Below, piece by piece: positions 1-64,000 of a stretch of DNA of 64,000 bases; the stretch's first letter is position 1, and every line of letters starts with the position of its first letter. The stretch comes from Sinonovacula constricta (Eukaryota > Mollusca > Bivalvia > Cardiida > Solecurtidae), in contig CM017559.1 of NCBI GenBank assembly GCA_007844125.1, positions 33,323,363 to 33,387,362 on the forward strand, given 5' to 3'. The notes under the pieces are model-generated. The model was not told the DNA's origin and did not search any database. It saw only the letters and a program-made list of their open reading frames with translations. A program made the position numbers and the translations under genes.

Positions 1-232
1 ACTAAGGAATAAGTCTTATTTGTAATTGAATGCTATCGGATGATTTATGCATATATGTTAAACGTAGTCCTATTATTCAAAACGCGGGTCTGTGTTATGC
101 AAAACAAAGATATATGAATTCCTTTTACTTTTACAAGACACATGTCTTTATGCGATTTGTATATATTTGCGAATGAGGGCACATGCAAATACAACAAAAA
201 CACGTTGTTTTCGATATTTTCAATATATGATT
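1..232. other. Unassigned flank
   Basis: No gene, tandem repeat or recognised mobile element is visible here. The short open frames have no family signature. Confidence 0.5.
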
Positions 233-480
233 TTGGGGTTCATCGTTCACCAACAATGGAGACGGTAGCAGATATAGTGCTGCCTTCACTGTGTATAGCA
301 TGCCATGAACAACTGGCGTGATACCACACCCAATCACACAATCCTGACACCTGGCCAACCAGGCGTGGAACTACTCTTTTATGTGCTTGAGCGTTAGCAA
401 GGAAGTTATACCAATACCACTTTTAACGACTTTGGTATGTCGAACCAGGAGCCTCCCGTACCTGGAACTCTTAATATATA
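233..480 (-). mobile_element. SINE-B copy, degraded
   Basis: This matches the body of the SINE family called B here. Shared blocks are GCAGATATAGTGCTGCCTT, the TGTGTATAGCATGCC stretch, GATACCACACCCAATCACA and the ACGACTTTGGTATGTCG block before a worn tRNA-like head near 440-475. The head lies at high coordinates, so the copy is on the minus strand. Fuller relatives are at 19,514-19,812 and 63,548-63,862. The ends are eroded and no target duplication was found. Confidence 0.65.
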
Positions 481-1020
481 TAATAAGCTGGTTAGCATTT
501 TTTTTTCTATGTGTCGAACAACAAAGCAACTCTCAGTGCAAGTCAAACAGCCAACCTATTCATTGTCAAAATACCACGTCAAATCCATGAAATAATATGA
601 ACATCCCGCGGTGAAGACCAGTCAAATATCAATACAATTTGTTACTTTGTTAAGACATTTAAATTAACTCCACAGTAGTTAACATCACAATAAAGAAGCA
701 ACATTCAGGCAAATAAATCACGCAGAGAAACGCGTCTCCTTCTCAAAATTTATTACACTGTCGAGGTTTCAAATGGCTTAAAATTGAAATTACGATTACA
801 AAGGGAGTCTCATTCATACAACTAATACCTTAGAAACATTTCGTGACAAAGTCGATCTAACAAACGAATAATTACGAGATTCAGAAAACTCGTCTTTTCT
901 TGGAAACTGAAGGAAACGAAGACGGCCTTGTTCCAGAAAGAAAAAAAAACACAACCTAAATGAACGAAACTAACAAACATAAACAAACAAATAACAAAAA
1001 CTTAAAGGTTGTATCCGATA
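481..1020. other. Unassigned sequence
   Basis: AT-rich sequence with no supported gene or repeat. It leads directly into the GTTT target duplication of the LTR array. Confidence 0.45.
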
Positions 1021-1024
1021 GTTT

Positions 1025-1192
1025 TGTAACGACCGTAGGGTTAGAAATATAAGCGCTTCAAACCAGCCTCGCTGCTGGGTTAACTCTTTAGCGACGTGTT
1101 TTCAGCGGCTTCCAGAGTTGCGCGGTTAAGCAACGGTTACCGTGGCCGGTGTACGGATGGGTGACCGTTGGGGAGCGCCGGCCTGCGTTACA
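1025..1192 (+). repeat. LTR 1 of the TRIM-like array
   Basis: 168-bp LTR, TGTAACG...CGTTACA. It differs from the other three LTRs at about three positions (GACCGTAGGG and TTAGAAATAT early, TCCAGAG in the middle). An ATATAAG motif sits about 23 bases in and could be TATA-like. The right third carries the 5S-like block. Confidence 0.85.
1126..1181 (+). promoter_or_regulatory. 5S rRNA-like internal promoter segment in LTR 1
   Basis: TTAAGCA at 1126-1132 matches the box-A region of animal 5S rRNA genes (CTAAGCA). After exactly 22 bases, as in vertebrate 5S, GGATGGGTGACCG at 1155-1167 matches box C (GGATGGGAGACCG) at 12 of 13 positions. GGGGAGCGCCGG follows in register with the GGGAATACCGG of 5S. 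The 5' half of 5S is not clearly present, so this is a derived fragment and not a 5S gene. The same block recurs 270, 540 and 810 bases downstream. It would be expected to recruit TFIIIA/RNA polymerase III if functional; that role is inference. The 5S comparison is from memory of the family. Confidence 0.7.
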
Positions 1193-1193
1193 T

Positions 1194-1211
1194 TGGTGGC
1201 AGCGGTGGGAT
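1194..1211 (+). other. Primer-binding site, tRNA-Leu type
   Basis: TGGTGGCAGCGGTGGGAT begins one base after the LTR end. It is the reverse complement of the 3' end of animal tRNA-Leu (AAG/UAG), which ends ATCCCACCGCTGCCA plus CCA. That is an 18-base match, as expected of a reverse-transcription primer site. Copies are at 1464-1481 and 1734-1751. Confidence 0.8.
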
Positions 1212-1280
1212 AGTCAACTGCCGGACTGGAGTTGCGTGACCACGGAACTTCCCAGGCCAAGACTCGGGACGAGACTTCTC

Positions 1281-1291
1281 GGAGGGGGGAG
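1281..1291 (+). other. Polypurine tract
   Basis: GGAGGGGGGAG lies three bases upstream of LTR 2, the place where plus-strand synthesis is primed in LTR elements. Copies are at 1551-1561 and 1821-1831. Confidence 0.75.
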
Positions 1292-1294
1292 TAA

Positions 1295-1462
1295 TGTAAC
1301 GACCGCAGGGGTAGAAATATAAGCGCTTCAAACCAGCCTCGCTGCTGGGTTAACTCTTTAGCGACGTGTTTTCAGCGGCTTCCCGAGTTGCGCGGTTAAG
1401 CAACGGTTACCGTGGCCGGTGTACGGATGGGTGACCGTTGGGGAGCGCCGGCCTGCGTTACA
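1295..1462 (+). repeat. LTR 2 of the TRIM-like array
   Basis: 168-bp LTR with the same ends as LTR 1. It appears identical to LTRs 3 and 4. The 5S-like block lies at 1396-1451. Confidence 0.85.
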
Positions 1463-1564
1463 TTGGTGGCAGCGGTGGGATAGTCAACTGCCGGACTGGA
1501 GTTGCGTGCCCACGGAACTTCCCAGGCCAAGTCTCGGGACGAGACTTCTCGGAGGGGGGAGTAA

Positions 1565-1732
1565 TGTAACGACCGCAGGGGTAGAAATATAAGCGCTTCA
1601 AACCAGCCTCGCTGCTGGGTTAACTCTTTAGCGACGTGTTTTCAGCGGCTTCCCGAGTTGCGCGGTTAAGCAACGGTTACCGTGGCCGGTGTACGGATGG
1701 GTGACCGTTGGGGAGCGCCGGCCTGCGTTACA
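1565..1732 (+). repeat. LTR 3 of the TRIM-like array
   Basis: 168-bp LTR, apparently identical to LTR 2. The 5S-like block lies at 1666-1721. Confidence 0.85.
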
Positions 1733-1834
1733 TTGGTGGCAGCGGTGGGATAGTCAACTGCCGGACTGGAGTTGCGTGCCCACGGAACTTCCCAGGCCAA
1801 GTCTCGGGACGAGACTTCTCGGAGGGGGGAGTAA

Positions 1835-2002
1835 TGTAACGACCGCAGGGGTAGAAATATAAGCGCTTCAAACCAGCCTCGCTGCTGGGTTAACTCTTTA
1901 GCGACGTGTTTTCAGCGGCTTCCCGAGTTGCGCGGTTAAGCAACGGTTACCGTGGCCGGTGTACGGATGGGTGACCGTTGGGGAGCGCCGGCCTGCGTTA
2001 CA
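1835..2002 (+). repeat. LTR 4 of the TRIM-like array, outer 3' LTR
   Basis: 168-bp LTR ending CGTTACA directly before the GTTT duplication at 2003-2006. No primer site follows it, so it is the genuine outer end. The 5S-like block lies at 1936-1991. Confidence 0.85.
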
Positions 2003-2009
2003 GTTTGAA

Positions 2010-2240
2010 TGATTTATTTTTCTCAAACAACCAAATAAATTATTGTGGTCTGTATAGATCTTGTGAAATGCTGTTTATTGATGTCCTACGTCAGTGAAGC
2101 AAAACGCCCAAACTCGTCGTGAATAGCAAGCTGTTTTCAAGCTAGGTAAATCACAAAACCTAGTTACTTTTGGAATTACGTTGAATCATCATCCGGGTTA
2201 TCTGCTCTGATGTCGATATCTATATTTAATAAAAATCCCC
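2010..2240 (+). repeat. Dispersed repeat E, copy 1
   Basis: Shares ordered blocks with 3590-3760, 4645-4890 and 16555-16790: CCAAATAAATTATTGT, then a GTTTATTGATGTCCTAC block, then a TGACGT/TGATGTCGAT block followed by AAAAATCCC. I do not recognise the family. It has no coding capacity. Confidence 0.55.
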
Positions 2241-2870
2241 AACATGCTTATTTGTAGATATGAAATAATCATCATTTAGAACAATTTATTTTACAGTGTG
2301 TACTGTATTGCAATTAAGTTAGTGTTAAAAACGTCTTTTCTTAGACTTAAGTTTAAGTTTTTGCAGAACTAATGCCCATATTGCACCAAACTATGTTAAT
2401 ATATTGATACATACACTAAAGGAACCTCTCGGATACCACCTTTAAAATAAGTTGAAAAGAAAAAGTCGTTAAAAAGAAAAAGTCATTTTAGACCTCAAGA
2501 AGATTCGTAAAGCAAGATGTTGAGACAACATACATTTGTACTACACGTACTATCTTACATACGCCTAATGTAAGTTTAAAAACATATAACAATATGAATT
2601 TCCTAAATGGAACTGGAGCTTCGAGTTTATATTCAAACCTCTTAAATGACACAAGTCGTGTTTTATGTCTTCGCGAAGTGTCCGATTTGAAGGACTTAAA
2701 AATAAAGAGGACATAATTTTAACGCTACTTACCTTACAACCAACAACATTGGACACTGTGGAGACTGATCGAGACTAAGTATCGACAATGCAAACGAACC
2801 AGTCATAACGGTATTGCTGACTTTTAACTAACATAACGAATTAATAATGACTAACTGTTTCGCACCTGTT
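2241..2870. other. Unassigned sequence
   Basis: AT-rich, with no gene or clear repeat. It ends at the probable target site of the next transposon. Confidence 0.4.
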
Positions 2871-2875
2871 GTATG

Positions 2876-3523
2876 CAGGGGCGTGCCTGCCGTTACGCAC
2901 TTACGCACGTGCGTACAGTGGCTTCCAGAAATTGAAAAAATAAAAACGCCAAAAAGCGAATAAAAATCGTCGCCTAACCCGGGTTAGGCACTACCTGTAA
3001 GATCTAGTGGTTTTCATCATTCAAATAAATATTATAATTTAAGGTTTTGTACAACTTCTTCTGTAATCAATGAGGTATTTTGGTCTTCTGCTGTAAAACA
3101 GTTCTGTGCACTGTTCGCCTTTGACCTGCATGTATTCATTATTGAATCTTGACAGTGTTTTTTTTTATAATTTCGCACATGAGTGCGTGTATATATGTTC
3201 ATACGTATGAAACTTTTTTCATCGCTGTTCATTCTAAACATGTCATTGTTCTGATTATGTAACTACCATTAATTTAGATATTTGATCACGGTTTAATTAC
3301 AAATGTCTAACTTACATCCATTTTTTTCTTGTTTGACTATATACATATGTAGTCCTAATTTTACTACTTTTTCAAGTGATAGTTATTGGCAATTTTTTAT
3401 GTTTAAAAACGCCCCAGAATGCAGCTACGGCGTTATGTAGTAAAAAATTTTTCCGGGGGAGCATGGCCCCGGACACCCCTAGCAGGAGTGCGTATACACA
3501 AAAGTCGTCTAGGCACGCCCCTG
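2876..3523 (+). mobile_element. Non-autonomous DNA transposon with 13-bp TIRs
   Basis: The left end CAGGGGCGTGCCT and the right end AGGCACGCCCCTG are perfect 13-bp inverted repeats. GTATG lies outside both ends (2871-2875, 3524-3528). The interior has no transposase. The left part shares TTACGCACNTACGCACGTGCGTA and an 18-bp palindrome at 2972-2989 with the element at 13,891-14,262, whose 8-bp duplication points to hAT. The shorter flanking match here may be a decayed 8-bp site. Confidence 0.75.
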
Positions 3524-3589
3524 GTATGGGTGCAAGTTTTAAAACTTGTGTCCGAAAGCTTGTACGAAATCCTTTTTGTTCCAAAACAA

Positions 3590-3760
3590 TCAAATATACT
3601 ATTAGAAGATGAAAACATTCCACAAAATGATGTAATATGCTGCCCTACATCTACGTGAATACTGAAGCATGAGGGCTCATTCGTCATTTCAAACATGTAC
3701 TTCCTATCATAGACACGCTGCAATGAAAGATAGCGTGACAAACGAATAATTACCGAATTC
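3590..3760 (+). repeat. Dispersed repeat E, copy 2
   Basis: Degraded copy sharing the CATTTCAAACATGTACTTCCTATC block and neighbouring order with the other three copies. Its edges are uncertain. Confidence 0.45.
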
Positions 3761-3950
3761 AGATAGAGCCCAACTTGCCGTCAAGTCTTAATTACTGGGA
3801 TCCTTTATCCGAAAAGAAGGATGTACGTTATTTGTTGTTGTGTTGTTGTTGTTTTTTGACAACTTTTTGGAAAATGGTTTCTTTTTAGCGTTGTAGCTAG
3901 AAGTGTTTGAAGATTCTGTTTATCTTACACCCTTGGTAAGATCTGAAATA

Positions 3951-4196
3951 GGGGGCGCCCGTGATATAGTGGTAGAGTCGCTGATTTGTAACTCGTCTGA
4001 GTGCTTAGCCTCTCACCGCGTGGGTTCGAGTGCCGTTCGGGGGCGAAGACTTAATGTGAAAAGGTTTTCCAGCTGACTTTCGGTGCGCCAGTGGTTCTAC
4101 CCAGACATGTGTCTGGGGTCTTCCTCCACCAAAAATTTGGACGTTGCTATAATGATAAAAATGGTCGCTGCAATGTATTTCAAAAACAAAACAAAC
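3951..4196 (+). mobile_element. SINE-A, full-length tRNA-derived copy
   Basis: The best copy of the family. A tRNA-like head contains a box-A-like TAGTGGTAGAGTCGC and a box-B-like GGGTTCGAGTGCC. It is followed by a conserved body with CCCAGACATGTGTCTGGGGT and CTTCCTCCACCA, and an A-rich tail. A perfect 13-bp target duplication, AAGATCTGAAATA, lies at 3938-3950 and 4197-4209. The body recurs at least fourteen times in this window, mostly inside the carboxypeptidase gene. Confidence 0.9.
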
Positions 4197-4209
4197 AAGA
4201 TCTGAAATA

Positions 4210-4640
4210 CCGAATACTTTATCGTAAATTAAAAAAAAACATAACCACAAAAATGACCAAACACCAATTTAAAATACAAAACAATGCCATGCGCACAAGC
4301 TGTAACGTGTGCATGTCCAGTAACTGGAACACCCTGGACAATTTCAAGATGTGACGAACGTCAAATCCAAAATATCGGTTATAACGCAGTTGACTTCAAT
4401 TTAGTGACAGTGACTAACAAACGATTATACGTTCTCGTCTGCTGTTTTCATTATCATAAAGTAACAGCTGTAGGCGACTGACAACTATATTGTATTAATA
4501 TTATTCTAATTCGAAATGGTAGTTCCCTTACAAATGATAAATCCTAAAACCTTGGAGACAACATTGTAAGCCCATAAATAACATTTAAGCCCTTATAAAC
4601 ATTTTAGTCTAATTAAAACACTAATAAGTTTATTTTCATT
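4210..4640. other. Unassigned sequence
   Basis: AT-rich sequence with no supported gene. Isolated AAGCCCATAAA motifs near 4570-4600 foreshadow the minisatellite downstream. Confidence 0.4.
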
Positions 4641-4644
4641 ACTA

Positions 4645-4890
4645 TTGTTACTTGAACAGATATCGCAAAATGCTGCTTATTGATGTCCTACACCAGTATG
4701 AATAGTGAACCATAACGCCACAATCATTACAAACATGTATTTCCTATCTGAGCTATGCTGCACAGTTAGCTTTTTTTTAAACTACGACAAGCACGTGACC
4801 ACTTATGTTTTAGTTCATCCGCGTCATCCGCTGTGACGTTGATGTGTATTTTTAGCAGAAATCCCAATCTTTCTTTTTTCTAGATTTGAA
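4645..4890 (+). repeat. Dispersed repeat E, copy 3
   Basis: Shares GTGAACCATAACG, a TACAAACATGTATTTCCTATC block and GCTGTGACGTTGATG with the copy at 16,555-16,790. It is non-coding. Confidence 0.6.
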
Positions 4891-4954
4891 AAGAATGAAG
4901 ATTTTAAGTGTTGATTAACGAGTTTTACTGCTCCAAAATTAATCGTCAAAACAG

Positions 4955-5495
4955 TTCAGCCCATAAAGACATGTCAGATCATAAAAACATTTCAGCCCAT
5001 AAAACATTTAAGATCGTAAAAAATCAGCCAATATAAACACTTAAGATCGTAAAAACACTTTAGCACATAAAATCATGTAAGATCGTAAACAACATTTCAG
5101 CCCATCAAAAATATGTAAGATCCTTAAAATATTTCAGCCCATATAAACTATTTTAGCCCATAAAAACATTTCAGCCCATATAAACCATTTCAGCCCATAT
5201 AAACTATTTTAGCCCATAAAAACATTTCAGCCCATATAAACCATTTCAGCCCATATAAACTATTTTAGCCCATAAAAACATGTAAGATCGTAAAAACATT
5301 TTAGCTCATAAAACACGTAAGATCATATAAACATTTTAGCCCATAAAAGCATGTACCACGTAAGATTATAAAATCATTTCAGTCCATAACAACATGTAAG
5401 ATCGTAAACAACATTTCAGCCCATAAAAATGTAATATCATAAAAACTGTTCAGTCCATAAAAATATCTAATATAATAAAAACAGTTAAGCCCATA
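4955..5495 (+). repeat. Degenerate AGCCCATAAAAACATTT minisatellite
   Basis: Roughly 17-18-bp units alternate between an AGCCCATAAA form and an AAGATCGTAAAAAC form. A CAGCCCATATAAACCATTT subunit is locally duplicated near 5140-5270. The units drift and no frame is conserved. Confidence 0.75.
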
Positions 5496-5835
5496 AAAAT
5501 ATGTACACTATGACAAGAAATATCTTTAATAAGATACGTGGTGTTGGCGAGGTTTTTATTAACACAATGTATAGGTGTTTTTTTTTCCAGGAAATGAGCT
5601 GTCAGAATACCGAGGCATTACATGTTTACAGTTGCTGCTTCGATATTAATCTTGTATTGTCGATGACAGGATTTTTAATTTTTGTAAAACTGCTACGCCA
5701 TATTCGTACGGTTAATAGGAACAATACGGTATATGGCGATACATAGAATTTTTACCAATGGTAGTCGCTCTGATATTAAGTCGGGCTGACCTTGAGTAAG
5801 TAGGTCAAAAGTGAGGTTAGACAGCTACTCCGAGA
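5496..5835. other. Unassigned gap between minisatellite blocks
   Basis: An 81-codon plus-strand frame at 5501-5746 starts within the minisatellite and shows no family signature, so it is not called a gene. Confidence 0.4.
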
Positions 5836-6060
5836 ACAAAACACATTTAAGACCATATAAAACATTAAAATTTATATAAACCATTTAAGAAAAAAAACAC
5901 ATTTAAGAGCATATTAAACATTAAACCCATATAAAACATTTCAACCCATGAAAACATGTATGAACATAAAAGCAGTTCAATCCATAAAAACATGTATGAC
6001 CATAAAAAAAATATATAAGCCCATATAAAACATTTAAGACCATATAAAACAATGAAGCCT
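5836..6060 (+). repeat. Second block of the AGCCCATATAAAACATTT minisatellite
   Basis: The same motif family as 4955-5495, more degraded, with CATATAAAACATTTAAGACC variants. Confidence 0.65.
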
Positions 6061-6503
6061 ACTCCTTGTCACACGTCGTTACGACTCTGACAAACATTTA
6101 GCGGACCCGACAAACAGAAGCGAAATATCACATCCCTTTAGCATTTGTAAAATCGTTATGGCTGGAAATTACTGGAGAGTGGTTATTGTTGATGGGTTTC
6201 CTTTAGAACGGACGACTTTCACCGGATGTTGAAACATTTCGTGACAAGGAATCCACATATTAATGGCAACTGGACATTACTACAACATTGTTTCAAAAAT
6301 AGTTCTCAATTAACTATATTATGACGCTTAAAACAGTTTGACAGTTGTCTCAATGGTATGTGATTGTAAAACTGGATGCGCAGTATTTAACAGTCCTACA
6401 ATAATACATGGCTATACTTTGAATACCCGTTAAGTAGCGACAGTTTTTAATAAATTGTAGTTTCGGGGAAAAAAAATTGAAAAGCGTATACTTCACTTCA
6501 GCA

Positions 6504-6742
6504 CAGGGGCGGATCCAGAAAATTGTGTTTGGGGGGGGGGGGGGTGCTGTAGGATGGGGATGGGGTGGTGGTGGATGTTATGAATCAAGATCCATTCAAC
6601 TTTATCGCAGGAAATACTATTTATATAAACCAACCTGGTAAATGAGTAGAGATGTGGAAATACATACATGTAATATATATATATATTACATGTATGTTGG
6701 TAGGGGCTAGGGGACGCAACCCACTCCCTGGATCCATACCTG
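6504..6742 (+). mobile_element. hAT-type MITE with perfect 8-bp target duplication
   Basis: Begins CAGGGGCGGATCCAG and ends with the degraded complement CTGGATCCATACCTG. CTTCAGCA flanks both sides (6496-6503, 6743-6750); an 8-bp duplication is diagnostic of the hAT/P-like target size. The interior holds a 14-G run (6531-6544) and a palindrome around 6660-6694 whose arms are TACATGTAATATAT. There are no coding regions. Confidence 0.8.
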
Positions 6743-6750
6743 CTTCAGCA

Positions 6751-8040
6751 TATTGTTGTTTAAGTGATGAACACACTGAAGATTTCTGGCATGAGGCAAC
6801 TGTGTACATGTTACTGGCTGCAAGAGTAGATCAGTTTTTTGTACTTATTACCAAATCTGTTAATTAGGGCATCCCTGCTTGAGCAGATTATATTCTATTC
6901 AATCGAAGATCGCATTTAAGCCATTTTGAGCAATCGCAATTTATTAGCGGAGAAACAGAAAAGTTACAAATCGATTTAGCAATTTTGCATATCTTTCATG
7001 AACAAAATACCTGTACAAGTAAGTTTATCATCATAAATATACATCTTACCCATGCTAGGGTAAAGTTTTGATTGCAGATTAAAGCTTTTTGTGTTTTCAT
7101 TCTCTGGGGATTATGTGTAGGCAACTAAATAGTCTGCATACAGGCCGCTACGCGCCTGAACATCGGGAAGTTGTCTGTCTGAATTGTTTGACATGCCATT
7201 TGCAGACATTTCCTTAGTCTGATATATTATTGGCGTCCGCCCTGAAACGCGGCGCCTTGTATGGAATGCGTTAGAAACTTGGGAATATAGCTGTTGTAGT
7301 TATCACGACTTTCGCAATTCCTTGGCTGTATACGGACAAGTCTATTTCGTGGAATTGGCCAAGATGTTGCGAGTGGTTATTATGTGTTATAGATTTGTAC
7401 CACTTCAACTTCTCACCGGGTATATAACGTACCGAATTCGACAACTTTGACTAAGCGGGTTAAACGGGATTTATTCTCACCTGTTAGGAGTGCTGTACGA
7501 GGGTTTTAAGACTGTTATTCGTTCAATATTTCTTAAACGTTTTTTTTTTTCACAAGATAAGTTGCATTATTTATGAATTGTTTGATACATTTAGACAATA
7601 TGCAATACCAATGGTGCAGCAAATGTTATGTCCATGTGAAGGCAAATTGTTCGACCATATTATTAGCTCAACTTAGGTCAAAGTACTCATCGGATAACCG
7701 GCGTTGTCGTTTGTCAGATAACATATATAAACATACAATGTATATTTTACGACCTTTTATGATTTGCATCATTGTTGTTTTTTTTTAATCCCTGGCTATC
7801 GTTACCCATAAACATATAACAATACTAAATTTTGTTTCGTTGGTATGGGTGGTTGAAAATGTGTACAGCTTTGTTCCAAATGACGTCACTTTTTATTGTA
7901 CATGCATATCTAAACGGCGCACCTATGAACATGTTGTCCTTCAAATCATTGTTTTGTCTTTGTGTTGGGAAAATCAAAAGCGAGGTGACGCCTTCAATCT
8001 ATACGTTCTAACTTTATCCATTGTCGGCCCCTTAACCTAG
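6751..8040. other. Unassigned single-copy-looking sequence
   Basis: Short unlinked frames only. No repeat or gene was recognised. Confidence 0.4.
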
Positions 8041-8054
8041 AATAACTTGAACTA

Positions 8055-8091
8055 CGCGCGCGCATGCGTGCGCCCGTGCGTGTGTGTGATA
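8055..8091. repeat. Alternating purine-pyrimidine tract
   Basis: A CGCGCGCATGCGTGCG stretch followed by GTGCGTGTGTGTG. Such tracts can adopt Z-DNA; no function is shown. Confidence 0.5.
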
Positions 8092-8554
8092 CATGTTCTG
8101 TATTTATGGCACTTACGAATAAGCTACTGTTAACTTGATAGGGACACAACCATTTAAATAAATATATGTCCGAAATTTTTGGTTCGTGTGTAATACATTT
8201 GACACCGATAACTCTGTGAGCTGACTCGTGTTCGTGTATTGACAAATCCATTGCCCTCAAACGCCACTATCATCAGGATATTGAAACTCTCGTCATGTCC
8301 TATAAAACGGCCATCCATTGACAAGAGTTCTCGAAATCGATGACAGTATGCAGTCAGCCTTCTTCTTAATAAATCACGCCCAATACCATTACCGCATAAT
8401 AAAATCGTAAATGTTTGGTTGCCATGGACAAACATGTTATTTGCTAGTTGTTAGTTTGAAATAATGTCATTCGTCGTTTGCGATGTTTTAACTTTTTATC
8501 TAAATTTGCTCTTATTCAATCTAGATAAAAACGAAAAAATATATATTTATAATG

Positions 8555-8587
8555 ATACTACTACTGCTGCTGCTACTACTTCTACTT

Positions 8588-8636
<49 letters not shown>
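8555..8636. repeat. (CTA)n triplet microsatellite, left arm
   Basis: CTA triplets with CTG and CCA interruptions. They are the reverse complement of the TAG array that begins at 8695, giving two arms able to pair. Confidence 0.85.
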
Positions 8637-8694
8637 GCAGTAGTTCCGCTTATACTACTAATACTAATAATTTAATAATAATATTACTACTACC

Positions 8695-8706
8695 TGTAGT
8701 AGTAGC

Positions 8707-8764
<58 letters not shown>

Positions 8765-8803
8765 ATAGTAGTAGTAGTAGTAGTAGAAGTAGTTGTAGTA
8801 ATG

Positions 8804-8877
<74 letters not shown>

Positions 8878-8892
8878 TGTTGTTGTTGTTGT
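8695..8892. repeat. (TAG)n triplet microsatellite, right arm
   Basis: About 60 TAG triplets with few interruptions, ending in TTG triplets. The homopolymeric frames across it (poly-Val, poly-Leu, poly-Thr) are artefacts of the triplet period. Confidence 0.9.
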
Positions 8893-9286
8893 ACCGCTTC
8901 TAATAATGCAATATGCAATAATAATGATATTAATACTAGAAATTAAAATACTACTTCTGCTACTAGTCCTACTTGCATGCACTTGGACTTGCAGGGATAC
9001 ATACACTTGTGTACAAATGTTGATTCATGTGACATGTAAATGCATGTTTAATCATGGTATTACATATACATGAATTAAATAGTTTCTAAATAAAACAAGA
9101 CCAGATATTTGTTTTTAACAGAAAATACTATGTCCAAAATTCTATTTGATCTCAAAATGTCTAAATGCTTTAGAAGTGTTTGATTTGTCTTTACTACATC
9201 TTTTTATTCAAACTGAAGTTTGTGTTATTCTTTTTCATCTTCGCGTTTGATTATTAAATATTCAGATCTATTTATTCAACTGTTTG

Positions 9287-9412
9287 TTAACAATGGCCTT
9301 ATGCCGAGATAAGAATTTCGGCACAGACTATGTAAAGGTACAGGGAAAATTGGGTATGTTTGTTTTACACCCTCTAATATTAAAAATAAGTCAGGGCAAT
9401 GGCCATTGTTAA
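9287..9412. mobile_element. MITE with TTAA target site
   Basis: TTAACAATGGCC at 9287-9298 and GGCCATTGTTAA at 9401-9412 form a perfect 12-bp inverted pair. The outer TTAA reads as the target duplication. This fits the piggyBac/Kolobok type of insertion. The interior is non-coding. Confidence 0.6.
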
Positions 9413-9985
9413 TAATACAGCTCAATAAGCATTAGAAAAAGCTTTATACCATATTTTCACTTATCAACAAATGTTAAAAAAGTAACGTATTTTTTCTATT
9501 GATGTTCATTTTAAAGAATCAAACGCCTTCTCAAAATGTATTAACCCTAGAATTCCGAAAATGCATGAAGAACTAAATTTTTCTATGAGGTATGAGATAG
9601 AACCAGATGATTCCCCTTTATTATATAATCCATAATACCTGCTCCACAAAGTCTCCATTTTCTATTAATAACATTTTGACTTAATTTCTTTATTCTTTTT
9701 TTATGTTTCTCTATTTTCGTACGAAGCCAGTTATAGTTTTCCCGCCGAATCAATAATTGCCATTGTTTCCCATGAAGGCAGTCTGCTTAAAGCAAAGCTG
9801 TCTGCACATAAAAAAAGATTTACTGTGTGATAGCATCTGCAAGTTAAACATTTTCAATACACCGATTTTACAATCTTACGTATTATGTTGTAACTTGGCT
9901 AAAGGAAATACTGCCATTATGACCGTCGCGTTAGACTTGATTATCGATACTTCGTGATATTGTCCAGATGACCTCAAATCTTATA
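9413..9985. other. Unassigned sequence
   Basis: AT-rich sequence with no gene or repeat seen. Confidence 0.4.
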
Positions 9986-9989
9986 ATTT

Positions 9990-12385
9990 CATGGGCTGTC
10001 CCGGTTAATGGATAACCAAATGTTATATCCGAGAGGTCGGAGCAACAGTTGTTTCTTAGATGTCTGAACGTTTGAAAAACTGAACTGGCCCGGTTTCTAG
10101 ACAACCAAATGTTAAAGCCGAGAAGTCGGAGCAACAGTTGTTTCTAAGATGTTTTAACGTTTGAAAAACTAAGCTGTCCCGGTAGCTAGACAACTAAATG
10201 TTTTATCCGGGAAGTCGGAGCAACAGTTGTTTCTTACATGTTTTAACGTTTAAAAAACTGAACTGTCCCGGTTGCTAGACAACCAAATGTTATATCCGAG
10301 AAGTCGAAGCACAGTTGTTTCTTAGATGTTTGAACGTTTGAAAAACTGAGCTGTCCCGATCGCTAGACAACTAAATGTTTTATCCGGGAAGTCGGAGCAA
10401 CAGTTGTTTCTTACATGTTTGAACGTTTGAAAAACTGAACTGTCCCGGTTGCTAGACAACTTAATGTTATATCCGAGAATTAGGAGCAACAGTTGTTTCT
10501 TAGAGGTTTTACGTTTGAAAAACTTGGCTGTCGCGGTTGCTAAACAACCAAATGTAATATCCGGGAAGTCGGAGCAACAGTTGTTTCTTACATGTTTGAA
10601 CGTTTGAAAAACTGAACTGTCCCGGTTGCTAGACAACTAAATGTTATATCCGAGAATTAGGAGCAACAGTTGTTTCTTAGATGTTTTACGTTTGAAAAAC
10701 TGGGCTGTCACGGTTGCTAAACAACCAAATGTAATATTCGAGAAGTCGGAGCAACAGTTGTTTCTAAGATGTTTGAACGTTTGAAAAACTGAAATGTCCC
10801 GGTTGCTAGACAACCAAATGTTAAAGCCGAGAAGTCGGAGCAACAGTTGTTTCTAAGATGTTTTAACGTTTGAAAAACTAAGCTGTCCCGGTAGCTAGAC
10901 AACTAAATGTTTTATCCGGGAAGTCGGAGCAACAGTTGTTTCTTACATGTTTTAACGTTTAAAAAACTGAACTGTCCCGGTTGCTAGACAACCAAATGTT
11001 ATATCCGAGAAGTCGAAGCACAGTTGTTTCTTAGATGTTTGAACGTTTGAAAAACTGAGCTGTCCCGATCGCTAGACAACTAAATGTTTTATCCGGGAAG
11101 TCGGAGCAACAGTTGTTTCTTACATGTTTGAACGTTTGAAAAACTGAACTGTCCCGGTTGCTAGACAACTTAATGTTATATCCGAGAATTAGGAGCAACA
11201 GTTGTTTCTTAGAGGTTTTACGTTTGAAAAACTTGGCTGTCGCGGTTGCTAAACAACCAAATGTAATATCCGGGAAGTCGGAGCAACAGTTGTTTCTTAC
11301 ATGTTTGAACGTTTGAAAAACTGAACTGTCCCGGTTGCTAGACAACTAAATGTTATATCCGAGAATTAGGAGCAACAGTTGTTTCTTAGATGTTTTACGT
11401 TTGAAAAACTGGGCTGTCACGGTTGCTAAACAACCAAATGTAATATTCGAGAAGTCGGAGCAACAGTTGTTTCTAAGATGTTTGAACGTTTGAAAAACTG
11501 AAATGTCCCGGTTGCTAGACAACCAAATGTTAAAGCCGAGAAGTCGGAGCAACAGTTGTTTCTAAGATGTTTTAACGTTTGAAAAACTAAGCTGTCCCGG
11601 TAGCTAGACAACTAAATGTTTTATCCGGGAAGTCGGAGCAACAGTTGTTTCTTACATGTTTTAACGTTTAAAAAACTGAACTGTCCCGGTTGCTAGACAA
11701 CCAAATGTTATATCCGAGAAGTCGAAGCACAGTTGTTTCTTAGATGTTTGAACGTTTGAAAAACTGAGCTGTCCCGATCGCTAGACAACTAAATGTTTTA
11801 TCCGGGAAGTCGGAGCAACAGTTGTTTCTTACATGTTTGAACGTTTGAAAAACTGAACTGTCCCGGTTGCTAGACAACTTAATGTTATATCCGAGAATTA
11901 GGAGCAACAGTTGTTTCTTAGAGGTTTTACGTTTGAAAAACTTGGCTGTCGCGGTTGCTAAACAACCAAATGTAATATCCGGGAAGTCGGAGCAACAGTT
12001 GTTTCTTACATGTTTGAACGTTTGAAAAACTGAACTGTCCCGGTTGCTAGACAACTAAATGTTATATCCGAGAATTAGGAGCAACAGTTGTTTCTTAGAT
12101 GTTTTACGTTTGAAAAACTGGGCTGTCACGGTTGCTAAACAACCAAATGTAATATTCGAGAAGTCGGAGCAACAGTTGTTTCTAAGATGTTTGAACGTTT
12201 GAAAAACTGAAATGTCCCGGTTGCTAGACAACCAAATGTTATAGCCGAGAAGTCGGAGCAACAGTTGTTTCTAAGATGTTTTAACGTTTGAATACTGAGC
12301 TGCCCCGGTTGCTAGACAACTAAATATAATAACTGCGGAATCGAAGGAGCAACATTTATTTCTTAAAGAGATATTTGGACGTTGG
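9990..12385. repeat. Satellite with 709-bp higher-order repeat
   Basis: The basic monomer is about 89 bp, with core CTGTCCCGGTTGCTAGACAA and then a GGAGCAACAGTTGTTTCT block. Eight distinct monomers form a 709-bp higher-order unit, repeated about three times (10,174-10,882; 10,883-11,591; 11,592-12,300). Edge monomers at 9995 and 10,085 and after 12,300 are diverged. Copies 1 and 2 look essentially identical, and copy 3 carries a few changes near its end. Minus-strand open frames of 60-104 codons recur every 709 bp because the satellite does, not because they encode protein. Confidence 0.92.
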
Positions 12386-12805
12386 TCAGACTGACAGCAC
12401 GTGCCGCGATGATCCATAGACAGGTTGAACTTTCTACTTGCCGGTGCTGATGAAACGAGTAAGCAGCGATTCGTAAATGGAAAGTACAGAAAAAAAAAAA
12501 CGGAGTTAAAATGGTTCATAAGTCCACAGGTCTTGTCACGTGACCTGTTTAATATTGTGCATTTAAAAGCGCATTTTAGCTGTAACAATAACACACTTGC
12601 AATAAGAAGTGCTTCATCTGTATAAACTTTGCCTATAATCGTAAATATAATCTTTGGTATGAAAAAATCAACGTCTAGCATCTTTACTTGCAAATTGTTG
12701 TACATTGGGCATAATGAAGAAGCACGTGTACATTTTAAACCAATAATGGTTAAGCTGATGCAATTGTAACTTTTATGCCAATTGTTTTAAAAGTGCACAT
12801 GAGTT
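12386..12805. other. Unassigned sequence
   Basis: A 144-codon minus frame at 12,271-12,705 starts here and runs into the satellite. It has no recognisable domain, so it is not called. Confidence 0.4.
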
Positions 12806-12809
12806 ACAA

Positions 12810-13195
12810 TCCTAACATTTCTGTTATTGGCATGTAACATTTCTGTAATTGTGTAACATTTCTGTAATTGGCATGTAACATTTCTGTAATAGTGTATCAT
12901 TTCTGTAATTGTGTAACATTTCTGTAATAGTGTTACATTTCTGTAATTGGCATGTAACATTTCTGTAATTGGCATGTAACATTTCTGTAATAGTGTAACA
13001 TTTCTGTAATAGTGTAACATTTCTGTAATTGGCATGTAACATTTCTGTAATTGGCATGTAACATTTCTGTAATTGTGTAACATTTCTGTAATAGTGTAAC
13101 ATTTCTTTAATAGTGTAACATTTCTGTAATTGGCATGTAACATTTCTGTAATTGGCACATTTCTGTAATTGGCAAGTAACATTTCTGTAATACTC
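12810..13195. repeat. TGTAACATTTCTGTAAT minisatellite
   Basis: About 19 units share TGTAACATTTCTGTAAT and differ in the linker: GGCA-linked units of 22 bp, and AG- or TG-linked units of 19 bp, interleaved. Because 19 and 22 differ by 3, the units stay in a constant mutual frame, which produces spurious minus-strand frames. Confidence 0.9.
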
Positions 13196-13756
13196 ATCGC
13201 CATTTTACAATACATGTACATAATTTTTACACAGTTACGTTGTATTTGTAACATTTGGGACATATTATAAAATTATATCGTGTCGCTCATAATCAAGCGT
13301 TTAATTGACGCTACCATCGGACAAATGATAAAGAATAATTGATCGTACCAGTATTGTTATTTCAGACACAATTATTAAACAGAGAAGATAACTTGTTTGT
13401 AAGTAACAGCCGAACATTGCGATTGTAGAGCGTGTTAATGGTATTCGGTGCGGTACACTCAACCCCAATATCACAAGCTGTCATCGATTTCTGGTGAGTA
13501 CCGATGGTGCTTTTTCCTATAGCAGAATATATTGCGAGTCTCCATATCCCAATGATAGCATCGTTTGTGAGTAATAATCCTTATACAATAAACTAGTCAG
13601 CTCTTCGAAGTATTGGCGTTTAACCAGATTAGAGCCGTGAGCGTTGCTTATTAGTAACTGATTATGAAATTAACATTCATTTGACTATCAATATCGTTAA
13701 CATGTTAAATAAAATATAACAACGCACTTTAGCTACAGGAATTGCATCGTACTTTT
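13196..13756. other. Unassigned sequence
   Basis: No gene or repeat recognised. Confidence 0.4.
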
Positions 13757-13882
13757 TCTAACCAATTCAATTCAATATTTTATTGGCACAAACTCATTTG
13801 TTAATTACCATAACATTAATGACCAAAAAGGAAATATGACATTGTCCTACAGGCATTGTAACATATACCATCGAATAGAAAC
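13757..13882 (-). mobile_element. Possible retroposon 3' tail
   Basis: On the minus strand the segment ends in CCAATAAAATATTGAATTGA, an AATAAA-like signal followed by a short ATTGA microsatellite. This resembles the AATAAAATTCTGTTCTGT tail of the LINE remnant at 18.7 kb. It contains no coding part. Confidence 0.35.
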
Positions 13883-13890
13883 AAGTTATT

Positions 13891-14262
13891 CAGGCGCGTA
13901 TCTGGGCCGTTTTTTTAAGTTACGCACAATTACGAGGTAAATAACCTTTGTAGCAATACTTTTGAGTATATCCGGTTCTTTTCTAATGAATAACAGGTAA
14001 AATGCGGACATGCGAGGAACTTAATGCAAAATATGAACGCCTAAAATCCTGACGTGTATAAGTTTAATCATATTAAACCTTTTCAACTCGATTGGTATGG
14101 TAATAAGATTTTATAACATAGAAACTAAGGAAATAAAAGACATCATTCCTAACCCGGGTTAGGCATCGACTTTCTAGGTGTTTTTTTATAATTTTAGATT
14201 TTCGATTTTTCGAACGGAGGTTACGCACGTGCGTAAAGTGCGTAATGGCAGAAACGCGCCTG
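13891..14262. mobile_element. hAT-type MITE, 372 bp
   Basis: Starts CAGGCGCGTATCTG and ends CAGAAACGCGCCTG, an imperfect 14-bp inverted pair. Both ends abut a perfect 8-bp duplication, AAGTTATT (13,883-13,890 and 14,263-14,270), the hAT size. The 16-bp palindrome CCTAACCCGGGTTAGG at 14,148-14,163 and the subterminal ACGCACGTGCGTAA are shared, in opposite orientation, with the element at 2876-3523. No transposase is present. Confidence 0.85.
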
Positions 14263-14270
14263 AAGTTATT

Positions 14271-14350
14271 CACATACAAGCTAAATGTAAAAGTAAGAAC
14301 CAAATCTGTAATGAACCATTAAACAAAAGAGCAAACCCAACAGTTACTGC
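14271..14350 (+). repeat. Dispersed repeat F fragment
   Basis: Contains the AAAGTAAGAACCAAATCTGT and GAGCAAACCCAACAGTTAC blocks that recur at 18,840-19,012 and 26,900-27,085. It lies immediately beside the hAT MITE, which may have inserted into it. Confidence 0.5.
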
Positions 14351-14989
14351 ACTGGAACAATACATGTCTTATTTATGTTTTATAGTCATTTATGAATTAC
14401 GCATCGTTTTAATATTTAGCTATTTCAATCTGTAATGGATTTCGTCTGTATTCCATTATCGGAACGTTTTTATCTCTTTAAACTGAACGCCTTATGTTTC
14501 ACGCTGTTTCCCTTTTCAGAGAACGACATAGACACTTATAACAAAACCATTAAGTAGAAATCTGCATTTTTTAACCATGTGTTGTTTATAACTCACATAA
14601 TACAAAGTAATATTGCTACTGAATGATACGAAGAAAAAGACAACCGAAAAAAAAAGGAAACGGTACATAAAGGGCAACAGAACACAATGACCACGCATGT
14701 ACTATTTTATCAAGACTAATTATCGGCATTCTCACAACTAAGTGAGACTTATTGTTTTGTCATTGTACATATGTGAAGACAGTAACTGGGTCTAATTGAT
14801 CTTCACAGTATTAGTAAATTATGTCATTGCAATTATTGTACATGTCAGTGGGAAGGTTATTTGTTTCTAAAAGCGCATTCACGGTAAATAGGCCACTCTG
14901 AGTCTATGTATGAGATAGAGTCTATTAAGACGTTTCTGTAGAAAATAGGAGCCGAAACTAGCGCAGCGAGTTACTATGGACGAAAGTAA
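14351..14989. other. Unassigned sequence
   Basis: No gene or repeat recognised. Confidence 0.4.
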
Positions 14990-14998
14990 CTGCGTCAG

Positions 14999-15224
14999 CA
15001 ATCGGAATACCTCGGATAATCGACGAATCATCCCTCGGATGTCTGTAGGTAGTCGGATCACCTCAGTCATTTCCCTAAATGGGACTAATTTTGTGACAGA
15101 CGTCAAATCAAAGATGGCAGCTCGGATAACAACTTACTATAGTACGATGCCTGTAAAACTTCAATTTGTGGCGGCTTCAAATTTCGAGGCGTTCCGATGG
15201 GATTTTCCCGAGGAGTTCCGATTG
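14999..15224 (-). mobile_element. MITE-G, 226-bp copy
   Basis: Ends are CAATCGGAATACCTCGG and the complement of CAATCGGAACTCCTCGG, inverted repeats with two mismatches. CTGCGTCAG and CTGCTTCAG flank it (14,990-14,998 and 15,225-15,233), a 9-bp duplication with one mismatch. Its interior is opposite in orientation to the longer copies at 17,036 and 47,832. An open frame through it is accidental. Confidence 0.75.
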
Positions 15225-15233
15225 CTGCTTCAG

Positions 15234-16550
15234 TGCTTTGGTGTTTGGTTTGTGTCTTTGGTGATCTCTACAATTGGCAAAAACTCCACGATAATAACCA
15301 AAGCCCACCGTAAAACTTTTTTTGTGTGTAAAAGTTCAAGTCGATGAAGAAAAACTAGCCGGCATCAACATTATTTTGTTGTTTTACGAAGTGTTAGTAA
15401 GCGTTTGTTTTAAGAAAAGAAACCGAGTCTGCTGAGGGTAACCGCGCAGCTTGCAATAACAATAAATATCAAAAAATATATAAATGTAGCTGACAACAAC
15501 GAAGAAATCACTGTAGCAGACAAAAATAAGGTATAGATGTTTTTAAAACTAAGAAGACATGGATATTGTCTATGTAAAACAGTAAAGGGCATCTGAATAT
15601 TTAAAGGTGTAGTGTTATAATACGTATGAGCCGATGACAAAATAATATTTAAAAACCAAAACAAATAATTAATCGCGGCTTAAGGTATATCATATTACAA
15701 AATATAACACTGTTTTCTCTTATTTGTACGATAATTTCCAATTCAACCCTTCACTGTGAAAGAAATACACACTTCATGTCCTACACATATCTTAGATGGT
15801 ATGAACGCATGATTTTCTCTTCCCTTGGCAAGTATAACCTTGACATCTGTAAATTGTTAAGTCGCGTGTTTCAAAAATGTGATAAACGTACAGCAAAAGT
15901 AACCTCCATGCACCTCCAATTAAAGAGTATCCAAATTAGCGTTAAAGCACATGTACTTCAAAGTTGGAGGTTCACGGTTCAAATCCCGGTATGGGCACGC
16001 ACGGTAAACCTTTTTTTCTTCCTACTTTTTCACTTTGACAATTATTTGTGCATCACTTTACCAGATTAAGAAGTAAACATATGTAGTTTTTAGATTTTTC
16101 ATATTGTAAATGAATTTTAATGGTACGATTTGTGCTAAAAATGATTACAAATTTCTCACTTGGTATATTCAAAGTCTAAAAGATCAAAACCATGTGGTGA
16201 AATTATTTAATAAACAACACATCAGTTGTGTTACTTTTCAAATTCTGCATATTTTCTTACACTTGCTTAACCTTACACGACGCGTTTAAAACATAGAAAA
16301 ACACAACGAGAAACACAAAACAAAGAACTATTAAAGTAGTTGTACTGTATAAATAAATAATTGCAGAATGCTCTAAATGTAAATAAAATATAATGCTTTA
16401 TTTGCATTTTTATTGGCAAGCCTGTGCAACACTTTTCATAAACACGTAGAAGTAATGCCATCGTTAGTATGGTTTACTACCTTACAGACTGAGATTAAAC
16501 GATCCCAGTCTGCTCGATTTAAAGATGCTACCGACGTTTTGGACCAAAAA
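15234..16550. other. Unassigned sequence with a tRNA-like fragment
   Basis: Near 15,969-15,999 the motif ACGGTTCAAATCCCGGTATG resembles a tRNA T-arm (box B). No upstream box A at tRNA distance and no acceptor stem could be built, so it is read as a SINE-head relic. No gene was found. Confidence 0.4.
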
Positions 16551-16554
16551 TATT

Positions 16555-16790
16555 TTCTTTAAACATCCAAATAAATTATTGTTACCTGAACATATCCCGC
16601 GAAACACTGTTTATTGTTGTCCTACACCTGTGTGCAAAGTGAACCATAACGACACAGTCGTCATTACAAAAATGTATTTCCTATTTGAGCCACGCTGCAC
16701 AGCTATTTTTAAACTAAGAAAACCATGTGACCACTCATGTCATGACCGCTGTGACGTCGATGCCTATTTTAAGCAGAAATCCAAAACGTT
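16555..16790 (+). repeat. Dispersed repeat E, copy 4
   Basis: The clearest copy: CCAAATAAATTATTGTTACC, a GTTTATTGTTGTCCTAC block, AAAGTGAACCATAACGACAC, ATGTATTTCCTATTTGAGCC and GCTGTGACGTCGATGCC appear in the same order as in the copy at 4645. Unrecognised family. Confidence 0.65.
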
Positions 16791-17035
16791 TTAATAGGTT
16801 TAACAAGAATGAACATTTTAGTGCTGGTTTACAAGTTTTACTGCCCTAAAATTGGGAAATTGTTGAAAATCGTCTAAGATCGTCTAAGCTTAGACCAAAG
16901 TATGATCTTTCTGCAGAAGCTATGCACAAATACCTCAAACAGAGGTCAGATATTGTTACATATATTTGACATCGGCAAACTGTCAGATACCACATCTTAG
17001 ACTTTGCATTGTTACCTGATCATACCCCATTTACA

Positions 17036-17425
17036 CAGTCGGAACTCCTCGGGTAATTCCGTCCTCGGGACAATAATCCCTCGGATGTATCTGGTGCAAC
17101 GATACTTAAAGAAATCACAATCGTTTTGTTCGCCGGAAGTCGAAAGAATATGCCTAAAATGTATTTCGCACAAAACATAAACAATGACGTCGTTTGCCAG
17201 CTGGTTTGTTTGCTGCGCTTTGTAAATTAAACTTGGATGATTTAAATTTGAAGCAGTCACAAATTGAAGTTTAACTGGCATCGTACTATAGTGAACTGCC
17301 GAACTGCCATCTTTGTTTTGACCTTCTTTCACAAAAAAGTCCCATTTAGGGAAATGGCCGAGGTGATCCGATTACCTACATTCATCCCAGAGATGATTCG
17401 CGAATTATCCGAGGTGTTTCGATTG
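17036..17425 (+). mobile_element. MITE-G, 390-bp copy
   Basis: Left end CAGTCGGAACTCCTCGGG, right end CCGAGGTGTTTCGATTG, which is an imperfect inverted pair. The interior is shared with 47,832-48,214, including ATCCCTCGGATGTATCTGGT and CCCATTTAGGGAAATGG. The flanking duplication has decayed. Confidence 0.75.
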
Positions 17426-18149
17426 CCTTTTTATGTTAAACTTCATCGTATTCGGCGCCGTATGACCTTTTAAGTGTCGGTGTGCCATAAAACCCAAAAT
17501 GCAAAATATTTAAAAACATTTAGATGTATTTAAATGAACGTAGATGTAATGTAATCGTTAGTATGATTTACTAATTAATATATTGAGATTAAACGGGTCC
17601 TGTTTACTTGGTACATATTTAAGAACGTTTAGAAGTATTTAAGTCTACGGATTTAAATGACTGATGCTAGCCTTTTGATTGTCTTAATCTCCCCAGTGCT
17701 TTGATAACTTATGGGCTATGGTGTCTAGTAAGCTGCCTTGTGTCTAAAATTGTTTCCCATCTTTATTTTTGTCTTACTAAAATTGCATTAACAATAAATC
17801 AATATATATATACAGACAGTAAAAGAAAATTATGTTTTACCAAAACAATCGCTAAACTGTTGATATGCAATGTCAAATTTTCTGTTATTCCAAAAACGGT
17901 ATAAAGATGTTCGAGGTTAGTTAGCCTTATGATGTTGTTTTATTATAAACACACGGTTCAACTGTTGCATTTTCTCCTTTTTTTGTATAATGTTTAGTCT
18001 CGGTATTTTTGCCACTAGTACTTTTTACAGGCATGTGCTTTGATAATTGTGAAATTGTTTAAAAGTGTCGCTGTCGATTGTTTCATAAAAGTCTGAATAG
18101 TATCTGTCGAAAAGAGGTACTAGTTGAATATCAAGTAGTTTTGTTTTTT
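17426..18149. other. Unassigned sequence
   Basis: AT-rich; nothing recognised. Confidence 0.4.
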
Positions 18150-18154
18150 TAAAT

Positions 18155-18436
18155 TAGGCTTTAAAATACGAACCTTATTTGGATTAAGTACTGTATGATC
18201 TACGTTTTTACATAACTCGTCTACGTATCTCTGCGCATTGGTTAAGAATGCAAACAGGTCGATATTCAAATAGTTATTTACCGAGAAACGAGCGGGTATG
18301 TACATTTTGTAATACAGGAGATGTTGAAGATATCTATCATTTTGTAGTTATTTGTCCATTGTATAATGACTTACGTAAAGAGTACTTACAACTAACATAT
18401 ACTGCAGACCGTCAGCTCATAAGTTTTGTTGCATGA
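18155..18436 (+). pseudogene. 5'-truncated non-LTR retrotransposon ORF remnant
   Basis: Plus-strand reading gives KYEPYLD, an in-frame TAA, then TRLRISAHWLRMQTGRY, NERVCTFCN, VEDIYHFVVICPLYNDLR and a stop after SFVA. The RISAHxLRxxxGRY, RxCxFC and VEDxYHFxxxCPxYxxLR pattern is the C-terminal tail of LINE reverse-transcriptase polyproteins. Only this tail remains, broken by the internal stop, so it is a dead copy. Its 3' part continues to about 18,727. The tail alone does not fix the clade. Confidence 0.75.
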
Positions 18437-18727
18437 TGAGTTCGGGGAATAGAAAAGTTCTTATTGATATTGCTCACTTTGTTAAGCACGATTTAAAGCG
18501 AGAACTAATTTTACTCATTTACTCAATCTGTAAATTGATATTACATGTTAGTATTTTCCTCTCTAAAGTAACATTACTCTCCTCTTTTAAGAAAACATTA
18601 ATGTATTAGTCATATTGTTTGTTTTTGCCTACATCACGGTGACAGTATGCCAGGGTTGTTTGTTTTTGTATCATAAAGACAATGTATGTATGTAAAAGTC
18701 TATTGAATAAAATTCTGTTCTGTTCTG
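18437..18727 (+). mobile_element. 3' UTR and tail of the LINE remnant
   Basis: Follows the truncated ORF and ends GAATAAAATTCTGTTCTGTT, a polyadenylation-like signal followed by a TTCTG microsatellite tail, as in LINEs that end in short tandem repeats rather than poly(A). Confidence 0.55.
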
Positions 18728-18834
18728 TCTTCCTCCTTTTTTGCAAACTGTGCTTTTACTTACGTGGGATTCTAAGCCGTCGTATAAAAGAACCTTTACG
18801 TGGTAAATCAATACAATCATGTATAGAATTAGAA

Positions 18835-19012
18835 TATATGACAAAGTCCTATGAGCATTGCAACTCATACCAGACTCCGAAAAGACACAGATCAAAGGTA
18901 TTTCACATGCAAACCAAGCGAAAAGTAAGAACAAATTTGTGATGAGTCATATAACGAAAGGAGCAAACCCGACAATTTCCGCTTAGAACGGTCAGTCGAC
19001 AATATGGACCGA
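18835..19012 (+). repeat. Dispersed repeat F
   Basis: Matches 26,885-27,085 in order: AATATATGACA, CCTATGAGCATTGCAAC, AAGTAAGAACAAAT, GCAAACCCGACAATT and ACGGTCAGTC. It stops at the G-run at 19,013. Non-coding and unrecognised, possibly SINE-like. Confidence 0.55.
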
Positions 19013-19037
19013 GGGGGGGGGGGGGGGGGGGGGGGGG
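19013..19037. repeat. Poly-G run, 25 bases
   Basis: An uninterrupted run of about 25 G on the plus strand. Length is likely unreliable in assembly. Confidence 0.85.
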
Positions 19038-19214
19038 TGCTTAAACCGGTTTTACAGAGCTCTGATCTCGCACTTCCTGACGAGTTTCTCAAATGCAAGA
19101 AATGAAAAGAAAAACGATCTTTTTAAATACAAAAATGTCCAAACGCTGATATTTTCTATAAGTTATGACGAAAGTAGTGACGTCATTGAAAAATAATGTC
19201 CACATAGTGTTTAG

Positions 19215-19287
19215 CACTCGGAACTCCTCGGGTAATTCCGTCCACTATATCCGAAGCTTGTCGGAGATCGCCGAGTAGGTACGATTG
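19215..19287 (+). mobile_element. MITE-G, 73-bp deletion derivative
   Basis: Retains the CACTCGGAACTCCTCGGGTA left end and a GTACGATTG right end, with almost all of the interior missing. Smallest member of the family here. Confidence 0.5.
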
Positions 19288-19513
19288 AGTGTTTAGACAA
19301 GAATATGTTATTATTTCGATTTGAAAAACTACACAAAAAATGTAGTTTGATTGGAAAGTAAACATTTATACATTTTGTTGTACTCTAGTTAGAAATATAG
19401 ACGCTAGTTTGCTTCCGAAATGTTCTAAGTCTGACTTTAAATGATAACGTTGAGTATGTGGCCAGTCTAAAACATGTGAAAGTTACTGTCTTTATAAGTT
19501 TAAACGCCGCAAC

Positions 19514-19812
19514 AAATGTTCATTGGGTTGATCGTCCCACCAATAGTATTGCAGTTATCGGGAGACGGTGTTCACTTGAAGCAGATATAGTGCTGCCATC
19601 ACTGTGCATGGCATGCAACCATACCTAGACACATTACCCTGACACCGGGCCATTCAGTCGTGGAACAAGCCTTATATCTGCTTCAGCGTTAGCAAGGGAG
19701 CTATACCATTTCCATTTTTAACGACCTTGGTTTGTCGCGGCCCGGGATCGAACCCCATGCCTCCCATACATGGAGCCGACGCTCTATCGATTGCGCCAAC
19801 AGGTCAGGTCTT
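19514..19812 (-). mobile_element. SINE-B, near full-length
   Basis: On the minus strand a tRNA-like head (GACCTGTTGGCGCAATCGAT as box A, GGGTTCGATCCCGGGCC as box B) is followed by the family body with GTCGTTAAAA and the GCAGATATAGTGCTGCC block, ending near the low-coordinate GTTGATCGTCCCACCAATAG. Confidence 0.8.
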
Positions 19813-21335
19813 AAACAAAATACATCCAAGTACATACTAATTTTTATCATTTGCAGCAGATATTATTCTGCCATTTTAGCAATCCGGTACCGTTTCATGG
19901 AACAGTCCTGCTTAAATTTAACTTAAGCAAGAAAGTTATAAAAAATTCAAATGTTAGAGAATTTTAATATCTCGGTTATGGCTTGAACCATTTAACTTTC
20001 TTAAACGTTTTTGACACTGTGCCATCTCCCTAATTAAGAAAATAGTTTAATCTGAATTTTACCGATCAGTTTCTGCAAATTAATTTTAGACACAACTCAC
20101 AGCGTACTTTTATCTTGGTCCTCTTTTGCAATGCATACACTGTACTTACTTTTTAATACTTTCTGGAATATCCCACAAGTACATCATAGATGTGATAATG
20201 TTGTCTAATCCTTGCAACAAACAATTAAGTCCCTCAACACACCAACATCCAAGCTTCCGCGGAGACACCATCCACGGAAAACTCCTTTTATGTCAACCGT
20301 CTATACTTCACACGTCCATTTTCTGTCAAGATTAGACTTAATGCTCTCTCTAACGAGGCGCCACGAAATGGGTCTACTCTGTAAATGTCAACACCCTTCC
20401 ATTGCTACTTCAACTTTCCTTACTAATGCGTTCCCATGGCAACGCTCCACTCTTAACACTTGCAAAACGCGACCATAGCGCAACATAGGGGAGAAAAATC
20501 TCAAACACAAACAGCGGTAGCTTTGTACTCTTTCCACACTAGCGACGCCTTTCCTTAACTCCTTGCTTCGTTCCTATTATGCATCCATTTGCATGGAATC
20601 ATAACACTGATTAATACTCTCTTACAGACGACTCTCTAAAAAAAGGAGCGCAAAACGAGACACTATTGTGTTGCATCACATAGCAAGCAAGCTGAATCGT
20701 GGGACACTTCTTCCACTTTCTGCGGATGAATATCGCCTGTAATAATGGATAACGGTAGTCGTGTAGAATCGAGGAGGACCTGTATTGCCTTTTACTGAAG
20801 TCCTCAGACTGCCATTACACATATTGATCCATGTTCGCGAGCTACAAACCGCGGCGGCTGTTCTACATTCAACACGTGTCTCCCGATTATATTCCCGGCC
20901 AATAGGACCCGGGAAATCCCAGTCTCCAGCTTCCCAGCGCGTAACAATTACGCCACTAGATTAGGGCCATGATAAAGCTGGTTGTATACACCAATGGACT
21001 TTATGTATCGGAGCTGTTTGTCTTTGTAACTTTAAAGTTTAATTTTAGTAACTTGAGGTAGGTAATGCTATGTATCCTAATTTGGATGTAATCGAATTCA
21101 AACTGCTCATACTTGCTGCTCATGTGTCAAAGCTGATAGGATTCTTATTTAAGAGCTTGTATCTTTAGTCGTGTAATTATGTGTTGTTATATACATTGAA
21201 TTTGTTTCTCCTTATTTTATTCTAGGAAGCGGTATTTGCAAAGTTACTGACAGTTTTATGTCAGCTGAGTTTGAACTATTTCAGTCATGCCAAATACATA
21301 TCGACTTTACTTACGTATACGTATTTCTTTTCCTA
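19813..21335. other. Unassigned sequence
   Basis: No supported gene. The region is less AT-rich around 20,200-20,950 than its neighbours but has no long frame or recognised repeat. Confidence 0.4.
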
Positions 21336-21339
21336 GCAA

Positions 21340-24300
21340 TGGCATATTTATACTGAATGTGTGTGTCTGTGCTTTTTTACGATGCTAATTGCGTTGCCTT
21401 GCGATGGCATATTTATACTACAATTGCATGTATTGTCACGATGTCCTTTTCTTTGCTTTGCGATGGCAGATTTATACTACATGTGTTTGTTACATGTTTT
21501 TTTCTTTTCTTTGCGATGAAAGATTTATACTACAGATGTATGTATTGTACTATTCACGATGTCTTTTTTTTTGCTATCCGATGGCAGATTTATACTACAT
21601 GTGTTTGTTACACACTTTTTAATTTGCTTTTAGATAGCAGATTTAAAGTCAATGTAAAGGTGACGATTCTTTTATGTTTTCTGTGTAATGACATATTCAA
21701 ATATTATTCTACATGTTCTACGTGTAATGTTCATTTCTTTACTTTGTGATATCAAAATTGTACTACAGATACTACTAACATTGCTTATTTCTGTGTTTTG
21801 TGATGGCAGAATTATATTACATGTTTTACTTACAATGCTTATTTCTGTGTCTTGTCGTGGCATAATTATAGTATATGTTTTACTTACATTGCGTATTTCT
21901 GTATCTTGTCGTGGCAGAATTATAGTATATGTTCTACTTACATTGCGTATTTCTGTGTCTTGTCGTGGCAGAATTATAGTATATGTTCTACTTACATTGC
22001 GTATTTCTGTGTCTTGTGGCGGCAGAATTATAGTATATGTTCTACTTACATTGCGTATTTCTGTGTCTTGTGGCGGCAGAATTATAGTATATGTTCTACT
22101 TACATTGCGTATTTCTGTGTCTTGTCGTGGCAGAATTATAGTATATGTTCTACTTACATTGCGTATTTCTGTGTCTTGTGGCGGCAGAATTATAGTATAT
22201 GTTCTACTTACAATGCGTATTTCTGTGTCTTGTGGCGGCAGAATTATAGTATATGTTCTACTTACATTGCGTATTTCTGTGTCTTGTCGTGGCAGAATTA
22301 TAGTATATATTCTACTTACATTGCGTATTTCTGTGTCTTGTCGCGGCAGAATTATACTACATGTTCTACTTACAATGCGTATTTCTGTGTCTTGTGGCGG
22401 CAGAATTATACTACATGTCCTACTTACAATGCGTATTTCTGTGTCTTGTGGCAGCAGAATTATACTACATGTTCTACTTACAATGCGTATTTCTGTGTCT
22501 TGTGGTGGCAGAATTATAATACATGTTCTACTTACAATGCGTATTTCTGTGTCTTGTGGCGGCAGAATTATAGTATATGTTCTACTTACAATGCGTATTT
22601 CTGTGTCTTGTGGCGGCAGAATTATACTACATGTTTTACTTACAACGCGTATTTCTGTGTCTTGTGGTGGCAGAATTATACTATATGTTCTACTTACAAT
22701 GCGTATTTCTGTGTCTTGTGGTGGCAGAATTATACTACATGTTCTACTTACAATGCGTATTTCTGTGTCTTGTGATGGCAGAATTATACTACATGTTCTA
22801 CTTACAATGCGTATTTCTGTGTCTTGTGGCGGCAGAATTATACTACATGTTCTACTTACAATGCGTATTTCTGTGTCTTGTGATGGCAGAATTATACTAC
22901 ATGTTCTACTTAGAATGCGTATTTCTGTGTCTTGTGGCGGCAGAATTATACTACATGTTCTACTTAGAATGCGTATTTCTGTGTCTTGTCTTGGCAGAAT
23001 TATACTGCATGTTCTACTTACAATGCGTATTTCTGTGTCTTGTGGCGGCAGAATTATACTACATGTTTACTTACAATGCTTATTTCTGTGTCTTGTGGCG
23101 GCAGAATTATACTACATGTTCTACTTACAATGCGTATTTCTGTGTCTTGTGGTGGCAGAATTATAATACATGTTCTACTTACAATGCGTATTTCTGTGTC
23201 TTGTGGCGGCAGAATTATACTACATGTTTACTTACAATGCTTATTTCTGTGTCATGTGGCGGCAGAATTATAGTATATGTTCTACTTACAATGCGTATTT
23301 CTGTGTCTTGTCGTGGCAGAATAAACTACATGTTCTACTTACAATGCATATTTCTGTGTCTTGTCGTGGCAGAATTATACTACATGTTCTACTTACATTG
23401 CGCATTTCTGTGTCTTGTGGCGTCCAGAATTATAGTATATGTTCTACTTACAATGCGTATTTCTGTGTCTTGTCGTGACAGAATTATACTATATGTTCTA
23501 CTTACAATGCGTATTTCTGTGTCTTGTGGCGGCAGAATTATAGAATATGTTCTACTTACAATGCGTATTTCTGTGTCTTGTGGCGGCAGAATTATTCTAT
23601 ATGTTCTACTTACAATGCGTATTTCTGTGTCTTGTGGCGTCCAGAATTATACTATATGTTCTACTTACAATGCGTATTTCTGTGTCTTGTCGTGGCAGAA
23701 TTATGCTATATGTTCTACTTACAATGCGTATTTCTGTGTCTTGTCGTGGCAGAATTATACTACATGTTCTACTTACAATGAGTATTTCTGTGTCTTGTGA
23801 TGGCAGAATTATACTACATGTTCTACTTACAATGCGTATTTCTTTGTTTTGTCGTGGCAGAATTATACTACATGTTTACTTACAATGCTTATTTCTGTGT
23901 CATGTGGCGGCAGAATTATACTACATGTTCTACTCACAATGCGTATTTCTGTGTCTTGTGGCGGCAGAATTATACTATATGTTCTACTTACAATGCGTAT
24001 TTCTGTGTCTTGTCGTGGCAGAATGATAGAATATGTTCTACTAACAATGCTTATTTCTGTGTCTTGTGGCGGCAGAATTATACTATATGTTCTACTTACA
24101 TCGTATATTTCTGTGTCTTGTGGCGTCCAGAATAATAGTATATGTTCTACTTACAATGCGTATTTCTGTGTCTTGTCGTGGCAGAATTATAGTATATGTT
24201 CTACTTGCGGCAAAATTATAGTTTATGTTCTACGTACATTGCTTTTTTTTGTCTTGTGGCGGCAGAAATATGGTATATGTTCTACGTACATTGCTTATTT

Positions 24301-25130
24301 CTTTGTCTTGTGATGGCAGAATTATATTACATGTTCTACTTACAATGCGTATTTCTGTTTCTCGTCCTGGCAGAATTATAGAATATGTTCTACTTACAAT
24401 GCGTATTTCTGTGTCTTGTGGTGGCAAAATTTTACTGCATGTTCTACTAACAATGCGTATTTCTTTTTCTTTTGGTGGCAGAATTATATTGCATGTTCTT
24501 TTTACAATGCTTATTTTTGTGTCTTGTGATTGCAGAATTATACTACATGTTCTACTTACATTGCGTATTTCTGTGTCTTGTGATGACAGAATTATACTAC
24601 ATGTTCTACTTACGATGCGTATTTCTGTGTCTTGTGATGGCAGAATATTCTACATGTTCTACTAACAATGCCTTTTTCTGTGTCTTGTGATGGCAGAATT
24701 ATACTATATGTTCTACTAACAATGCCCTTTTCTGTGTCTTGTGATGGCAGAATATACTACATGTTCTACTTACAATGCCTTTTTCTGTGTCTTGTGATGG
24801 CAGAATTATACTACATGTTCTACTAACAATGCGTATTTCTGTGTCTTGTGATGGCAGAATATACTACATGTTCTACTAACAATGCCTTTTTCTGTGTCTT
24901 GTGATGGCAGAATTATACTACATGTTCTACTAACAATGCGTATTTCTGTGTCTTGTGGCGGCAGAATATACTACATGTTCTACTAACAATGCCTTTTTCT
25001 GTGTCTTGTGATGGCAGAATTATACTACATGTTCTACTTACAGTGCTTATTTTTTGTCTTGTGCTGAGCCATACTACTGCTGGATACTACTACTGCTTGC
25101 GATGCTTATTTCTTTTTTGTGGTTGCAGAT
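21340..25130 (+). repeat. 54-bp minisatellite array, about 65-70 units
   Basis: The unit reads AATTATACTACATGTTCTAC, TTACAATGCGTATTTCTGTG, TCTTGTGGCGGCAG. Its length of 54 is a multiple of 3, so all three forward frames run long (up to 492 codons at 21,688-23,166) with repeating nonsense peptides. Units between about 21,900 and 24,200 are homogeneous with GGCGG, CGTGG or GATGG variants. Both edges (21,360-21,780 and 24,650-25,130) are diverged or shortened, as unequal exchange predicts. Each unit contains a pyrimidine-rich stretch ending in GCAG and, on the minus strand, GTAAGTAG. Confidence 0.93.
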
Positions 25131-25353
25131 TCGTATTACTTGGACTAGTAAAGAAGCTTATTTGTTGTTGTTTACTTTCAATGACGGCTGCAAATGAAAT
25201 TGGGATTTCCATTACCGTAATCCAACCCATTCTTTTATATTGATGTTGTACAACTATTTGTGTAGCAGATTTTGCTTCTTTGCAAAATGTTAAAATGATA
25301 AAACGTGTCGATGTTTATTTTCTTGCTATATTTATAACCCCGCTACCGGAAAT
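25131..25353. other. Decayed right flank of the 54-bp array
   Basis: Residual motifs of the 54-bp unit fade out here. No gene is visible. Confidence 0.45.
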
Positions 25354-25377
25354 GGGGGGGGGGGGGGGGGGGGGGGG
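25354..25377. repeat. Poly-G run, 24 bases
   Basis: An uninterrupted run of about 24 G after AAAT; the second very long G-run of the window. Confidence 0.85.
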
Positions 25378-25722
25378 CGACTGCAGACTTTACACGGGTA
25401 TTCTGTCCAATCGTCCATCCTAAAATGTGGTTCATCACCTCCAAACGCACAGCAGTGAGTGTGTGTGTGCGTGTGTGTGTAGTCTTAATAAGGCTACTTT
25501 AATTGATAGCGCTAGTTTATTTATATAATAATAGCATACAATAGAGTTGTCATAGACCGAACTCATAATTAATTGCGCATAAGTGAATATATTTACGAGA
25601 ACCTAGTATTCTATTAATCCTACCAACTTTGGAGGGGGGAGGGGGGTGTTGGCTGGTCAAAATCTACGCCATTCCGGTAGGCAGACAGAACAGAATTCCC
25701 CTGTATATTTTACAAGGCGAAC

Positions 25723-25726
<4 letters not shown>

Positions 25727-25780
<54 letters not shown>
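25727..25780. repeat. (TC)27 microsatellite
   Basis: Perfect dinucleotide repeat. The Ser-Leu frames across it are artefacts. Confidence 0.9.
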
Positions 25781-25782
<2 letters not shown>

Positions 25783-26795
25783 CTCCATACCCCAACCACC
25801 TTTCCGACAAAGGAAATTTTGTACTGCAACATTTCCACCAAGGAATAAAGGAATGATTATTATAAGTGGTCAGTGAACAAAAGTAAAGGAAAACAACAAG
25901 TCTGCATATTTATTTGAACTATGGACATATTACATGTAGCAAAAAAACCCTGCCTAAACAGAACAATACATTGCATGTAAAAACAAAAAACAAAAAATAG
26001 AGCAAAAGTCTTATGACCTTTAATTAAAACATGTATAAAACAATTAAAATAAAATATACTTATAATGTATCTAGCTGCAATATTCCTTATAGTGAATAAA
26101 ACATATCACAGAACAAACATAAATATGAAGGTACATCTTTAGAAAATACTTTTTTCTTCAACATAAATATTAAAAAGTTACTCGATGGCTTCTCCAATGG
26201 AGGCAAAATAATAACAGAATTAACAATTACAATCGGTCCTTTCATTTCCAAAGGATGTGTGCAGACTACCTAATTATCCAATCATATGTAATTAACATTG
26301 CATGACTCAATTTTATATTTTTAACTTGGAAAAATGAAAAAATGAAGGTTTTTAAGTTTGATCAACATCAGTGCAATATTAATACTAGTCTTTGTTAACT
26401 TAATGAAATATTATTTTTCAAGGAGGATTAAAATAATATTTGACAACCCATTTTCTGTCAATTTTTTAACGAAATACATTTATTTCTAGATATATTAGGA
26501 GGCAAAATATTTAAATGCTTGCACATGCAAACAAGACATGTAAAAACATAACATGAGCAAAGATTTTGGAATGACAAAAATAAACACATATTTCAAAACT
26601 TAATATATAAAAAAGCACAGCCTTTTCTATTAAAGTTATACTTTACCATAGAGAAATGTTAATGTATACTACAAATTTAAGCAAAATTGGTTGAGCATAG
26701 GCTCCAGGTATGAAAAATCCTATATTCAAACCAAGGCCAACAACATTCCAAAGTTCTTAAAAATGTTAGTATTAGTAACTTTCAGGCAAATAAAT
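25781..26795. other. AT-rich sequence, unassigned
   Basis: No gene. From about 25.9 kb rightward the sequence becomes more uniformly AT-rich, like the introns of the carboxypeptidase gene. Part of 26-34 kb could be distal 3' UTR or downstream flank. Confidence 0.35.
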
Positions 26796-26799
26796 AGGG

Positions 26800-27100
26800 T
26801 AGTTCAAGAACTCATCTGCCTGGTGTCAGGATGTGACTGGGTCTGGTAACATGCTAGGTGTTCACGGCATGCGATATATATTGAAGACAGCACCATAAGA
26901 ATATATGACAGTCCTATGAGCATTGCAACATAAACCAAACCCTGAAAAGGCACAGGATAATAGTATTCACTTGCATGCCAAATACAAAAGTAAGAACAAA
27001 TCTTTGAGTAATTTAACAAAAAGGCAAACCCAACAATTACCGCCTAGGAACGGTCAGTCAGCAAAAGGGACCGACTGGGGTGCCACCTTTAAGTCGACAC
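26800..27100 (+). repeat. SINE-B-like core fused to dispersed repeat F
   Basis: 26,815-26,890 matches the SINE-B body in plus orientation (GGTGTCAGGATGTGACTGGG, GCTAGGTGTTCACGGCATGC). It runs into repeat F (CCTATGAGCATTGCAAC, AAGTAAGAACAAATC, CCGCCTAGGAACGGTCAGTC, GGGACCGACTGGGG). The junction suggests that F and B share an ancestry or a composite SINE structure. Confidence 0.55.
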
Positions 27101-27845
27101 CATCTCCAAATAACTGACAGGTTATTGGTAGAACGATCAACGTAACAAACGAACAATACTGATAGTCCCTGGTACCATGTAGATATATATCTTGTGGAAA
27201 ATCCAGTTAATATTGATAAATTACTGAGTGTCCCAAAAATGTCTGGACAACTAATTCATACATGTAAACTTTTTCTGGGGCCAAAGTGGGAGATTTGTTA
27301 TTTTCATATAAACAAAGAAGGAAATTATCTGTTTCCAAGTAGGGACATTTCTGAAACATCCCTCATTTTCAAATAATTTCGAACCTTAAAAGAGGGAGTC
27401 TCCCTCCAAAAGCCGAAGAGTTCACATGCTAATTATCTATGAACTTGTGTTTTTTTAATTGCCATAAATGCGATATCCACAAGCGCAGATAACTTACCAA
27501 GAACCCAACAAGTATATTTGGAGTGCTGAGTCCTCCAACAGGCAGGTTAAGTCACACTAGCAACAGTTTTCACTGCCGTCTCAAAACAAAACAGCACATT
27601 ACCAGGAAATTATGCTACATTCAAATCAGGTATTGATGTAAAAATATAACAATCATTACAAGCATAACAACATTAAAACAAGTTGCTTTGAATTTAAACA
27701 TTCTTGAAAATTATTTGTGAAAATAACAATCCAGTGACAAGATAATTCAAACATAAATATAAATAAAAGAATAATAATAATAAAATCTTGTTGGGCTGGA
27801 TTTCAGCCCAAATTTTATATGCCATGGCAGAGATTACTGAACTCT
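27101..27845. other. AT-rich sequence, unassigned
   Basis: No gene or repeat recognised. Confidence 0.4.
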
Positions 27846-27850
27846 GTAGA

Positions 27851-28260
27851 GGCATGTGACTGCTGTGTGAGGAGGCATGTGACTGCTGTGTGGGGAGGCA
27901 TGTGACTGCTGTGTGGGAGGCATGTGACTGCTGTGTGGGGAGGCATGTGACTGCTGTGTGGGGAGGCATGTGACTGCTGTGTGGGGAGGCATGTGACTGC
28001 TGTGTGGGGAGGCATGTGACTGCTGTGTGGGAGGCATGTGACTGCTGTGTGGGGAGGCATGTGACTGCTGTGTGGGGAGGCATGTGACTGCTGTGTGAGA
28101 AGGCATGTGACTGCTGTGTGGGGAGGCATGTGACTGCTTTGTGGGGAGGCATGTGACTGCTGTGTGAGGAGGCATGTGACTGCTGTGTGGGGAGGCATGT
28201 GACTGCTGTGTGGGAGGCATGTGACTGCTGTGTGGGGAGACATGTGACTGCTGTGTGGGA
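27851..28260. repeat. 23-bp minisatellite, about 18 units
   Basis: Unit CATGTGACTGCTGTGTGGGG plus AGG, with 22-bp and GAGGAGG variants. Minus-strand frames of about 145 codons (SHMPPHTAVTCLP-type) are an artefact of the repeat. Confidence 0.92.
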
Positions 28261-28507
28261 TTAGTATACATATTGAAATAAACAGGTTGATGTAGTCTTC
28301 AAAGTCATGTTCACACTTTACACAGCAGTTGTTTTAAAAATACCATAGCAGTTCTGTTAAAAAGGTAAAAAAAATAAAAAAATATCCTTACACAAAAATC
28401 AGTGGTTTATTTTTTTAATAATAGCTATAAACCTATTTGTAAAGATCTTTCATAGTAATCATCAGATTCAGGTAAGTTTAATAAAATTAATAAAAAAATA
28501 ATGAATT

Positions 28508-28695
28508 GGCTTTGTTTTTGAGATACATCGCGGTGACCAATTATGATCCTTATAACGATGTCCAGCTGTTTTGGTGGAGGATGACCACAGACAAGTGTCT
28601 GGGTAGAAACCTCGCTGCACCACAGGTCAGATGGAAGACCTTCGCACATTAGGTCCTTCCTCCTAACAGGACTCGAACCAGGGTGGAGGGAGGCA
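28508..28695 (-). mobile_element. SINE-A copy
   Basis: Shows the body in reverse (GAGATACATCGCGGTGACCA, GTGTCTGGGTAGAAAC, ACTCGAACCAGGGT as reversed box B). The head is partly eroded. Confidence 0.75.
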
Positions 28696-29755
28696 TGAAT
28701 TGATATTATTTAACTTTTGGTGCTTAAACTAAATGTTGGTAGGTAAATAAAGAAATATAAAATAAAATCTTACAATAGGCAAACTTCAAATTGAATGACA
28801 TTACCCTCATGAATCTATTCTCCTCGTTAAAACTGTTGTATAATTCTTAAGAAGTAAAAAAATGTTTTTAATTTGTGACAAAATGGATATACAAGCTTGA
28901 AATAAACAAACACAATGAGAAATTATATTCACTTTAAGGTAGTATCTCACAAGTTGGTGTCAAATGGAAAGTGTTTGTGTTTTTTTTAAAGAAAAACAAG
29001 TTCTGGCTACCTTAAAAGGTCCAAGTAAAATTTAAGTAAGAATGAAGAATAAATCAGTGGCAGATACCACTATTAAATAACATAAAAATAATAATAATAA
29101 TAATAATAATAAAATATAAGATATTATCATGGGTTATGACTTAAAATGTGTATAATATGATGCCCTTTATAATTTGCAATATATGTTATTTTAATAATTT
29201 ATTATACGTATGAACAGACATATCTACACATATAACTAAACATATAACAATATAAAAAAAACACCTTAACTCATGAACAATGTGTGGAAAATCACGAAGA
29301 CATGACAATATTGGGTTTTTTCTCAATAAAATGCCTCATAACTAAGTTAGGATCCATTCACTTCATTCTTTACTTGAGCTAAAAACATGATTAAATCATG
29401 ATCAGACTAAACCCTTTTCAATAGAATACTCATCTGCCCTTTTACCATGTAGCTAATGCCTTGCATATATAGCCATGAGTAAAAACATCATGATAAAACA
29501 ATTTATGTTGATGAATACCACCAGATACTGAGTTCTCACAGTTACTGCAAACACCAATTAAATGAAGGGCAATAACTCATGCATAATTAAGTCAGTCAGG
29601 ACGTGCCAATGATATGTCCATCTAGGATATTCATAAAAATCCAATCAATGTCAGCCAATAAATAGCACCCATATACTTCACCTCTTGGGAAATAATAATA
29701 TAAATGGTTAAAACAAAATCAGTAAATTAACTTGACTTTTCTAATTAAATAGGGA
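28696..29755. other. AT-rich sequence with an (AAT)8 tract
   Basis: A short AAT repeat lies at 29,088-29,111. Nothing else was recognised. Confidence 0.45.
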
Positions 29756-29759
29756 AAAT

Positions 29760-30165
29760 TATTGATATGAAAATTTGCTCCCTTGTCAGATAAGATTCAA
29801 GGTACTCCAAATAGTAAATAGTCCCATTTAGTTGGAATCCCTGGTCTTTAATGCTGTTTTCTTTTTTAGAAAAGCTTCCTTTGCCGTTTCAAGCAGTTAA
29901 ATTTCTTTCTTTTGTATAAATATTAGTATTGAATCCATTAAAATACTAAGAGCTATCTTCTATAAACTTGAATATGGACATTTACATTTATGTCCGTCAA
30001 TCTAAGTATCACCATGTTAGCACAAAAGTCAACATTTAGTTTAAATAGTAAAAGGATAAAAAATGAGTAAACCAAGTAAAAGAACCTACTTGCATTTATG
30101 GAGTATTAAGGGGAGCTTATTCAACAATGTCCCTCACTAAGGTTACCTGGCTGATAACTTTCCAA
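29760..30165. repeat. Dispersed repeat C, copy 1
   Basis: Collinear with 43,850-44,150: an AAAATTTGCTCCCTTGT block, TACTCCAAATAGTAAATAG, TTAGTTGGAATCCCTGG, TTGAATCCATT, then ACCTACTTGCAT and ACAATGTCCCTCA. Diverged, non-coding, unrecognised. Confidence 0.5.
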
Positions 30166-32173
30166 TGTCATTCTAAATCTCAGCTATTTTCTTTTCTTTC
30201 CCACATACTCTACACACTCTCTGAAACACATACATCCTAAGAAGCACATATATGGAAAAAAACAAAACCCGCAAAAACAAGTCAAATTATCATAGAAAGA
30301 AATAATACTGTGAAATGTTCATAGGACATAAAGCATTATATGGTGTGTTGATATACTGTATACAGTTTGCAAGCATGACAGCTGCTACATAAAGCCTAGT
30401 GACAGGTCCAGTATATGATTTTTAAATTTCCTTACTAGACCATCGTGTGATCAAGGAAAACTGTGAAAATTGACAAGCTTTTAAGTGCTTACAACATCAT
30501 AAAAAAATATATGTTTGGTATTAATTGTTAATAAGAACATACCTGTTGGAATATATATTTTTTTATTATCTTTATCATTAAAGTTTTGATACATGCTAGC
30601 AGCATACCACTTTTTGGGGGGATGAGACACATAACATGATCATCATAAGTGGTCACATGGTTTCGTAAGTTTTAAAAAGAGCGAACTGTGCAACATGACT
30701 CAGATAGGAATTTTTTTTTTTTTTTTGCTTTGCTTTGCTTTACATTTCTCATGAATTACGGGCACTAATAAACAGAATTGGATCATGCAATGTGGTCATG
30801 TGATGTTTTTTTCAAGTTTTAAACATAGCCAACTGTTCAGCCGGTCTAAGATAGGAAATACAATGTGTGTGATGACAAAAGGACTTTTTTGCTTGACTTT
30901 TCTCATAAATAAATGGCACTAATAAATAGAGTTTTGTGGGATCTTTCCAGGTTAAAATAATTTTTTTGGTTGCATGAGAGAAAAAAAGTTGGCCAAAACC
31001 TTCCGAGACCACCTTTTAAGTATTACCCACTAAGCATGATTTTCCTTAGGCTTAGGCACATATTGTAGACCTAACAGCTTCCACTTAGATCTCTGATCAA
31101 GATCTGCATAATTTGCTGCAGTCTATAGCCACAAGTCTTGTAATCTTTCTTTGTAACTTGTTGCAATAGTTTGAGATTTTGCAGCAAAAGTAATACACCT
31201 ATCATATTAGTGGCTAAATTCCTTATTAGACCACGAATGGCATTTAAAAAAGAAATCAATTTATTCTTTCTCAACACCGAGATCTTTTTCCTCCTGCTTA
31301 AAATGTAAATGTCTTCAGAAGGTTTGCTTTAAAAAATAGCCATTAAAAACACAAACACTCACACTCAAACTCACAACATGTTCGCAATGTTTATTACCTT
31401 TGAAGTAGCAAAAGCCTACTTCAGTATTGATGTCCTAAAGGGTTAAAGATTAAATTACAAATACAATTTGATTGGTTAACGATCTCAGGACAGCCAATGA
31501 AAAACGTCTTTTAACAAGTATGAACTTTAAGCATACAATATCAGTAATCAAAAAATAGTCAGTCATCAAAAAGTAAAAATACAAATATTTACTATTGTAA
31601 ATAATCATACATTTTGGAGACAAACATTTGCAGTCGATCGGCATTGTAACACGAAATCTGTTTCCCCCAATTTATATTAAAAAATGTATTTTCTTTAATA
31701 AATTGATAAAAAGTTCTGATGAAACAAAGTCTAACTAAAGTCCTCAAAAGCAAAAATTTTATCCAACTTTTTGAGAGTTAAACTCCACTTTTTTCAAAAA
31801 GTAAATGCTCCTTGATAAAGAGGGATTTAATCGACAGAAACGTTGGATAAATTTTGTGCTTTTGAGAACTGTTGCATAATAAATTGATATTAAAATAATC
31901 ATGAAGTAGAATGCCTGTGTACTTCAGTTTCAACATATCAACCACAAAGAATGATGTCAACATTTACATAGGCTAAAAAAGACCTCTTTAACTGGTCATT
32001 TTTATAATATGTGATGCCCTGATGGGTATTTTTATTTATTTATTCATTACAATGACAAAATGCTAATATAGCTTCCTAAAAAAAACCCAAACATATCCAG
32101 TTTTGTTAATATCTGACATTAAACTTTGTTACAAAGCTGAAATAATGCTTTTAAAAGAATATGCACAGCAACC

Positions 32174-32175
<2 letters not shown>
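30166..32175. other. AT-rich sequence, unassigned
   Basis: No gene found. A T-run and short TTTGC repeats lie at 30,710-30,745. Confidence 0.4.

Positions 32176-32247
<72 letters not shown>
32176..32247. repeat. (TA)36 microsatellite
   Basis: Perfect TA dinucleotide tract of about 72 bases. Confidence 0.9.
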
Positions 32248-32253
<6 letters not shown>

Positions 32254-32940
32254 ACAATAATATATATATATACAGTCAAACTTGTATTAAGCAGCCACCC
32301 AAGGGACAGTCTAAAATTGGCCACTTATGACAAGCTGGTTGCTTAACACAAAATATGATGCTATTGATTGTTTACCTATTAAAATGAGCGTGCATCTTTA
32401 TAAAAAGTATTACTTAAATAGTAGATCTACTGCACAGTACTGTTCCAATAGATATTTAATACTAACTGCTTTTGGAATGTCAACTTCTGACTTAGAATAT
32501 CAGATGTGCCTCACTAAATCAAAGAAAATATTGCTTCATTATTAGTAGTTTTGTCACTTAAAGTATGTATATATATCTTGTTGTTTTTGCTTAAAATAAA
32601 AATGGTAAAAACAATATCTAACTTAATCAGAAAAAAATGAATGCGACAAAGCATCTTTTTTTTTAACCTTCTTACTTTTTACAAAGAGATAAGATGCTGG
32701 TCAGGCTAAACCTTGATCCAGCAATAATAGGGAGACAACGGGGGAATTATAGTAAAAGGTTAACACAGCAAACACAACAGTGTTTCTAACATTAATTAAA
32801 GCTGTCACTTGAGCTTATTTGATATGTAAGATTTTTGTAATACTAAAGAAATTAACATTCAAGTCATAAGATAAAATTATGTAAGTTTTTCAACAAGAAC
32901 ATTGAATCTTTCCTTTTTGGATGTTTTTAGTTTTTTAAAA
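32248..32940. other. AT-rich sequence, unassigned
   Basis: Nothing recognised. Confidence 0.4.
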
Positions 32941-32944
32941 TATA

Positions 32945-33150
32945 ATGCAGTAACCAATTAAGGTCATTTTATAGTGTCATCAAGCTTTTTTCGTGGAGGA
33001 AAAATCTTTGGGTAGAACCACTGGTGCAGAGCAAAACTGCCACAGGGCCACCCCTCACCAAGTCCTTCATCAGAAACTGGACGTGAACTCATGCAGTAAG
33101 GGGCTAAGCAGTCGGGGGAGCTATAAGTTGGTGAACCCCCACTTTTTTTC
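32945..33150 (-). mobile_element. SINE-A copy, degraded
   Basis: Shares GCAGTAACCAATTAAGGTCA, TCGTGGAGGAAAAA, GGGTAGAACCACTGGTGC and GTAAGGGGCTAAGCAGTC with other minus-strand copies. Confidence 0.7.
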
Positions 33151-34025
33151 GATGTCCATATTTGACATAAAGTTTTTCTAAATGTGGGATTTATTAAATT
33201 AATAAAATAATAACTCTTGCATCCACCATTTTTTTTGTAACAAGAGGAACAATGACAGAAGTTAACAAGAATATACAAAATATGATATTCCCTTTCTAGT
33301 TTGGCTGTACAGGAAATATGAAATGCTATAAATATGGAATACCAAATTTTTATTTAATCATAGCTGATTTAAAAAAAAATCCCAGAAAATTTGTCATGAC
33401 TGATTACTTAACATGAACTTTCAGACAAAATGATAGCTACAAGAATTATAAAGAATATCAAATTAGCCTAATTGGCACACATATGAAATACATGTACATT
33501 CTCTTACATAAGGCACCCCATGTTTGCCAAAAATACATCTCAAAATACATCTTTTCACAACATTTACATAAACTTACAAATATATCTTTTAATAAAACTT
33601 GTTAAACACAGACATAGATATGTTGCCACGCAGTGTAGGACAAAATCCCTCCCACACAAAATCTTTTTCAGTCATGTTAGCATAGGCAAACCAATTCCCC
33701 AACATCCATGCTCCTTAAAAAATTTCCCTAAAGCAGAGAGCATTCCCCAAAAAACAAAAACTAAATTTACCTTTCACAGCTGGGTTTTCATATGAAAAAT
33801 ATGATTATATTTATGAGACTAAGCTGTGCAAACCAGATAAAAAAAAATGTTGCCAAATTTATGGGAGGTATTTTGTCCACCTATGCTAAAATAAATGGAA
33901 GGGAGTTGGTGAGGGAGGGATCCTGACCATCACCCATTGCCACAAGACAGAACTGGTTGTTTTTTTTTTCTGAAAGTTTTACATTGTTCAGAATTATAGA
34001 CAAATCATCCATCTTATTAGGCCAA
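33151..34025. other. AT-rich sequence, unassigned
   Basis: No gene or repeat recognised. Probable 3' flank or distal 3' UTR of the carboxypeptidase gene. Confidence 0.4.
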
Positions 34026-34031
34026 TTTATT
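34026..34031 (-). terminator. AGTPBP1: Candidate polyadenylation signal of AGTPBP1
   Basis: An AATAAA hexamer on the minus strand, about 300 bases after the stop codon. It is the nearest one I noticed downstream. Many others occur in this AT-rich DNA, so its use is uncertain. Confidence 0.3.
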
Positions 34032-34104
34032 CATAATATATTTAACCTCTTCTATATACAATGCGTGCCTATTTGTTACCTAATGTCAAGTATTCTACAA
34101 TCAT

Positions 34105-34375
34105 GACCAATCACAATTCAAGGTCCCCTTTCACCTCCTCCCCCTCTTGAACAAGGACACGCCAAAACCTTACCCCTCCTCCTTTTGACCAATCATCAGC
34201 CAAGGTCCTCTTCATCCTTTTGAACAATCACAAGCCAAGGTCCTCTTTTTGAACAATGACAAGCCAAAATTTTCTTCCTTCTCCGTTTGACCAATCATAA
34301 GTCAAGGTCCTCTTCATCCTCTTGACCAATCACAATCCAAGGTCCTCTTCCTCCTCCTCCTCCTCGTCAGGATAG
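34105..34375 (-). repeat. Minisatellite spanning the AGTPBP1 stop codon
   Basis: On the minus strand, units of about 40-50 bp of the form GAAGAGGACCTTGG, TTGTGATTGGTCAA, AAGGATGA recur about six times with drift. The coding copy at the low-coordinate end of the last exon supplies EEDLGL and the stop; the others lie in the 3' UTR and carry TTGTGA, TTATGA or CTGATGA at the same place. Confidence 0.7.
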
Positions 34376-34480
34376 TCTGTATCAGACGATGACCCTCCCA
34401 CCACCCCATCACTGTTACAGTAGTCTCTCTCCTCATCCCCTCCCTCATCTATCACCTGTAGTTCTGAGTCATCTTCATCC
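34330..34480 (-). CDS. AGTPBP1: AGTPBP1 last exon (21), acidic tail and stop
   Basis: Acceptor TTTCCAG at 34,481-34,487. One base completes an Arg codon, then 49 codons read [14 protein letters not shown]... and end [13 protein letters not shown], stop TGA at 34,330-34,332. CCP1 tails are acidic and poorly conserved, so identity rests on the splice phase and position. The coding end is itself a unit of the minisatellite that continues into the 3' UTR. Confidence 0.88.
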
Positions 34481-37400
34481 CTGGAAACATAAAAATATAT
34501 TTAAGTTCATGGAAACATAAAGATGGTATAAAAGTTCATTAAAACATAATGGAAATATGAAAATGTTATTAAAGTTCATAAATATATAATGGAAACATAA
34601 AAATGATATTAAAGTTTATGAAAACATCATGTTAACATACCGGTAATAATGCTATGAGAGTTTATGAAAACATCATGTAAACATAATAAGCTATGAGAGT
34701 TTATGAAAACATCATGTAAACATAATAATGCTTTGAGAGTTTATGAAAACATAATGGAAACATTAAAATGGAACTGGATTTTATTCATCCCTGGAAACAT
34801 TACATTGGTTTGAGAGATAGAGAAACATAATGACTTAAATTTTGTATAAGGTCATGGGTTCAAAATTTCTACCAATCAGTCACACTTAATTACAACAGTT
34901 CTCCACATCATTTAATTGCATAATACATAATTAGAGCCATTACCTGTAGGCATCTGCAGCACATGCCCCCAGCTGTTCTAGTCCCTCCTCTGATGGCATG
35001 CTGGAGTTGGCCTCGTACGGCGATCGACCCCGACCTAGCCTCAGTAACCCCTCACAGAACTTGTGTCCCATTTCCTCCAGCATCCACGTTGTTATGTGCT
35101 GGTCCTGGAATAAAGAGATAGGGCCCAAAGCCTTAGGGTCAAAGCTTTAACATGCATGGTTATGGGGTCAAAATTCATAGAGTTGAAATCATAACCTAAA
35201 CAAAATCAGTGCGAAATTGATGTTTTATGGTATAAAATCAGCCCTTAACACAGATAGTTGCAACACAATGATACCTTGTACTTCCCAGGTCGGTCAATGC
35301 CACAGTAGGTACTCTCCATCGTATAGCTACGGTTGACTCCCAGCTGACGCCATACCACCACACGAGCTGTCGTCTCCTTGGCCTTCTCAACAATGAAGCT
35401 GCAATTGGCCAGGCAAAATGTGGGTGTGATGTAGTCCAAGACTCGTGGCAAGGTCTGAAAAGGGCGATAAATACATACTTGGCAAATGAATAAAGTAAAA
35501 ACAACAAAGCTTGCTCTTTACTAACCAAGTAAGTATGGATTATCTTTTACTTATCAATCAAATCTTCACTTCACTGAGCATGTAGTCTGACTTTCCTTTT
35601 GCAATGCATGACCCTCATATGCGGTTAAAAGTAGACCGAAAAATTACAAAAAAAATCTGTACAAATCTGAAGTGCCATATAACACTTACAGGTTAAGCAT
35701 GTTTTACACAAGAATACAGCAGCCTAGCCTCCACGGTAAAAAATAGTGTTACATACATGTCACTGGTTTTGGCATGACACACGTTTGTGGTGTTAGCTTT
35801 GGAATAATGGTCAACCATATTTGTTTCTCTGCCGCAATCTCTATCCTGTTAATTTTTGTCCACTAGACTTAAAGTTGACAACATTATTTATGAAGAAAAT
35901 AAACAGTGTGGGCTAATTATTTTACGACCTTTGAAAACTGTTAATGGTTACTTTGACATTAAAATAACACTGCCTTACTGTGCCTCACTGTTTTGATGTT
36001 ACCTTGAATCCATTATCTTCCATCTTGTTTCCAGTACACTGGGGATTGTTTGTGTCATTGACAATCCATGACATGGCTGCACTACAGCCATAGATGAAGA
36101 TGTTCTTTCTGCGGGAGTGACCATGGAAATCACAGAACACCTGGAAAAGTATGATAACAGGTTTTATAAGATCCAGTAATAAGAGAAAGATTAACCATCC
36201 TGCTATTTCTTTATCGCTATATCATTATATAACATAAACTATGACTAAAAATCAATCTGTACCAACATTTTGCTTAGTTTTTTATTTTTCTTTCTATATT
36301 TTATATGACTCTATATTATATGACACAATTATCATCATGGGTTAGAGTCCCAGTCGGGGCAAGAACTTTCATATAGGGAAGTTTTCCAGATAACCTGCAG
36401 TGCACCGGTGGTACTAGCCAGACGTAAGTCTAGGATCTTCCTCCACCAATAATGAGCTGGACATCGCCAATATGACCATAACTGTGTCAGTGCGAAGTAA
36501 CAAAAAAAACAAAAAAAAAACAATTATCATCGTATTGTTGACCAACAAAGCAAAACAAAATGGTCTCAGACAAGATCTTTAATGACTCACTTGAGTGGAA
36601 TATGTTGCAACATCTGATAATCATTTATTATTTCAATATACAGTCCTTAACTTGATTTTACAAACTGATATTGATAAAATTGACCAGTCAGGTGCAAGTA
36701 AGCTACTTATTGTACATGCACACTAGCCATCTTTTAACAGAAATTGTAAAATCAAAATTATTTTAGCTATCCATTGATTTTATATAACATGCCTACTTGT
36801 TTCTACCAATTCAGTTCCTTTTTTTTGTTATATTGCACTGACACAATTATGGTCATTTTGGCAAAATTCATCTAATTATTGGTGGGGGAGTTAACCAGAC
36901 TTATGTCTGGATAGAACTACCAGCACTCAGCAACTTTCTACTCATCAACACCAACTGTCATTCACAAGGTGTGTGTGTGTATGTGAGTGGGGAGGGTGGT
37001 TTGCTAAGATACAGTCAATCAGACTTACAAGTGGGGTTTTATTTATCATCTGCAGATATTGCAGAAGTCCCTTGCTGTGGTAGATGGTGGGATGGAGGCG
37101 TGGACACGGGTTGTCCCACCGACGGTTCAGGTCCTCAGCGGCCAGAGAGCACCGATGGCTGTAATATAGGAAACTTTGTTTATTGGGTTTTATCGTCTCG
37201 CCAACAGTATTTCAGTTCTCTGAAGACGGTGTACACTTGAAGTAGATATAGTGCTGCCTTTAGTGTGTATAGCATGCTGTGAACACCTTGCATGATACAA
37301 CACCCAGTCACATTATCCTTACATCGGGCTAACCAGTTGTGGAACTACCCTTATATTTGCTTCAGCGTAAGCAAGGGAGCTATACAACTACCATTTTTAA

Positions 37401-40400
37401 AGGCTTTGGTATGTCGCGGCCCGGGATCGAACCAGGGCCAACAGGAAAGTATTTTTTTTTTAATTTAAACCCTCAGAGTGCTTCATTAACAAGCAATAAC
37501 AAATCTTGTTCTTTTGCAAACAACTAATGCAAAGGTAACAAGAGACTGGACAGCAATTAGTGCAGATCCTGGTCAGACTACTGATGTAATACAGATCACA
37601 AGTTGAAACATGAGAACACTGCTGTCACAATAAGCAGCAAAGTCTGTAGGTTCAGAAAGGTTTTGGCCTTGGAACAAACCTAGGTCTCACTCTCACACAC
37701 TTTACTTTATATTTTATTACGTCTGCTATTATACAAAGGTCAGTAACAAATGAAAACAATGCAACAGATCTTCATTTAGTTCTGACTTATCACTTGTTCA
37801 GTTGAAAAAAAGGAGAGAACAATCTTTGGTTTTACTGCATGCTGACACTTGACAGGTCAAACAGTGCAATTAAGTTTAAGGTAAATAAAGTATAATTAGC
37901 TTAAATTAAAATACATGAGAAGAAATATAAGAAAACTAATGTTAAAATAATGTGAATGATAAAAGAACAGTCAATGGAAAAATGTTCTTTTTATGGTCAA
38001 AATCATTTACTATGGATGGAATAGGGATAAATACTGTTATAAAGAAAATAACCGTAAATGATAATTTTTAGAACAGCACATACTTTCCATTGAGGACACC
38101 ATCTGGGTTCAGCATGGGAACAACCTTGAAGATAAACATCTCTCTCAGCTTCTTGGCTGTTGCTCTTTTACTCAGCAGGTAATCTATGGTACCTGTGAAT
38201 GAAAATACAGTTGTATCATGGAAAAAGTGACAATAACAAAACTTTCAATCTGCAATTTCTACAATTTTAAGAAGTGGGACACTTCTACTGAAAGAAAATG
38301 CCCTTCCAATGAAAACATGACTCAGAATGGTAATATCACAACTTTTTTTATCCACAGTAACCAGTCATGTCATACATTTCAATTGGTTTAGTACTTTTTA
38401 CTTAAAAAGGTAAATAAAAGCATTATTTTAAACAACAAGTACAAACATTGTCAGTGCTTTAAAACCATACCCTTTATACCGATATATCGATTATCTTTAA
38501 TACATTATTGTTTTATTTCTTTTTTTTTTTTTTTCATATACATCATGTTCAGAGCATCACAACTTTGCTCATTACAGCGACATTCAGCTTTTTTGTGTGA
38601 AAAAGACCTTGGTAGAACTAATGGCACACCACAAATAAGCTGCTAGACCTTCCCACATAGTCTTTTGCCCCAGTGTTGATAATACCTTAAGTATTTAAAA
38701 AATCAAGAGACTGTCGAAGATGGGCGATGGTCCCCGAATGGGTATTTCTTCACAAAAATGGTTTGTTGTATAAATATGAAGGTCAATTTTGCAAATGGAG
38801 TAGTGCTATAAAATCAGACATAATCAAATCTGTACCTATGAAGGTTGAAGGGAATGACTATTTTAACCACTGAACTAACTTGGGAAACAATGAACTGGTC
38901 CTACTAACAATGGCAAAGAATTCAAGAAATACAATTCATTGTGTATTGTATTTAATAAGGTGAACTGATAAGAGTAAAAAATGTATTGGCTGGAAATGAT
39001 TTTCCTTCAAGGTCACACTTTGACCTTAACCTTTAAGGTAGCAACCCAAATTTTGCTTGCGACAATTTGTCTTGATATCACAATCATTTCTGTGAAATAG
39101 TTTAAAATGTGAATGAAATAACAAAGTTATGGGCCGGACATGATTTTGCTTCAAGGTCACAGTGTGACCTTGACCTTCAAGGTAGCAACCCCAATTTTGT
39201 GTGCTACAAGTCTTCTCGATATGGTGATAATTTCTGTGAAATAATTCTAAAATTCAACTATAAATAACAAAGTGAAGGACTGGACATGATTTTGCTTCAA
39301 GGTCATGCTGTGACCTTGACCTTCAAGGTAGCAACCTAAGTCTTTCACGTGACACATCATCACAATGTGGCGATCATTTCTGTGAACTAATTTTAAAATC
39401 CAACAATAAATAACAAAATTATGGGCCAGACATGGTTTTGCTTCATGGTCATGCTGTGACCGGAAATGGACGTAAGATGCATGTGAAAAAAATTTACTTT
39501 TTAGGGGAGACTACTCACCTTTCATAACCCAGCTGGAGTTACTCTCTCCTGGATGGACTCTTGCAGAGAGGTAGATGTAGGGACGGCTTCCTGTTATTGA
39601 AATAAGAATAAACAATATAACATAATTTTTTTTCAAAAGTTCCTTTAAAGAAATCTTTTTCAGGAAATTGATTATGACATACAGAAATGTAACAAACATT
39701 AACCCATTAAATAAGCTATGGAGTTTTGTAATAATTTATCTATATTTTAGCAAACTATAACCAATGAAAAAAAAATGTTTTGTAATACTTGACTTTCTTA
39801 AACAATAACCAATGAAAGAGGTTTTGGGTTTTGTAATTCTGGACCTATTTCTTAACAAACACAACCAATCAATAAATTAAGCTGACAAACACAACAAATC
39901 AATGAAATAAGCTATGGATTTGATAATACTTGACTTTCTTAATAATAGCAATAATAAATGCTTAGCATTAACAAGAAGTAATACTACTTTAAATGCAATA
40001 ATTGAAAACTTCCTCTCTTGTAGCAAATGCTAGAGATACAAATTAGCTTACAGGGTTGTCACTAGAAATATTTTGAGCAGGCTGATTTAACTTTTAAGGA
40101 GGCTAGGCTAGGCGAGTGCCGAAGGCGAGAAGCGCTGCTAGGGGGGTCCGGGGGCATGCTCTTGACCGATTTACATTTTTTTTTCAAATTTGAGGCGGCC
40201 CGATTTTCATTTGAGGCGGTCAAATCGGCCACCAGCCGCCTCTTAATGACAACCCTGAGCTTATATCTAGACCAATAACAGAACACCACAAACATTGCTG
40301 CATGATTATTTTGTATGGTGAATAAAAGAAACACTAAAAGAAAAGTGTCTAGTTACAATACAGTATTTCAGTTACCTGGAGATACATAGTTTTGCCTTTA

Positions 40401-43400
40401 CTGTGTTTAGTATGCCTGGCATGATACCACACACAGTCACATTATCTTGACACCAGGCCAACCAGTTGTGGAACTCCCACACCTGGAGCCGACACTCTAC
40501 CAATAGGCAACCAGGTTTGGTATAAATGTTATGTTCCTGTTTAGTATACATGTAGTCATAGACAAAATAAAATTTTTACAACTCACTAAGTTCCTCGATG
40601 TGTTCGCGTGAGTTAGATGCTGGTGGGGCAGTGATGGTAAGAACAGGTACAGGGTTGCCTGAGATAGTCTCACAAAGAGTCTGACGGCGGTAGAACACTT
40701 GCTGGGGATCCACAGCCTCCTCCCACTGATAAAGGTGGGCCTACACAGGGACACACAGAACAAAAATGTACAAAAAAATGCGTTTGATGAATTGAAGTTC
40801 TGTACAAATATTTCTTAATGGAAAAAACTGACTTGACTTTAATTGTTATCAATCACATCACTAAGTAACATATTACAAAGATTTGGTAAATTTAACAGTG
40901 ATTATATGAAAAATAAGACATTTGATAATAAATGCGTACAATACAGCGTTTGGTTAAGAAACATGGGATATTTTGCTACATAATGTAAGATGTACCTCAC
41001 TTGTCTGAAGCACTGTGCAATAACTAAAAGTCATACATATGTTAATTCCAAAAAATAAACCTTGGCAGCAAAAACTATATTCTTTTTTTAATACAAAAGG
41101 CAGAATGTGATGAACTTTGAAAACAAGAAAGTGAGTGGAATTGTCATATACCGCTGAAGATGCAATGACTTCAAAGAGGAAACTTCAATATGTATGACCT
41201 TGACCTTTTATTGAAGTACTTTTAGTGTTATAGCAGTAATGGTTGCACTTAGAAAATAGGTTGGATGGATGTCATATATTTTATATAACTGTCTTTTAGA
41301 TTTTGCTATTTATTGTTAACATTCAAACTCAATTCCTTTCAATGCATACCTGAAGTGCAGAATATGTGTAGGGATAATGATACGCAAGGTAGCAGACGTC
41401 TCGGCTGTGTTTAAATGTCACTGTGAAAGTGGTTGTGTAGTACGTCTTCCCCTTCACCCCACCCGTGGTCTGGGCACTTCGTGTGAAGTGGTTTCTATAG
41501 TAACAGATGTCTGTACCAGTCCGTACCCAGTATGGCCGGCCATCCATAGCTTCCATCACCGAAAACATGAGTGGACGCATGCCTGGGATGAAAACATGTT
41601 GATCTTAATATAAATTAAAAACACACACAATGTACTTCGCTGTATGACCATATTACAAAAAATTGGTACAAGACAAAAACAAGAAAGTCTTTCTGGAGAT
41701 TTTGTCATTTTAAAATGCTTTTAAAGCAACAGTTTTGTGTTAGTATGACATATAGAATAACATGATCTACAAGCCATATGTATTTTATTATTACATCCCT
41801 ATTGAGCCAATCAGTGAATTGTTTATGACTGATAAATTCCTCATTTTTCGAAATCAAAGAAATGTTTCAGTTCTCTCCCTTGTAAGAAAGTATTTTCATA
41901 TCCTTAACATAATAATTTTGTTTTTAATTTGCTTATTTTAAAAAAAGCGATCAACTTTTTTTAAATATATTTTTGTCTCAATCAATAAAATTCTATTTTA
42001 AGTGCATCATTATGTCTTAAGTGTTATAACAAAGTTTTAAAATTTAAAAAATAAAAAAAATATTACGTTTTCTGCAGTACATGTATATACCAAATATCTC
42101 CCCTTATAGGAGATAAGACTGTAAAAAAAGAAGGATTAGGCATGATGTAAATTACTAACTGTGCAGTTTGAAACATAACTCAGTTAAATTTATGCTGATC
42201 ATCACATGCCTAGTGTGCTTGTTAACAATGTTAAACTTTAAAAAAATCTGATAAATCTGATAAATGGTTGCTGACAAATATAAAGGCCAGAACTTATTTA
42301 AAATTAAACCAATCAAAACAAGTCATTTATTGGCAAAAATAGCTTGATACTTATAAATTCTGCAAAGTAAAAATATAATCCAGCCAGGAGTACACATGTA
42401 GATGAGAAGTCCTGCTGACAAAATATATTTACCAAATTAAACAAAAGGTCAGAAAACATTTAAAATCTAAACATCAATTATGGGCTAAGGTTGTGTGCAA
42501 CCCCACAAAATCTGAACTAAGGTAGCCAAGATAAAGCATGAAAAAAATGTATATTAAGAAAAGTAAAAGTGCCAATACTTTAAATCAGGCTGGTCATAAC
42601 ATGCCAATAATATGCGTAACCAGACTTGTTAAGTTTCATTTAAGTTCTACAATAGCTGAGAAATATCACAAACAAAAAGTACTCAATAAATTAACAAAGG
42701 GCCTTGTAAAAATCAAGCGGGTCATGACATAACTAATGAAATGTGGGACTAAGCTTGGTACAATTCAAACACTTTCCTCAAAATCTGAACCATGTAGTAG
42801 CTGAGAAATAGCAAGGACAAATCTTATCTTAGGATGGACTGAGCAACCAACAGACTGTATAAATTTTATTACTACATTGCCATACAACAGCTAAAATGAC
42901 CATGATCCCTAGCGGCCATTTTTTTTAAAAGCTCAAAATTCTTTGAAAAATCTTGATATATGGCCTCCTGTATATGGAGCATGTATACCAATTATTAAGG
43001 TTCAAGCTCTTGTAGTTTCTAACAGGCAGGTTTTTTCAGTTTTCCTATTTAACTTTTCATGAAAAATGTCCATGCCCCTGTTGGCGATGTTTTTTTAAAA
43101 ATCTTTAGACAATCTAAATACAGGGACACCCAAGGTTTACCAAATATTAAGGCTCTAGCTCTTGTAGTTTCCAACAAGATTTTTTAAGTCTTCATATATA
43201 GCCATTATATGGAAAATTCCAATGCCCTTGGTGGCCATTTTTTTTTGATGGATCAAAATTCTTTAAATAACTTTTTGTTCCCATTGCTTACAGAAGCTTT
43301 TGAGGTCTGGTTGAATTTGGGCCAGGAGTTTCAAAGGAGATGTCATTTTAAGAATGTTGACGGACATGCGACACTGGGTGGTCATAACAGCTCAATCAAA

Positions 43401-46400
43401 GCATAGACTCAGGTGAGCTAAAATGCTGAATGTAACTCACCAAAGTTAAACTGACTGTTGAGTTTCTCACAGTTGACAATGTTGAAGCGGTACGGTTTAT
43501 CTGCCACCATGTTTGTAACCTCAAAGTAGAACCACTGATGGTGATGGTTAAGGTTGATATCAGGGTTCAGTATCAGATCATATTCATACTGGCGCACCTG
43601 GAAGAGAAGATGAGAGAGATACAAAGTAAACATAGAAGTCCAGGATCAAATTATGGCGTACATCACAAAGTGACAATAGGAGACACAGGTGGTTTATTTA
43701 TGTAAAAATATCAATGTCTATGTTAGTGTCCCACAAACACTGTTTTTGTCATACATTAGTAGTGGCAGACATCCTCTCCGCTCACATATAACAGAGACAG
43801 AAACCCACTTGGAGATAGACTGAGGAATCATCAGTTTGAAACTTACCATGAAAATTGTCTTCCTTGTTAGATTAAATCCAAAGTAATCCAAATAGTAGGT
43901 AGGTCCTTCAAGTTGGAATTCTTGGACTTTATTGCCTATTCATTTGCAGATGGTGCAATTTACATTTCTGATTTTGGCATAACTATGAGCTTTAAATCCA
44001 TTGACATAGAGATGCTATATAAACAACAAAATGAATGTGTTTGTGGATGATGGTCAAGCTTGAAAGTACATTGTACCTACTTGCATGTAGAGATTATTCA
44101 GGGAAGACTATCCATTATGTCTCTCATTAGCCAAGAGTGTACCATGGGAAACAATATACCAACATTTATGGATGTTATTTAAAAGCTATAACCTTACCCA
44201 AATGGCCTTGCGAAGGTTGCCACATTCAAACTGAGAGTTGAACCGAAGAGAGTCAGGTCCAGGCTCATATCTGCCAGCCGGTCCTACCCTGTAATTATAA
44301 CAAACAATTGTTTTAAAAAATAATTCCTATTTTATTTTTATTTGATAATAACCATATTAATTCTCAATAAATTTGCTAGCTTGCCTACATGTAAAGGTAA
44401 CTAAACACAGCTCTAAAGATTTTTCAGTACATGTATGAGCTTCCAGTTGTTGTTTTTATTGCCGTTTAGCAAGATTTGTTGTGGGCTTTTTTTCACTCGG
44501 CATTCTTATGGTGCCCATGTTCCCAAGCAATAGGGATAAAACTTGTCATGATCCAGATTCACTGAGTATTATGTCCCGATCACAGTTGGTAACCTTTTGG
44601 CATTCCGTAGTTGTGCACTGGTGACAAGCCTACTTATATTAGCTATCATTATAATCAATGAATTTTATTACCATCCGTTTATTTTTCAATTCTAGAAATG
44701 AATGATCTTTATTTATGCACAGTAAACAATGAAAATCAACTAGTGCATTTTCTTGAAAAAGGAAATCTCCTGAACTTCAAAAAACTGCAACTGTTAGGAA
44801 AAAAGAAAGTTGCAGTCAGTTTGTTGATTTACTAACTGAAGTAGAGAATTGCTTCTTCTCACATTCTAAATCTGGAACTTTTGATAAATGAATTATGCAT
44901 TGTATTTTACAATATCTGCTCATTTAAGTTCAAATAATGATTCGAGCAAGAATTTGCAACTGGATAATCAGAGCATACATTTTGTATTACTGTAATTTCA
45001 CCGTAACTGTGACATTTTTCCCCATCTGGGATTATCTGGCAGTGTACATGTTCAACAGGGTCAATCCATTATCAACTGGGAGTCTATCAGCCATAACAGG
45101 TGTAACAGTATTAAGAAGCTCAAACCATGCCTATTTATATATACATTGTATACTGGCTCAATACTCTGATTTACCGTTGTTTGACTGGCTCAGTATTGTG
45201 ACTCCTAGCAAGCCTGTACCAACCCCATATTACAACAGTTTATCAAAGGATAAGCCCTGGACTAAACCCAAAGGAGCATCAGTGTTATTTCGGAAAAGCC
45301 TGGATTAACCCCATTCTCTATATATGTCCTGGTATCTTCATGTGACCCCTGGATGAGTTGCCATTTTTAGGCAACTCGGGCAGCTTACTGGATTGAGCAG
45401 AATCAGCATGGCTTATCTATGAAACTGTTGATGATCAATATTATCTGCCTTCACCAGGTCAATTTTTGATTAGCAGGATCAGAATTAGCAGGTTAAAAGC
45501 TTACAGAATACCCATGGCCTTTTATGTTCATATACATTTGTGAAAACAATGATTTTTGGGTATATCAGGCATGATCTGAATATAAGATGACAATAATTAA
45601 ATCCACTTTAAATCATTATTTTTTGAAAGCAACCCATTATACTAGTGAAATCAATAGGCAGCTTGAATTTTTCCTTAAAACAATATTGATGCTCAGTTTT
45701 TCACTCTTTTGCTTACTCCAAAGAACTATACACATTTGCCCGGATTACAACAGCAGTTAGATTCAACATATTTTCCCTAAGAATTTATTTTGATGATGCA
45801 AATACTTGAGAAGAATGTTTTCTTTGCCAAATTATGAGTAAAAGAATGAAGCTTTGCCTGTAAAATAAATGCTAATAAAATATTAGCTTCTCTTTCTAAC
45901 CTCTCTACTTATTTAGAAAGATTAAAAAATTGGTCAAAAAAGCACCTTTCACCTTGACCTCTCCAGATTTCTACTTAAATGTTTTGTTTGTATTTGAAAA
46001 ACATTGCAGTGACCATTTATTATATTTATAGCAAAATCCAGCTTTGTGGTGGAGGAAGACCCCAGACACATGTCTGGGTAGAACAATTGGCATTCTGCAA
46101 GTCAGCTCGAAGACCTTTTCACATTATGTCCTTCGCCCCGAACGGGACTCAAACCTATGCAGCAAGAGGCTAAGCAGTCAGGAGTTAAAATTTGGTGACT
46201 ATACCACTACAACAAAGTTTTAACATAGCCTACCACAATATTTGATTTTTTCTCAACTCCTCATTGTTGGAGAGACCTTGATTGGTCAGTATTATTGAGA
46301 GTTAGTCACAATTGTTTTGGTCAGTTTTTGGTGCCATACCCTTTTTTATACATGACATCCCTTATTTTTCCATAAGAATATGTCTTTAAACATGTCTAAC

Positions 46401-49400
46401 TATAAACACCAACCTAAACTCATCCCTATTGGACAGTCCCTGGTTGTTTGGGATGTAGCTGACACCAGTCCGGGCCTTGATCATGTCCAGGTTGTACACT
46501 TCCCGATCTATGACTAGCTCTGGGTGAATCATACGGTCTATATCCTCAAAGACCTTAGTCCTGCAATATTAAAATATATAATGCAGATATATTATGCTCA
46601 TATAATATCAATTAAGATGTTGTTTTTTGTGTTATGTAATATCCCAGGTAAACTAAATAAAAGAATTAGTTATTGAGATGAGACAAACATGATTGTTTTT
46701 TTGTTACATAACACCAACACAATTACTGCTATATTGGCAACCTCCAGCTAATTATCGAGGAAGACCTGACATGCCTGGGTTGAACACCGCACACAGCATG
46801 TCTACTGGAAGACCTTCCCTCACGAAAAACAGTTATACAGTCAAATCACAGTTCAACAAATACCCTGCAGACCATTTTCAAGAAATGGACATAAAGAAAC
46901 ACCTTAACCAACACAGAAAATTCCAAATTGAAAAAAGGAGCACAATGCTTTGAAATTAAATGTAGGATTAATGCTCTATTAAAATGAGTTCTCCTTTTTA
47001 TATGAAAAAAACCCTCTCCATTTAAATTTTAAAAAGAGTATCTGATGGTTTTTTGATTACTAAACAGATGGTAATGACAAAAGTTGTGAGAATTGTACAA
47101 ACTTATATACTTGTATCAAACAATTTATCTAAATTAAAAACGAAAGCTAAAGTTAGGACTAAATGTGCAAAAATACATACACTACACAGTACACATGTAC
47201 ATACATGATGAATGAAATTGTTTTTCATGAATGAAATTGCTTTTTAAGTAAGTCTGCACATTAGTTCACTAAAAAATATATATCTATTTATCTCTTTTAA
47301 CAATTTATATTGCAGTAATGATTTAAATTACATATGTAATATTTAATCTGCTTGAATGTGTAACAAGGATAGTTTCATATTATTCCATTTTCAAACTATA
47401 CATAATTTTTCCATGAATGACAGCATAATACTATATACAAAAAGGTAAACTAAATAACAATTTTATCTATCTAAATTAAAATGAAAATGAAATAAACCAT
47501 ATGGCATGCATAAAAGATTAACCAACAATCATTCAACATCATTTTTTGAAATGTAGGTTTGGTATTCTATCTACTTTTAAATTCTACAAAAAAATAAACA
47601 TTGAGGAAAGAAAACACTTCTAAATATTCATAACAAATTACAGTATGCAGCAAACGTTGATATTAAGGTTACATATAAATAATTTCCTAGGAACAAATAC
47701 AAAAAAATATTAGTAGAGTGTGTAACTGGATATAACATGCAGCTATATAAAAATATATTTAAATGAGAAAGAGAGATTAACAATTATTAAAAAAAAAATG
47801 TTCAATTCAATGACATAACCATAGGTATAACCAATCGGAACTCCTCGGGTAATTCTGTCCTCAGAATAATCATCCCTCGGATGTATCTGGTGCAATGATA
47901 CTTAAAGAAGTCATGATCGTTTTGTTCGCTAGAAGTCGAAAGAATATGCCTAAATTGTAGTTTGCACAAAAACATAAACAATGGCGTCGTTTGACAGCTG
48001 TTTTGTTTACTGCACTTTGAAAATTAAACTTGGATAATTTAATTTAAAGCCACCACAAATTGAAGTATAACTGGCATCGTACTATAGTGAGCTGTCATCC
48101 GAGCTGCCATCTTTGTTTTGACCTTCTGTCACAAAATAAGTCCCATTTAGGGAAATGGTCGAGGTGATCCGACTAATAGAGATGATTTGTGAATTATCCG
48201 AGGTGTTCCGACTGAGGTATACAGTCATTACAACTTATAGAAAAACTACTAAGAGGATTTAAAAAATCTGCAGTGTGAAAAGAAAGTTATATGATGTGAC
48301 TTCCTTTTGACAGACCGTATGGGAAATAGAAACAGCTTCCAATCTACAAAACTTTTCTCCTGTACAAACTCGACCACGATATAAAAACGACAATATCAAA
48401 TTTGTCAAAACGTCTACTGCCAATAAAAAAATCACTGAACACTTTAAAAGTTTTTTAACTTGTCAGAAAATTGTCCAATTGGGGGTTTTCTAATTTGCAC
48501 ATTATGTTTTATTGACTATTGACAGTTTGAAAATTCATATTCATACCTAGGCCATGTGCTGTCAAACATCATCGTATAAAAAAACAAGCGCTTCTTTTTT
48601 TGTAATGTAGGTCAAGTGATCGCTTGCAATGATTTGATAAAATCACAAATGTCAACAACATGGACAGACAGCTATAAGGAACTGTTTAGAGCTAAAACAA
48701 TTCATGGCACTGATAAGTGTCACACAGTGCTTAGATATAATGCATCGTAGGATGTTGTCCAAGTTCAATTCTGTTCTATATTTGGAAAAAAATTTCCTTT
48801 TCAAAAGAAAAAATCAAAATTGAGTGATATTGTCTACTTTTATTTTCTTATTCTACGATTCATGAAATATTAAAAAAATACCTAATGCTGTTGTTACTGT
48901 GGTATGTTAAATAATTTTCTTTATGTTTTTACAAGTGTTTGCTGTTTCAATAAAAATAAGTCATTTGTATTGTGCAGGTCAGGACGAAGAAACGAGCTGT
49001 GATTTGTTATTGGTCCGTAAGTTTGCAACAGAACTCTATGGGTTTTCAGCAATTAACATAATATCATTGCTGAGAGAACGGGAGGAAAATACACTGTGAA
49101 TGGACAGGAAGTGAGCAAAGCTTTGGCAGAAAGTGGATTAACGGTGCATTCTTTTTCTTCTTTTATTATTTAACTGATTTACATAAATATAACAATGATT
49201 TTTCTTTTAATAAATCAGTAAAGTTATAGACAAAACGGTCAATCGTAAGTATCCCATTTTCCCAACTGTATCGTATCATAAAATATCAAATCGTAAATCA
49301 TATCATGACAGCTCTAGAACTGTCCATTCTAATATCAGCCTGATGCTTAAAATTTAAATAAATTGAAAAACGCATCACTGTTCTCTAATTTTATAAAAAA

Positions 49401-52400
49401 AAGAAAGTATAGAACACATGTTTGAGTTTGTACCAAGGAAGAGTTTCATATGTATGAAGCCAAAAATAGAAACAAAAACAACTCTCTGTTTGAAAAAAAA
49501 AGAAAAAATGACTACCTACCTCTGACAGTGTTTACTGAAGATGCAATAGAGAGCACTTCTTATTGCTTCTTTTTTTTAATAATAATTTTATTAAAATGTT
49601 AATTAAGCTTGTGTTTTGAAGAGGTCTGTGAAGGAAATGAAAATGATTGTATTGTTGTTGCTGTGGTTGATGATAATTATAATGTTGGTGATGATGAAAA
49701 TGTTGTTGACGGTGATGTTACTCATGTTGGTGATGATGATATCATTGTTATTGTTGATGATAGCCATTGTAGTGATGATTATAATGTTATTGTTATAGAA
49801 AATGATAATCATTGTGGTGATGCTAGTAATGTTGTTGATGATGATGATGATGGTGGTCATGATCATAATAATGTTGTTGTTGAGGATTTTACTGATGATA
49901 ATGTGATTGATGTGGCATTAAGTGATCATGCTGATGTTGATAATTATGATGACATTGATAACAGAAACCTTTATTTAAAACAAAAAACTTAAATTGTGTT
50001 ATAAATATATGATATTATGTTAGCAATCAATCATTTTAACAAATCTATTGGTGGGTAAAACTCACACACGCACACTTCTATTGATGCTCGTTAATGTGAA
50101 ACCTTAAAAAAAAGCTAAAGCAATTATAAATAATTACAAACAAAATATAACACCCAAGACCAAAATTGCATTAACCTAACTGTGCAATATAAACCTCAAC
50201 CATTTGTAAACAAGTTTTCTTTATTATTTTGTGAAATGTAACACACTTCATTTACTGCAAAATTACAATAATGTCCTAATACATGAGAACTCAAGATTAG
50301 AAGTAGAGGATATTTAATACAAATGTTAAAACGCTGGACCTGGTAGAGCAATTGGTAGAGTGTTGGCCACGATTTGGAACCTGCTACATACCAAACTCAT
50401 TAAAAAGGTAGTGAGATAGCTCCCTTTCTTTTTGCTTTTGAGATACATCACAGCAACCAATTATGATTATTGTAGTGACGTCCAGCTATTTCGGTGGAGA
50501 AAGACCCTAGCAAAACATCTGGGTAGAACCACCAGCGTACCACAGGTCAGCTAGAAGACCTTCTGAGTTCTCACATTATGTCCTTCGCCGCAAATCAGAC
50601 TCGAACCCACGCGGTGGGAGGCTAAGCAGTCAGAGGAGCTACAAATCGGCGACCACTTTGACACTGGCACTCACCCTGCTCCCTTTCTTATGCTTCAGCA
50701 AACATAGGCTGGTAGGAGGGTAGTTCCAGTGTCATGATTATGTAACTGGGTGTGGTATCATGCTTTCACCGCACGCTAAACACAGACAAGGCAGCACTAT
50801 ATCCACTCCAAGTAGACATTGTCTCCATATTGTTTAAATATCAACCTCAGGTTTGGTGAAAATTTTATGATACCTTGTTTCATCATTTTTACTATGCTAA
50901 TTTTCTTTATTGGGTTCATCGTCCCATCAACAGTACTTGTATTCTGGCATGATACCACAGCCAGTCACATTTTCCAGACACCAAGCCAACCAGTCATGGA
51001 ACTACCTTTATATTTGTTGGAGCATTATCAAGGGATCTATACCACTACCACATTTTTAATGACTTCGGTATGGCATAGGCCAGGATCTAACCTGGGCCTC
51101 CTGTACCTTGAGCTGAAACTCTGCTGAGTGGGCTGCCAGGTTTGGTCTGCTAATCTTGAGTACGGTATACAACCACAAACCAAGGTAAATAATTCAAAAC
51201 ACTTACCTCTGTACACCAAATTTTCTATGATACAAAGGCTCAACATCAAAAGCAGATCGAGCGCCGCACAAATCTGGATAGGCAGTTTTCTCAAACTTAT
51301 ACACCGAGATCGTCTTCCGAGCAAACTCCTGATACATGATGGGGTCATGGGAAACTTCAAGAAAATCGTCGTCCTCGTCATATGGAGACGAAAACCTGTC
51401 AAAGTCTTCATCTTGTTCTCGTATACTAGGAATTGGTGTAATACACAAAGCATCACTAAAGGTGGGTATCATTTCACTAACAACCTGCTCACTAGGCACT
51501 TCCTTACTCAATTTCCTTACTTTCTTTTCCTTTCCACCCTTTTTAGATCCTTTGGCCTTCTTAGACTTCTGAGACGATGTGGAGAGTTTACGCAAGTTTG
51601 AATTTGATGATTTATTTCCCTGAGAAGGCGGAAAGTCGAGCGAAATAACACTTGCACCAGTTTTTAGATTTATCACACTAGCCGTGTCTGGACGCAGACT
51701 GTTTGCATAGAGACTGAAATATTCTGTGTCACAACTTGGATGTGCTCTTTGGCTCGGCCTACCACTAGAGTAACCTGATGTGTCTGTAAAGTCACTTCCA
51801 CTAGTCTGGGAGCGATATAACTGAGATGGACAGGAGATTGACTTGTGGAGATTTTCTACTGTCACTGGATATACAGCTGATGTTTGGCCTCCTGGAGAGG
51901 TTTGTTTTACCCGAGATCGGTCTTTAATAGACCCTGGGTCTGCTCCAGATTCATATAATGCTGTGGGTATGACAATAGAATCCTGTCCTTCCTCTTGTAC
52001 TTCAAACTCAAAGAGCTCAGGAAAGAAAGTGTTGTACATTCGCAAATCTTCTGGTGTTCGTTTACAAGCCTCTGGAGCACTCTCGGTAGGGTCGTCTTCA
52101 GCCTGATAAGAATTTTTTTATTGTAAACTTTAATTTGAACTTTTGTATTTGTATCTTGGTTTTATGGCACACTGACACTTGATAGGGCATAAGGCACAAA
52201 ATACATTGAAGTTTAACGAGAATACACTATATTTAGGTTAAAATTAAAATACTTGTGAATAAATATAAAAATCTATCAGGTTAAAATAATGTGAATTATA
52301 ATTGAAAACAGGTAAACATATTACACAGTTTAAAAAAGTATAACACGAATATAATGAAGAGTTTAAAATTCATAACTCATTAAGAATACTCGTACATGCA

Positions 52401-55400
52401 TCATGAAGGAAACAAGCTTAAAATCTGACACTGTCTTAAATTGTTCATACATGTTATTCAGGTTAAAATACTTAGACCAAATATAAGCTGTGTCAATACA
52501 TGGTAACAAAATATGGTTAACAAAATATGGTTAACTGTCAATGGTTCCTGGCAAGGAACGCTTAAACCTTTATCAAGCATCTTTTGTTAAAAATGCAAAA
52601 AAACTTAATTTAATTCTTATAATTCCATAGATTTGCAAAAATATTAATTGACAGACTTAATAGCAGAGAGTGTAAATCCTGAACAGCCCACTTCCAGCAG
52701 GAGCTGGCTGTCTGGATCTATACTTTTTGCTTGAGCATGATTAAAATTTATTAAGCAGGACAAGAGTTAACACGTTTCAATATTCCATCACCAGAGCCAT
52801 GCCTAGGTGGAAAAATGAAGACCTTAACAAAACAGTTTACATAGAGTTACAGTTCCTTGATGCTCTTCAACTCATCATACATATACAGAGTCTGAAGTAA
52901 ATCCATGCTGTATTTACTCATTCTTTCTCAGGATAAGCAATTCAAAGGGACTGAATTAAAGGGAAAAAATAAACTTAAAATGAATGTAGGCATTGTCTTT
53001 TTGCAGAGCAAATCCTTCAAGTAGTTCCTAAGTTATTTTCTGGTCAAGACAAATGAAGAGGTAATAACCCAAAAAGTTTACATAGGCAGTGCAATTTTCT
53101 TGTGCACTACACATCACGATCCACCTAACATTCAAGTCTGAAGTTATATAAGTATGGATTATGTTTGAAACTGTTTTGGAGAAATGTTCAGACTAAGCTA
53201 TGACTGATGGAAGGACTGACAGATGAAAAGATGAATGGAAGGACAGATGGACAAAGCAGTAAATATATTCTCCCTGCTGGGTGAAGCAGAAGAGTATACT
53301 ACTTATTTAGGTTTGTAGATCTGTTTTATCTTTTGCTACATCACACCAAAACAGTTAGGGTCATATTGGAGTCATCCAGCTAACTATTGGTGGGGAAAGA
53401 CCCCAGACATATATCTGGGTAGAACCACCTGCACACTGCAGCTGAGCTGGGAGACCTCAATGAAAGTTCTTGCCTCTGCCAGGACTCGAACCCACACAGT
53501 TAGGGGGCTGAGGACTTACAGGTCAGGAACTCCAACAGCCTGAAAGAGACACCACATAGTTATATAAGTGAAAGGTTAAATGAAGGGATTTAAGATGAAA
53601 GACATTTAGCTAATAACATCTTGTCTCGTCATTAGAGAATAAGTATCCCACCTCGTCAATATTGTCTGTTTTAAATCGTTCATCATCGCTGTCAATATCA
53701 TCATCATCTTCGAGTGAGCTGTTGTCACTGTCACCACCATCCCCAGCTGCAGTTCTATTGGGGCCTAGTTCTGAAACATACATGTACTTGATTAAAGTAG
53801 TTCATAATCTAAGGCCAAGCTATACAATATTACAGTGGTTCATAAGCTATGTTCATTTAACACAAGTTTGAAATGCCTAATAACTAAATACTGGGATACA
53901 AAAGGATGTTGTGCATTCCATAAGTTGGTTAGAAAAGCGAATGGGACAGACATCTATATACAATCACAGAGCTGTGTCACAGACTCCTCAATGTCATGTA
54001 AAACATTACTCTTATTGAGTTTTCTATAGTTTTCTATAATGCAGTAGATTCCCTAATGATGCATCTGAGACCACTTACAATCATATTTTAAACCTGATGA
54101 TGTTTTGTAGCATCACATAATCGATTGTTCTGTCCTATATATGTTACCAAGGTCATAAAACTTTATCTTACTGCCCTTTAGTCTGGGAAATACAGCAAAG
54201 TCCATGAATGTAACATCTGGGCATAAAAAGTGTGCTGTAAAGACAAAATCTTCAATCTCTTTCCCAGGATGTTTTGGCCAGGACACAGGCCCTGTACTTA
54301 GAGCCAAGCTGACAATATTTATGATCGACTGATTTGTTTTTGCTAAATACTGTGTCCAATTATGATCATTATAGCAAAGTCCAGCTATTCTGGTGGAGGA
54401 AGATGACAGAAACGGCAAATCGGCTGGAAGGTCTTCCCACATTTGGTACCTTGCCATGAACGGGATTCAAACCAAGGCAGTGAGAGGTTAAGCAGTCAGA
54501 GGAGTTACAAATCGGCGATCAAGTGACTTGGCTTCATAAGGCTACAGCATTTGGGTTTCAATGCACCATTAGAGTGTCCAAAATTCATGTGGTTACTTCA
54601 AAAAGCTTGAACTTTGAGAGTATACTTATGACATGTTACCGAATTACCCACCTGATGCAACTGTACATGAAGGATTGAACTTGTACTTTAAAACTGTTCA
54701 TGTTGGAAGTGATTATGTTGTTTCCATGTTAAAGATTGATCATCATAGAAAGAATTTCATTACAGAGCCATTTTTCCACTTTATGTTATTTTCTAGAATA
54801 CCATGCCCCCTTTCTCGGAACTTATTTAGTTGTTGTTACTGATCACGTGAATTAACTCTGTCACATCAGACTAGCAATAATAAGCAGTGTTTGCCATCAT
54901 TTTAAATGATAATGAAGGACTGGGCCCACCCCCACCCTCGTGTACACATCTCTCCTCCAGTCATGTGACAGAATTATTTCACCTGGTCAACATAGACAAC
55001 GAAAACAGTATTGATGAAGAGAGGGTGATACTCCTGAAAACGGAATAAGTTAACCATCGCTAATCTAAAATCATCGTAGAGAATTATGTGTAACATTTGA
55101 TATATTTGTAACTGGCAAAACCTCCTGGTACAATCACCAATTATCTCCACTCACCAGCACCAGTCTCTGGGTAGAGCTCAGAGATCGGCTTGGAGTATGT
55201 TACCACACTTCGTAGGTTCGAGAGCGGCAGTTTATTCCGCGGACAGCACTTGCGCATGATGACACTGGCCAGTATGATCAAACTCTCCATCTCTCGGCAG
55301 TCTATCACATCCTGGGCACTCTCATACAGCACACGGATACCATTGGCATCTACTAATGCTTTACGACCTGAACCTGTGAATTAAAAGAACGATCATTGAA

Positions 55401-58400
55401 GGTTTATGTAAAGGTTGCAAAGAAGTAAAGTATTTGTACAAGCAGTACCTGTATACTTAAATTTAATAATTTCAGAGAGAATGCAGATCCAATCAGTCTG
55501 AACCATTACAGTGTGTAGGAATATAAGGAAGTATACAGCAAGCAGTCAGTGTTCTAAATAAAGAACATCAAATAAAGAAATACACTTCTTAATACATTTA
55601 TAAATATTAATCTCAGATTAAATAGGTTGTCGAGGCTTTTGTCTACTGTACACATTGTACACAGGCTGACAGTTTATTTTATTACTAGTTATTTTATCTG
55701 TATATTACTTCATTTTATCAGTTTTAACTCCCGATGCAGGTGCTTACTGTTAGATGTCTCACTTTGACAGGATATTTTCATTTACACTGTTTGATAGAAA
55801 AAACTTCAGGAAGTGCGAGCGCTCCACAACCAGGTTTAGGCACCCCAGTCGGTCCTTTTGTCATCTGACCGTTCCAAGGCGCTAACTGCTGGTTTTCTAT
55901 TTTGTGTGTTATGTCTAGTCTCTGTATTTTTTATCATATTTACATTTACCCTGTTCACCTTTGTGTAGAAGCAATTTAGATTTAAATATCTGTGGCAATT
56001 TTGATAGGACCTTTTCTCATTTACCAATCCATAAAAAATAGATTCCAATGGCATGTACCAGGCACTATTAACAGTCAAAGGTTAGAGAGATGATCTAAAG
56101 ATATACTAACATGTTGTTGAACTATTAAAAACTGGTGCAATGGTAGGTCCTTTCATAGCGAAAACTGAAATATTACTGGCGTCTGCCAAGGCTTTGCGAT
56201 GTTGAAAATATGATGAAAAAATAGCAATATAATAATATATGAAGGAAAGCTGGCAGTTACTATCATAAATTATTTTTGGTTATAAATTTCTTAAAGTTAG
56301 ACCATGCAATTAAATAATGAAAATATGTCAAACAAACAAGAAATATGAGGTAGAAAAGTAAAATATTTACGTAGGTTTGTGATGTTTTTCAGAATGTAGA
56401 GCAGTCCCTTGCGTATGTTCACATGTCTGTGTTTAGTATCTGCCTGGTGCCAGTCACTGTACAGGGACAGAATGGCCGGGACATATTCTCCCCCGATAGT
56501 TCTGGCAGCATTGTTACCTGAAGAAACAAGATATAACAATATTTTATTGTTTTTTTGTTTGTTTTTTTGTGTTACATTGCACTGACATAATCAGTCATTT
56601 TGGCGGGTTATGCCTGGGTAGAACCACCGGTGCACAGCAGGTTAGCTGGAAAACCTACCCACATGAAAATTCTTGCCCAGACCAGGACTTGAACCAACCC
56701 AGTGAGGGGTTTATATTATATTGTAAAGAAAAAACATACTAAAACACACAAGCCCATCAATGATGCAGTGTCTTCTAAAGGAAACCCCAATTAAGAGCAT
56801 TAATACCTTGCGAAATATTATGGTGGATTTTTTTTTAAATAAAGTCCACACCAGATACAACGGCATTCCAAAGCTGGCCAAATCAAAACAAGAGAGCTGA
56901 GATTAAACAAGGTCAACAGCAAAGATGTGTAAAACTGTTGACAGGCTTAAACATTCGTCAAGCCAAGAGCTATTTAAATATCTCATTGCGTCGCAAGACT
57001 GTGATCGTCACCTAAACAAGTGTGATAATCTGATGCATTGTTATCTATACAATTGCAGCATTTTTGACATTAGAATATATAAGATCAAGAAGAACAAATG
57101 GACCAACTATTGCATTTATTATAAACAAATATTTGTTTAATTGCAATCCAAAGTATTGTGATTTTTACTAAAGATTCATTTATAATGTTCACAGCAACGA
57201 TGTCTAGCTATTCTTAGTGGAGAAAGAACCCTGACAAATGTCTAAGTAGAACCAGAGGCACACTGTAGGACAACTTGAAGATAACCCCTAATTGACATTT
57301 AACCCTGACTGGGGACTTTACCAATGCAAATAAGAATTCAGATATTGGCCACATTTCATCAACTGGTGCCCATCTTATAGTTTATGTGTGCATTGAGAAT
57401 CATATAATCTTGGTGCAAAATAATTAAACATTGAAGCTACAGTGCTACCTTAAGACAAAAGAACTACTTTTTTACCAAAATCTAAGAACATTTAGTAGAA
57501 GTTCTAAAATAGTTGCATCAATATAAAACTTACGTGACTTGGTGAGGTTATTCAATATATCCAGAGCGTACTTGAGTGTGGCTGCATGCTTTCTATTACA
57601 CTGGTTGATCACCTTACAGATTGGGGGAATTGAGTTGTGCTTTCCAAGATAAGAGGAGTTGACACCTGGCAAAAAAAAAATAAGGTATAAGTCACCTGCA
57701 TAAAAATGGCTTGTAAAATACAAAGTATGACATTTTATTTACCGTCAAAAACACATTAAAAGAGCCGTCTGTAGATAGCACCCTTCGTTTTTCTCAGTGC
57801 TGCATGGTATAATGAAAATGCTAGGTTGAAAAAAAGGGGCATAACACAGTGCAAGAATTAATTTAAGAGTTACCTGTCCCTTTTTAATTAAAAAAAATAT
57901 TTTTTTTGATTGTAACCAAGTATTCCTAGTATGAAGGAAAATCTGACATTATTTTAAAAACTAACCGTATAAAAAAAAATCGGTCATGCAGCACAAAAAA
58001 GTATATTATTTTCGTAAAGAATGCTGTATACAGCATAAAACACAGAAATAGGTGCCACAACACTGCAATAATGTTTAACATTCAAAATGAAAACCCCATC
58101 AAAATCTCAATTTAAATAAATATATAAAAATAGGGCATGCTGAAGAATGTGCAATCTCTTTGCTTGGAAAATCAGTGATTGCTGGCTTAGCTCGTGCAGT
58201 TCAACTGTAAGTGTACTTACTGTTGTTTGTGTAGAGTTTAAAGACCGGCAGCAGAATCTGCAGCATGCGGAAGTTGGAGATGTTGTTCTTAATCAAAGTC
58301 AATGTAACCAGAAGAGCTCTGTTTAATCGAGCCTTAAGGGCAAACTTGCGATCTGAAATAGCAGGTAGATAGAGTATAAAAACATGTACCCATGTTTTAA

Positions 58401-61387
58401 CTAATCAGAAGGATTCTTAAATAAAAAAGAACACAGATTATTTTCAGTTCATGCATGTTTTATAAATAAACCTAATATAAAAATTAATATTAAAAAGATA
58501 AATAATAACAGTTGTTAATACTTCTTGTTATTCATTATACTGGTAAAACATCCTGTTAATATATATAAAAAAATAATGCATAAAAAACAACCTTTTAAGA
58601 AAATGTTAAAATAAGAATGGTGTTATCTGAACAGCATTTAGTTTCAAATGCCCACCTTTGAGTCCAATCTTGCTCAGAACTTGATGACAGGCCAGCATGA
58701 ACTCCTCAGAGGGACTGGAGTCTTCAGCTTCAGCAACCATGGTTTGGAGAACAATGTTGGTAGCATTCACACTTACCAGAGCACTGGCTTTCTTACCAAC
58801 CTCTAGAGAAATGCAACAAACAATTAGAAAATGAGTCTGTAAAATGATCTAAGTCTAGAAAATATAAAAGCAATCAGTCTGGAATGAGTCTGGAAATTTG
58901 GCTTTCAGTTTCTTGCAAAGCCCCGAAAATATGTCAATTACTACTACATTTTCAGAGAGACATCAATCATATTTATTTTTTGTTGTTGTAAAATTGTTGT
59001 TTTGATTTTGAAAAACATGGCAAGGACATTTTTATGGTCATTAAAGCATTATTATTGTTGAAGGAAAACCTCGGTCAAATGTCTAGGCAGAACCACTGGT
59101 ATAGCGCAGTCAGTATATTTAATAATAAAAAGAAGAAATAAACAATAATAGTACTAAATAAAATAAATATAATAATAAATAATAAAAATAAATTATAATA
59201 AATATAACAAATAAATAATAATAATAATGATAATAAAATGGTACTGACCTCATTTAAAGAGGTTGCACAGTTAAATCAGTCCTGTGAGCCTCAATTAAAG
59301 ATGTAACAATTCATGGCTTGTTTGTCCATGGGCAATCTTTTTTTTCCCATTCTTTGCAAAAAAAATCTTTTAAGAGAATTAGTTTTTCATTGTTACAAAA
59401 AACAGATTTAAACATTTAAAGCATCCGCAACAATCTGCACCAAAACTTACGTGTCTTGCCAAGCAGCTCACAACAGATGTTTATTATGTTGACGAGGACA
59501 GCCCGGTCAAAGGAGTTCTGAAGGAACACAAATGAATTGTTGATAATATATAAAGTAAAAAGAAAACAACTGCTCAAAGGGATTCATCGAAAGTATATAT
59601 TTACAATATTATTAAAAGAAAACAATTATGTATAAATATTTAAAACAATACATTGTCAGATATTTTAGTTTTTGTTTTTTTTTCTTTTAAGGTTTTATGT
59701 AACAAAATGTGTGAGGTACTACATTTTTTTATATATTTATAAACTGTTTCATTTTTTATTGGTTTTACTGTTTTATTAGTACATTTCGTTTTCTTAACAA
59801 CACAAATAATGTCTACTACTAATTAATAAATAAATCATGTTTTTTTCTTAAAAGTTCTCATCACTTTTTTAGATTTCTTATTGACAGGATGCAATGAAAA
59901 GTTATCTACAAAGTTGATGCTTACGATTAAACTATATCTTTAATAATGTAATAATTATTAAATGTGAAAATGAATGCATGGTATGATCAATATTTTTTTT
60001 GTCTTGTTACTAAATGACAAGATCTTCAGTGCCATACCTAAGGCTAATCTACTAGTGCAATAATAAATATTACAAATCCCAACATACTGTTGTCAAGTTT
60101 TACATACAAAACAATCCTAAAGCCAATATATAACATGAGCTTTCTGTAGACACTGGCCTATTGATGGAATATTAAAATTTTTAGTTAAAAAGGGGTATAA
60201 CTCTAAAAATAAAATATTTTTAGGTTACCTGCCCTTTTGAAATGGGCTTGTCTTATAATAAGGAAGAAGTACTCCAAGCATGAAACAATTTTTTTTTTTT
60301 GTCACACCAACACAATTATGGTCATATTGGTGGAGTCCAGCTAATTATTGGTGGAGGAAGACCCCAGACTTATGTCTTGGTAGAACAACCGATGCATCGC
60401 AGGTTGGCTGGAAATCCTCCCAAAATTAAAGTTCTCGCCCCGACCGGGACTTAAACCCACACAGTGAGGGTCTGAGGAGTTTTAAGACTCCGGCATTAAA
60501 AGGAAAATCTCTTAACAGATTTAAAAAAAATGAACACTAACAAAAACAATAACCAATGACAGCATCATCATGAACACCATGACAACAGCTCCACTTTTTT
60601 TTTCTTCTAAAAAAGGCAGAGCTTAAAAGTGAAAGCAAAAAGCATATGGCAAACCTTTTATATCATTGACAACATTATTTCTTATTAACTTTATTTATGA
60701 ACAAATACGAACCCTCAAAATATTTACCGGTAAGTTTTGATTGTATAAACACATTACTGAAATTTATTATAAGTATTCTTCAGAAATGGGTCTAGGCTGT
60801 CCTTAAAACTTAAGGAAAGCCTTTACCTATGTCATTTCAGGAGTACCCTAAATAACTTTCACCAGTCTATGTTAATAAGTCATTTAGGTTAGCGTGTTTA
60901 TGTTACCTCGCACTGGCACACATATGGTCAAATTGGCGACATCCAGCTAATTTTTGTGAAGGAAGACCCCAGACTCATGTGTGGGTAGAGCTACTGGCAC
61001 ACAGCAGGTTGGCTGGAAAACCTCCCCACATCAAGGTTCTCACCCTGACCAAGTTTTGAACTTACACAGTGAGGGGCCAATGCATTAAAAATCAACGACT
61101 CTTAACAGCTCAGTCATGAGTGCCCCCAAATCATTAAAGATGTCAAAAGGATATTTATGTGTTACCCACCCTGAATAAGTTTTGAACTTACACAGTGAGG
61201 GGCCGATGCATTAAAAATCAACTACTCTTAACAGCTCAGTCATGAGTGACCCCAAATCATTATAGATGTCAAAAGGATATTTATGTGTTATCCATCCATA
61301 TTCAGTACAACCTAAGCAAGATAGTTCAGCACTTCTTACCTCCAACAAATAAAGAGCAGTTCTCAAGTAGTACCGATCACCAGTGTA
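34330..61387 (-). CDS. AGTPBP1: Cytosolic carboxypeptidase 1 gene, 5'-partial, 21 exons placed
   Basis: Homologue of CCP1/Nna1, a cytosolic and nuclear M14D zinc carboxypeptidase that removes glutamates from the tubulin C-terminus and side chains. The exons total 3,632 nt, about 1,210 codons, close to the roughly 1,200 residues of vertebrate CCP1 although the N-terminus lies off the right edge. Order: armadillo-like helices, acidic linker, serine-rich segment, CCP N-domain ([17 protein letters not shown]), peptidase domain (VHPGE, DLNR, FHGHS, YTMES). Every junction is GT-AG and in phase except the 5' edge of the 898-nt exon, which is two bases off. Introns of up to 4.6 kb are rich in SINE-A. 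Similarity to human CCP1 was judged from memory. CCP1 is favoured over other CCPs because CCP2, 3, 5 and 6 lack this long N-terminal half; the related CCP4 also has one. Confidence 0.95.
34944..35104 (-). CDS. AGTPBP1: AGTPBP1 exon 20
   Basis: 161 nt, phase 0 at its start, two bases over at its end (TACAG then GTAATG). It encodes the last helix of the peptidase domain: [17 protein letters not shown] matches LEEMGAKFCVGLLRL of vertebrate CCP1. A variable segment with [14 protein letters not shown] follows. Confidence 0.93.
35275..35454 (-). CDS. AGTPBP1: AGTPBP1 exon 19, catalytic glutamate
   Basis: 180 nt, 60 codons, phase 0 at both ends. It reads [20 protein letters not shown], then [19 protein letters not shown] and [12 protein letters not shown]. 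The Glu of YTMES is at the place of the M14 catalytic base (Glu270 of carboxypeptidase A). Acceptor CCTTTTCAG, donor AAG|GTATCA. Confidence 0.95.
35455..36002 (-). other. Intron 18, no recognised repeat
   Basis: 548 bases of AT-rich intron with GT and AG ends; nothing else is seen. Confidence 0.7.
36003..36140 (-). CDS. AGTPBP1: AGTPBP1 exon 18, third zinc ligand
   Basis: 138 nt, 46 codons, phase 0. It begins [20 protein letters not shown]; the first His of FHGHS aligns with the third zinc ligand of M14 enzymes (His196 of carboxypeptidase A). The rest ([19 protein letters not shown]) is a variable loop. Acceptor TTTTCCAG, donor AAG|GTAACA. Confidence 0.95.
36329..36528 (+). mobile_element. 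SINE-A, 5'-truncated, antisense to the gene
   Basis: A plus-strand copy from box B (GGTTAGAGTCCCAGTCGGGG) through the body to an A-rich tail. ACAATTATCATC flanks both sides, a target duplication. It is the only plus-strand SINE-A seen inside the gene. Its tail module (ACTGTGTCAGTGCGAAGTAA) marks a second subfamily. Confidence 0.8.
36825..36930 (-). mobile_element. SINE-A fragment
   Basis: TTGTTATATTGCACTGACAC, ATGGTCATTTTGGC and GTCTGGATAGAACTACC show a reversed body. The head is missing. Confidence 0.65.
37029..37158 (-). CDS. AGTPBP1: AGTPBP1 exon 17, substrate-binding Asn-Arg
   Basis: 130 nt; the first base completes an Asn codon. It reads [17 protein letters not shown], then [18 protein letters not shown], ending KTPL before GTAAGT. 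DLNR holds the Asn-Arg pair that binds the substrate carboxylate in M14 enzymes; LHPTIYH is a CCP hallmark. Confidence 0.95.
37172..37452 (-). mobile_element. SINE-B copy
   Basis: Reversed body with TTTATTGGGTTTTATCGTCT, AGATATAGTGCTGCCTT, ATGATACAACACCCAGTCAC and CGGCCCGGGATCGAACC (reversed box B). The head breaks off after box B. Confidence 0.75.
37830..37985. repeat. Dispersed repeat D, copy 1
   Basis: Collinear with 52,150-52,320: TGACACTTGACAGG, GTTTAAGGTAAATA, AAATTAAAATACATGAG, GTTAAAATAATGTGAAT. Non-coding and unrecognised. Confidence 0.5.
38084..38192 (-). CDS. AGTPBP1: AGTPBP1 exon 16
   Basis: 109 nt; two bases complete Gly, then [20 protein letters not shown] and [15 protein letters not shown], with two bases left for the next Asn. 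[12 protein letters not shown] matches the strand and loop after the HxxE motif in CCPs. Acceptor ATTCACAG, donor AA|GTATGTG. Confidence 0.95.
38516..38690 (-). mobile_element. SINE-A copy, degraded
   Basis: Poly-T at low coordinates (reversed A-tail), then GACATTCAGCTTTTTTGTGT, CCTTGGTAGAACTAATGGCA and GCTGCTAGACCTTCCCACAT. Its head is lost. Confidence 0.6.
38975..39470. repeat. About 144-bp tandem repeat rich in TGACCT half-sites
   Basis: Three and a half units, each with GACATGATTTTGCTTCAAGG, TGACCTTGACCTTCAAGGTA and a TTTCTGTGAAATAATTTTAAA-like block. Units 2 and 3 hold TGACCTTGACCT, two nuclear-receptor half-sites with zero spacing (39,165-39,176; 39,311-39,322), plus an inverted AAGGTCA nearby. 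Intronic. Confidence 0.85.
39519..39590 (-). CDS. AGTPBP1: AGTPBP1 exon 15, HPGE zinc motif
   Basis: 72 nt. It reads [20 protein letters not shown] then VMK, with split codons at both ends. His and Glu of HPGE are the first two zinc ligands of the M14 HxxE signature, and the surrounding sequence is the CCP hallmark. Acceptor AATAACAG, donor AAAG|GTGAGT. Confidence 0.97.
40051..40257. mobile_element. MITE with 11-bp perfect TIRs
   Basis: CAGGGTTGTCA at the left, TGACAACCCTG at the right. AGCTTA flanks both ends (40,045-40,050 and 40,258-40,263). The interior contains GGCGGTCAAATCGGCC and GGGGGTCCGGGGGCATGC. There is no coding part. Superfamily uncertain, because the 6-bp duplication is unusual. 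Confidence 0.75.
40380..40512 (-). mobile_element. SINE-B fragment
   Basis: Reversed body pieces GGAGATACATAGTTTTGCCT, GCATGATACCACACACAGTC and GCCAACCAGTTGTGGAACT, then TGGAGCCGACACTCTACC from the head. The middle is deleted. Confidence 0.6.
40587..40740 (-). CDS. AGTPBP1: AGTPBP1 exon 14
   Basis: 154 nt, phase 0 at its start, one base over. It reads [40 protein letters not shown], then [11 protein letters not shown]. It forms the start of the peptidase domain; LCETxSGNxxPxxTITA is conserved in CCPs. Acceptor CTGTGTAG, donor CTTA|GTGAGT. Confidence 0.95.
40741..41349 (-). other. Intron 13, no recognised repeat
   Basis: AT-rich intron. A lone TGACCTTGACCTT lies near 41,197-41,210, like the tandem repeat in intron 15. 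Confidence 0.6.
41350..41582 (-). CDS. AGTPBP1: AGTPBP1 exon 13, CCP N-domain
   Basis: 233 nt. Two bases complete Gly, then [49 protein letters not shown] and [17 protein letters not shown], ending in phase 0 (CAG|GTATGC). This is the conserved N-domain that precedes the peptidase in all CCPs. Confidence 0.96.
41583..42885 (-). other. Intron 12, right part, no recognised repeat
   Basis: AT-rich intron. A 64-codon frame at 42,538 has no signature. The stretch after about 42,480 may be a decayed part of the adjacent tandem-core element. Confidence 0.5.
42890..43423 (+). mobile_element. Tandem-core dispersed element, second copy
   Basis: Shares the repeating block of 62,040-63,060: GCCATTTTTTTT, CAAAATTCTTTGAA, TGTATACCAATTATTAAGG, CTCTTGTAGTTTCTAACA. 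It has the same right end, CTCAGGTGAGCTAAAA. About three internal repeats of roughly 150 bp. Confidence 0.7.
43441..43597 (-). CDS. AGTPBP1: AGTPBP1 exon 12, CCP N-domain
   Basis: 157 nt, phase 0 at its start, one base over. It reads [30 protein letters not shown] and [25 protein letters not shown]..., HQWFYFEV and RFNIxNCEKxNSQFN are near-invariant in CCP1 proteins. Acceptor TCTTCCAG, donor TTTG|GTGAGT. Confidence 0.97.
43850..44150. repeat. Dispersed repeat C, copy 2
   Basis: Collinear with 29,760-30,165: TAATCCAAATAGTAGGTAG, AAGTTGGAATTCTTGGACTT, AAATCCATTGACATAGAG, TACCTACTTGCATGTAG and ATGTCTCTCA. Unrecognised. Confidence 0.5.
44198..44288 (-). CDS. AGTPBP1: AGTPBP1 exon 11
   Basis: 91 nt. 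The first base completes Arg, then [20 protein letters not shown] and [10 protein letters not shown], ending in phase 0 (TGG|GTAAGG). [16 protein letters not shown] matches LKFNSKFESGNLRKVI of vertebrate CCP1, the start of the N-domain. Confidence 0.95.
44289..45965 (-). other. Intron 10, left part, no recognised repeat
   Basis: A 123-codon plus-strand frame at 44,937-45,308 has no family signature and lies antisense in an intron, so it is not called. Nothing else is seen. Confidence 0.5.
45968..46205 (-). mobile_element. SINE-A copy
   Basis: GCAGTGACCATTTATTATAT, CTTTGTGGTGGAGGAAGACC, CATGTCTGGGTAGAACAA and CGGGACTCAAACC (reversed box B) are followed by GGCTAAGCAGTCAGGAG. Confidence 0.8.
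46414..46560 (-). CDS. AGTPBP1: AGTPBP1 exon 10
   Basis: 147 nt. One base completes Arg, then [48 protein letters not shown] and two bases over. With the previous exon it gives [14 protein letters not shown], matching YGVQRTKIAQDIER of human CCP1. The donor AG|GTTGGT is weak but fits the phase. Confidence 0.92.
46695..46830 (-). mobile_element. SINE-A fragment
   Basis: TTTTGTTACATAACACCAAC, GGCAACCTCCAGCTAATTAT and CATGCCTGGGTTGAAC show the reversed body of the subfamily that ends in a TGTTAC tail. Confidence 0.6.
46831..47820 (-). other. Intron 9 stretch without recognised repeats
   Basis: Very AT-rich; nothing supported. Confidence 0.45.
47832..48214 (+). mobile_element. MITE-G, 383-bp copy
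   Basis: Left CAATCGGAACTCCTCGGGTA, right TTATCCGAGGTGTTCCGACTG trimmed here to its last bases CCGAGGTGTTCCGACTG. AGGTATAAC and AGGTATACA flank it, a partly decayed 8-9-bp duplication. The best-preserved long copy. Confidence 0.8.
48215..49600 (-). other. Intron 9 stretch without recognised repeats
   Basis: AT-rich. A plus-strand exon-like patch at 48,979-49,017 is discussed among the rejected items. Confidence 0.45.
49620..49965. repeat. Degenerate GAT/GTT triplet repeat
   Basis: About 345 bases dominated by GATGATGTT-like triplets with many substitutions. Three frames stay open, giving Asp/Val-, Met/Leu- or Asn/Ile-rich nonsense peptides. Confidence 0.8.
50336..50825 (+). mobile_element. 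SINE-B split by a SINE-A insertion
   Basis: The head (GGACCTGGTAGAGCAATTGG) and first body part lie at 50,336-50,430. The rest (GTAACTGGGTGTGGTATCAT, GGCAGCACTATATCCACT) lies at 50,690-50,825. The break holds a minus-strand SINE-A, so B was there first. Confidence 0.8.
50431..50677 (-). mobile_element. SINE-A nested in SINE-B
   Basis: Complete minus-strand copy with head (box B reversed as GACTCGAACCCACGC), body and reversed tail. GCTCCCTTTCTT lies at 50,419-50,430 and 50,678-50,689, a perfect 12-bp target duplication made of SINE-B sequence. Confidence 0.88.
50895..51150 (-). mobile_element. SINE-B copy
   Basis: TTTATTGGGTTCATCGTCCC, GGCATGATACCACAGCCAGT, TTTTTAATGACTTCGGTATG and a degraded head. 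It ends about 55 bases before exon 9. Confidence 0.7.
51207..52104 (-). CDS. AGTPBP1: AGTPBP1 exon 9, large linker exon with start conflict
   Basis: Up to 898 nt. Its clear frame gives [20 protein letters not shown] (compare GRTIEDLKMYEHLFPEL in human CCP1), a Ser/Thr-rich stretch, a lysine cluster ([17 protein letters not shown]), an acidic patch ([16 protein letters not shown]), then [10 protein letters not shown] and FGVQR before AG|GTAAGT. The canonical acceptor TTATCAG at 52,105 enters in phase 0 and reads AEDDPTES, but is then two bases out of the main frame and meets a TGA. An acceptor GAGAG with exon start at 52,081 would keep phase 0, dropping AEDDPTES. Either that site is used or GTGT near 52,079-52,083 carries a 2-bp indel. 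Confidence 0.9.
52150..52320. repeat. Dispersed repeat D, copy 2
   Basis: Collinear with 37,830-37,985: CACTGACACTTGATAGGGCA, TTAAAATTAAAATACTTGTG and GGTTAAAATAATGTGAATTA. Unrecognised. Confidence 0.5.
52321..53325 (-). other. Intron 8 stretch without recognised repeats
   Basis: AT-rich; nothing supported. Confidence 0.45.
53330..53530 (-). mobile_element. SINE-A copy
   Basis: TTGCTACATCACACCAAAAC, CTATTGGTGGGGAAAGACCC, ATCTGGGTAGAACCACCTGC and CAGGACTCGAACCCACAC (reversed box B). Confidence 0.8.
53652..53770 (-). CDS. AGTPBP1: AGTPBP1 exon 8, acidic linker
   Basis: 119 nt. Two bases complete Glu, then [20 protein letters not shown] and [19 protein letters not shown], ending in phase 0 (GAG|GTGGGA). 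Only this frame is open; the other two stop at once. It matches the acidic DESDDNDDIDLEAENE-type linker of vertebrate CCP1 in character and place. Confidence 0.88.
54330..54530 (-). mobile_element. SINE-A copy
   Basis: TGTCCAATTATGATCATTAT, GTCCAGCTATTCTGGTGGAG, GGTCTTCCCACATTTGGTAC, GGGATTCAAACCAAGG and GGTTAAGCAGTCAGAGGAG. Confidence 0.78.
54531..55154 (-). other. Intron 7 stretch without recognised repeats
   Basis: Nothing supported. Confidence 0.45.
55155..55373 (-). CDS. AGTPBP1: AGTPBP1 exon 7
   Basis: 219 nt. Two bases complete Arg, then [55 protein letters not shown] and SELYPETGA, one base over. [15 protein letters not shown] and IMRKCxPxNxLPL match GRKAFIDANGMKILY and LIMRKCFPKNRLPL of human CCP1, the end of the armadillo-like region. 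Confidence 0.96.
55830..55905 (-). repeat. Dispersed repeat F fragment
   Basis: GCACCCCAGTCGGTCCTTTT, then GACCGTTCCAAGGCG. This is the reverse of the GGGACCGACTGGGGTGC end seen at 27,060-27,085. Confidence 0.5.
55906..56370 (-). other. Intron 6 stretch without recognised repeats
   Basis: AT-rich. A GTCTGCCAAGGCTTTGCGAT patch near 56,182 faintly recalls the start of exon 7 (ACTAATGCTTTACGACC) but is too short to call an exon copy. Confidence 0.4.
56371..56517 (-). CDS. AGTPBP1: AGTPBP1 exon 6
   Basis: 147 nt. Two bases complete Arg, then [40 protein letters not shown] and ILKNITNL, one base over. DWHxxDxxHRxxxIRKGxL and KxxTN are CCP1 signatures in the armadillo-like region. Confidence 0.96.
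56550..56715 (-). mobile_element. SINE-A copy
   Basis: TTTGTGTTACATTGCACTGA, GCCTGGGTAGAACCACCGGT, GTTAGCTGGAAAACCTACCC and CCAGGACTTGAACCAACCC (reversed box B). Same subfamily as the copies at 60,295 and 60,900. Confidence 0.78.
56716..57170 (-). other. Intron 5 stretch without recognised repeats
   Basis: Nothing supported. Confidence 0.45.
57180..57300 (-). mobile_element. SINE-A fragment
   Basis: GATGTCTAGCTATTCTTAGT, GAGAAAGAACCCTGACAAAT, GTAGAACCAGAGGCACACTG. No head is left. Confidence 0.6.
57534..57665 (-). CDS. AGTPBP1: AGTPBP1 exon 5
   Basis: 132 nt. Two bases complete Ser, then [40 protein letters not shown] and TKS, one base over. NSVNSxxLGKxxxxxxxxKxI and the KxALDxLxxLxKS pattern match the armadillo-like region of CCP1. 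Confidence 0.95.
57666..58220 (-). other. Intron 4, no recognised repeat
   Basis: AT-rich; nothing supported. Confidence 0.6.
58221..58352 (-). CDS. AGTPBP1: AGTPBP1 exon 4
   Basis: 132 nt. Two bases complete Asp, then [40 protein letters not shown] and TNN, one base over. [15 protein letters not shown] matches KDKKFGVKARINGAL of human CCP1. Acceptor TATTTCAG, donor AACA|GTAAGT. Confidence 0.96.
58353..58655 (-). other. Intron 3, no recognised repeat
   Basis: AT-rich; nothing supported. Confidence 0.6.
58656..58802 (-). CDS. AGTPBP1: AGTPBP1 exon 3
   Basis: 147 nt. Two bases complete Gln, then [40 protein letters not shown] and VLSKIGLK, one base over. VLSKIGLKD matches ILAKIGPKD of human CCP1. 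The acceptor CTCTAG|AG was chosen because it keeps phase with exon 2. Confidence 0.92.
58980..59110 (-). mobile_element. SINE-A fragment
   Basis: TTGAAAAACATGGCAAGGAC, GTTGAAGGAAAACCTCGGTC, GTCTAGGCAGAACCACTGGT. The head is absent. AATA-rich low-complexity sequence follows at 59,120-59,240. Confidence 0.65.
59451..59517 (-). CDS. AGTPBP1: AGTPBP1 exon 2 of those found
   Basis: 67 nt, phase 0 at its start, one base over. It reads [20 protein letters not shown] then KT. With the flanking exons it gives [20 protein letters not shown], comparable to [20 protein letters not shown] in human CCP1. Acceptor TTCCTTCAG, donor ACAC|GTAAGT. Confidence 0.85.
59518..60290 (-). other. Intron 1 stretch without recognised repeats
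   Basis: AT-rich; nothing supported. Confidence 0.45.
60295..60495 (-). mobile_element. SINE-A copy
   Basis: TTTGTCACACCAACACAATT, CCAGCTAATTATTGGTGGAG, GACTTATGTCTTGGTAGAAC, CCCGACCGGGACTTAAACC and ACACAGTGAGGGTCTGAGG. Confidence 0.82.
60900..61297 (-). mobile_element. SINE-A with duplicated head region
   Basis: Body at 60,900-61,045 (GTTACCTCGCACTGGCACAC, CATGTGTGGGTAGAGCTACT). The head-side segment TTTTGAACTTACACAGTGAG through ATATTTATGTGTTA is then repeated in tandem (about 61,045-61,170 and 61,171-61,297) with few differences. Confidence 0.75.
61340..61387 (-). CDS. AGTPBP1: AGTPBP1 exon 1 of those found (small)
   Basis: 48 nt, 16 codons, phase 0 at both ends: [16 protein letters not shown]. 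Donor GGAG|GTAAGA is strong; acceptor GTTAAAAG is ordinary. The tail aligns with the GMEILLSTLE region before NTKDL in human CCP1. Short and weakly conserved, so less certain. Upstream coding exons with the start codon are not in the window. Confidence 0.65.
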
Positions 61388-62035
61388 CTTTTAACAAATA
61401 AATGTGTATAAATAAAAAAATGAACATATATTAAATTCTTACAGAATATTTTTATAGAATAAGCGTGTGCAACAAATTGTGTCCATCAGCAAGTTACAAT
61501 TGTATTTTGATGGGGTTTTTTTTTCTAACATTTTTTTTCTGTCTTTTAACAACTAATAGCTGTACTTAAATGCTTTAATATTAATTCCTTTAATTTTTTT
61601 GAGGTAAAACATTCCACATTCTATCTTTCACAATTTTTTAGAAGCATTATTAACTGGAAGCTTATATGCATATATAATACTTCCCCAAACATAGTTGGGT
61701 GCCACAATCACATGACATCATACCACAGCAATTATCCTTTTAGGATGGTGTTCAACTTTCAAATGCTAAACAATGCCATCTGATTGCCAATTTATTATAA
61801 CTATATTTCAGTTTGACTCAACAACATGCATTTTTTTAATTTCTTAAAAAAAATATCCATGTGTTTATATAGGAAACCATCTCTATATATGTACTTTAAA
61901 TTGCTCTGTATATACATTTCATGAACAGTATAACAATAATGCATGTAAATACGGTTGGCAAGAAAAAGACTGGGGATAAAAAAAAAAAAATTTAATGTTA
62001 AAACTGTTCATGTGAAATAAGGTGACAAAAAAAAA
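61388..62035 (-). other. Intron upstream of the first exon found
   Basis: AT-rich; no repeat or exon recognised. Confidence 0.45.
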
Positions 62036-62039
62036 ACAA

Positions 62040-63060
62040 AAGGGCCATGATGGCCCTTTATTGCTCACCTAAGTGCCATAGAAATTTAGCCCTGGTGGCT
62101 ATGCTTTTTGACAGGTCAAAATTCTTTTAGAAATCTTGATACAAGGCCATCAAAGGAATATATAAACCAAATATCAAAGCTCTAAGTCTTGTGGTTTCTG
62201 ACAAGAAGATTTTCAAATTATTAGCCATATAGTGAAATGGTCATGCCTTGGGCAGCAATATTATGTGACGGATCAAAATGTTTTGAACAATCTTAATACA
62301 GGACCAACCAAAAACATGGATACCAAATATCAAGGCTCAAACTCTTGTAGTTTTTGACAATAAGACTTTCAAAGTATTCCTTAATAGCCTTTTATGGAAA
62401 ATGGCCACGACCCTGGCAGACATGTCTTTTAACAGTTCTTTGAACAATTTTGAAACAGGGCCACCAGCAAAACATGTCCCAAATAACCCCAAATATCAAA
62501 GCTCTAGTACTTGCAGTTCCTGACGGGGATATTTTCTGAGTTTTCACATAAAGCTATATATGGAAAATGGCCATGCCCCTGGCGTCCATGTTTTTTAACT
62601 TCTTTGAACAACCTTGATACAGGGCTACCCAAGGAACATGTATACCAAATATCAAGGCTCTTGCTCTTGCAGTTTTCCACACGATGATTTTCAAAATTTT
62701 CCTATATAGCCTTATTTGGAAAATGGCTAAGCCCCTGGTGGCCATGTTTTTTGATGAATCAGAATTATTTGAACACTCTTGATACAGGGCCACCCAAGGA
62801 TCATGTGTATTAAATATCAAGGCTCTAGCTTTAGTAGTTTCTGACAAGAAGACTTTCTAAGTTTTCCTATATAGCCTTAGGTGGAAAATGGCCATATCCC
62901 TGGCGGCCATGTTTTTGTTTATTCATTTGATCATTTGAACAACTTTTTATTCCCCCAGCCTGCCTTAGCTTCTGAGATAGTTTGGCTAAATTTGATCCAG
63001 TAGTTTCGGTAGATATCAATTGAAAGTGTTGATGGATGTGTGAGCTCAGGTGAGCTAAAA
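62040..63060 (+). mobile_element. Tandem-core dispersed element, fuller copy
   Basis: Left end AGGGCCATGATGGCCCT (palindrome) then TTATTGCTCACCTAAG; right end CTCAGGTGAGCTAAAA, which inversely matches TTGCTCACCT. The interior has about six repeats of 145-165 bp, each with ATGGCCATGCCCCTGG, TTTGAACAACCTTGATACAG, ACCAAATATCAAGGCTC and a CTTGTAGTTTCTGACA block. Bivalve pearl-type elements (now placed near Helitrons) also have tandem-repeat cores; affinity is a guess. Confidence 0.75.
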
Positions 63061-63204
63061 TATCATGTGTTGCTAAAAAATACATATATATTTCTATTGG
63101 CTTACATTTATATATATAATAAATCTGCAGATTTAAAATTATGTAAGATCTGTTTCCACTGGGTGTCAAATTAGTATTTCTTCTAAGGTTTCAAGAAGGT
63201 GTTA

Positions 63205-63400
63205 CTTTTTAAAGTGAAATGATGTTTGATGTAAAGGGAAATGCTGTTTGCTAAAAAAATGAAATGATATTCAATACAAAGATAAATGATGTTTGATATA
63301 AAGTGAGATAATGTTTGATATAAAGCGAAACGATGTTTGATATCAAGTCAAATGATGTTTGATACAAAATAAAATTATGTTTGATATAAAGTGATACGAT
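63205..63400. repeat. ATGATGTTTGATATAAAGTG minisatellite
   Basis: About nine imperfect units of 20-23 bp. The minus-strand frame through it is repetitive and not a gene. Confidence 0.8.
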
Positions 63401-63547
63401 TTTGCCAGTTGTGCAACAGCATTCTAAACAGCAGACAAGATGACCAACAATTATGATAGATTTTACCATAAAATCAAAGAAACTGTTGTATTCAAGATGT
63501 GGAAACTTTGACTGATTAAAATTTGTTTTTAACAAATGATTATGTTT

Positions 63548-63862
63548 GTTTGTTTATTGGGTTTATCATCTTACCAACAGCATTTCAGTTATTTGGAGAC
63601 AGTGTCCACTTGAAGCAGATATAGTTCTGCCTTAACTGTGTATAGCAAGCTGTGAACACCTAGCATGATACCACACCCAGTCACATTATCCTGACACCAG
63701 GCCAACCAGTAATGGAACTATCATTATATTTGCTTGAACATTAGCAAAGGGGCTATACCTTTACCCTTTTAACGACTTTGGTATATCGTGGCCAGGGATC
63801 AAACCCGCGACCTCCCAATCCTGGAGCCGAGGCTATATCGATTGCGCTACCAGGTCCGGTTT
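63548..63862 (-). mobile_element. SINE-B, near full-length
   Basis: Minus-strand head GGACCTGGTAGCGCAATCGA (box A), GCGGGTTTGATCCCTGG (box B), body with GTCGTTAAAA and GCAGAACTATATCTGC, and a tail of CAAACAAACA. The best-preserved member in the window. Confidence 0.85.
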
Positions 63863-63992
63863 TAACAAAAGGTTATATGTTATGTGTAGATAATATCAAA
63901 TAGAAAGTGGCAATCATGATAAGACATATTGGAAAAGTACATACATTTGCATGTGTTTAATTATCATGTCAGAAACAATGAACTGGACTTTT

Positions 63993-64000
63993 TTACTTAC
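63993..64000 (-). promoter_or_regulatory. AGTPBP1: Possible splice donor at window edge
   Basis: The last bases read GTAAGTAA on the minus strand, a strong donor sequence. If real, the next upstream exon of AGTPBP1 ends at the first base beyond the window. Confidence 0.35.

What the first reader, a model, noticed from the sequence alone, without database searches (positions are those of the whole stretch)
1021..2006. Cassandra-like TRIM array in an animal genome
Four 168-bp TG...CA LTRs, three 102-bp interiors with an 18-base tRNA-Leu primer match and a polypurine tract, a 4-bp GTTT duplication at the outer ends, no coding sequence, and a 5S rRNA-like block in every LTR. In plants, Cassandra TRIMs carry 5S sequence in their LTRs. 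I do not recall an animal equivalent; this would be an independent capture of a polymerase III promoter by an LTR element.
Basis: partly seen in the sequence, partly recalled or inferred. Interest (0 to 1): 0.92.

Follow-up and report, generated by a model that had tools for sequence, protein, structure and literature searches.

The report
5S-promoter miniature LTR retrotransposon
A tiny, gene-less jumping element in this probably animal genome carries the internal promoter of the 5S ribosomal RNA gene inside its terminal repeats; it is real and has inserted at many different sites, but a comparable animal element (Ajax of ribbon worms) was already described in 2024.

Summary
Window 1025-2002 is LTR-int-LTR-int-LTR-int-LTR (168/102 bp) with a GTTT duplication, an 18-nt primer site and a polypurine tract. 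In its own genome, 40 fetched loci stand for 37 sites; 31 of 40 have a perfect, varied 4-bp duplication: a mobile TRIM, not a satellite. The LTR block matches this genome's own 5S gene: box A 11/11, box C 13/13, same spacing, 31/48 over the control region, 0 of 20,000 shuffles as good. It lacks the 5S 5' half and Rfam does not report it: a promoter fragment. In 108 LTR copies the boxes vary about a third as much as the rest. "No animal equivalent" is wrong: Ajax (Kojima 2024, PMC10886601), a nemertean TRIM, has a 5S-promoter LTR and tRNA-Leu site; it makes 5-bp, this family 4-bp duplications. New leads: the interior seems shared with a TRIM whose LTR lacks the 5S boxes (weak hits), and 10 of 20 arrays mix LTR lineages. 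Pol III transcription, host name, solo LTRs and helper are untested.

The parts
1021..1024 (.). target-site duplication GTTT, left
   Evidence: 4-bp duplications at 31 of 40 loci in the same genome
1025..1192 (+). LTR 1 (168 bp, TG...CA)
   Evidence: 3 differences from LTRs 2-4
1048..1053 (+). TATA-like TATAAG at LTR positions 24-29 (also starting at 1318, 1588, 1858)
   Evidence: ATATAAG in 103 of 108 LTR copies
1075..1075 (+). place that corresponds to 5S +1 (LTR position 51; also 1345, 1615, 1885); predicted start, not measured
1125..1135 (+). 5S box A-like GTTAAGCAACG (also 1395-1405, 1665-1675, 1935-1945)
   Evidence: identical to the host 5S gene; present in 99 of 108 LTR copies
1155..1167 (+). 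5S box C-like GGATGGGTGACCG (also 1425-1437, 1695-1707, 1965-1977)
   Evidence: identical to the host 5S gene at the same spacing; present in 95 of 108 LTR copies
1193..1294 (+). interior 1 (102 bp)
1194..1211 (+). primer-binding site TGGTGGCAGCGGTGGGAT (also 1464-1481, 1734-1751)
   Evidence: exact in 51 of 65 interiors; tRNA-Leu label recalled
1281..1291 (+). polypurine tract GGAGGGGGGAG (also 1551-1561, 1821-1831)
   Evidence: GGAGGGGGGAGTAA exact in 46 of 65 interiors
1295..1462 (+). LTR 2
1463..1564 (+). interior 2
1565..1732 (+). LTR 3
1733..1834 (+). interior 3
1835..2002 (+). LTR 4
2003..2006 (.). target-site duplication GTTT, right

Best explanation
[quoted passage not shown] Inferred mechanism: TFIIIA/TFIIIC/Pol III start RNA near LTR position 51 of the 5' LTR. 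The RNA runs through interior and 3' LTR, because most examined copies contain neither a T4 stop nor a poly(A) signal. A tRNA (probably Leu) primes reverse transcription at the primer site, the purine tract primes the second strand, and the enzymes of an autonomous element, probably Gypsy-type, insert the cDNA with a 4-bp duplication. Arrays form when elements recombine through their LTRs. Shown: structure, dispersal, 4-bp duplications, 5S boxes and their lower variability, mixed LTR lineages in half of the arrays counted. Inferred: Pol III use, primer tRNA identity, helper element, recombination route.
For: Structure. Dispersal: 43 matches on C1-C9, C11-C19 and C98; 31 of 40 loci with perfect 4-bp duplications, none longer; 37 independent sites, 30 with a duplication. 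Young copies: 4 of 13 LTR-int-LTR loci have identical LTRs and the other 9 differ at 1-2 of 168 sites. 5S: (0 of 20,000 shuffles). Reverse test: a profile made from the TRIM LTRs finds complete 5S genes of C12/C13 on the right strand at E 4.8e-5 to 5.7e-5 in 165,630 held bases; weakest other hits were E 0.0037-0.0099. Constraint: boxes 0.0123 against 0.0397 minority fraction, 2 of 167 circular shifts as low (my box A interval there was one base early). No AATAAA/ATTAAA in 108 LTRs and 65 interiors; T4 in 7 of 108 and 2 of 65. Arrays: 10 of 20 mix LTR lineages against 1 of 12 single elements, Fisher p 0.023.
Against: No transcript was seen. The middle element (positions 67-72 as recalled, 3 of 6), the 5' half (13 of 48) and the 3' end (2 of 11) do not match 5S. 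Rfam's 5S model does not report the block, and the fold of LTR 51-168 is no better than shuffles (z -0.09). The TATA-like box would also serve Pol II. The four LTRs of this very window carry a T4 run (LTR 75-78) that most copies lack, so this array may be transcribed poorly. Lack of T4 and AATAAA may be chance in a short GC-rich sequence. The 40 loci are those nearest a 986-bp array query, so arrays are over-represented. Arrays offer more LTR pairs than singles, which helps the lineage-mixing count.
Confidence: 0.8

Rival explanations
1. It is an Ajax family proper, by descent or horizontal transfer between nemerteans and this host, rather than a separate capture of 5S.
For: Same design and size class (438 bp for one element against 421 and 434), promoter-only 5S block, tRNA-Leu primer site in Ajax.
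Against: Ajax gives 5-bp duplications; here all 31 detected duplications are 4 bp. The Ajax sequence could not be compared (no supplement look-ups).
Confidence: 0.3
2. The 5S block is a relic and the element is transcribed by Pol II from the TATA-like box, like an ordinary TRIM.
For: ATATAAG in 103 of 108 LTR copies; the sibling reading has a TATAAA-encodable site at LTR 25 and no box A-to-C signature.
Against: Box A and box C are the least variable LTR segments after the TATA-like box; no AATAAA/ATTAAA in 108 LTRs or 65 interiors.
Confidence: 0.25
3. A plain tandem satellite with chance resemblance to an LTR element.
For: Head-to-tail array of near-identical units.
Against: 37 independent sites, exact TG...CA ends at most loci, varied 4-bp duplications, 13 LTR-int-LTR loci.
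Confidence: 0.01
4. Arrays grew at each site by unequal crossing-over within one insertion, without mixing of elements.
For: The window's array (L002) and L003, L014, L018, L024 show one LTR lineage each; units 2-3 here are identical.
Against: 10 of 20 arrays hold LTRs that differ at two or more of five lineage-marking positions, against 1 of 12 singles.
Confidence: 0.35

Closest known systems
Ajax (Kojima 2024, PMC10886601; nemertean TRIMp3)
   Same: TRIM; promoter-only 5S block in LTR; tRNA-Leu primer site (label recalled for this element); 421/434 bp against 438 bp here
   Different: Ajax makes 5-bp duplications, this one 4-bp; Ajax reported from two nemerteans only; sequence similarity untested
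Cassandra (plants; PMC7215508, passages)
   Same: 5S box A/C in LTR, short interior, tandem LTR-interior arrays; published signature met with 3 mismatches
   Different: Primer site TGGTATCAGAGC in Cassandra, TGGTGGCAGCGG here; 565-860 bp; Cassandra carries Pol III promoters and terminators
Helenus of animals (PMC10886601)
   Same: proposed TRIMp3 with 4-bp duplications in animals; found in bivalves of Pteriomorphia
   Different: tRNA-derived, not 5S-derived LTR
biv-TRIM (PMC6934838)
   Same: Bivalve TRIM with singles and tandem arrays, G-rich purine tract
   Different: 202-218 bp repeats, 77-80 bp interior, no clear tRNA primer site; its primers do not match the window

Membership tests
TRIM | short direct terminal repeats, TG...CA, short non-coding interior with primer site and polypurine tract | tested here: met
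TRIM | dispersed insertions with target-site duplications | tested here: met
   31 of 40 loci, 30 of 37 independent sites
TRIM | solo LTRs | not tested
   the LTR-only search did not complete
TRIMp3 (5S type) | 5S-derived box A and box C in the LTR at native spacing | tested here: met
TRIMp3 (5S type) | transcription by Pol III | not testable with these tools
   no expression data
Ajax | promoter-only 5S block with box A, IE, box C | tested here: inconclusive
   box A and C met; IE (positions recalled) only 3 of 6
Ajax | tRNA-Leu primer site | tested here: inconclusive
   site exact at 3 places but the tRNA label is recalled
Ajax | 5-bp target-site duplication | tested here: not met
   31 of 40 loci have a duplication and all 31 are 4 bp
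Ajax | sequence similarity to the Ajax-1 families | not testable with these tools
   Repbase and paper supplements not available
Cassandra | primer site TGGTATCAGAGC | tested here: not met
   site here is TGGTGGCAGCGG
Cassandra | published box A/box C signature | tested here: inconclusive
   3 mismatches; 2 of 20,000 shuffles as good
Helenus | tRNA-like sequence in LTR | tested here: not met
   ARAGORN, run with its bacterial code, finds no tRNA in the window; a degenerate relic was not excluded
biv-TRIM | published terminal-repeat primers | tested here: not met
   0 matches at up to 3 mismatches in the window
5S rRNA gene | match to Rfam RF00001 | tested here: not met

The most novel reading that the evidence does not exclude
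A third, independent capture of the 5S Pol III promoter by an LTR element (after Cassandra and Ajax). Here it is served by a 4-bp-duplicating, Gypsy-like integration machinery, and it arose by swapping the LTR body of a TRIM whose interior end, primer site and LTR start survive in a sibling family without 5S boxes.
Probability: 0.5. Interest if true: 0.62.

Novelty: new member of a known kind. Interest (0 to 1): 0.45.

Why it matters
It adds a further, probably animal, family with a different duplication length to the very short list of LTR elements that carry a 5S promoter. Young copies (LTRs with 0-2 differences) and the host's own 5S genes in the same assembly make Pol III use directly testable. 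If the shared chassis is confirmed, it shows an LTR element changing promoter class while keeping its replication signals.

Tried and rejected
Rfam 5S model: no match; kept as a result against full 5S identity. Recalled 5S genes: weak support, later replaced by the host gene. Pattern scans of viral contigs: nothing. One genome-contig hit (L001, an archaeal MAG) aligns over 25 bases only; I read it as chance inside a coding stretch. Antisense frame as protein query: no candidate. Pfam on ten window frames: nothing. Steamer as helper: I recalled a Leu primer site; one search found no paper, and of the seven papers listed I looked at passages of three. One states that a mussel Steamer-like element uses tRNA-Asn; the others did not settle it. 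Left open. biv-TRIM primers: no match in the window. Origin from the divergent C4 5S cluster: two copies score 37 and 32 against 40 for the C12 gene, so not preferred. Helper element, sibling family in this genome and solo LTRs: asked, not answered (and repeats).

Full report
What is there. Window 1025-2002 consists of four 168-bp LTRs and three 102-bp interiors, in the order LTR-int-LTR-int-LTR-int-LTR, flanked by GTTT on both sides. The element ends are TGTAAC...GTTACA. The 18-base primer site occurs exactly three times in 64 kb, one base inside each interior, and GGAGGGGGGAG precedes each inner LTR. LTRs 2-4 and interiors 2-3 are identical; unit 1 differs at 5 of 270 sites. No frame of 90 aa or more crosses the array. 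The unit is 58% GC in a 35% GC window. BLAST found no further copy of LTR or interior in the window.

It is mobile. The genome search was answered once with the array as query: 43 matches, with 40 of 2249 first-look candidates scored. The assembly has 1,219,916,990 bases. I hold 40 loci including the window's own. 13 have two LTRs, 22 have three, 3 have four and 2 have five, truncated LTRs counted. 31 of 40 have a perfect 4-bp flanking duplication and none a longer one. Three pairs of loci share both 150-bp flanks and are duplicated copies, which leaves 37 independent sites, 30 of them with a duplication. The nine loci without one are truncated or diverged copies (L017, L024, L025, L026, L027) and L016, L023, L040, L041. 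Four of 13 single elements have identical LTRs and the other nine (one duplicated pair among them) differ at 1-2 of 168 sites, so activity is recent. The array query favours arrays, so these proportions are not genome-wide. Solo LTRs were not tested.

The 5S block. Local and ungapped scores against human 5S were reached by 18 and 2 of 2,000 shuffles, nhmmer gave E 0.22, a five-gene position-weight score was reached by 0 of 20,000 shuffles, and the published Cassandra signature fits with 3 mismatches, which 2 of 20,000 shuffles reached. Rfam's model reports nothing. The genome's own 5S genes were then found (29 matches, 47 of 20,622 candidates scored; 10 of 10 fetched C12 copies identical). Against that gene, GTTAAGCAACG (box A) and GGATGGGTGACCG (box C) are identical and at the same spacing. 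Positions 50-97 match at 31 of 48 (at most 28 in 20,000 shuffles), the middle element at only 3 of 6, the 5' half at 13 of 48 and the 3' end at 2 of 11 (box limits are recalled). In reverse, a profile of the TRIM LTRs finds complete C12/C13 5S genes on the correct strand at E about 5e-5 in 165,630 held bases, a set that I had enriched with 5S loci; hits cut by a locus end score 0.006, and the weakest other hits are 0.0037-0.0099. So the block is a promoter-only 5S fragment. In 108 LTR copies the two boxes vary about a third as much as the rest (0.0123 against 0.0397; 2 of 167 circular shifts as low; the box A interval used was one base early). The TATA-like hexamer is the least variable segment (0.0077), while the primer site varies about as much as the whole interior (0.0243 against 0.0256).

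How it probably works. The place that corresponds to 5S +1 is LTR position 51, about 27 bases after the start of a TATA-like TATAAG at 24-29. A Pol III start there would put the 5S block in the transcribed part of the LTR. No AATAAA or ATTAAA occurs in 108 LTRs or 65 interiors, and a T4 run is absent from 101 of 108 LTRs and 63 of 65 interiors. The RNA could thus run through the 3' LTR and end in the flank, and strong-stop DNA of LTR 51-168 could still anneal to the 3' LTR. The window's array is unusual: a T at LTR position 75, where 102 of 108 copies have G, makes T4 in all four of its LTRs. The mechanism in this paragraph is inference; no transcript was examined.

Arrays. At five LTR positions where two letters are common (73, 79, 93, 94, 122), 10 of 20 arrays hold LTRs differing at two or more, against 1 of 12 single elements (Fisher p 0.023). 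Five diverged loci (L021, L022, L025, L026, L027) and three duplicates (L020, L023, L041) were dropped before this count, and arrays offer more LTR pairs than singles. This suggests recombination between different elements through their LTRs, as models for TRIM arrays cited in PMC6934838 (Discussion) propose. The window's own array shows one lineage and may have grown locally.

A sibling without 5S. A translated frame of the unit, searched at E up to 10, had 6 candidates and 4 hits at E 2.3e-3, 0.051, 0.070 and 0.21, each from one ENA contig of 1.5-4.7 Mb. The antisense frame found none. None of these E-values passes the tool's default of 1e-3; the case rests on the following structure. All four contain PRPSLGTRLLGGGSNVT, for which the window's interior end, purine tract and LTR start are an exact coding sequence. 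In three of four an exact copy of the 18-base primer site is encodable 58-61 nt upstream (57 in the window; 0 of 20,000 residue shuffles each). The fourth, P0017, has one mismatch at 67 nt (1 of 20,000). I read them as accidental frames across a TRIM with a 104-113 bp interior and, in P0017, a 166-bp LTR. Neither box C nor the box A-to-C signature can be encoded in any of the four; a lone box A is encodable in P0019 and a tRNA box B-like string in P0020. TATAAA is encodable at LTR 25 in P0017, which is weak evidence. The source organisms are unknown. If right, the 5S body replaced another LTR body on a kept chassis, or the reverse.

Known relatives. Kojima 2024 (PMC10886601: abstract, methods, results, discussion, figure legends read) describes Ajax from two nemerteans: a 5S-promoter LTR, tRNA-Leu primer, 421/434 bp, 5-bp duplications. 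It also describes Helenus with tRNA-derived LTRs and, in animals, 4-bp duplications. So the kind is known in animals. The present family fails one tested Ajax feature (duplication length) and its sequence could not be compared. biv-TRIM (PMC6934838: abstract, results, discussion, passages) differs in size and lacks a clear primer site; its primers do not match the window. Cassandra (PMC7215508: passages) has another primer site. The listings of ten answered paper searches (open-licence papers only) showed no report of a 5S-type TRIM in an animal other than Ajax; a 2026 meeting report mentions Ajax (PMC12859917, passages).

Host. It is not named. The 18 large contigs whose lengths I saw (C1-C9, C11-C19) sum to about 1.155 of 1.220 Gb; C10 and C20 were not seen, so nineteen chromosomes is an inference. 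Nineteen chromosomes and this size fit heterodont bivalves, by recall only. A window exon (51203-52117, minus strand) has 16 homologues, the best 58% identical, without organism names.

Noticed in passing
G000:C4:22563941-22604139 (L052, L053): A second, divergent tandem 5S cluster (16 matches of 52.8-66.4 bits against 115.1 for 13 on C12/C13), many at about 1.1-kb spacing; in the two copies compared the 5' half and both boxes are kept and the 3' end is changed.
   Followed up: partly
window 1099-1102, 1369-1372, 1639-1642, 1909-1912: All four LTRs of this array have a T4 run that most copies in the genome lack (7 of 108 have T4 anywhere, these four included); it could stop Pol III.
   Followed up: partly
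L003 interiors 2-4: A five-LTR array whose last three interiors share a 5-base deletion that the first interior lacks, as if units were copied within or between arrays.
   Followed up: no
window 9996-12325: Satellite array of 89/177-bp units.
   Followed up: no
window 21772-25063: Long array of 54-bp units.
   Followed up: no
window 27849-28260: 23-bp minisatellite, about 18 copies.
   Followed up: no
window 51203-52117 (minus): Likely exon of a conserved uncharacterised protein, 58% identical to P0001; no Pfam match.
   Followed up: partly
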